Below are positions 1 through 39,384 of a stretch of DNA of 39,384 nt, piece after piece; positions within the stretch are counted from its first letter, which is position 1; each line of letters starts with the position of its first letter. Under the pieces are notes generated by a model that saw only the letters and a program-made list of their open reading frames with translations, searched no databases and had not been told where the DNA came from. The stretch comes from Flavihumibacter sp. CACIAM 22H1 (GTDB taxonomy: Bacteria > Bacteroidota > Bacteroidia > Chitinophagales > Chitinophagaceae): assembly GCF_001601815.1 (NCBI RefSeq), contig NZ_LUKG01000004.1, positions 41,052 to 80,435 of the forward strand, given 5' to 3'. A program made the position numbers and the translations under genes.

Positions 1-2514
1 GTGCTGAAAGGTCCGGCAGCCGGTGCCCTCTATGGTGCACTGGGGGTTAACGGTGCTATCATGTACACTACTAAAAAAGGTAAAAAAGGCAAACTAACGG
101 TAGAACTTAATTCTTCTACTATGTTTCAAACCAGCTATACCGTGGTTCCTGAAGTACAGTCTGTATACGGTAACGGAGACCAGGGCCGCTATGCCTATGT
201 AAACGGATCCGGTGGCGGATCTGAAGGCGGTGGTTGGATATGGGGGCCTAAACTGGATCAGCGTGATCCCAGTACTCCCAGTGGGTTTTACGAAACCCCG
301 CAGTATAATAGTCCCATTGATCCGGTGACCGGCCAGCGGGTTCCCCTTCCATGGATTTCCAGGGGTAAGAATAATATCAAAAACTTTTTCAGAACCGGTA
401 TCCTTTCCACCAATAGCGTATCTGCTTCGATAGGAACCGAAAAGGGCTCTTTCCGGATTGCGGCTAACCATATGTACCAGCAGGGCGTGGTGCCCAATAC
501 AGGTTTGAATAACAGCTCCTTTTCCATCGGCGGCACCTACCAACTTGCTCCAAAACTAAGCATGGATGCTAAACTTACCTATAACCGGGAATATTCTGAT
601 AACTATCCTTCTATCGGTTATGGCCCGCCCAATTACCTGTATAACCTGATATTATGGATCGGCCCTGATATCGATATCCGCGATCTGGAAAACTACTGGA
701 TGCCGGGCAGAGAAGGGCTGCAACAACGCAATTACAATCTTTCCTGGTACAATAACCCCCATTTTATTGCCAACGAGTTATTGAACGGGTACAGGAGGAA
801 TAACAGTTTTGGCCAGGCTACATTTGATTATAAAATAAATAAAGACCTATCGGTTAAATTCCGCAATGGATTTAACCAGTATTCAAGTGTAGGTGATGTG
901 CGTGAACCTTATAGTTATATAGCATACGACTATATTTCTAGAGGAAACTTTGCAAGTGATCAATCCAATTATTTTGATATCAATTCCGACCTTATTGTTA
1001 ACTACAAAAAGGATTTTGGAAAAAATTTCGGTATTAATGTAACAGCCGGAGCTGCTAATGCCTATCGCCGATTTGAATCCGTTTATACCACTACAGATGG
1101 ACTAACCATTCCTGAATTTTATTCTCTTACTAATACCATCAATCCATTGAAAGGGTCCAGTACTTTAAGAGAAAGAAGAACGGGAAGTGTATATGGAATG
1201 ATCGATGCCGAAGCACTCGGCTTTCTCTACCTTAATTTAACCGGCCGCTACGACAAAACCTCCACATTGCCCATTGAAAATAATGGATACTTTTATCCTT
1301 CGGTTGGGTTGTCTGCTGTATTATCAGATAAGCTGAAACTGCCGGAAGCAATTTCCTTCCTGAAACTCAGGGGCTCCTGGGCAAAAGTTAATACCGGTTT
1401 TATTGATGCCAATAACCCTTATGCTCACCTTACTACCTACGGTATCGGCCCCAAATGGAACAATGTACCATCCCTGGTATGGCCTACCACCTTTATTTCC
1501 CCGGATCTTGTTCCTGCAACAGTAGAGTCTGCTGAATTTGGTGGTGTAATCGGCCTTTTCAATAACAGGATTAACCTGGATGTTACTTATTTTACCAATC
1601 GTGATTATAACAATTTCATCAATGTAACCCAATCACAGGCAAGTGGAAATACCAGTGTGCTTAAAAATGCCAATGTTTTTCAACGTAAGGGTTGGGAATT
1701 CATGCTGAGTGGGTATCCTGTAAGAGGAAAAGACTTTAAATGGGAAACTACTTTCAATTTTTCCAAAGTTCATCGCTGGCTGAAAGATGCTACCGATAAC
1801 CCCGACGGCTATATTGGCCAGATTAAAGAAGGACAGCGGATGGACCGGATTTTCATTACAGAATCCCGCACGCCAGACGGACAGGCCATCTACAACTCCA
1901 ATGGAATGCAGGCCTATACCCCCTTTGGCCAGTATTTTGGTGATCGTGACCCCGATTGGATCTATGGCTGGCAAAATACCCTAACCTACAAGAGGCTAAG
2001 CCTTACCATGTCGGTTGATGGTCGTATAGGCGGACTTATCTACTCTACCACCAACCAAAAAATGTGGTGGGGCGGAACGGCCAAAGGTACCGTTACTCCT
2101 TTCAGAGACGATGCCAATGCAGGCAATAGTACCTATGTTGGTCCGGGTGTGGTAGTTAGCTCCGGTTCAGTTGAATACGACAGTTACGGCAATATTATTT
2201 CCGACTCCCGGAAATTTGCCCCCAATACCACACCGGTTAACTACATCAGCTTTATGCAAAGTACCAGTGGCGCCATGCTCAATAATTATTTTTATTACAG
2301 TGGTACCTATCTGAAAATGCGGGAGCTGGTATTAACCTATCACCTGCCTTCTAACTGGGTGAAAGGGGTGTTTACCGATGCCTCGGTTTCATTTATTGGA
2401 AATAACCTGTTTATCCTTTCCAAGATCCCGAATGTTGACCCGGATGCTGAGAGAGATGAACTTCAAACGCCTTCGATGAGAAGCATAGGGGTAAACTTCA
2501 ATGTTCGCTTCTGA
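1..2514 (+). CDS. SusC/RagA-family TonB-dependent outer membrane receptor, 5' truncated by window edge
   Basis: Begins inside a TonB plug-like segment (VLKGPAAGALYGALGVNGAIMYTTKKG); long beta-barrel ORF ending in SMRSIGVNFNVRF with terminal F; followed by susD-like gene; homologous by eye to the SusC at 15337..18705. Confidence 0.95.
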   Translation: MLKGPAAGALYGALGVNGAIMYTTKKGKKGKLTVELNSSTMFQTSYTVVPEVQSVYGNGDQGRYAYVNGSGGGSEGGGWIWGPKLDQRDPSTPSGFYETPQYNSPIDPVTGQRVPLPWISRGKNNIKNFFRTGILSTNSVSASIGTEKGSFRIAANHMYQQGVVPNTGLNNSSFSIGGTYQLAPKLSMDAKLTYNREYSDNYPSIGYGPPNYLYNLILWIGPDIDIRDLENYWMPGREGLQQRNYNLSWYNNPHFIANELLNGYRRNNSFGQATFDYKINKDLSVKFRNGFNQYSSVGDVREPYSYIAYDYISRGNFASDQSNYFDINSDLIVNYKKDFGKNFGINVTAGAANAYRRFESVYTTTDGLTIPEFYSLTNTINPLKGSSTLRERRTGSVYGMIDAEALGFLYLNLTGRYDKTSTLPIENNGYFYPSVGLSAVLSDKLKLPEAISFLKLRGSWAKVNTGFIDANNPYAHLTTYGIGPKWNNVPSLVWPTTFISPDLVPATVESAEFGGVIGLFNNRINLDVTYFTNRDYNNFINVTQSQASGNTSVLKNANVFQRKGWEFMLSGYPVRGKDFKWETTFNFSKVHRWLKDATDNPDGYIGQIKEGQRMDRIFITESRTPDGQAIYNSNGMQAYTPFGQYFGDRDPDWIYGWQNTLTYKRLSLTMSVDGRIGGLIYSTTNQKMWWGGTAKGTVTPFRDDANAGNSTYVGPGVVVSSGSVEYDSYGNIISDSRKFAPNTTPVNYISFMQSTSGAMLNNYFYYSGTYLKMRELVLTYHLPSNWVKGVFTDASVSFIGNNLFILSKIPNVDPDAERDELQTPSMRSIGVNFNVRF

Positions 2515-2543
2515 TTTTTAAACGAACAGTAAAAATTACAACG

Positions 2544-4025
2544 ATGAACAAGACTATATTACTTGCAACAATAACCGGGCTTCTTGCCCTGGGCTCCTGT
2601 AGAAAATACGACGAGTTTCAGAATAACCCGAATAACCCTACTATTGCTGACCCCTCTCTTTTATTGCCAGCAATTGAACGAACGGCTTTTTCTACCATTT
2701 CTGCCGATGCCGCATTAGCCTCTCGCTACATGGTATATACACAAGGCGCCAGCAATGCACAATATTATGGATGGCAACGCAGTGGCATGAGCTACGGTAA
2801 TATTACACAGGTAGTGAAAATGGAACAGGAAGCAGCCCGTACCAACAAGCCCAATTACCGGTATATCGGTAAGTTCTTTAAGGCCGTATTTGTGGTAAAT
2901 ATGACGCAGACTTTTGGTGATATTCCCTACTCACAGATGATGCAGTCTATTATGTACGGGAATTATTCAGATAGTACCGCTATCCGACCGGTTTATGATA
3001 AACAGGAAGATGTGTATAAAGGTGTATTGGAGGAACTGAAAATTGCCAGTGATTCATTGAATACAACCGGTGTAGCAATTGGCGGAGACCTGGTGTATAA
3101 TGGAAATATTGAAAAATGGAAACGCCTTATCAATTCCTACACCCTGCGCGTTTTGATGAGTTTATCTAAAAAAGAAAATTCCGCCTCTCTCAACATAAAA
3201 CAGCGGTTCAATGAAATCATTGCCAACCCGGGTAAATATCCACTGATGACAGGCAATGCTGATAACGGACGCCTGCCTTATTATGATATTACCGGCAACC
3301 AGTATCCGTATTTCAACAACAACTCCATGAAAACGGATTATTACCTGGATGTATCATTTGTTTCTATCCTGCAGGATCTCAAAGACCCCCGTTTATTTGT
3401 ATTTGGAAAACCCACGCCGGCCAGTGGCGGACCAGCAACAGATTTTGATGCGTACGACGGGTTATCAGGCAGCGCGCCCCTGGCAGAAAATACAGCCAAA
3501 CGCGGTGCAGGAAATGCCTCCCAGATCAATGATCGTTATGCGTATACGGCTACCAATGAACCCAGCTTACTGATGAGTTATGCTGAACTACAGTTTATAT
3601 TGGCGGAAGCAGTGGTAAGAGGCTGGATCAACGGCAATGCAGCTGAATTTTATGCGAACGGAATCAAAGCTTCGATGGACTTTTCCAATTATAATAACAC
3701 CTATTCTTCAGAAACTATAGACGAGTACATTGAAAGCAATGAAGTGGCCCTGGTATCAGGTCGGGAAATCGAACAGATCATTACACAGAAATACATTAGC
3801 ATGTTCATGAATACCGGCTGGCAGCCTTTTTATGAGCAGCGAAGAACAGGATTCCCCGTGTTTGATGTAACTGGTGCAGGTATTCTGAATGGCGGACGAA
3901 TTCCTAAACGATGGATGTACCCCAACGATGAGTTTATTAATAACCGGGTAAACGTAGAGAACGCTATTAAAAGCCAGTACCCCGGTGGTGATGATATTAA
4001 TGGTATAATGTGGATATTGCAATAA
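2544..4025 (+). CDS. SusD/RagB-family (SusD_2-like) nutrient-binding lipoprotein
   Basis: Lipoprotein signal ([16 protein letters not shown]), [16 protein letters not shown] motif, directly downstream of susC. Confidence 0.93.
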
Positions 4026-4026
4026 T

Positions 4027-5253
4027 ATGAGACTATTAACAGGAACTTTGATCGCACTGGTGCTTAGCATCAGTGCGATTGCACAAAAAGCGAAAAAAGC
4101 CGTGTTCGTAATTGTGGATGGCATTGCTGCAGATGTTATCGAAAAACAGCCTACTCCTAATCTTGATAAAATTGCCAAAACAGGCGGGTACGCGCGGGCC
4201 TATGTAGGCGGCCAAAAAGGTGGCTATTCCCAAACGCCTACCATTTCTGCAGTAGGATACAATTCATTATTAACCGGCACCTGGGTAAATAAACACAATG
4301 TGTGGGATAATGATATTGCTGCACCAAACTATAATTACCACACAATATTCCGCTTTTTTAAAGAACAGTATCCAGAAAAGAAAACCGCTATTTTTTCGAG
4401 CTGGCTCGATAACCGCACCAAACTGGCGGGCGATGGTATGCCAGAGACCGGTCGACTCCAGATTGATTATCATATAGACGGACTGGAACTTGATACCCTG
4501 CGTTTTCCGCACGATAAGCAGAAAGCCTATATGCACCTTATTGATGAAGAAGTGGTACAGAAAGCCAGTGAATATATCCGGGAGCAGGCACCTGACCTGT
4601 CATGGGTTTACCTGGAATACACCGATGACATGGGACATATGTACGGCGATAGTGAGGAATTCTATAAAGCAATCGGCTATATGGACCAGCAAATGGGTAA
4701 ATTATGGGATGCTATCCAGTTCAGGGAAAAAAATTACCAGGAAGAATGGGTCATTTATATAACCACCGATCATGGACGAGATGCCAAAACAGGCAAACAC
4801 CATGGCGGCCAATCTGACCGGGAGAGAAGCACCTGGATCGTAACCAGCGCAAAAGGACTGAACAGTTATTTCAAATCAGGTAAAGCGGCGGTAGTGGATA
4901 TCATGCCATCCATCGCCCGGTTCCTACAGGTTCGGATTCCCCGCCAGCAGGCCCTGGAAATCGACGGTATTTCAATTACAGGGCCCTTATCGGCAAGCGG
5001 GTTAAACGCAACCCAGGCAGATGGAAAAATTAACCTGTCCTGGAACCCCATCAATAAAAAAGGAAAAGCAAAGATCTGGATCAGCACCACCAATCATTTC
5101 AAAACCGGGGGTACAGATTCCTATAAACTGCTAAAAACGGTATCGGTAGCAGACGGAAAAGCGGTTATAGATTATCCGGCCACTGAAGCAGGTATACTAA
5201 AAATTGTGTTGGAAACCCCGGAAAATTTCCTGAATACCTGGCTGTTGCGCTGA
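4027..5253 (+). CDS. Alkaline phosphatase family / type I phosphodiesterase-nucleotide pyrophosphatase-like exported enzyme
   Basis: Signal peptide; [75 protein letters not shown]; starts 1 nt after the susD stop. Confidence 0.88.
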
Positions 5254-5293
5254 TTTACCGTAGAAAATTATACCCGCTGAGCAAGGCACGAAT

Positions 5294-5329
5294 TTTTAGC
5301 AGGATCTTTTATGAAAGGTCCTGCTAAAA
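5294..5329 (+). promoter_or_regulatory. 16-bp-arm hairpin enclosing the start codon of the downstream sugar dehydrogenase in its 4-nt loop
   Basis: TTTTAGCAGGATCTTT-TATG-AAAGGTCCTGCTAAAA; 15 Watson-Crick pairs plus one G.U; the ATG at 5311 lies in the loop. Confidence 0.6.
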
Positions 5330-6579
5330 CACGTGCTACACTTAGCTGCTTGCTGATCAGTTGTTTGCTGCAGGCGCAATTGCCACCGCCCCATGCTACA
5401 AAATCAGCCATGAATTTCAGTAAGGTGATCGGGTGGAAGGATGGCGAAACACCGCAGGCTCCGGAAGGGTTTACTGTTACCCGTTTCGCCCATAATTTCC
5501 AAAACCCTCGCTGGATGTACCAGCTTCCTAATGGCGATATACTTGTAGTGGAATCAAATACCCCGCATAGCTGGCTGGAAAAGTTGGGGGCGGCCGTTAT
5601 AGGTGCTAATAAATCAAACGATATGCGCAACAGCGCTAATCGTATTACACTGCTGCGCGATACAACTGCCGATGGCATACCAGACCTTCGAACCAGTTTT
5701 TTAGAAGGATTGAACCTGCCTTTTGGCTTGCTGCTAATCAAAGACAAATTATATGTAGCCAATACCGATGCGGTGCTGGTTTTTGATTATACCGATGGCC
5801 AGACCCTGATAAACTCCGTCGGAAAAAAAATCATTGACCTTCCCGCCGGTAAAGTGAACCAGCACTGGACAAGAAATTTGCTGGCCAATAGCGACCAGTC
5901 AAAAATTTATATAGCTATCGGATCTGGTACCAATGTAGCCGAGAAGGGCCTCGACCTGGAAAAAGACAAAGCCAGAATATGGGAAATTAATCCTGATGGA
6001 ACAGGGCTGAAAGTATATGCCTCCGGTTTGCGGAATCCTGTCGGAATGGGATGGGAACCAAGTACGGGTACTCTTTGGGTTACTGTAAATGAACGAGATA
6101 AACTGGGCGACGAATTGGTGCCAGACTACCTGACATCCGTTAAAGAGGGTGGCTTTTATGGCTGGCCATATAGTTATTTCGGTCAACATTATGATCCACG
6201 CGTAAAAGAAGAGGAACAGGACAGCGCCCTCGTGGCAAGCGCCCTGGTGCCTGATATTCCCCTGGGAGCACATACCGCTTCCCTGGGCCTGGTATTTTAT
6301 ACCCATACCGCTTTTCCGGAAAAATACCAGGGCGGCGCTTTTGTTGCCCAACACGGATCCTGGAACCGATCTAAACTTTCCGGGTATCGGGTAGTATTTA
6401 TACCGTTCAAAAATGGAAAAGCTGCTAAAGCTCCGGAAGATTTTCTAACAGGATTTATTGTTGATCCTGACAAGGATGAGGTAAGAGGTCGCCCCACCGG
6501 TTTACTACTTCTAAAGGATGGGTCTCTACTGCTGACCGATGATACAAGTGATACCATTTGGAGAATTGCTGCCAAATAA
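5311..6579 (+). CDS. PQQ-dependent sugar dehydrogenase / L-sorbosone dehydrogenase-like beta-propeller protein
   Basis: GLRNPVGMGWEPSTGTLWVTVNERDKLGDELVPDYLTSVKEGGFYGWPYSYFG, FVAQHGSWNRSKLSGYRV, GRPTGLLLLKDGSLLLTDD; N-terminal signal-like segment. Confidence 0.9.
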   Translation: MKGPAKTRATLSCLLISCLLQAQLPPPHATKSAMNFSKVIGWKDGETPQAPEGFTVTRFAHNFQNPRWMYQLPNGDILVVESNTPHSWLEKLGAAVIGANKSNDMRNSANRITLLRDTTADGIPDLRTSFLEGLNLPFGLLLIKDKLYVANTDAVLVFDYTDGQTLINSVGKKIIDLPAGKVNQHWTRNLLANSDQSKIYIAIGSGTNVAEKGLDLEKDKARIWEINPDGTGLKVYASGLRNPVGMGWEPSTGTLWVTVNERDKLGDELVPDYLTSVKEGGFYGWPYSYFGQHYDPRVKEEEQDSALVASALVPDIPLGAHTASLGLVFYTHTAFPEKYQGGAFVAQHGSWNRSKLSGYRVVFIPFKNGKAAKAPEDFLTGFIVDPDKDEVRGRPTGLLLLKDGSLLLTDDTSDTIWRIAAK

Positions 6580-6602
6580 CAGGCAGCCCAAATTCCGGCA
6601 AT

Positions 6603-9029
6603 ATGAGTTTATCGTTGTACAGAAAAAAAAGGTCCTTTGATAAAACGCCCGAACCGAAGGCAGGCAAAACCACTGGTTCGAAACTCATTTTTGTAATACA
6701 AAAACACCGTGCATCCCAATTGCACTATGATCTTCGTTTGGAGATGCAGGGGGTGCTCAAGAGCTGGGCAGTTCCAAAAGAACCATCTCTAAACCCGGCA
6801 GACAAACGGCTGGCTATTATGGTGGAAGACCATCCCTATGATTACAAGGATTTTGAAGGCACAATTCCCAAAGGAAATTATGGAGCAGGTAAAGTGGTTA
6901 TTTGGGACAGTGGGTTTTATAGACCTGTTGACGGAAGTACCGGAAAAGCCGCCCAGGAAAAATCGCTGCTGAAACAATTGCGGGCCGGATCTCTTAAAAT
7001 TAAGCTGGAAGGCAAAAAACTGAACGGAGAGTTTGCCCTTGTAAAAACAAGCGGTATGGGTAAGAATGCCTGGCTCCTGATAAGTAAGTCACCCCCTGAA
7101 AAATTATCTCCAATGCTGGCTACCCTGGTCAACCAGCCATTTGATGACAAGAATTGGATGTTTGAAGTAAAATGGGACGGTTATCGGGCCCTGGCAGCTA
7201 AAAGAAACCAGGTAACAGAACTACTATCACGCAACGGAAAATCTTTCGCAGAAAAATTTTACCCCGTGTTTGATGCTATTAAAAGCTGGAAACAGGACCT
7301 GGTATTGGATGGGGAAATTGTAGTAGTGGACGAAAGAGGAGTTGCCAATTTTCAACGCCTGCAAAACTGGCGAACGGAGGCTGATGGCCAGTTATATTAC
7401 TATGTTTTTGATTTACTCTGGTATAAAGGAGAAAACCTGATGGGATTACCACTGTCGGAACGCAAGAAAAGATTGAAAAGAATAATTCCGGCTGATCATC
7501 CGGTTGTTAAACTCGGGTTTTCTGTAGTTGGCAGAGGAATCGACTTTTTTTACAGTGCACAGAAAATGGGATTGGAAGGCATTATTGCTAAAAAATCAGA
7601 CAGTACGTACCAGGCAGGCGAACGAAGCAACAACTGGTTAAAAATAAAAACGGCGCGCAGGCAGGAGGTAATCATTGCAGGATTTACCAGAAACCAGGGA
7701 TCTCCGAAATTGTTCAGTTCACTTTTACTGGGTATCTATAGGAAAAATAAACTTTATTATGCCGGTAAAGTGGGTACAGGTTTTTCCGAAGCCCTGCAAA
7801 AGGAACTAATGCAACAGTTTAAACCTCTTATAAGAAAGAAAACACCTTTTTCGGAACTGCCTGCTTACAACAAAGCATCGCGATTTCGTCCTGATCCGCC
7901 ACCGGCAGATATAACCTGGCTTAAACCATCACTGGTTGCAGAAATAAGTTTTGCTGAGATCACGGAAGAGGGGGTATTTCGGCAGGCTTCTTTCAAAGGA
8001 ATACGGGAAGACAAACCCGCCAAGCAAGTAGTAAAAGAGCAGGAACTGGTAAAAGAAGAAATACTTGGAAAAGAACCTGAAAACGGTTCTGAAACGAACC
8101 TGCTCCTTAATAGTTCTGAAAAAACAGCGTCAAAAAAAATCAATCGGAAAGAACTGGTCTTCACTAATCTTGATAAACTCTTCTGGAAGGAAGAAAAAAT
8201 TACCAAACGAGATTTACTGAATTATTATTACCATATAGCACGGTTTATACTACCATATATAAAAGACCGGCCACAGTCTTTATACCGGTTTCCGGATGGC
8301 TATAAGGGTAAAAGTTTTTACCAGAAAGACGTTACCGGAAAGGTTCCGGATTGGATAGAAACCTATAGATACCAACCGGAGGGAGACAAAAAAAATAAAC
8401 ATTTCCTGGTAGCTAAAGATGCAGCCAGTTTATTGTATATGGTAAATTTTGGCTGCATAGAAATAAATCCCTGGAGCAGTACGGTTAAGAAACCAGATTA
8501 CCCCGATTGGTGCCTGATTGATTTGGATCCGGGTACCAAAACCAGTTTCAATAAAGTAATAGAAGCTGCCCGGCTTTTCCATGAGCTGCTGAATGACCTG
8601 GAACTGCCGTGCTTTCCAAAAACCTCCGGTTCAACAGGTATTCATATTTATATTCCACTTGGAAAAAAATACACCTACGAGCAATCAAAGGAATTTGCCC
8701 GTGTATTAGCAACGATCGTTCAAAAAGAAGCCAGCAGATTTACAACTATTGAACGGAGCGTGGAAAAGCGAAATGGAAAACTCTATCTCGACTTTCTGCA
8801 GAATCGTGCCCAGGCTACGCTGGCAGCTCCCTATTCTGTACGCCCAAAACCCGGCGCTACTGTTTCTATGCCGCTTTACTGGGAAGAGCTTAAGCAAGGA
8901 TTAAAGATGAAAGATTTTACTATAAAAAATGTACCCGCACTACTGGAGGAGAGAGGCGACTTGTTTCAACCAGTACTGGGAAAAGGTATTGATATGAAAG
9001 CTGCTTTGAAACGCATGCAGCAGGTATAA
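6603..9029 (+). CDS. ligD: ATP-dependent DNA ligase D (phosphoesterase-ligase-polymerase)
   Basis: PE domain (FVIQKHRASQLHYDLRLEMQGVLKSWAVPKEPS), ligase motif FEVKWDGYRAL, polymerase domain (VFTNLDKLFW..CLIDLDPGT); followed by ku. Start chosen at ATG 6603 rather than 6558, which overlaps the upstream gene. Confidence 0.96.
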   Translation: MSLSLYRKKRSFDKTPEPKAGKTTGSKLIFVIQKHRASQLHYDLRLEMQGVLKSWAVPKEPSLNPADKRLAIMVEDHPYDYKDFEGTIPKGNYGAGKVVIWDSGFYRPVDGSTGKAAQEKSLLKQLRAGSLKIKLEGKKLNGEFALVKTSGMGKNAWLLISKSPPEKLSPMLATLVNQPFDDKNWMFEVKWDGYRALAAKRNQVTELLSRNGKSFAEKFYPVFDAIKSWKQDLVLDGEIVVVDERGVANFQRLQNWRTEADGQLYYYVFDLLWYKGENLMGLPLSERKKRLKRIIPADHPVVKLGFSVVGRGIDFFYSAQKMGLEGIIAKKSDSTYQAGERSNNWLKIKTARRQEVIIAGFTRNQGSPKLFSSLLLGIYRKNKLYYAGKVGTGFSEALQKELMQQFKPLIRKKTPFSELPAYNKASRFRPDPPPADITWLKPSLVAEISFAEITEEGVFRQASFKGIREDKPAKQVVKEQELVKEEILGKEPENGSETNLLLNSSEKTASKKINRKELVFTNLDKLFWKEEKITKRDLLNYYYHIARFILPYIKDRPQSLYRFPDGYKGKSFYQKDVTGKVPDWIETYRYQPEGDKKNKHFLVAKDAASLLYMVNFGCIEINPWSSTVKKPDYPDWCLIDLDPGTKTSFNKVIEAARLFHELLNDLELPCFPKTSGSTGIHIYIPLGKKYTYEQSKEFARVLATIVQKEASRFTTIERSVEKRNGKLYLDFLQNRAQATLAAPYSVRPKPGATVSMPLYWEELKQGLKMKDFTIKNVPALLEERGDLFQPVLGKGIDMKAALKRMQQV

Positions 9030-9046
9030 TTTTAAAACGCAGCATT

Positions 9047-9826
9047 ATGAGATCAATCTGGACAGGCAGTATTGCATTTGGACTGGTAAATATTCCGGTT
9101 AAAGTATTTTCTGCGGTTGCTGAACGGGCGCTTGATTTTGATATGCTTGATAAAAAAGACAACAGTGCTATAAAATTTAAGCGGGTAAACGAACGTACGG
9201 GTAAAGAAGTTGCCTGGGAGAATATTGTTAAGGGATTTGATTTGAATGGGAAATATATTGTGCTTACCGAGGAAGATTTTGAAGCCGCCAGCCCGGAGAA
9301 AACGAAAACCATAAACCTGGAGGCTTTTGTGAATACAACAGACGTAGATCTCATCCTGTTCGATCATGCTTATTACCTGTCACCGGCTAAGGGAGGAGAA
9401 CGGGCCTTCAGCCTTTTGGAAACAGCCCTTGCAAAAACTGGCAAGGCAGGCGTGGGTAGTTTTGTGCTGAGAAACAGGGAAAAGCCGGTTTTGCTCCGGT
9501 CTGCCAAGGGTCTGCTTATCCTTCATACACTTCGGTTTTTAACCGAAATCAGGAATCCTTCGGAATATACAATTAAAAAAATGGCGCCCAAGCGGAATGA
9601 ACTTACTATGGCAAACAGCCTTATTAAAAACATGACCGCCACATTTAATATTGCCGATTATAAAGATACCTATACCGCCAAACTTATGAAGCTAATCCGC
9701 TCGAAAGCAGCCGGAAAAAAATTGCCGGCCCCCAAAGCGGTATCCAGCAAACCGGCCAGTGACCTGATTGAACAACTCCAACAGAGTTTAGCTAAACCAG
9801 CAAAAATGAGAACAACTAAGAAATAA
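9047..9826 (+). CDS. ku: Ku protein (bacterial NHEJ)
   Basis: MRSIWTGSIAFGLVNIPVKVFSAV, YYLSPAKGGERAFSLLETAL, adjacent to ligD. Confidence 0.96.
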   Translation: MRSIWTGSIAFGLVNIPVKVFSAVAERALDFDMLDKKDNSAIKFKRVNERTGKEVAWENIVKGFDLNGKYIVLTEEDFEAASPEKTKTINLEAFVNTTDVDLILFDHAYYLSPAKGGERAFSLLETALAKTGKAGVGSFVLRNREKPVLLRSAKGLLILHTLRFLTEIRNPSEYTIKKMAPKRNELTMANSLIKNMTATFNIADYKDTYTAKLMKLIRSKAAGKKLPAPKAVSSKPASDLIEQLQQSLAKPAKMRTTKK

Positions 9827-9829
9827 TTG

Positions 9830-11017
9830 CTATTGCACGGGATAATAAAAATGCACCACATCTTCTTCTATTCCTCCGGTTTTTCGGTAAAACTGAAGCG
9901 CATAGTCATCGATGCGGTCTGCCTGAACGAATACCTCCTCCACGCCAATAGATTTGCAATACTGCTTGGTGGCCTCAACCAGTTTAGATCCAGTTCCTCT
10001 TCGTTGCAGGCTTTCTTTAACTGCTAAATCAAAGATATATACAAGGGGTTTAACCGAATAGTACTGTAAAAGGGTATAAGCTGTTAATCCGCCAATTACC
10101 CGGCCTCTTTCATCAAAGGCGGCGAATACGTAAAACCCATCTTTCTTCAACAGCTCCTGCAGGTAATCCGCCGGTGGTAATACAAAGTCTTTCATTTGGA
10201 AAACCTCTTCAAATAAGTCAATTACTTGTTTGAACGCTTCCGTTTCGGTCAGCTCTAGTTTTCGGATGATTGGGAATACCGTAGAGCTATCATGGTAGGC
10301 AAAAATTGGAATGCCAGGTTGTTTAAGATGAAATTGTTTAATTTTTTCCAACGTAACCTGCCTGGTTAAATCATCGTCTGCCCGCAGTTTTGCCAGTTCG
10401 TTTACGCCATGATCCGGGTCGGTTAATTCAACCTGCAGGTAAAATGCATCACCGGTATAAAAAAAACAATGCGATGATTGCTGCACGGCAATGCCGCAAT
10501 GCCCATGCGTATGACCAAAAAGGGGAATTAAATAAATGGCTGCTTCAATAGCTGTTTCAACTTTTCTGGCTTCCCAATCAAACCATTTATGTTCTGCTAC
10601 TGGGTAGGAAATGACTTGGTTACTATGCGCCAGTTGGTGCAGGAGATACCGAGGATTGCCTGAATAAAAATTATCAAGTTCTTCCTGTGCAATATGAATA
10701 TTGGCGGTAGGAAAATCTGCTAATCCGCCTATATGATCCGGATCCAGGTGCGATACGATTATATCCGTAACATTTGCAGGGTCTAATCCCAATTGCTGTA
10801 TTTGCCGGTAGGCAGTGCGGTTTTCATTAAAACGGAAACCGACCTGGTTAATTAATTCAATGCCCAACCTGTTTTCCGGATTAAGAGTATCGAGTAATCC
10901 TATACCGGCATCTAATAAAACAAGTTTCCCGTTTTGTTCGAGTAAGATGCAGTGACCTGGCACATCATCCATCAGTGGAGTGCTGATCTGCAGGCAGTTG
11001 AGGTGGTGAATTTTCAT
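9830..11017 (-). CDS. Two-domain fusion: N-terminal MBL-fold hydrolase and C-terminal AAC(3)-I-like GNAT acetyltransferase
   Basis: N-terminal: IIVSHLDPDHIGGLADFP and GHTHGHCGIAV..FFYTGDAFY. C-terminal 142 aa: FAAFDERGRVIGGLTAYTL...VYIFDLAVKESLQRRGTGSKLVEATK..VFVQADRIDDYALQFYRKTGGIEEDVVHF. One uninterrupted ORF; internal ATG at 11017 preferred over 11083. Confidence 0.88.
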   Translation of the reverse strand: MKIHHLNCLQISTPLMDDVPGHCILLEQNGKLVLLDAGIGLLDTLNPENRLGIELINQVGFRFNENRTAYRQIQQLGLDPANVTDIIVSHLDPDHIGGLADFPTANIHIAQEELDNFYSGNPRYLLHQLAHSNQVISYPVAEHKWFDWEARKVETAIEAAIYLIPLFGHTHGHCGIAVQQSSHCFFYTGDAFYLQVELTDPDHGVNELAKLRADDDLTRQVTLEKIKQFHLKQPGIPIFAYHDSSTVFPIIRKLELTETEAFKQVIDLFEEVFQMKDFVLPPADYLQELLKKDGFYVFAAFDERGRVIGGLTAYTLLQYYSVKPLVYIFDLAVKESLQRRGTGSKLVEATKQYCKSIGVEEVFVQADRIDDYALQFYRKTGGIEEDVVHFYYPVQ

Positions 11018-11091
11018 GAGTCTATCAGGAATGATGATTGTTTCGAAGTTATGTCTTAAAATTGCTTTTCGTGAACCGTTCAACCAATCGT

Positions 11092-12648
11092 ATGAAAATC
11101 ACCAGCATCTCCCTTCTTATTACCGTTCTGCTACTGACAGGGTCATTTACTTTGTTTGCACAGCCTGCCGCAAACGCCTATCCAGATAGTTTGGCATACT
11201 TTAACAAGCTGCTTTCCCCGCCGGAAATGAAGGAAGACCTCCGCGTGTTTTATACCATTCGGCAACAGGTTAATTCAGGCCTCTATATCTATCGAACCAA
11301 AAAGCAGATCGACAGCTTGTATGGCTGGGCCAATAAAGCGGTAAGCAAGCCCCTGCTTGTTAAAGACTTTTATAAGATCATTCTTCAATTAACCGACTTT
11401 GAGGGAAGTGTGCATAATTATACCGAACCCTCTACTGGCTTTATGAATGCGTTGAAAAAACAGCCGACATTTTTCCCGTATCCATTAACTTATATCAACG
11501 GCGCAATCATTTTTGATGGAAAGCACCCTGAAATTCCGGCCGGATCCCGGATAAGAAGCATGAATGGCAGAATCGATAAAGAGATGTTGCCGGCTTTTTA
11601 TAAATATTTTCCTGCTGATGGTTTTACGCAAACAGAAAAGCGTTCGGCAAGTGTTGAACAGCTAGCCGGGTGGCGTTATTTTATTGAGTACGGTGCTACC
11701 AAGGTATTTAAAATAGACTACCAGCCGCCAGGATCTGCCAAATGGAAAAGCATCGAGATTCCTGCTGTTAGTTTTGCCGAACAGGAAGCCAATAAGAAAA
11801 ACCGCTACAGTGCGCCGGTAGCTGATAAATTGAATTATAAATTGCAGGCGCCGTATAGTTTTGAAATGATCCGTCCGGATGCCGGCCTGCTGAATTTGCG
11901 ATGGTTTGGTTTTGCGGGCGGATCGGGAGATCCTGCATTTCAACCGTATGTGCTTTTTTTAGACAGTGTATTTAGGCTATTGGAGCAAAAGCAAATACCA
12001 AACCTGGTAATAGATATACGGAATAACCCCGGTGGAAGCGATCCCTTATTTGAACAGCCCGTAATGTATTTAACAGATAAAAGCTTTAAGGAAAACCTGG
12101 AAACCCGTATAATTTTTGATCCATCGAATGTGCCGTTTGAAAACTATTTCTGGGGTGTCTCTACTACAGAACGGATGGACAGCGCAGGATTGGCTGCAGG
12201 GAAGGCCTTTCTTAACGATTATTTTGAACCCTTTAAAGAGGGAAGGAGCCGTCAGCAGGAAAAATACAACCCGGTATATTATCCCAAATCGCCTGGTTTT
12301 AAAGGTAAGCTTTACCTCTTGATCAATGAAAACGTGGCATCGGCCGCATCGCATTTTGCATCGCTGGTAAAAGCATATGCCCGAAATGTTACCATCGTAG
12401 GGGTGGAAACGGTCGGCGGTTATTATGTGCATAACGGACATGTCTCCACTGTCTATGAATTACCCAATTCTGCCATTAAAACAAAATTTTCAGTGGTATA
12501 TGTGGTGCAGGATGCTCCGGAGCTACCTGATCAGCCAAAAGGGAGAGGTGTATTGCCACACTATGAAATATGGCCGCAGTTGGATGATTTTTTAAAGCAA
12601 CGGGATACACAGTTGGAGTTTGTACTGAAACTTATTGAAAAAAAATAG
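11092..12648 (+). CDS. S41-family (C-terminal processing-like) peptidase, exported
   Basis: Signal peptide MKITSISLLITVLLLTGSFTLFAQ; LVIDIRNNPGGSDPLF; LLINENVASAASHFASLVKAY. Confidence 0.87.
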   Translation: MKITSISLLITVLLLTGSFTLFAQPAANAYPDSLAYFNKLLSPPEMKEDLRVFYTIRQQVNSGLYIYRTKKQIDSLYGWANKAVSKPLLVKDFYKIILQLTDFEGSVHNYTEPSTGFMNALKKQPTFFPYPLTYINGAIIFDGKHPEIPAGSRIRSMNGRIDKEMLPAFYKYFPADGFTQTEKRSASVEQLAGWRYFIEYGATKVFKIDYQPPGSAKWKSIEIPAVSFAEQEANKKNRYSAPVADKLNYKLQAPYSFEMIRPDAGLLNLRWFGFAGGSGDPAFQPYVLFLDSVFRLLEQKQIPNLVIDIRNNPGGSDPLFEQPVMYLTDKSFKENLETRIIFDPSNVPFENYFWGVSTTERMDSAGLAAGKAFLNDYFEPFKEGRSRQQEKYNPVYYPKSPGFKGKLYLLINENVASAASHFASLVKAYARNVTIVGVETVGGYYVHNGHVSTVYELPNSAIKTKFSVVYVVQDAPELPDQPKGRGVLPHYEIWPQLDDFLKQRDTQLEFVLKLIEKK

Positions 12649-12705
12649 GTTCTATCTTTTGCTCCTGTTTTATGTGTTGATTTTTCCCCGGCCGGGATTC
12701 GTTTG

Positions 12706-13203
12706 CTAAAACCTGGTATAGGTTTGCTGCAGCATAAAAACCAGGTGTTGATAAAAGAGCGCTATATCTCCTTTATATGATTTTCTGTAACCATTGTAAC
12801 TAAGCACGGCTTCTAACAGGTCCAGTAATTCGGTTTGTGCATAGCTATAGCTATAGTTTTTTCGGAACTGATGAATGATCTGCATCGGGTCTTGTTTTTC
12901 CCGTTCGGTTACAGGAAATTTTGAAGAGGCTGCTTCTTTGGTAAACAGTTGCCCGTAGGCTTCAATTAAGCGATCGAGGTCCAGTATAAAGTCGAGCAGG
13001 TCTTCCCTTGCACCACCATCGTCATAAGCACTTTGGTTATTGCCTAAGGCATAAATAAGCCAGCGGCTGATTTGTTTTTGAAAATCAACCGGATGGTAGA
13101 AGCTAAACAAACGCCTGATTTGTAGCCTTCTCTTTTTAACCGGCGGACAGAAAATGGGATAAGATTTGCAAAAGCGCTCTACGCCGTTATTCCTGCTCTT
13201 CAT
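12706..13203 (-). CDS. Hypothetical protein
   Basis: Intact ~165-aa ORF with no overlapping better candidate; no family recognised. Confidence 0.6.
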   Translation of the reverse strand: MKSRNNGVERFCKSYPIFCPPVKKRRLQIRRLFSFYHPVDFQKQISRWLIYALGNNQSAYDDGGAREDLLDFILDLDRLIEAYGQLFTKEAASSKFPVTEREKQDPMQIIHQFRKNYSYSYAQTELLDLLEAVLSYNGYRKSYKGDIALFYQHLVFMLQQTYTRF

Positions 13204-13252
13204 ATACACTGCTTTTTGCGGTTAGGTAACAATCGTCCGAACAAAGAACGTA

Positions 13253-13293
13253 TAAAACCCAGTTGCAGAAATGGGTTTTAAAACCCTATTGCA
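13253..13293. repeat. Nested direct/inverted repeat cluster in a divergent intergenic region
   Basis: Inverted TAAAACCCA (13253-13261)/TGGGTTTTA (13272-13280); near-direct repeat TAAAACCCAGTTGCA (13253-13267)/TAAAACCCTATTGCA (13279-13293). Confidence 0.6.
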
Positions 13294-13449
13294 TGGAATA
13301 AACTTGCAAAAAAGAATGGGAGTTGTTGTTGTATTGAACGCGAAAAATGCGCATTCAACCGATTGCAATGCGTAAAAAATCTGTACAACTTTTTTATTTA
13401 CGGCGAAATCTATACTTTCATTCCCCAAACACCAAACTGCTGCTTAGGA

Positions 13450-14010
13450 ATGCTGCCATCCCTTTCAGATAAGGATTTATTAGTATCGGCCGAAGAAGAA
13501 GCTGCCTTTAAAATGCTGTATAACCGGTATTGGGAAGGCTTGTATCGAAAAGCTTACAGCCGGCTCGGTAACAGTTCCGATGCGGAAGACCTGGTGCAGG
13601 AAATTTTTATTTCTGTTTGGCGTAACCGGCATACCATTACTGCAGAACCCTCCCTGCTGCCTTACCTGCTTAGTGCACTGAAATATGCTGTTATCAAAAA
13701 GCTGTACCGCGAAGCGCGGAAAGGCAATACCCTGCCTTTATCTGTACACGAACTTGAACAAATTGGTATAACCGAAGAAGATATACTCCATTACCGCGAG
13801 CTTCAGGGGGCACTTTACCGCGAGATTTCTACCCTGCCGGAACGTATGCAACAGATTTACCGGCTTAACAGGATGGACCAGTTACAGGTAGCAGAGATAG
13901 CCGCCCGCCTCAATTTATCTGAACAAACGGTACGGAACACCCTTTCGATAGCAGTGAAACGCCTGCGTGAAAAACTGGCTGATTTTTCTACTGCCAGCTT
14001 TTTTATCTGA
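13450..14010 (+). CDS. ECF-type RNA polymerase sigma-70 factor
   Basis: FKMLYNRYWEGLYRKAYSRLGNSSDAEDLVQEIFISVWRNR; C-terminal region-4 HTH (LQVAEIAARLNLSEQTVRNTLSIAVKRLREKL); followed by FecR. Confidence 0.93.
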   Translation: MLPSLSDKDLLVSAEEEAAFKMLYNRYWEGLYRKAYSRLGNSSDAEDLVQEIFISVWRNRHTITAEPSLLPYLLSALKYAVIKKLYREARKGNTLPLSVHELEQIGITEEDILHYRELQGALYREISTLPERMQQIYRLNRMDQLQVAEIAARLNLSEQTVRNTLSIAVKRLREKLADFSTASFFI

Positions 14011-14073
14011 TTTTTTTTATTCCGACCGGTATAAATTCATTCCCCGAGGTATTATAGCTCTAAGCACTGCTGT

Positions 14074-15219
14074 ATGAAACCAAAAAAGGGGCTGAACCTG
14101 CTTAAGAAATACCTGGCTGCTAAAGCTGATCCGGAAGAACAAACCCGGGTAGACAAATGGTACGACTCCCTGGAGGAATCGGAAGCCGGCCTGCCTATTC
14201 CGGATGGCCTGGAAGAAGCCAGTTACCAGCGTACCTGGCAACGCCTGAACAGTACAATCCCCGCCATTCCGTTTTTCAAAAGAACCATAACCCGCCTGTC
14301 TGTAGCCGCCCTCCTGTTGGTCAGCTTTGGAACCGTCTGGTACCTGGCAAACCCAACCCGTCCGAAACCGGCTGCACCCCAGGTGCAGTTGGCCGAGCCA
14401 TCCCCGGATGTGGCTGCTCCGCAGGAAACCAAGGCCGTTCTTGAACTGGCCGATGGAACTGTTATTGTACTCGATAGCGTTGGCACCGGATCACTGACCA
14501 CCCAGGGCAATGCCAGGGTTTCTAAACTCGGTACAGATAAAATCGCTTATACCTCTCTCGAACTGGAAACCGGTCAACCTTCTTATAATACACTGCGCGT
14601 ACCCAAAGGCAGTAAACCAGTACAATTACAACTGGCCGATGGAAGCCTGGTTTGGCTGAATGTAGGCTCCTCCCTTACCTATCCCTCTCATTTCATAGGC
14701 AATACAAGGGAAGTAAATATGACGGGGGAAGCTTATTTCGAGATCGCTAAGGATCCAGCTAAACCTTTTCTGGTAAAAAAAGGAGATCTGCGCATCCAGG
14801 TACTGGGCACACACTTTAATGTAAATGCCTATGATGATGAAGCTGCCAGTAAAATTACCCTGTTGGAAGGATCGGTAGAAGTTCATCCCTCCCTGACCGA
14901 AAAACTGGTGATCAAACCAGGACAACAGGCCCAGGTAACAGCAAACCAGGACATGAAACTGGTAAAATCGGTAGACCTGGAGGAGGTAATGGCCTGGAAA
15001 AATGGCTGGTTCTATTTCAATGCCATTGGCCTGCCGGAAATTATGCGCCAACTCGAAAAATGGTACGATGTGGAAGTGATCTACCAGGGTACCAAAAGTT
15101 CGAAAAAATTTACCGGAATGGTGGACCGGAATAACCCGCTTTCAGAAGTACTGAAGCTGATGGAAATGGCCGGCATTAAATTCCGTATTACAGGAAAAAA
15201 AATTCATGTTATGCAATAA
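14074..15219 (+). CDS. FecR-family anti-sigma factor / transmembrane sensor
   Basis: Single TM near VAALLLVSFGTVWYLA; FecR domain YNTLRVPKGSKPVQLQLADGSLVWLNVGSSLTYPSHFIGNTREVNMTGEAYFEIAKDPAKPFLVKKGDLRIQVLGTHFNVNAY. Confidence 0.96.
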   Translation: MKPKKGLNLLKKYLAAKADPEEQTRVDKWYDSLEESEAGLPIPDGLEEASYQRTWQRLNSTIPAIPFFKRTITRLSVAALLLVSFGTVWYLANPTRPKPAAPQVQLAEPSPDVAAPQETKAVLELADGTVIVLDSVGTGSLTTQGNARVSKLGTDKIAYTSLELETGQPSYNTLRVPKGSKPVQLQLADGSLVWLNVGSSLTYPSHFIGNTREVNMTGEAYFEIAKDPAKPFLVKKGDLRIQVLGTHFNVNAYDDEAASKITLLEGSVEVHPSLTEKLVIKPGQQAQVTANQDMKLVKSVDLEEVMAWKNGWFYFNAIGLPEIMRQLEKWYDVEVIYQGTKSSKKFTGMVDRNNPLSEVLKLMEMAGIKFRITGKKIHVMQ

Positions 15220-15336
15220 ATAGCTTCTTCCCGGACAAAACAAAACCGCTCCGACGGCGAATCAGAGCGGCGAAATTTTGGGCCGGTGAATAGAATCCAA
15301 CGACAGACTGATATTCTTAACCCAAAAATCAAAAGT

Positions 15337-18300
15337 ATGCATTTTAGGGCACTGCCAAAACAACGCCATTGCAACGAATGGAGAACAAAATTTTTGTTGA
15401 TGAAATTCACCACGATCTTACTATTAGCCGCCTGCCTTCAGGTGAGTGCTAAAGGGTTGGCACAAAAGATCACCCTTTCTGAAAAAAACGCTTCCTTGCA
15501 GCGGATCTTTAAACTAATCCACAAGCAAACCGGCTATCAGTTTTTTTATGAAACTGAACTACTGGAGCGTTATGGAACCATTACGCTGAACGTTAAAGAA
15601 GAACCACTCGAAAAAGTGTTGGCTATCTGCTTTAACGAAAAACCACTCAGTTTTACAATCCATAATAAATCCATCACGGTAACTGCTGCTAAAACGCTGC
15701 CTGCTCCGGAAAGCCCGGAAAAAGAAAGGGTACTGATGGAGATAAAAGGAAAAGTAACCGATGAAAACGGCGCACCACTGGCTGGTGCATCAATTAAAGT
15801 TAAAGGTTCTACGGTCGGAACCAGTACCGATGCCGAGGGCAATTTCGCAATCCAGGTACCGGACGGCGGTGCTACACTACTAATTAGTTATATCGGTTTT
15901 CAGCCAAGAGAAATCCGGGTAAGTAGTTCCGAAACCCTTTCTATTGCCCTTAAAATGGCAGAATCGCAGATTAATGAAGTAGTGGTTACCGCACTGGGCA
16001 TTAAACGTTCTGAAAAGGCGCTGGGCTACGCTGTTCAACGGGTAACCGGCGAAAAAGTACAAACCGTGAAAGGAGTGGATATCGGTACCTCTCTAACAGG
16101 CCAGGTGGCCGGTTTGGTTATTAAAAACTCCACCGAATTCTTTGCACGTCCTACCATTGAACTAAGAGGAGAGGATGCCCTGCTGGTTATTGACGGCGTT
16201 CCTTATGGTAACCTTACCCTGCGCGATATTCCGACCGACGATATTGAAAGTCTCGACGTGTTGAAAGGACCCACCGCTTCTGCGCTTTATGGATCCCGGG
16301 CATCTGGCGGTGTATTATTGATCACCACCAAAAAAGGCGCGGCCAATAAGGGATTATCTGTTGATATTAACAGCAATACCATGTTTCAGACTGGTTTTTT
16401 AGCCATTCCGAAAGTACAGGGTAATTATGGAAGAGGCGATAATGGCAGCCTGGGCAATGATTATGTATGGGGCCCGCGACTGAATGCCGGTAATACAGCC
16501 CGCGACTGGAACCCGGTGACCAAACAGTTTGAGGATGATCGTCCACTGTTATCAAAAGGCAAGGATAACCTGAAGAATTTTATGCAGGTAGGCCTGATCA
16601 CTAATAATAATCTGAGCATTTCACAACGGGGAGAAAATGGAAGTTTCAGAGCCTCTATCAATCATATCTACAATAAAGGACAATTCCCCAACACCAAAAC
16701 CAATATGTTTAATGTTACCCTGGGTGGCGAGGTAAAAGCGGGCGACCGTTTCACCCTCGAAAGCCATATGGGAATTAGCCGGCGGTACGCGCCGCAGATA
16801 TGGGGAAGCGGCTATGGCAACCAGGGTTATCTCTACCAGTTAATGATGTGGACCGGACCTGAATACGATATTCGTGATTACCGCGATTATTGGAAAACCC
16901 CGAACCAAACACAGAACTGGATGTACACGGCCTGGTACGATAATCCTTACCTTATCGCTTATGAAAAACTCAATGCCATACAGCAGAATACTATTAACGG
17001 AAGCCTGACGGCTAATTATAAAATCACGAATGACCTTAAACTGATTTTGCGGGTTGGCTACGATGTGTACAGTAATAAAGAAACCTGGACCAACCCCACG
17101 GCAAATATCTATTCAACAAGAGGCGGATGGAATGCAAGAGGCCGTTACAGCATCAGTAAAGACTGGGGCTGGAGCACCAATGATGACCTGATGCTGAGCT
17201 ATTCCAAAAAGAAAGGCGATTGGAATATCGATCTCCTGGCTGGTGGAACCATCTATTATTGGGAGGATGAAAGCCTGGATGCCAGTACAAGAAACGGTCT
17301 TACCTCTCCTACTTATTTTTCCCTGAACGGATCGGTAGAGCCCCCAACTATCAGTCCTATGTTTCGCCGCCGCCAGGTAAACAGTTTGTACGGAAAAGCC
17401 TCGCTTGGTTGGAAGGATGCGGTATTCCTGGATTTTACCGGCAGAAACGACTGGAACTCGGCGCAACCCAAATCCAACCGCGATTATTTTTATCCTTCGA
17501 TAGGATCCAGTGTGGTATTATCTGAGTTGGTAAAAATGCCCCAACAGATCAATATGCTTAAACTGCGGGCTTCCTGGGCAACCTTCAAGACACCTGCGGA
17601 TGTATATGCCATCAACCGCTTGTATTCAACTATCAATTCTGCCTGGAATACAATGAATTCCGGTTCTTATCCGGGTAATTTGCTGGGTAGTCCGGATTTG
17701 TTACCGAGCTCACACAGAACCTGGGAAATCGGAACGGCCGCTTATTTATTTGGAAAGCGATTGCACCTTGATGTAGCCTACTTCAATAAATATTATTTCA
17801 ACCGGCAGGTATCTGTTAATATACCTGGTTCTTCCGGCTTTACCAGCACCTTGGTGAATACGGATGAAACCTATGTTCGTAAAGGGCTTGAAATTACCCT
17901 GGGCGCAAGCGTGGTTAAAACAAAGAACCTGGAATGGAATACAACCATTAACTGGTCGAATCAGCATCGGTTTTATGTAAACCTGGATTCGGTGTATTCT
18001 TCCAAAAATCCCTGGGTTAAAAAAGGAGAGCGCCTGGATACCTACCTCGATTATTACTGGCTGCGAGATCCGGCCGGAAATGTTATTCATAACAATGGCT
18101 ATCCCAGAGAAAGCGATTATGTGAAAAAGTACGGCTTCTCTGATCCCGCTTTCAGTATTGGCTGGATCAACACGGTTCGCTGGAAAAATTTCCAGTTTGG
18201 ACTGAATGTAGACGGAAGAATCGGTGGACTCATGTACAACTATATCTATGATAAAATGTGGGATACCGGTACCAACCCAGAGACCGATAACCAGTACCGC

Positions 18301-18705
18301 TATGATGAAGTAGTGAATGGATTAACCAACTATGTTGGACAAGGCGTGCAGGTAATAAGTGGGGAAGTGGTGTATGATAATTTTGGCAATATCATCAGTG
18401 ATAGCAGAAAGTATGCACCCAACGATAAAGAAGTGTCTTACCAGGCTTATGCACAGCAGTTCAGGGGCGGAGATTTTGGGGTTCAGAAAAAATCATTTGT
18501 GAAATTGCGCGAGATTTCAGCGGGCTATCGGGTTCCTGCGCGGGTGCTGGGTAAATCTGGCATTAAATCGGCTGCAGTTGCTATAACCGCACAGAACGTA
18601 TTCCTGTTTTCGAATTTTAAATTTTCTGATCCGGATGTGGATACAGAAAACCTGAATTCTCCCTCTCAGCGAATGATCGGTATCAATTTCAAGTTCGGAT
18701 TCTGA
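15337..18705 (+). CDS. SusC/RagA TonB-dependent receptor with N-terminal STN and CarboxypepD_reg-like domains
   Basis: STN segment (KITLSEKNASLQRIFKLIHKQTGYQFFYE), KGKVTDENGAPLAGASIKVKGSTVGTSTDAEGNF, plug DVLKGPTASALYGSRASGGVLLITTKKG, terminal F. True start may be 15400. Confidence 0.95.
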   Translation: MHFRALPKQRHCNEWRTKFLLMKFTTILLLAACLQVSAKGLAQKITLSEKNASLQRIFKLIHKQTGYQFFYETELLERYGTITLNVKEEPLEKVLAICFNEKPLSFTIHNKSITVTAAKTLPAPESPEKERVLMEIKGKVTDENGAPLAGASIKVKGSTVGTSTDAEGNFAIQVPDGGATLLISYIGFQPREIRVSSSETLSIALKMAESQINEVVVTALGIKRSEKALGYAVQRVTGEKVQTVKGVDIGTSLTGQVAGLVIKNSTEFFARPTIELRGEDALLVIDGVPYGNLTLRDIPTDDIESLDVLKGPTASALYGSRASGGVLLITTKKGAANKGLSVDINSNTMFQTGFLAIPKVQGNYGRGDNGSLGNDYVWGPRLNAGNTARDWNPVTKQFEDDRPLLSKGKDNLKNFMQVGLITNNNLSISQRGENGSFRASINHIYNKGQFPNTKTNMFNVTLGGEVKAGDRFTLESHMGISRRYAPQIWGSGYGNQGYLYQLMMWTGPEYDIRDYRDYWKTPNQTQNWMYTAWYDNPYLIAYEKLNAIQQNTINGSLTANYKITNDLKLILRVGYDVYSNKETWTNPTANIYSTRGGWNARGRYSISKDWGWSTNDDLMLSYSKKKGDWNIDLLAGGTIYYWEDESLDASTRNGLTSPTYFSLNGSVEPPTISPMFRRRQVNSLYGKASLGWKDAVFLDFTGRNDWNSAQPKSNRDYFYPSIGSSVVLSELVKMPQQINMLKLRASWATFKTPADVYAINRLYSTINSAWNTMNSGSYPGNLLGSPDLLPSSHRTWEIGTAAYLFGKRLHLDVAYFNKYYFNRQVSVNIPGSSGFTSTLVNTDETYVRKGLEITLGASVVKTKNLEWNTTINWSNQHRFYVNLDSVYSSKNPWVKKGERLDTYLDYYWLRDPAGNVIHNNGYPRESDYVKKYGFSDPAFSIGWINTVRWKNFQFGLNVDGRIGGLMYNYIYDKMWDTGTNPETDNQYRYDEVVNGLTNYVGQGVQVISGEVVYDNFGNIISDSRKYAPNDKEVSYQAYAQQFRGGDFGVQKKSFVKLREISAGYRVPARVLGKSGIKSAAVAITAQNVFLFSNFKFSDPDVDTENLNSPSQRMIGINFKFGF

Positions 18706-18726
18706 TCCGTTTTAAAAATTACCAGT

Positions 18727-20286
18727 ATGACAACTACTATAAAAAAATCAATGTTATTGCTGGCAGCAGCTTTCAGTTTGGGAGCCTGCTCCAAGTTTGA
18801 TGAAATCAATACAAATCCCAACCAGGCAACACAGGTAAGCTCGGCTATGCTGGCTACTAATATGATCCTGAATATTACCCGGTCTGATATCAATACCACC
18901 AAGGCCTTTATGCAGCCCTATTTACTGGGTAAATACCTTACCTGGGGAGAAGGCCAGGAGGCCAATCAGTTCAACAAGTTCGGTCGAACTAATTTTAACC
19001 GCCTCCCCTTGCTGCGTAATGTTACACCAATGGTGAATGCTGCACCGGATGAGGGATTGCGTAAATCCTATGAGGGATTGGGATATTTTATCCGGGCCTG
19101 GCAGTTTTTTTATACCACCATGCAGGTCGGCGATATTCCCTACAGTAAGGCAATTAAGGGCGAATCGGAGAGTATTATTCAGCCGGTTTATGATTCTCAA
19201 CGCGATGTGTTTATCGGTATTCTGAATGAATTGGACCTGGCCGACCAGTTATTGGCAGAGGGTACCAATTTCAGTGGAGATCCTATTTACGGAGGTAAAA
19301 CCGATAACTGGAGAAGAGTGGTGAACAGTTTTCAATTGCATGTACTGATGCAGCTGTATCGCAAAACAAGCGATGCCGGGTTGAATGTAATCAATCGGTT
19401 CAAAGAAATTGTACAGAATCGTCCACTGATGCGGAATTTTGCAGACAATTTTGCCCTGACATATAATGCCACCGCGGGGCAAAATTATCCCTGGTCAGAT
19501 GTGCCCGCAGGATCCAATCCCAACGTGCGTTCGAATTATACCATGTTAACCGCCACCTTACTGAATCCGTTAAAAGCCCTGCAGGATCGCCGCCTTTTTT
19601 ACTACGCAAAACCATCGCCAGTGCAACTGGCCGCGGGAAAAACCGCCAGCGACTGGGATGCATATATCGGAGCTGAACCATCCAATTCTTTTTCTTCATT
19701 GCAGATTATGCGGAATTCGAAAGACTATTCCGATTTCAATAATCGCTATACCAACCTGGTAAATGCTGAACCGGTAAGTATGTTCAGTTATGCAGAACTT
19801 CAGTTTATTCTTGCCGAGGCCAGTTTAAGAGGGTGGATCAATACCGCCACTCCCCAGGAATTTTATTCGGCGGGTATTCGGGATGCCATGCGCTTTACCG
19901 CCAATTTCACCCCTGATATTGCAGATTATCATCACAATATGAAAATGGATGATGCCTATATTTCAGCTTATCCGGAAACGGAAGGGGTTGCTTTGCAGGG
20001 TAGTATGGAAGAGCAACTGGAGCAGATAATACTGCAGAAATACCTGGCCGGTTTTTTACAGGGCTCTAATAATACGGCCTGGTATGAGAACCGTCGCACT
20101 GGTTATCCTGTATTTGTGTTGAATCCGGGAACGAACCTGAATATTCCTTCGGATAAGTTTCCGGTTCGCTGGTTGTATCCGTCGAACGAATTGAGTTATA
20201 ATACCCGTAACCTGGATGCTGCTGTGCAGGCACAATATGGGGGAAATGATAATGTGAACGAAGAAATGTGGTTACTTAAGAATTAG
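18727..20286 (+). CDS. SusD/RagB-family (SusD_2-like) lipoprotein
   Basis: Lipobox [34 protein letters not shown]; downstream of susC. Confidence 0.94.
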   Translation: MTTTIKKSMLLLAAAFSLGACSKFDEINTNPNQATQVSSAMLATNMILNITRSDINTTKAFMQPYLLGKYLTWGEGQEANQFNKFGRTNFNRLPLLRNVTPMVNAAPDEGLRKSYEGLGYFIRAWQFFYTTMQVGDIPYSKAIKGESESIIQPVYDSQRDVFIGILNELDLADQLLAEGTNFSGDPIYGGKTDNWRRVVNSFQLHVLMQLYRKTSDAGLNVINRFKEIVQNRPLMRNFADNFALTYNATAGQNYPWSDVPAGSNPNVRSNYTMLTATLLNPLKALQDRRLFYYAKPSPVQLAAGKTASDWDAYIGAEPSNSFSSLQIMRNSKDYSDFNNRYTNLVNAEPVSMFSYAELQFILAEASLRGWINTATPQEFYSAGIRDAMRFTANFTPDIADYHHNMKMDDAYISAYPETEGVALQGSMEEQLEQIILQKYLAGFLQGSNNTAWYENRRTGYPVFVLNPGTNLNIPSDKFPVRWLYPSNELSYNTRNLDAAVQAQYGGNDNVNEEMWLLKN

Positions 20287-20304
20287 GCAACCGGGCTGTA
20301 TATA

Positions 20305-20346
20305 AACCTGCAAACCGGGTAAATTCCCGGTTTGCAGGTTCTTTTT
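20305..20346 (+). terminator. Strong intrinsic terminator
   Basis: Perfect 15-bp stem AACCTGCAAACCGGG-TAAATT-CCCGGTTTGCAGGTT followed by CTTTTT, just after the susD stop. Confidence 0.92.
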
Positions 20347-20357
20347 GGGGGAGGTGC

Positions 20358-20388
20358 TTGCAGGTATGAAATTTCTATATTAGCTTTG
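20358..20388 (+). promoter_or_regulatory. Bacteroidota-type primary sigma promoter
   Basis: TTG (20358-20360), 20-nt spacer, TAGCTTTG (20381-20388) matching TAnnTTTG; upstream of the 20410 ORF. Confidence 0.6.
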
Positions 20389-20409
20389 TAATTCAAAGTA
20401 CTTTTTAAA

Positions 20410-21663
20410 ATGCTAGTTAATATGAGAAATGAGATCCTGGCCAGCCTGGATCAGCCGGATCAGCTGGAGAAATTATACCGTTCCAACAAGGCGGGTTTTA
20501 AAAAATCTTTTGCAGAATTAGAGGAGGCGCAGATGGATCGGCAATTGGCTGCCTGCTGGAAGGCCCGTTTATTCTACCAGCCGGAGGAGCGGGAGCGGTT
20601 CACTGGCAAGGAACTGGTTAGGGTATTAATACTGGTAGTACTGGCCGGTTTGCTGGCAAGGATCCCGGATATATTTTCCATAGAGCAGGAGTTTTATTTT
20701 TCCCGTAACCTGGGATTTATTTTGTTTCCGGCATTAATGCTGTTTTTTGGCTGGAGGCAGGCATTGCCGTTGCATAGGCTGGCAGGGGTGGGTATAGCTT
20801 TGCTGGTTTCCCTGGTTTTTATTAACCTGTTGCCGGGCACGGCAACTACAGATACAGTGGTGCTTTCCTGCATACACCTGTTATTATTTTTATGGTCTTT
20901 ATTGGGGTATGTATTTATCGGAGCTAAAGTGGGGGAGGCAGAAAGCCGGCTTGATTTTCTACGCTATAACGGCGATCTGGTGGTTATGACTACCCTGCTG
21001 CTGATTACGGGGGGTATTGTTACCGGGGTAACGATTGGTTTATTTTCCCTGATCGGTTTTCAGATTGAGTCCTTTTATTTTAAGAATATAGTAGTTACCG
21101 GTTTGCCAGCCGCGCCTATTCTTGCAACCTGGCTGATTCAGAACAATCCTCAACTGGTGGGGAGGGTATCTCCTGTGATAGCAAGGTTGTTTAGTCCGGT
21201 TGTTTTGCTGATGTTATTGGTTTATTTGGGAGCGATTCTTTATTCGGGAAAAGATCCTTATAACGACCGGGAATTCCTGGTACTCTTTAATGGCCTGCTG
21301 ATTGGTGTACTGGCTATCCTGTTTTTTTCCGTGGCGGAAAAATCGGGGCGCGAAAAATCGTTGGTGGAAAACTGGATTTTATTATTGCTGGCCGCCAGTA
21401 CAGTGGTAGTGAACTGCATTGCTTTATCTGCCATTCTTTTCCGGATTGCAGAATGGGGAATAACCGCCAACCGGGCTGCAGTTTTAGGTGGTAATCTGCT
21501 GATTTTACTGAATCTTGTACTTGTTACCGTGCAGTTGGTAGCAGTGGTACGGAAAAAAGCTGACTTCAGCCTTGTGCGGATGGCCATTGCAGGGTATTTA
21601 CCCGTTTATATTGCCTGGACAATTGTGGTAACTTTTCTGTTTCCGTTTTTTTTCAGGGTTTAA
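20410..21663 (+). CDS. Multi-pass membrane protein, DUF4153-like
   Basis: Soluble N-terminus followed by many hydrophobic helices; resemblance to DUF4153 proteins is by eye only. Confidence 0.65.
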   Translation: MLVNMRNEILASLDQPDQLEKLYRSNKAGFKKSFAELEEAQMDRQLAACWKARLFYQPEERERFTGKELVRVLILVVLAGLLARIPDIFSIEQEFYFSRNLGFILFPALMLFFGWRQALPLHRLAGVGIALLVSLVFINLLPGTATTDTVVLSCIHLLLFLWSLLGYVFIGAKVGEAESRLDFLRYNGDLVVMTTLLLITGGIVTGVTIGLFSLIGFQIESFYFKNIVVTGLPAAPILATWLIQNNPQLVGRVSPVIARLFSPVVLLMLLVYLGAILYSGKDPYNDREFLVLFNGLLIGVLAILFFSVAEKSGREKSLVENWILLLLAASTVVVNCIALSAILFRIAEWGITANRAAVLGGNLLILLNLVLVTVQLVAVVRKKADFSLVRMAIAGYLPVYIAWTIVVTFLFPFFFRV

Positions 21664-21701
21664 AGTAATTTGGAATATTCATTCCAAATTACTTATTTTT
21701 G
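21663..21701 (+). promoter_or_regulatory. 14-bp-arm palindromic operator candidate overlapping a -33/-7 promoter of the tetR gene
   Basis: AAGTAATTTGGAAT-ATTC-ATTCCAAATTACTT (21663-21694); TTTG (21669-21672) and TATTTTTG (21694-21701) match the Bacteroidota -33/-7 pattern. Confidence 0.72.
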
Positions 21702-21705
21702 CACG

Positions 21706-22263
21706 GTGGATAAACGTGAACAGATTATATTGGCGGCAATGAAGCTGCTTTGTGAAAAGGGGGTACAGGCTACGCCGATGTCGGCAATTGCGAAGGCTGC
21801 CAATACCGGAATGGGCACCATCTACAATTATTTTCCTACCAAGGAAGCCCTGATAAACGGGATTTATCTGCATATTAAAACCGCCGAGATCTTGGTAATG
21901 GATACTGCGCTGGATGAAACCAAATCACTGAAGCTGCGCTTTTTTCATTTTTATACGGCATTTGTTCACTACTACCTGAAATACCCGTACAGCTTTGCTT
22001 TCATGGATCAGTTTCACAGCTCTCCGGTAATTTTGGAAGAAACAAGGGAGGCGGGTAAGGCGAATTTTTTGCCGGTGATCGAATTATTAACGGACGGGCA
22101 GAAACAGGGGCTAATCAAAGAGATGGAACTGGAATCGCTCTTACAGTTTTTATCGGGAACGATTAACACGTTTGTACGTTGGTTGCAAACAAAGCCGGCA
22201 AAGCAACGGGAAGTTTTGTTGAAACAACAGTTGCGCATGGTTTGGGATGCCATAAAGGAATAA
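21706..22263 (+). CDS. TetR/AcrR-family transcriptional regulator
   Basis: DKREQIILAAMKLLCEKGVQATPMSAIAKAANTGMGTIYNYFPTKEALINGIY is a typical TetR N-terminal HTH. Start uncertain: GTG 21706 chosen; ORF track uses TTG 21670 inside the palindrome. Confidence 0.92.
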   Translation: MDKREQIILAAMKLLCEKGVQATPMSAIAKAANTGMGTIYNYFPTKEALINGIYLHIKTAEILVMDTALDETKSLKLRFFHFYTAFVHYYLKYPYSFAFMDQFHSSPVILEETREAGKANFLPVIELLTDGQKQGLIKEMELESLLQFLSGTINTFVRWLQTKPAKQREVLLKQQLRMVWDAIKE

Positions 22264-22277
22264 AAATTTTTTGCTGA

Positions 22278-23450
22278 ATGACTGGAATGAATGTTCAGTC
22301 CAGATTGAAAAAGAGCAGGGTGGGGGCTCAGCTTATAGCAATAATAAAACGCATTATGATAGTTCTATTTTCATTGATAATCGGGCTGGTTCTACTCGGT
22401 TTAATTTATTTGCAGCAACCGATTTTTGGTAAATCGGCTTCCGGGAAACGGTTAGAGCGGATGAAAGCATCCCGACACTACCGGGATGGAAAATTCCAGA
22501 ATCTTCGATTTACTCCTTCGCTGACCGAAGGGTATTCGATGCCTGGCGTGTTGTTTGATTTTATGTTCAGGAAAGTGCCGAATAAAATTCCGGCGAAAGC
22601 GCTGCCCTCGGTTCAGACCGATGTAAAAAATCTGCCGGCAGATAGCAACCTGCTGGTATGGTTTGGGCATTCATCTTATTATTTACAGGTAGAAGGGTTG
22701 AAGATACTGGTAGACCCGGTATTTAGTGGAAACGCATCTCCCATCCCCGGCACTACCAGGGCATTTGCAGGAGCCAACGGGTATGGTGTGGATGATATGC
22801 CAGAGCTGGATTATTTATTGATAAGCCATGATCATTATGATCACCTGGATTATGCAACTGTAAAAGCGCTTCGTTCGAAAGTGAAAAAAGTAGTAACGGG
22901 ACTTGGTGTTGGTGCGCATCTTGAACACTGGGGTTATTTGCCCGAACAGTTGATGGAGATGGATTGGGAGGAGTCGATCGAGTTGGAAAAAGGAATACGG
23001 TTGCATGCGCTTCCGGCCCGCCATTTCAGCGGGCGGACCTTTTCCCGGAATACAACCCTTTGGCTGTCTTTTTTATTGGAAACCGCGGAAAAGAAAATTT
23101 TTCTGGGGGGTGATAGTGGGTATGATACACATTTTGCGGAAATAGGGCATCGCTTTGGGCCCATTGATTGGGCGATCCTCGAAAATGGCCAATATAATCT
23201 CGCCTGGCAGGCCATTCATTGTTTACCGGAGGAAGTACTAAAGGCAGCCTGCGATCTGAAGGCGAAGCAGGTAATACCGGTACACTCCTCCAAGTTTTCC
23301 CTGGCGCCGCATAGCTGGGATGAACCGCTCCGGGAGGTCAGTCGCCTCAATAAAAACTATGGCATAAACTTGCAGACTCCCCGGATTGGTGAACCCGTTT
23401 ATCTCAACCAGCAGGAACCGATGTATTCGGCGTGGTGGCTGGAATTGTAG
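22278..23450 (+). CDS. Membrane-anchored MBL-fold hydrolase (NAPE-PLD/RomA-like)
   Basis: N-terminal TM helix; WFGHSSYYLQVEGLKILVDPVFSGNASPIPG; LLISHDHYDHLDY; FLGGDSGYDTHFAEIG. Confidence 0.87.
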   Translation: MTGMNVQSRLKKSRVGAQLIAIIKRIMIVLFSLIIGLVLLGLIYLQQPIFGKSASGKRLERMKASRHYRDGKFQNLRFTPSLTEGYSMPGVLFDFMFRKVPNKIPAKALPSVQTDVKNLPADSNLLVWFGHSSYYLQVEGLKILVDPVFSGNASPIPGTTRAFAGANGYGVDDMPELDYLLISHDHYDHLDYATVKALRSKVKKVVTGLGVGAHLEHWGYLPEQLMEMDWEESIELEKGIRLHALPARHFSGRTFSRNTTLWLSFLLETAEKKIFLGGDSGYDTHFAEIGHRFGPIDWAILENGQYNLAWQAIHCLPEEVLKAACDLKAKQVIPVHSSKFSLAPHSWDEPLREVSRLNKNYGINLQTPRIGEPVYLNQQEPMYSAWWLEL

Positions 23451-23508
23451 GTGTCAGATACTTGTTGCCAATGTGTTCTAACGTGAGGCTAAAAGATGGC
23501 CGACATTG

Positions 23509-24516
23509 CTAGAGTAGAATATTGTTCTGAGCTGTGAGCGGAGCAGGTAAATTCGTTTCATCCAGCATATCGCGCAGGTCAATTTCTATCAGGCGGCTTA
23601 TTTGCGTGATAGGAACATCGTTGGCACTTCCTTCAAATGGATTCACCGAACTTTCTCCAACCGTATCAAGTGTGTGAAATGCCCAGGTTACGATCACTGA
23701 AAACGGAATATTCAGCCAAAGGGTATAGCCTTCCAAAAATGTTCCTTTGCCAAGGTTTTCAAAATCACGAATAGCACCAAAAGGAACCAGTACTACAAAG
23801 ATCAGTAAGAGGTAGGTTGCAATGGAAGAAAAATTTCTGGGATAGGGAAAGTTCTTAATGCGCTCTGCTCTACCCTGGTGCTCGGTTAATTGAATAAGCC
23901 GTTGTTGTAATTGTGTCCACTGGAAATCATTGAGGGTATTGGACGCGCGTAATTTCGACAGCTCTGCTGATTGCAGGGCACTTAATTGGGTCGCTTTATT
24001 TTTTTTGCCGGTAATATATATCCATTCTTCCTGGGAGAGATAAGGTTGCAGGGAGGTTTCCAGCGACTGCTGTTTTTCCGGAATCTGATAATGTTCGCCC
24101 AGGAACTCCTGGTTGTTTTGGCGTTGCATATTTTCCCATGGCCGGGGCTCGCGGAGTTGGTAGCGCAGGGCAGTCAGCCAGGCGAAATGCCGGTAAAAAA
24201 TCTGTTTTACAAAAGGCGCATCTTTGCCACCCAATGCATCGCGCAGGGTATAGGCAAAACTCCGGCTGTCATTTATGATAGCGCCATAGATTTGCCGCGC
24301 TTCCCATATCCGGTTATAACTGGCATTATTTTTAAAACCGACGATAAAAGCAACGGCGGTACCTAAAATTGCAATGGGCTGCCAGGGGAGTGCGATAAAA
24401 CGCGCGCCGAAAGCGAACGCAACGGTAGGCGCTGCTGCCAGCAGTATCATCCAATAGGTATCTCTCCTTGTCCATTTGAAAAACTCCAGTGGGGTATAAC
24501 GGGTTCCTGTATGCAT
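23509..24516 (-). CDS. Bestrophin-family (UPF0187) chloride-channel-like protein
   Basis: FKNNASYNRIWEARQIYGAIINDSRSFAY; four hydrophobic segments; FEGSANDVPITQISRLIEIDLRDMLDE. Confidence 0.9.
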   Translation of the reverse strand: MHTGTRYTPLEFFKWTRRDTYWMILLAAAPTVAFAFGARFIALPWQPIAILGTAVAFIVGFKNNASYNRIWEARQIYGAIINDSRSFAYTLRDALGGKDAPFVKQIFYRHFAWLTALRYQLREPRPWENMQRQNNQEFLGEHYQIPEKQQSLETSLQPYLSQEEWIYITGKKNKATQLSALQSAELSKLRASNTLNDFQWTQLQQRLIQLTEHQGRAERIKNFPYPRNFSSIATYLLLIFVVLVPFGAIRDFENLGKGTFLEGYTLWLNIPFSVIVTWAFHTLDTVGESSVNPFEGSANDVPITQISRLIEIDLRDMLDETNLPAPLTAQNNILL

Positions 24517-24532
24517 AGCCTAAAAATACCGA

Positions 24533-24594
24533 TTAGACGTCAGATACCAGTTAGACTGGTATCTGACACCTGTTCTAACACCTGTCTGACGTCT
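24533..24594. repeat. Nested palindromic intergenic element
   Basis: Inner perfect 13-bp arms GTCAGATACCAGT-TAG-ACTGGTATCTGAC (24539-24567); outer 10-bp arms AGACGTCAGA (24535-24544)/TCTGACGTCT (24585-24594); ACACCTGT repeated at 24566 and 24578. Confidence 0.85.
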
Positions 24595-24611
24595 TTCCCG
24601 TAAATTCAAGT

Positions 24612-26225
24612 ATGCATCATATACTTATCGAATACCTTTTTATGGTCCTGGTTATTTTAGGACTCGTACTGTTCGCCAATAAAATAAAGATCGCCTACCC
24701 GATTATCCTGGTTATCGGCGGATTGATACTTAGTTTTACCGAGCAGTTTTCCCATATCGGTATCAACCCAGAAATCGTTTTTCTGATCTTCCTGCCACCC
24801 CTTTTGTATGAAGCCGCCTGGCAAACTTCCTGGAAAGAATTCTGGAAATGGCGCCGGGTAATAACCAGTTTTGCCTTCCCCATCGTAATTATTACCTCTA
24901 CCATTATCGCCTTTTTTTCCAGTGCCTATATCCCCGGATTTACCCTGGCCCTAGGGTTCTTACTAGGTGGCATTATTTCGCCACCCGACGCGGTTTCCGC
25001 TACCACCATCATGCGCCAGGTAAATGCCCCCAAATCACTGGTCAGTATAATCGAAGGGGAAAGCCTGCTGAACGACGCATCCTCCCTGATCGTTTTCCGC
25101 TTTGCGCTGGCTGCCGTTCTTACCGGCCAGTTTGATTTCAAAGAGGCTACCCTCAGCTTTTTCCTGGTAATCATCATGGGCGTATTTATTGGTCTGTTGA
25201 TCGGGTTACTGATTTATCTCCTCCACCGCTTCCTGCCCCTTACCCCCAGCATTGAAACAGTACTTACCCTGATTACCCCTTACGCAATGTACTATGCGGC
25301 AGAACACTACCATTTTTCCGGTGTACTAGCCGTTGTCAGCGGCGGACTCCTACTGTCCAGCAAGCGACAGGAAATGCTTAACTACCAAAGCAGAATACAG
25401 GGCGTTAATGTATGGGGTAACCTGGTATTTGTATTCAATGGGTTTATTTTCCTGCTGATCGGGTTACAATTGCCGGTCATTACCGACGATCTCGGTACCA
25501 TTAACCTAAGCTCCGCTATTGCCTGGGGAATCGCCATTTCTGCGGTCCTCATTTTAACAAGGCTTGGGTCTTCTTTCGGTGCCGCGGCCTTCACCCGTTT
25601 TATCAGCCGCTTTATTACGGTAGCAGATGCAAATCCGGGCTGGAAAATGCCGCTTATCGCCGGGTGGGCCGGAATGCGGGGTGTGGTATCACTGGCTGCA
25701 GCACTGTCCATTCCGGTGATGCTTCCCAACGGAGCCCCCTTTCCCCTCCGAAACCTGGTGCTCTTCATCACGTTCGTGGTTATCCTCATTACCCTTGTTT
25801 TCCAGGGCCTCACCCTTCCCTGGCTGATCCGTAAAATTAATGTGAGCGATAAATACAACAACCTTGCTGAAGCTGAACAAAACCTGCTTATCCAAAAAAA
25901 ACTGGCCATCGTTTGCAAAGAACACCTTCGGACCCGGTACGAGAGAGACTCCCTGCATAATCCTTATGTGTCCAATCTTTTGGCTAAACTTGAAACCGAT
26001 CTGCTCCACTTCGAAAACCCGGCCAACGCTTCGCAACAGCCCGAATCTAATGCCTTGCTGGGATTTCACCGGATACAGCTCGACCTGCTGACAGTTCAAC
26101 GAAATTACCTGGCCCATATCAACCGGAAAGATGAATTCGACGAAGAAATTATCCGGAATTATTTTTCCCTGCTCGATCTTGAAGAATACCGAATCCGCGA
26201 AAGCCAGCTCACCCTTTTACGGTAG
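24612..26225 (+). CDS. CPA1-family Na+/H+ antiporter
   Basis: FLIFLPPLLYEAAWQTSW, GGIISPPDAVSATTIM, IEGESLLNDASSLIVFRFAL, AGWAGMRGVVSLAAALSIP. Confidence 0.94.
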   Translation: MHHILIEYLFMVLVILGLVLFANKIKIAYPIILVIGGLILSFTEQFSHIGINPEIVFLIFLPPLLYEAAWQTSWKEFWKWRRVITSFAFPIVIITSTIIAFFSSAYIPGFTLALGFLLGGIISPPDAVSATTIMRQVNAPKSLVSIIEGESLLNDASSLIVFRFALAAVLTGQFDFKEATLSFFLVIIMGVFIGLLIGLLIYLLHRFLPLTPSIETVLTLITPYAMYYAAEHYHFSGVLAVVSGGLLLSSKRQEMLNYQSRIQGVNVWGNLVFVFNGFIFLLIGLQLPVITDDLGTINLSSAIAWGIAISAVLILTRLGSSFGAAAFTRFISRFITVADANPGWKMPLIAGWAGMRGVVSLAAALSIPVMLPNGAPFPLRNLVLFITFVVILITLVFQGLTLPWLIRKINVSDKYNNLAEAEQNLLIQKKLAIVCKEHLRTRYERDSLHNPYVSNLLAKLETDLLHFENPANASQQPESNALLGFHRIQLDLLTVQRNYLAHINRKDEFDEEIIRNYFSLLDLEEYRIRESQLTLLR

Positions 26226-26271
26226 TTGTATCCCGAAACTTGTAACTAGTTTTACGGCCCGGAGGAGCAGT

Positions 26272-28293
26272 ATGCGCAGTATCTGTCTTTTGATGCTAAT
26301 TTTTATAAATGGAATTGTCCAGGGCCAGCCGCAGCACAATAATGTTGCTGACTGGATGAACGGCTTTGATAAGAGAAAAGCCGCCGCCATAGATTCGCTG
26401 AGCAACTACCCCGCCCAGGATACTGCACGCATTAACCGGCTGATCCGGCTTATCAATACGGCTTATTTTCAACAACAACGCCGACAACTGATTCCCTACT
26501 GGAAGGAATGCCTGCAACTAAGTAAGCAGCGTAGCTATTCAAAAGGACTTGCTGCCGCTTTTTTATGGAACGCTTATTATCGCAGAGGCGAACAGGACCT
26601 CCAGGGATTTCATCGCTTTACCGATTCTGCCATCACCTACAGCAGGCAGGATACAACCAACCGGGCAGCCTGGGCCAACATACATCGCATAAAAGGCCTC
26701 CAGTACCAGGAAGAGGAAAATTACCATGCCGCATTAAAACATTATTTTGAAGCGCTCCGGTATTACGATACCGTGCAGGATGTAAACCGTATGCATCTGT
26801 TACAGAATATCAGCAGTTCTTATCTCCAACTCAATAACCTGGCACAGGCAGAAATGTATGCCCGAAAAGGAGCCCTGCTGGCCGATATCCTGTCCCTGCC
26901 CAAAACCATCCAATTACAGGCATACGCTACCCTGGCTTCCGTGCTGCTGAAAAGAGAAGAGCCGGATGAAGCCCTGCCCTACCTCCAAAAAGTTGACGCC
27001 TTTATGCCAGACACCATTGAAAGGGCCCTGAGCGCAAACCATTACCTTGATATGGGCCATTATTTTTTCAAAAAACAACACTATGATTCGTCGCTGCAAC
27101 ATTATCAACGGGGATATGAACTGGCCAGTTCCGGTAAACATAAAATCAATACCTATGGAGCATTGAACTACCTCTTTCAAAATACCCTTCTTCTGGGAAG
27201 AAAAAAGGAGGCGTACCATTATGCAACCCTGGGGCTCGCAGAAGCAGCGCATTCCGGCAAAGCAATTTACCGGATTAATGCCCTATTAAATATGAGCGAT
27301 TATGAAGCGGCTGCCGGAAATACCCGCAAAGCCTTTGCTTATCTGAAAAAGGCAGTCATCCTTAAAGACCAGTTTTCCCGCGAAAACAACCAAACATCTC
27401 TTAACAACCTGGCAGTCTTATACGAAACAGCCCAAAAAGAACATACCATACAGGTGCTGGACCAGGAAAACCAATTGAGGGCCGCAGCCCTTGAACGGCA
27501 ATCTTTCCGGAATAAAGTATACGGTATTTTGCTATTATTACTGGCATTTTTACTGCTGCTTATTTACCGGTATTACGTAAACCAGCAGAAGATTCAGCAG
27601 CAACAGGTACAGATCCAGCAACAGAAAATAGTAGACCTGGAAAAAGATCATCAGCTGCTTCATATGACTGCCATGTTACGTGGACAGGAAGAAGAACGAT
27701 CCAGGATTGCACGTGATTTACATGATGGTATCGGAAGCCTGCTTTCGGGCATTAAATTATCTTTTACCGGTTTCCGGGAAAACGGTTTTGTTCATCAGGC
27801 GCAGCTCGCAAACTTTGATCGGAGCCTGGCTATGCTCGATAATTCAATTGCAGACCTCCACAGGATCGCCTATAACCTGATGCCAGACGCTTTGCTCAAA
27901 TTCGGTTTGCCAGAAGCGGTGGAAGATTTATGCGATATGATTCGGAATTCTACCAGCCTGCAGGTTAGTTTTCAATACACGGGCGAACCCCGTAACTGGG
28001 AGCCCGGTAGTTCTATCTATTTATACCGAATTATACAGGAATTGGTCAATAATGTGGCTAAACATGCGCAGGCAAAAAATCTTTTGGTTGAAATGACCCT
28101 GGTTGAAAACAGCTTAACCATTACCGTGGAGGATGACGGGGTTGGGTTTGATCCGGACGCAGCCAATGCACATAAAGGAAATGGATTAAATAATATCCGG
28201 TACCGGACGGAACTGCTGGGTGGTAATGCCGAAATTATAACTGCACCGGCCCAGGGTACATCCATCATTTTAGCAGTTGATTTAGTAGTATGA
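26272..28293 (+). CDS. TPR-containing sensor histidine kinase (HisKA_3/HATPase_c)
   Basis: Signal peptide MRSICLLMLIFINGIVQGQ, TPR-like region, TM, coiled coil, EEERSRIARDLHDGIGSLLSGIKLSF, DDGVGFDPDAANAHKGNGLNNIRYRTELLGG. ORF-track start 26131 overlaps the antiporter; ATG 26272 preferred. Confidence 0.93.
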   Translation: MRSICLLMLIFINGIVQGQPQHNNVADWMNGFDKRKAAAIDSLSNYPAQDTARINRLIRLINTAYFQQQRRQLIPYWKECLQLSKQRSYSKGLAAAFLWNAYYRRGEQDLQGFHRFTDSAITYSRQDTTNRAAWANIHRIKGLQYQEEENYHAALKHYFEALRYYDTVQDVNRMHLLQNISSSYLQLNNLAQAEMYARKGALLADILSLPKTIQLQAYATLASVLLKREEPDEALPYLQKVDAFMPDTIERALSANHYLDMGHYFFKKQHYDSSLQHYQRGYELASSGKHKINTYGALNYLFQNTLLLGRKKEAYHYATLGLAEAAHSGKAIYRINALLNMSDYEAAAGNTRKAFAYLKKAVILKDQFSRENNQTSLNNLAVLYETAQKEHTIQVLDQENQLRAAALERQSFRNKVYGILLLLLAFLLLLIYRYYVNQQKIQQQQVQIQQQKIVDLEKDHQLLHMTAMLRGQEEERSRIARDLHDGIGSLLSGIKLSFTGFRENGFVHQAQLANFDRSLAMLDNSIADLHRIAYNLMPDALLKFGLPEAVEDLCDMIRNSTSLQVSFQYTGEPRNWEPGSSIYLYRIIQELVNNVAKHAQAKNLLVEMTLVENSLTITVEDDGVGFDPDAANAHKGNGLNNIRYRTELLGGNAEIITAPAQGTSIILAVDLVV

Positions 28294-28910
28294 TAAAAAT
28301 CTTTATAGTCGATGATCATGCCGTTTTAGTAGAAGGTATTTATGCATTGTTGCAACAGGAACCCGATATGGAAGTGGTGGGGCATGCCGGAACCGGTCAG
28401 CGTTGTTTGCAATTTTTCTTATCCGGACAGGCCGACCTGGTTTTACTGGATATTAATCTTCCGGATATAAGCGGGCTCGATTTGTGTAAGCAATTACTAC
28501 TGGCCCGCCCTGCAGTAAAAATTCTGGCGCTTACCACACACGGACAAATGTCTTTCGTCAAAAAGATGATGGAAGCCGGGGCATGCGGTTACCTGCTGAA
28601 AAATTCCGGCAAAAAAGAAATGGTAACGGCAATTCGTGAAGTGGCTGCCGGTATGCACTACCTCAGCTTCGAAGTGGCCCAGCTAATGAAGACGGCGACC
28701 CGGCAGGAACAACAATACCCGCTACTGACCCGGCGCGAAAAAGAAATCCTGAAAAGCGTTTGTGAAGGGTTTACCAATGCCCAAACCGCGGAACGTTTCC
28801 ACCTCAGTATTGATACGATCGACACCCATCGGAAAAATCTCTATGCTAAACTCCAGGTTAACAATACTGCCCAGCTTATGCGGCGTGCGTTGGAATTGGG
28901 GCTTCAATGA
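28290..28910 (+). CDS. NarL/FixJ-type LuxR response regulator
   Basis: KIFIVDDHAVLVEGIYALL, LVLLDINLPDISGLDLC, LTRREKEILKSVCEGFTNAQTAERFHLSIDTIDTHRKNLYAKL; ATGA overlap with the kinase gene. Confidence 0.96.
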   Translation: MIKIFIVDDHAVLVEGIYALLQQEPDMEVVGHAGTGQRCLQFFLSGQADLVLLDINLPDISGLDLCKQLLLARPAVKILALTTHGQMSFVKKMMEAGACGYLLKNSGKKEMVTAIREVAAGMHYLSFEVAQLMKTATRQEQQYPLLTRREKEILKSVCEGFTNAQTAERFHLSIDTIDTHRKNLYAKLQVNNTAQLMRRALELGLQ

Positions 28911-29745
28911 TGCTCAACAGGGCATCCCATAAGCAAAGACTGAATTTTTTCCGGAAAATACCGGAATGTCCAACGGGCTCTTTGGTAAATTCACTGGTCA
29001 TCAGTTTTTGAATCCGTTTGGGGGCGGCCGGATAAAACTGCATAAATGCGGGGGCGGTAATATCATTGGCAATATAATCATCCGCACAATAAACAGCATG
29101 AATTGGAACAGTAAACTGGCTAAAGCTGTCTGATTGAAATTTATCCTGTAGCAAAGCCCTGAAATAATATTTATTTGTACACCAACTGCGCCACTCCATT
29201 AAAATGCCCGTAGGAAGATTTTCTCCCCAGCCAATTTTTTTCATGGGTGCATACCCATATACGGAAGTAAGCAGGGGCGCAGCCAGGTACCAAAGTAACC
29301 AGATTTCTACCCGTTTATTCAAGGGAAAATACCCATAATAGCCCAGGGCCGCATTTAGCGCAATTACTTTTTTCAGGTGTTGCTGCGCACGAATAAAACC
29401 AACCAGTTGTGCTCCCATACTATGCCCGAGCCAGGTGATAGCTGTAAGGCCTTTTTCATTCACCAGGAAATCCAGGGCAGCATTCATATCATACAATCCC
29501 CATTCCTGTAAACGGACTTTCGAACGCCTGATATCAGTGGCTGCAGAGCCGCCGATTCCCCGGTAGTCGTACAATAATACATTGTATCCCTGCTGGATGA
29601 GATAGTGCGAAAAAGACAGGTAGTATTCTTTTTTAATGCCGGTGGCGGCGCTCAGAACAATGGTTCCTATGGCTCCGTTGATCGGGCAGCCGTAAAGTGC
29701 AGAAAGGCGCTGACCGTCTTCCGCCACTATAAAATAATGTTGCAT
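28876..29745 (-). CDS. Alpha/beta-fold hydrolase
   Basis: GYNVLLYDYRGIGGS, nucleophile elbow WLGHSMGAQL. Confidence 0.87.
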   Translation of the reverse strand: MQHYFIVAEDGQRLSALYGCPINGAIGTIVLSAATGIKKEYYLSFSHYLIQQGYNVLLYDYRGIGGSAATDIRRSKVRLQEWGLYDMNAALDFLVNEKGLTAITWLGHSMGAQLVGFIRAQQHLKKVIALNAALGYYGYFPLNKRVEIWLLWYLAAPLLTSVYGYAPMKKIGWGENLPTGILMEWRSWCTNKYYFRALLQDKFQSDSFSQFTVPIHAVYCADDYIANDITAPAFMQFYPAAPKRIQKLMTSEFTKEPVGHSGIFRKKFSLCLWDALLSIIEAPIPTHAA

Positions 29746-29874
29746 AAAGCGTATTGGTTCTTGCGGAAGAATGAAAGTACAGCGGTCTGGCTGGCTATTT
29801 ATACCGTAAAAGAGTGAATTTTAAAAGAACTAAATCAAAGAAAACTGATATATTGAAGCCATTATCTGCTTATT

Positions 29875-30888
29875 ATGTCAACGGTTTCGCTTAAGGATAT
29901 TGCTGAAAAAGCCGGAGTTTCGGTTACCCTGGTTTCTTATGTGTTAAACAACCAGCACGAGAACAGGATTAAAAAAGAAACGGCGGATAAAATCAGGAAA
30001 GTTGCCAAATTGCTCAACTATCAGAAGAATATTGTTGCCCGTAGTTTAAAAACCAGTAAAACACAGAGCATTGGGTTAATTGTTTCAGATATTGCCAATC
30101 CTTTTTTTGCGCAATTAGCCCGGTGTATTGAGGACGAAGCCGATCGGCAGGGGTATGCGGTGATTTTTGCCAGTTCGGATGAAGATCCTGCCAAATTCAA
30201 ACGCATGCTTGATTTTATGGCTACCCGCCAGGTAGACGGCTTGTTGATTGCGGCTCCTGCGGGAAGCGAATCAACCCTGCGAAACATTAAAAAAACGGGC
30301 GTTCCTTTTGTATTGATCGACCGTTACTTTCCGGGTGTTAAGACCGACTACGTGGGCTTGAATAATTATGATGCGGCCTACAGAGCAGTGCAACACCTGC
30401 TGGCTCAAAAGAAGAAACGAATTGGAATGATTGGATTCAGTACCCCCCTTCACACCTTGCAGGAAAGAACCAGGGGCTATCGCGATGCATTGAAAGATGC
30501 AGGTATCCGAATTGAAAAAAGCTGGCTGAAGGAATTAGGAACTTCCGTTAATTATGCAGAAATCAGGGCCTCAATGGAGGCATTGTTAAAACTATCGAAG
30601 CCGATCGATGGCATTTTCTGCGCCTCCAACCTCATGTCGGGCTATAGCTTGCAATACCTGCATGCGCAGCAGGTGAAAGTGCCGGAAAAGATAGCACTGG
30701 TCGGGTTCGACAGTATGGATGATTTTGAACTCTTTGATGCGCCTTACGCGTATATCCGGCAACCTATCCGTGAAATGGGATCATTGGCCATTCAGCAGCT
30801 CCTTTCCAAATTAAATACTGAAAACAAGGCGGTTTTCCTGGAACTTCAGGCTGAACTGATCCTGAAACATCCTGCCCGGCACATGTAA
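29875..30888 (+). CDS. LacI-family transcriptional regulator
   Basis: VSLKDIAEKAGVSVTLVSYVLNNQHENRIKKETADKIRKVAKLLNYQKNIVARSLKTSKTQSIGLIVSDIANPFFAQL. Confidence 0.96.
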   Translation: MSTVSLKDIAEKAGVSVTLVSYVLNNQHENRIKKETADKIRKVAKLLNYQKNIVARSLKTSKTQSIGLIVSDIANPFFAQLARCIEDEADRQGYAVIFASSDEDPAKFKRMLDFMATRQVDGLLIAAPAGSESTLRNIKKTGVPFVLIDRYFPGVKTDYVGLNNYDAAYRAVQHLLAQKKKRIGMIGFSTPLHTLQERTRGYRDALKDAGIRIEKSWLKELGTSVNYAEIRASMEALLKLSKPIDGIFCASNLMSGYSLQYLHAQQVKVPEKIALVGFDSMDDFELFDAPYAYIRQPIREMGSLAIQQLLSKLNTENKAVFLELQAELILKHPARHM

Positions 30889-30893
30889 GCCGC

Positions 30894-31712
30894 TTATACA
30901 AAGCTGTTATATCCTTTTTTCTTGCGGATTACATCCTGAAAAAATCCTGGCTCCAGTAAATCCTTTATGGAGTCTATGACAAAATCCGGTGCATAGCTAA
31001 ACTGATCCAGGTCTTCTTTTTTTGTAACACCCGATAAGGTTAGTACGGTTGTAAAACCCATGGTGCCGGCACCCAGGATATCGGTAGACATGGTATCGCC
31101 GATCATAATGGTTTCATCAGTTGATAAATCAAGTTTTTTTCTTGCCATGCGCATCATTACCGGGCTGGGTTTACCTACACTAAAAGCTTTTTTACCGGTT
31201 GCGCATTCAATCATCGATACAAAGGCCCCGCAACCCGCTCTGAATTTTCCATTGCCTACCGGGCAATTCGGATCCATATTAGTGGCAATTAATTTTGCTC
31301 CGTTCATTACCATATTAATGGCTTTATCTACTGATTCGAGCATAATTGTTCTGCCTTCGCCGATAATGACATAATCCGGGCTCTCATCCACAATTGAATA
31401 ACCTATGGAATGCAACTCTGTTAATAAGCCGCCTTCACCTATTACATAGGCAGTGCCGGATTCTTTCCGCGAAGCCAGGTATTTGGCGGTTGCCATACCA
31501 CAGGTAAATATATCCTCATCCTGCACATCAAACCCCATGCGTTGCAGTTTGTAGCAAACATCCCGATTGGTACGCTGACTGTTATTGGTTAAAAAAAGGA
31601 AGGGGAATCCTGCTGCTTTCAAAAAATCAATGAAGTCGAGTGCACCAGGTATGGGCTGGCTACCCTTGTACACCACTCCGTCCATATCAATTAAAAATCC
31701 GGGCTTGTTCAT
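30894..31712 (-). CDS. HAD-IIA family (NagD-like) phosphatase
   Basis: GFLIDMDGVVYKGSQPIPGA, FLTNNSQRT, VGKPSPVMMRMA, MIGDTMSTDILGAGTMGF. Confidence 0.93.
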   Translation of the reverse strand: MNKPGFLIDMDGVVYKGSQPIPGALDFIDFLKAAGFPFLFLTNNSQRTNRDVCYKLQRMGFDVQDEDIFTCGMATAKYLASRKESGTAYVIGEGGLLTELHSIGYSIVDESPDYVIIGEGRTIMLESVDKAINMVMNGAKLIATNMDPNCPVGNGKFRAGCGAFVSMIECATGKKAFSVGKPSPVMMRMARKKLDLSTDETIMIGDTMSTDILGAGTMGFTTVLTLSGVTKKEDLDQFSYAPDFVIDSIKDLLEPGFFQDVIRKKKGYNSFV

Positions 31713-31728
31713 TTGTTCAGGTTGATGA

Positions 31729-31760
31729 AAAAAAAATGCCAGGGATTGGTATACCTGGCA
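31729..31760 (-). terminator. Intrinsic terminator of the MFS gene (minus strand)
   Basis: On the minus strand TGCCAGG-TATACCAATC-CCTGGCA followed by TTTTTTTT, downstream of the MFS stop at 31815. Confidence 0.8.
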
Positions 31761-31814
31761 AACAATTGATACGAATATACGGAATTTAACAACTTGTCTT
31801 CTTTAAATAATTGT

Positions 31815-32996
31815 TTAGTGTGCAGGCATGCAAACCGGTGCTCTTTCATCCGACGATTTATATTTCAGCAGAAAGAAAACACTTAATCCTAAACCGCCTA
31901 AAGCCATAAGTGCACCAGCGAGCGATGGATAATTGAATCCAAGTCCATAAGCCAGTGGAAGGCCTCCAAAATACGCGCCCAATGAATTTGCAATATTGAA
32001 AGCTGCCTGCATGAAAGCGGCTCCCATACGTGCTGCATCTTTAGCCGTACTGATCATGAGCATATTGATGGGAGAGGAAACCGCCATAGCAAGCAGACCA
32101 CACAGAAAGGTAAGCACGAGTGAAAAATACTGGTTATCGGAAAAGAAAAATACTGCCAGTAGCGTTACTACCTGTAACATAAATAAAAAAATTGCTGCTT
32201 TATCCGGGCGGATTTTATCTGCCATAATTCCTCCGAGTATATTACCAATTACCATCCCTAATCCGGCCAATAGCATAATATAAGGAACAAAAGAAGGCGA
32301 GAAACGTGAAACATGTATGGAAAGGGGAGCTACATAACTGAACCAGGCAAAGAGCCCGCCAAAACCAATAGCAGTGATCAGCAGAATCAGCCATGCTTTT
32401 CCGGTTTTAAAGAATTGTAATTCTTCTTTCACGGAACTGTTTTCAGGTACCGGTTGATCTGGTAGCCATTTATTGATAAAGAATACCGTAATTGCTCCGA
32501 TCAACGCTACAATCCCAAAGGCATAGCGCCAGCTGAGTACATGCCCGATAAAGGTAACCAGGGGCACCATGGCCAAATTGGCAACCGTTAAACCCAGGAA
32601 CATCATTGATATGGATTGTGCCTGTTTTCCTTCTTTCGCAAGCTGAGACGCTACCACAGCGCCAATACCAAAAAAGGCCCCATGGGGTAATCCGGAAAGA
32701 AAGCGAAGCAGCATCAGTGCCTCGAAGTTGGGAGCCAGCCCGGATAAACCGTTAAACAGGGTAAAAATGGCCATCAGTGCCAACAGTGTTTTTTTGGGGT
32801 TATACCTGCTAGACAAAGCCACCAGCAGCGGTGCCCCTACTACTACCCCGAGCGCATAGGCAGAAATCAGGTAACCTGCTTTTGGTATACTTACTTCAAA
32901 AGAACCTGCTACATCGGGTAACAGCCCCATAATTACAAATTCTGTGGTTCCGATTCCCAGTCCCCCGAGTGTTAAAGGAAAAATGCGTTTATTCAT
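31815..32996 (-). CDS. MFS transporter (AraJ/drug:H+ antiporter-like)
   Basis: LGIGTTEFVIMGLLPDVAGSFEVSIPKAGYLISAYALGVVVGAP; about 12 hydrophobic segments. Confidence 0.93.
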   Translation of the reverse strand: MNKRIFPLTLGGLGIGTTEFVIMGLLPDVAGSFEVSIPKAGYLISAYALGVVVGAPLLVALSSRYNPKKTLLALMAIFTLFNGLSGLAPNFEALMLLRFLSGLPHGAFFGIGAVVASQLAKEGKQAQSISMMFLGLTVANLAMVPLVTFIGHVLSWRYAFGIVALIGAITVFFINKWLPDQPVPENSSVKEELQFFKTGKAWLILLITAIGFGGLFAWFSYVAPLSIHVSRFSPSFVPYIMLLAGLGMVIGNILGGIMADKIRPDKAAIFLFMLQVVTLLAVFFFSDNQYFSLVLTFLCGLLAMAVSSPINMLMISTAKDAARMGAAFMQAAFNIANSLGAYFGGLPLAYGLGFNYPSLAGALMALGGLGLSVFFLLKYKSSDERAPVCMPAH

Positions 32997-33027
32997 AATA
33001 GGCCTGATTCTTGCACAAATACGTTTA

Positions 33028-33043
33028 GTTGAAACGTTTCAAC
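33028..33043. promoter_or_regulatory. LacI-type operator candidate
   Basis: Perfect 16-bp palindrome GTTGAAACGTTTCAAC with central CG, 32 bp upstream of the MFS start and 40 bp upstream of the 33083 ORF. Confidence 0.72.
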
Positions 33044-33082
33044 AAAATTATGTAACTTAGTGTAAATTGTACACATCACGCT

Positions 33083-33376
33083 ATGAAAAATTTGTTAATC
33101 GGTGGGCTGATTCTTGGAGAGTCGCCCGCAGGCACAAGCTGGAAGCTTGATTTACAACAACATAAAGACTGTATTATCCGTAAAATATATACAGCCGATC
33201 CGGCTGCCGCCAACAGTATACGCCAGGCCTTCCCGGATGCCGAACTGGTTTTTGAAGGGAATGAGCTGCTGGAAGACCAGGAAATTTCATTGGTACTCGT
33301 AGTGCCACCCCTGCCCGTTCAGGCACCTAGTATCGGAAAAATGCTGGCTTCCGGAAAACATGTACGCATAGTATAA
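33083..33376 (+). CDS. Small protein resembling part of a Gfo/Idh/MocA Rossmann domain
   Basis: AFPDAELVFEGNELLEDQEISLVLVVPPLPVQAPSIGKMLASGKHV resembles the PDA..x..ELL.D..ID.V.I..P...H......L..GKHV segment; ends right after GKHV. Confidence 0.55.
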   Translation: MKNLLIGGLILGESPAGTSWKLDLQQHKDCIIRKIYTADPAAANSIRQAFPDAELVFEGNELLEDQEISLVLVVPPLPVQAPSIGKMLASGKHVRIV

Positions 33377-33438
33377 ACGAACATTATTTTTCAGAATAAT
33401 TAATCGGATAGGGAAGGAGTTTGTCAATTTTCTATAAA

Positions 33439-33455
33439 TTGCAACATTGTTTCAA
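33439..33455. promoter_or_regulatory. Operator-like dyad, site A (possible metalloregulator site)
   Basis: TTGCAAC-ATT-GTTTCAA, 6/7 arm symmetry; shares ATAAA(T)TGCAACATTG with the site at 35066. Confidence 0.4.
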
Positions 33456-33457
33456 AA

Positions 33458-33796
33458 ATGAAATCCCTCTCCAGCTATAAAATTACCTTCTCCAGCTTAT
33501 TGCTGCTGTTATACGGTTTCATAGCAACACCTGTTCAGCTATGGCATCACCATGCAGCCCCCCAGGAGGCTGAAGAAGGAAAGCTGCAGGTTGCGGAAAT
33601 GCGCCCGGCAGATCAGCCGGAGCTACACACCAACTGTTCCGTTTGTGCACATGCGTATACCGTTTACCTGCAGGATCAGTTACTCCATTTATATGTAAAC
33701 GAGCCTGTTTTTGCCCGCTTGTTTGCTATGCCTTTGTTTCAATTAGACGCAACAGCGCTTGCAAACAGGTTATACCGCGGACCGCCGCCAGCATAA
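33458..33796 (+). CDS. Small exported His/Cys-containing protein (DUF2946-like)
   Basis: N-terminal hydrophobic segment, LWHHHAAP, HTNCSVCAHAY, C-terminal YRGPPPA; upstream of a CobW gene. Confidence 0.6.
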   Translation: MKSLSSYKITFSSLLLLLYGFIATPVQLWHHHAAPQEAEEGKLQVAEMRPADQPELHTNCSVCAHAYTVYLQDQLLHLYVNEPVFARLFAMPLFQLDATALANRLYRGPPPA

Positions 33797-33870
33797 TCAT
33801 TTTTTTCTGGTTCCTGCCTCTTTTACAGGCAGGTTATTATTGCTAATTCAGCCTTTTAAAACAAACTACT

Positions 33871-35064
33871 ATGACTAAAAAGTTGCCGGTAACCGTCTTA
33901 AGCGGTTTTCTGGGTGCCGGAAAAACCACCCTGTTAAATCATGTATTGCACAATAAAGAGGGACTTCGGGTTGCCGTAATCGTGAACGATATGAGTGAAG
34001 TAAATATAGATGCCCAAAGAGTAAAAAATGAACATACCCTGCATAAAACCGAAGAGAAACTGGTCGAAATGAGCAATGGCTGTATTTGTTGTACGCTGCG
34101 GGAAGACTTACTAATTGAAGTTGAAAAATTAGCAAAGGAAAACAGGTTCGACTACCTGCTGATCGAAAGTACCGGCATAAGTGAACCAATTCCGGTAGCA
34201 CAAACATTTAGTTACCAAGACGAGCAAAGTGGTATTGACCTGGGTAAAATTGCCCGGTTAGATACCCTTGTAACCGTGGTAGATGCTTTTAATTTTATCC
34301 GCGACTACTCAACGATGGACAACCTGCAAGACCGGGCATTGACCGATATGAAGGCAGATCAGCGTACAATTGTAGACCTGCTTACCGACCAGGTTGAGTT
34401 TGCCAACGTGTTACTCCTGAATAAAATTGATCTTGTGTCCGAAGAGCAGGCTGGTAGAATACGAGCGTTGCTGCAACAACTCAACCCGGCTGCCCGAATC
34501 CTTGAAACCAGCTTTGGAAAAATTGCCCCCCACGAAATACTAAACACCGGTTTATTTGATTTCGAAACATCCAGCCAGACGGAGAACTGGGTACAGGAGC
34601 GGGAGCAATTGCATGTACCCGAAACCGATGCATACGGCATTTCTTCCTTTGTATTCAGGACTAAACAGCCTTTTCACCCGGAACGATTCTGGACCTACTT
34701 AAATGAACAGTGGCCCGCCAATATTATTCGGAGTAAAGGTGTTTTCTGGATGGCGAGCCGCCCTCTTGATGCCCTGAACTGGAACCAGGCAGGGGGTAGT
34801 TTGCGGGTTGATAAAGCCGGTGTCTGGTGGTGTTCCATGCCCTATGGCGAACGAATCAGGTATGCATCCTTTGTTGATAACAAGCAGGAAATTGAACAAC
34901 GGTGGCACAAAGATTTCGGCGATCGGTTTAATGAACTGGTAATGATCGGGCAAGAACTCGATAAAGCCCTAATCGAGGAACAACTCCAGGCATGTATCTG
35001 TACCAGAACGGAAATAGAAGCCATGCAAAATGGCAAGCCATTTAAAGATCGTTTTCCTTTATAA
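33871..35064 (+). CDS. CobW/COG0523 GTPase (putative metal chaperone)
   Basis: [20 protein letters not shown] (P-loop), [14 protein letters not shown] (CxCC), LLNKIDLV (NKxD), C-terminal CobW_C region. Confidence 0.96.
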
Positions 35065-35065
35065 A

Positions 35066-35080
35066 TGCAACATTGATGCA
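35066..35080. promoter_or_regulatory. Operator-like dyad, site B (possible metalloregulator site)
   Basis: TGCAACATTGATGCA; same TGCAACATTG core and flanks as site A, upstream of the 35131 gene. Confidence 0.4.
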
Positions 35081-35094
35081 AAAAACATATCTTT

Positions 35095-35126
35095 ACTCCC
35101 CGGATAAACAAAATAATCCGGGGAGT
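35095..35126 (+). promoter_or_regulatory. 5'-UTR hairpin sequestering an SD-like sequence
   Basis: Perfect 11-bp arms ACTCCCCGGAT-AAACAAAATA-ATCCGGGGAGT; GGGGAG in the 3' arm, 5 nt before ATG 35131; no T-tract follows. Confidence 0.55.
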
Positions 35127-35130
35127 TGGT

Positions 35131-36021
35131 ATGCATCAAATGTATGAAGTAGTAATAATCGGAGGTTCTAATGCAGGCATGTCTGCTGCCATGACCCTGG
35201 GACGATCACTAAGAAATGTGTTGGTAATTGACAATGGACGCCCCTGTAACCGGCAAACACCCCATTCCCATAATTTTCTGACAAGAGATGGAGTTACCCC
35301 TTCTTTTTTGTCGGCTGTTGCCAAAGAACAGGTACTTGCCTATCCGTCTGTACAATGGGTGGAGGATACGGTGCAAAGGGTAGAGCAGCTTGCCGATTAT
35401 TTACTTATTTACACGATAAATGGTGTACAGGTGCAGGCCAAAAAAGTTTTGCTGGCAACTGGTGTGCTGGATGATCTTTTACCCATTCCGGGTTTTGCCG
35501 AATGCTGGGGAATATCGGTACTCCATTGTCCTTATTGCCATGGTTATGAAGTCAGGAACCAATATCTGGGCATAGTCGGAAATGGCGATATGGCGATGGA
35601 GTTTGCACAACTGATCAGGCAATGGTCAGGGAAGGTACACCTGCTAACCAATGGGCCGTCAGCCCTGACAGCTTCTCAATGGAAAGAACTGGAAGCTGCC
35701 GCTGTTCCAGTGTCTACATCGCCCCTGTTTGCCATCCGCCATAAAGAGGGAAAAATGTACCAGCTTGTATTAAAAGACGGAACAATACTACCCTTTGATG
35801 CTGTTTTTGCAAGAGTGCCCTTCAAACAAAGTCCACTCGTTCAGCAATTGGGCCTTGCTACCAATGAGCAGGGGTATATTGTTGTAAATGCATTTCAGCA
35901 AACCTCTCTTCCGAATGTATTTGCAGCCGGGGATTGTACCACTCCGATGCGCAGCATTTCTACCGCGGTGGCGCAGGGTACAATGGCGGGGGCTGCTCTG
36001 AATAAATACCTGTTAGCATAA
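35131..36021 (+). CDS. Thioredoxin-reductase-like NAD(P)/FAD-dependent oxidoreductase
   Basis: VVIIGGSNAGMSAAMTLGRS, HCPYCHGYEVR, FAAGDCTTPMRSISTAVAQGTMAGAAL. Confidence 0.93.
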   Translation: MHQMYEVVIIGGSNAGMSAAMTLGRSLRNVLVIDNGRPCNRQTPHSHNFLTRDGVTPSFLSAVAKEQVLAYPSVQWVEDTVQRVEQLADYLLIYTINGVQVQAKKVLLATGVLDDLLPIPGFAECWGISVLHCPYCHGYEVRNQYLGIVGNGDMAMEFAQLIRQWSGKVHLLTNGPSALTASQWKELEAAAVPVSTSPLFAIRHKEGKMYQLVLKDGTILPFDAVFARVPFKQSPLVQQLGLATNEQGYIVVNAFQQTSLPNVFAAGDCTTPMRSISTAVAQGTMAGAALNKYLLA

Positions 36022-36077
36022 CCTGCAGTAATTACCAGGCTGGTAGCCGTTGAATGGCCAAGCTTTCCTGCCAGCAG

Positions 36078-37769
36078 TCAAAAACTGGCTTTTAGGGTAA
36101 ATCCAAAAACACTGCCTTCTCCGATCCTGCTGCTAACCCAGATAGTACCTCCCATTGCTTCCACTATTTCTTTACAAATGGCTAGTCCGATGCCGGAACC
36201 CATTTTATCAGATCTGCCGGGTACCTGGTAATAGCGTTCAAAAATCCTTGTCAGATAGGCCTCCTCAATTCCTTGTCCCTGGTCTTTTACAGAGATACGC
36301 AGTTCCGATTCAGCAAATCGAACGCTGATTAAAATTTCACTATTGACAGGCCCATATTTAATAGCATTGGTTAGAAAATTATTAAGTACCCAGCCAATTT
36401 TATCCGGATCTCCCATTAGTTCAGGAAGCCCTTCGTCAATATGCTGCACCATCCTGATCGATTTTTCTTTTGCAGGAACAGCAACTGCATGAATTGAGTT
36501 TTCTATTACCTGGTAAATATTAACAGCCTGCCGGTTTAGTTGAATTTTACCTGCTTCTACCTGCGAAAGATTTAGTAATTCACTTAAAATCCGAAGCATT
36601 CGCTGATTATCTGCGTGCAGGCTGTTTACGAGTTCTTTCTGTTCTTCGGTTAACTTTCCTACCCGTTCGTCTAAAAGCAGTTTAATGCTGAAATCAGCGG
36701 ATGCTAAAGGAGTTTTTAGCTCATGGGAAATGGTTGCAATAAAATTTGTTTTCGCAACATCCAGCTCCTTAAAAGATGTAATATTTTTCAGTACAAATAC
36801 TTTCCCGGCAGATGTATCCTGACCCATTCCGATTACTTCTTTAATAAAATAGTTTTCCCGGTTATCTACCACCACTTTAAACGGGTTGGTAGAGGATTCT
36901 TCTGCTAAGAAACGAAAGAGGTCGTTTCGTTTTGCCACCTGCTCCGCTTTTTCGCCTACTATATCTTTTGCTGCTAAACCCAGAAGTTGCAGGGCCTGTT
37001 CATTGGCAAATAGTACCGTATCATTTTTATCGATACCGATACTGGCATCTTTCAGGCTGTTTATAACAGCTTCCGCTCTTGTTTTTTCAAAAATGAGTTT
37101 CGCTAGATTACTGTTCTCAAAGTATTCCAGGCGTGCTGCCATTTCATTGAAGGAATGGGCCAATTGTCCAAATTCATCTTTTGTTTGGATATGGATGCGA
37201 TGGCGGTAATTTTTTTGACTGATTTCCTTTATAGCTTCGGTAAGTTTATTAATGGGATTGGTAAGAATTGAAGGGAAATTGACCACGAAAGTGAACCCGA
37301 TAAGCAATATAACGGCAACGCTGGCAATTATGATTTTTACTGCCTGTTCGGAAGCGGCTTCTGCATTTTCGGATTTGGCCCGGATGCCTTTCATATTCAA
37401 CAATAAAATCGATTGGAGGTGTTGACGCAGCCTGGTTCCTTGTAAACTGTCTCCCTGCTTAAATTCCTCCAATGCTTTTCTTAAATGGCTGGTTGCCGTT
37501 GCTTCCCCTTTTTCTGTTATGTTCGATTCCTGTAAAATCAGGTAATGCTCCAGGGTGTCGGTAAAACGGTGCTCGCCCTGTGCTACCCGGTCGAAGGCGG
37601 CCTGCATCCTGTGAGCGTATTCAAGCGACTCATAGTTAGCGGTAAGCATATTGCTGGTTTGAAGCCGAAGTTTTACCAGGTAATAAATACCTACTGCTCC
37701 TGATGTAATTACCAACAGGAACAGGAATACCGTTCCCCAACGGATTTTATTTTTTACACTCATTGCCAT
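36078..37769 (-). CDS. HAMP/PAS sensor histidine kinase, partner of split KdpD
   Basis: Two TM segments, HAMP (TNPINKLTEAIKEISQKNYRHRI), PAS-like, FIATISHELKTPLASADFSIKLL, GSGIGLAICKEIVEAMGGTIWVSS; start overlaps the upstream stop. Confidence 0.93.
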   Translation of the reverse strand: MAMSVKNKIRWGTVFLFLLVITSGAVGIYYLVKLRLQTSNMLTANYESLEYAHRMQAAFDRVAQGEHRFTDTLEHYLILQESNITEKGEATATSHLRKALEEFKQGDSLQGTRLRQHLQSILLLNMKGIRAKSENAEAASEQAVKIIIASVAVILLIGFTFVVNFPSILTNPINKLTEAIKEISQKNYRHRIHIQTKDEFGQLAHSFNEMAARLEYFENSNLAKLIFEKTRAEAVINSLKDASIGIDKNDTVLFANEQALQLLGLAAKDIVGEKAEQVAKRNDLFRFLAEESSTNPFKVVVDNRENYFIKEVIGMGQDTSAGKVFVLKNITSFKELDVAKTNFIATISHELKTPLASADFSIKLLLDERVGKLTEEQKELVNSLHADNQRMLRILSELLNLSQVEAGKIQLNRQAVNIYQVIENSIHAVAVPAKEKSIRMVQHIDEGLPELMGDPDKIGWVLNNFLTNAIKYGPVNSEILISVRFAESELRISVKDQGQGIEEAYLTRIFERYYQVPGRSDKMGSGIGLAICKEIVEAMGGTIWVSSRIGEGSVFGFTLKASF

Positions 37770-38902
37770 TAGGATAGAATAACTAAGTCTACATCATTTT
37801 TCGATAGCATTTTCAACAGTTTGTTGAATACACTGGTTTTAAGAATAATCTGCCAAAGGGTAAGATGTGGTTTTCCCATACAAACAGTGGTTATTTTATA
37901 TAGCTCAATTGTTTTTAGTATAGCTTGTGAAATATCTTCTTCTTTAAGTTGCAGGATCTCTGCCCCGAGTTCTGCAGCATTTTTGAAATTATTAAGCAGG
38001 TGCCGTTGTTTATCAAGTGGTATTTTGTCCGGCGCTTCCCGGGCAGTTTGCACATACAGCACAACCCATTGGCTGTTATAATAGGAAGCCAGCCGGGCTG
38101 TTTTCCGGATGATGCGTTGTGCAATTTCATAGTTGCTGGATACACATGCAAGAAATCGTTCATGCCGAAATGGGTTTTTTTTGTATTCGATGGAATAGTC
38201 CACCTTTCGTTCAACCTGTCCGGCTACTTCCTTTAATGCCAGTTCCCTTAGTTGTAAGATCTTATCGGGCTGAAAAAAATGTATAAGCGCTTGTTGAACT
38301 TTACTGGGTTCATAAATTTTTCCTTCCCTAAGCCGGCGAATAAGTTCGTCTGCAGGCAGATCAATATTTACTACTTCATCTGCGAGTTGAAGCAGTTTAT
38401 CAGGTACGCGTTCCTTTACTTCTATACCGGTAATATTTTTTACATCTTCATTTATGCTTTCAATATGCTGAATATTTACGGCCGAAATAACATTGATGCC
38501 GGCTTCTAAAACGTCAAGAACATCCTGCCACCGCTTTTCATTCTTACTTCCCGGAATATTGGTGTGGGCCAGTTCATCGATCAATACTACTTCAGGATGT
38601 AGCAAAACCAGGGCAGGTACATCTAATTCTTCCAGCCTTTTCCCTTTGTAAAATACCTCTCGGCGCGGTATAATTGGCAGACCGCTAAGCAAAGCAACGG
38701 TTTCTTTCCGGTTATGTGTTTCAATATACCCGATTCGTACATCTATGCCATCTTGGATAAGCTGGTGGGCTTCCTGCAGCATGCGAAAGGTTTTACCCAC
38801 GCCGGCACTCATGCCAATGTAAATTTTTAACTTTCCTTTCTCCGCGTTGGGACGGCTGATTTTTTGCAGCCATTCTTCCGGGCTATGTTGGCTATGGTGC
38901 AT
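37769..38902 (-). CDS. kdpD: KdpD N-terminal sensor protein (KdpD plus USP-like domains, no kinase)
   Basis: KIYIGMSAGVGKTFRMLQEAHQLIQDGIDVRIGYIETHNRKET, VVLIDELAHTNIPGSKNEKRWQDVLDVLEAGINVISAVNIQHIES, followed by a USP-like domain. Confidence 0.93.
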   Translation of the reverse strand: MHHSQHSPEEWLQKISRPNAEKGKLKIYIGMSAGVGKTFRMLQEAHQLIQDGIDVRIGYIETHNRKETVALLSGLPIIPRREVFYKGKRLEELDVPALVLLHPEVVLIDELAHTNIPGSKNEKRWQDVLDVLEAGINVISAVNIQHIESINEDVKNITGIEVKERVPDKLLQLADEVVNIDLPADELIRRLREGKIYEPSKVQQALIHFFQPDKILQLRELALKEVAGQVERKVDYSIEYKKNPFRHERFLACVSSNYEIAQRIIRKTARLASYYNSQWVVLYVQTAREAPDKIPLDKQRHLLNNFKNAAELGAEILQLKEEDISQAILKTIELYKITTVCMGKPHLTLWQIILKTSVFNKLLKMLSKNDVDLVILS

Positions 38903-38907
38903 ATCGT

Positions 38908-39384
38908 TCAGAATCTGATTGATGTGGAAAAACTAAGGGCAGTATTCTTTTCCTGGGCCATTCCTTCTTTTACAAAAATCGCATCTTTACTCTTCAAAAA
39001 CCGCCCTTCCAATCGAAATAGTACCGCTGATACGGGCTGATAATCGAGGTTTACTGATCCGCCTGCTGTTTTAAACCCGTTGCGGGTACCTGTTTTGATC
39101 ACTACGCCATTTTTGTCGCTAAAATATTCTGCACGTATAGCTGCAGCCCAGTGCGGATGGGGACTTAGGCGCAGGATAAGAACAGGCGTATACCACTGGT
39201 TTAACTGGCTGCTGTGTGGTGTTTTTTGTTCCAACCCATAGTCGATGTTAGCGATCAGGCCGATTTTGCTGCTTATTTGCAAGATGCCATACAGATTATT
39301 ATGATACCTCCACAGACGGGCTGAATCCGGCGTATCAGTACCAATAAACGTACTATAGTTCATTGTTATCTTTTCATTTGGTTT
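38908..39384 (-). CDS. Outer-membrane porin (BBP2-like), C-terminal part; 5' end beyond window
   Basis: Frame stays open through the window edge (KPNEKIT before MNYSTFIGTDTPDSARLWRYHNNLYG); alternating beta-strand pattern ending in SFSTSIRF. Confidence 0.72.
   Translation of the reverse strand, partial: KPNEKITMNYSTFIGTDTPDSARLWRYHNNLYGILQISSKIGLIANIDYGLEQKTPHSSQLNQWYTPVLILRLSPHPHWAAAIRAEYFSDKNGVVIKTGTRNGFKTAGGSVNLDYQPVSAVLFRLEGRFLKSKDAIFVKEGMAQEKNTALSFSTSIRF

Follow-up and report, generated by a model that had tools for sequence, protein, structure and literature searches.

A single reading frame in Flavihumibacter sp. CACIAM 22H1 joins a lactonase-like MBL-fold hydrolase to an AAC(3)-I-like acetyltransferase

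Organization of the locus and of the fused frame

The window, by which we mean the whole 39,384-nt stretch of Flavihumibacter sp. CACIAM 22H1 DNA analysed here, comes from an assembly of 4.87 Mb in 169 contigs. A gene of 395 codons lies on its minus strand at 9830..11017, and we confirmed the earlier observation that the frame is continuous, from an ATG at 11017 without any internal stop. This ATG is the likelier start, because the alternative TTG at 11083, which would add 22 residues, reaches into a conserved intergenic region. The gene is convergent with a plus-strand Ku protein gene (9047..9826), with 3 bp between the two stops, and a LigD gene (6558-9029) lies upstream of the latter; we take these two to be Ku and LigD from recognition of their sequences. 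On the other side, a divergent intergenic region (11018..11091) separates it from a plus-strand peptidase S41 family gene (11092..12648; PF03572, E 3e-15). The GC contents of the two halves (0.427 for the MBL half, 0.429 for the AAC half) are like those of the neighbours (0.42-0.44), so composition was uninformative as to a recent foreign origin.

Pfam profile searches matched both halves, in agreement with the two-domain reading of the earlier note: Lactamase_B (PF00753) covered residues 17-202 with an E value of 1.8e-17, and Acetyltransf_1 covered residues 265-381 with an E value of 2.3e-13. Residues 1-248 (10274..11017, minus strand) form an MBL-fold, lactonase-like hydrolase domain, and residues 249-395 (9830..10273, minus strand) form a GNAT domain of the AAC(3)-I/meta-AAC0020-like kind. 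By reading the codons of the junction (residues 242-251, HDSSTVFPII; 10265..10294, minus strand) and comparing them with stand-alone proteins, we found that an MBL-like tail, HDxxxxFP, is directly joined to the AAC start IIRKLE without a linker. A stand-alone MBL protein ends, for example, in HDINEFPTSMIDK, the AAC of a same-genus genome (G014) begins with MHLNPSIRKLE, and the fusion reads HDSSTVFPIIRKLE at the joint. Stand-alone MBL proteins stop about 5-20 residues past the conserved HD, which is the position of the junction. No in-frame ATG, GTG or TTG is found at the joint, ruling out a separate AAC made from an internal start. Structure prediction over the linker region, proposed in the earlier note, showed that both halves fold well: the AlphaFold2 model of the whole fused protein, built from an alignment of stand-alone relatives, had a mean pLDDT of 93.8 and a pTM of 0.78, with a pLDDT of 77 in the junction block (residues 241-250). 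Judged by its sequence, the fusion is a linkerless union of two essentially complete enzymes.

The N-terminal half belongs to an HxDxDH clade of MBL-fold proteins

The motifs quoted in the earlier note were all present: in the MBL half HLDPDH at 90-95, GHTHGH at 168-173 and GDA at 189-191, and in the other half the AAC(3)-I patterns. The MBL half also has YHD at 241-243. By analogy with the lactonase layout, the predicted metal ligands are H90, D92, D94, H95, H169, D190 and H242, which make up a full dinuclear-site set with Asp as the second ligand; all of them are kept, together with Y193, which we take to be at the position of the active-site Tyr in AiiA. The same note had singled out HxDxDH in place of HxHxDH. 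The motif is indeed there, and it is no peculiarity of the fused protein, since 27 of the 29 aligned relatives, from many phyla, have the Asp at the position of D92; this rules out a lesion acquired by the fusion and makes the motif a rule of the clade. Full-length homology and the motif itself place the MBL half in this HxDxDH clade, which is spread over Bacteroidota, Actinomycetota, Pseudomonadota, Planctomycetota and Cyanobacteriota. It is 51-57% identical to stand-alone Bacteroidota MBL proteins, and in the tree it falls inside the Bacteroidota group of the clade (support 98/89).

Foldseek searches with the predicted MBL half returned the AHL lactonases AiiA, AhlX and GcL as nearest structures (TM 0.65-0.76; 0.72 for AiiA). 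The MBL fold and the ligand layout are common to AiiA, AhlX, GcL and AidC (2a7m, 9khq, 6n9i, 4zo2) and the MBL half, as presumably is the Tyr after GDA, judging from the AiiA residues; however, identity is only 15-21%, and the window protein has Asp for the second His of HxHxDH. The best NCBIfam matches were likewise AHL lactonases, at no more than 51 bits against cut-offs of 325-475, and the lactonase equivalogs AidB (51/360 bits), AttM (39.8/390) and AiiA (38.2/375) were all missed by a wide margin. Thus, in its predicted fold the MBL half is closest to AHL lactonases, yet it belongs to a separate clade, and we do not file it as an AiiA-type AHL lactonase because residues 90-95 read HLDPDH and not HxHxDH. 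A resistance role, which the earlier note had entertained for both domains, is unlikely for this one: no beta-lactamase model was reached at its cut-off (class B core 18.2/100 bits, B3 16.6/240 bits), and the fold neighbours are lactonases.

In the literature we found no member of the HxDxDH clade with a proven substrate or activity. The one HXDXDH protein that we met there, Y2-AiiA of A. baumannii (A1S_2864), had no proven lactonase activity in the paper that discusses it (PMC6146095); it resembles the MBL half in that Asp replaces the second His and differs from the fusion in standing alone. An A. baumannii protein encoded near secA, which we infer to be A1S_2864, is about 35% identical over the MBL half. 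Two apparently decaying MBL copies were also seen in other genomes, one cut short with HLDNDY (L118:1384-1884, G329) and one that has lost the C-terminal HD (L115:1438-2193, G229).

The C-terminal half is AAC(3)-I-like

The best solved relative of the C-terminal half is meta-AAC0020 from a soil metagenome (5f46), with about 53% identity over the whole domain and a phmmer E value of 1e-43; AAC(3)-Ib was matched at E 1.5e-20. In Foldseek the predicted model had a TM of 0.94 to meta-AAC0020 and 0.82-0.94 to 5u08, 4yfj, 9mgu and 6bvc. The E value and the fold match bear out the earlier call of an AAC(3)-I-like domain. Y377 is invariant in the aligned AAC relatives and corresponds to Tyr in 5f46 and to Ala in 5u08. 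Fold, motifs and this Tyr are thus the same in meta-AAC0020 (5f46, 5f47, 5f48, 5f49, 5u08), which differs in being a stand-alone protein without an N-terminal MBL domain. AAC(3)-Ia and AAC(3)-Ib (1bo4, 6bvc, 9mgs, 4yfj) belong to the same GNAT subfamily, with TM 0.82-0.87 and about 35% identity.

The best NCBIfam match of this half was AAC_3_I (NF033083), at 100.9 bits and so under the cut-off of 200. This is no counter-evidence, because the crystallised meta-AAC0020 itself scores 104.5 bits and falls below the same line; the cut-off is too tight to take in every enzyme that goes by the name of aminoglycoside acetyltransferase. On sequence and predicted fold, we therefore describe the C-terminal half as AAC(3)-I-like and do not file it as AAC(3)-I.

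The architecture was found in a single assembly

We searched overlapping draws of 15 genomes from the genus, 399 from the family, 399 from the order and 396 from the phylum, roughly a thousand Bacteroidota genomes in all, and found no second MBL-AAC fusion; both halves occurred in one frame only in the window's own genome. Elsewhere, MBL relatives (up to 57% identity) had frames of about 250-290 aa and AAC relatives of about 130-210 aa, except for a degenerate one in G162, typical stand-alone sizes being about 255 aa for the MBL protein and 150 aa for the AAC. None of the other genus members that we searched had the MBL half. A scan of GTDB species returned 80 relatives, none of full length, and viral contigs gave none, both scans resting on short peptide patterns that possibly missed even the source genome. 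The plasmid collection gave no relative at 80% coverage, and no paper on an MBL-GNAT fusion was found in the literature. These scans rule out a widespread architecture, and the earlier impression that it is unusual agrees with the domain-architecture search, which gave no second case. In G162, an AAC-like match running across two stop codons (L123; G162:C1:3137873-3138448) may be a broken or overlapping copy.

Since the fusion is known so far from one assembly, a draft of many contigs, an error of assembly or sequencing has to be weighed: if the real DNA held one more base near the joint, the locus would encode two overlapping genes, an MBL protein and an AAC. A single-base insertion within ORF nt 727-752, and at any position of nt 729-752, would give an MBL protein of 266 aa and an AAC, both of near-normal length, and an out-of-frame ATG inside ...TACCATGAT... 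would be available as the AAC start. However, the stretch is short and non-repetitive, its longest run before the AAC start being CCC; the MBL tail would extend about 23 residues past HD, compared with about 5-20 in close relatives; and the flanks are syntenic with G014. Among single-base deletions tried at the joint, none gave the AAC a start. We therefore hold such an error to be improbable, and the joint looks real. A contig misjoin is very unlikely, because synteny with G014 extends on both sides of the fusion.

Comparison with a locus without the MBL domain

In the same-genus genome G014, the arrangement of LigD, Ku, a stand-alone AAC of 152 aa and the S41 peptidase matches the window in gene order and strand, and the locus has no MBL gene. 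Its AAC is 73% identical to that of the window, and the two are nearest neighbours in the tree (support 80/97). In G014, 65 bp separate the divergent AAC and peptidase starts, and the 60-odd bases 5' of the fusion ATG align with those 5' of the G014 AAC. An element in this region, TAACTTCG in the window and TAACTTTG in G014, resembles by eye the Bacteroidetes -7 element TAnnTTTG, and we take it to be a putative promoter. The MBL sequence lies exactly where the conserved upstream region would otherwise meet the first AAC codons.

Because the G014 locus has the AAC alone behind a homologous upstream region, the MBL sequence was apparently inserted in frame before the AAC. The reverse order, in which the fusion is ancestral and G014 lost the MBL part, is less parsimonious, because all other AACs found are stand-alone. 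We consider it probable that this is a lineage-specific gene fusion, in which an MBL gene was inserted before a resident AAC gene to give two complete enzymes that probably act independently. In this account, a resident AAC(3)-I-type acetyltransferase gene would have received a complete stand-alone gene for an HxDxDH lactonase-like MBL protein, inserted in frame behind its upstream region and ahead of its own first codons. The product would be a single polypeptide in which two complete enzymes fold separately. The N-terminal one would be a dinuclear-metal hydrolase, probably opening a lactone or a similar ester, and the C-terminal one an acetyl-CoA-dependent N-acetyltransferase, probably acting on the 3-amino group of 2-deoxystreptamine aminoglycosides; the latter proposal is made because meta-AAC0020, about half of whose residues are identical, is so classified. 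The immediate effect of the fusion would be co-expression of the hydrolase from the promoter of the acetyltransferase. The frame, the domains, the ligands, the synteny and the lack of a second case are observations; the order of events, the promoter use, the activities and the independence of the domains are what we infer here. Most likely, the product tethers two enzymes whose activities are independent of each other.

Adjacent MBL and GNAT genes in other genomes

The earlier note had suggested that the two domains could couple hydrolysis and acetylation of one substrate. Among 17 genomes or records carrying an MBL protein of at least 50% identity, a GNAT gene was directly adjacent and co-directional to the stand-alone MBL gene in three. 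In G291 (L141:606-1840) the MBL gene is followed after 5 bp by the GNAT gene; in G068 (L142:3670-4909) a GNAT gene of the same family as that of G291 (54% identical) precedes the MBL gene by about 22-31 bp; and in G770 (L163:2025-3323) the MBL gene is followed after about 21 bp by a GNAT gene of a different family. PF00583 was confirmed in all three neighbours, which represent two GNAT families and lie on either side of the MBL gene. Given 9-36 PF00583 matches in a genome, about 0.2 adjacent GNAT genes would be expected among the 17 loci, a figure that is our own rough estimate for a neighbour test made post hoc, after the first case had been seen. The G291 GNAT had no significant BLAST match to the AAC half, and the family shared by G291 and G068 is common on its own, occurring in 120 of 399 genomes.

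This adjacency hints, weakly and indirectly, at a partnership between hydrolase and acetyltransferase; it is a lead and not proof of a shared pathway. It speaks for a two-step enzyme, whose hydrolase and acetyltransferase would act in sequence on one substrate, for example by opening a ring and then N-acetylating the product, and which would be a tightly joined version of an MBL-GNAT gene pair that recurs. Most close MBL relatives, however, have no adjacent GNAT gene, none of the adjacent GNATs is an orthologue of the AAC, and aminoglycosides contain no lactone, so that we regard a two-step enzyme as unlikely. One-substrate coupling as put forward in the note is a conjecture: the proteins are encoded apart in every other genome found, their known substrates are unrelated, and G014 has the AAC without the MBL protein. 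A wider version, in which hydrolases of the HxDxDH clade recurrently team up with N-acetyltransferases of different families as a two-step module for a lactone- or ester-containing amine, with the fusion as its first single-protein form, seems to us equally doubtful. The GNAT partners may still hint at the substrate of the clade.

A DUF6597/AraC-type regulator gene was identified by Pfam just 5' of the MBL gene in G281 (L149:5015-5998) and G140 (L151:3761-4615), and by eye a similar-looking ORF lies 5' of the MBL gene in Myroides (L034:2104-2925).

Evolutionary rates of the two halves

In relative-rate comparisons of the AAC halves, we counted 12 versus 9 changes with the nearest outgroup, 12 versus 6, and 16 versus 5 with meta-AAC0020 as outgroup. 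There was thus no clear acceleration with the nearest outgroup, whereas the fused AAC looked faster with the more distant one. The branch of the MBL half was 0.76 long, compared with 0.18 for its nearest relative. In alignment A2, many MBL rows have their two C-terminal residues (xE) out of place. Because dS of the AAC is saturated, dN/dS was unusable. Some acceleration without signs of decay is likely, and some relaxation after the fusion is possible, because the MBL branch is long and the AAC half is faster with the distant outgroup. It is improbable that the fusion is a neutral by-product in which only one half stays functional and the other, probably the MBL half, decays. The long MBL branch, F192 in GDAFY where the nearest relatives have Y, and the absence of an MBL half from the other genus members searched fit such decay, whereas the metal ligands are all intact, there are no stops, the predicted fold is of high confidence, and decayed MBL copies elsewhere look different (HLDNDY and truncated in L118, without the C-terminal HD in L115).

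Relation to known bifunctional enzymes

As far as can be inferred, the fused protein works like two enzymes of familiar types carried on a single chain. Known bifunctional resistance enzymes, namely AAC(3)-Ib/AAC(6')-Ib', AAC(6')/APH(2'') and ANT(3'')-Ii/AAC(6')-IId, pair two aminoglycoside-modifying enzymes (PMC3675766). Like them, the fusion has a predicted aminoglycoside-modifying domain and a second enzyme in one ORF; unlike them, it combines that domain with a metal hydrolase from a lactonase-like clade, and compared with those pairs the combination of an aminoglycoside acetyltransferase with such a hydrolase would be new. Bifunctional aminoglycoside-modifying enzymes are an established theme, and the MBL-AAC fusion, seen in one assembly, is a new form of it. 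Together with G014, the locus offers a clean pair, with and without the MBL domain, for the origin of an in-frame domain fusion behind an existing putative promoter.

Elsewhere in the window, a second, different MBL-fold protein is encoded at 22278-23450 (plus strand; Lactamase_B_2, E 5.4e-38), and two ORFs, at 20410-21663 (plus strand, 417 aa) and 12706-13209 (minus strand, 167 aa), had no Pfam match at 1e-5.
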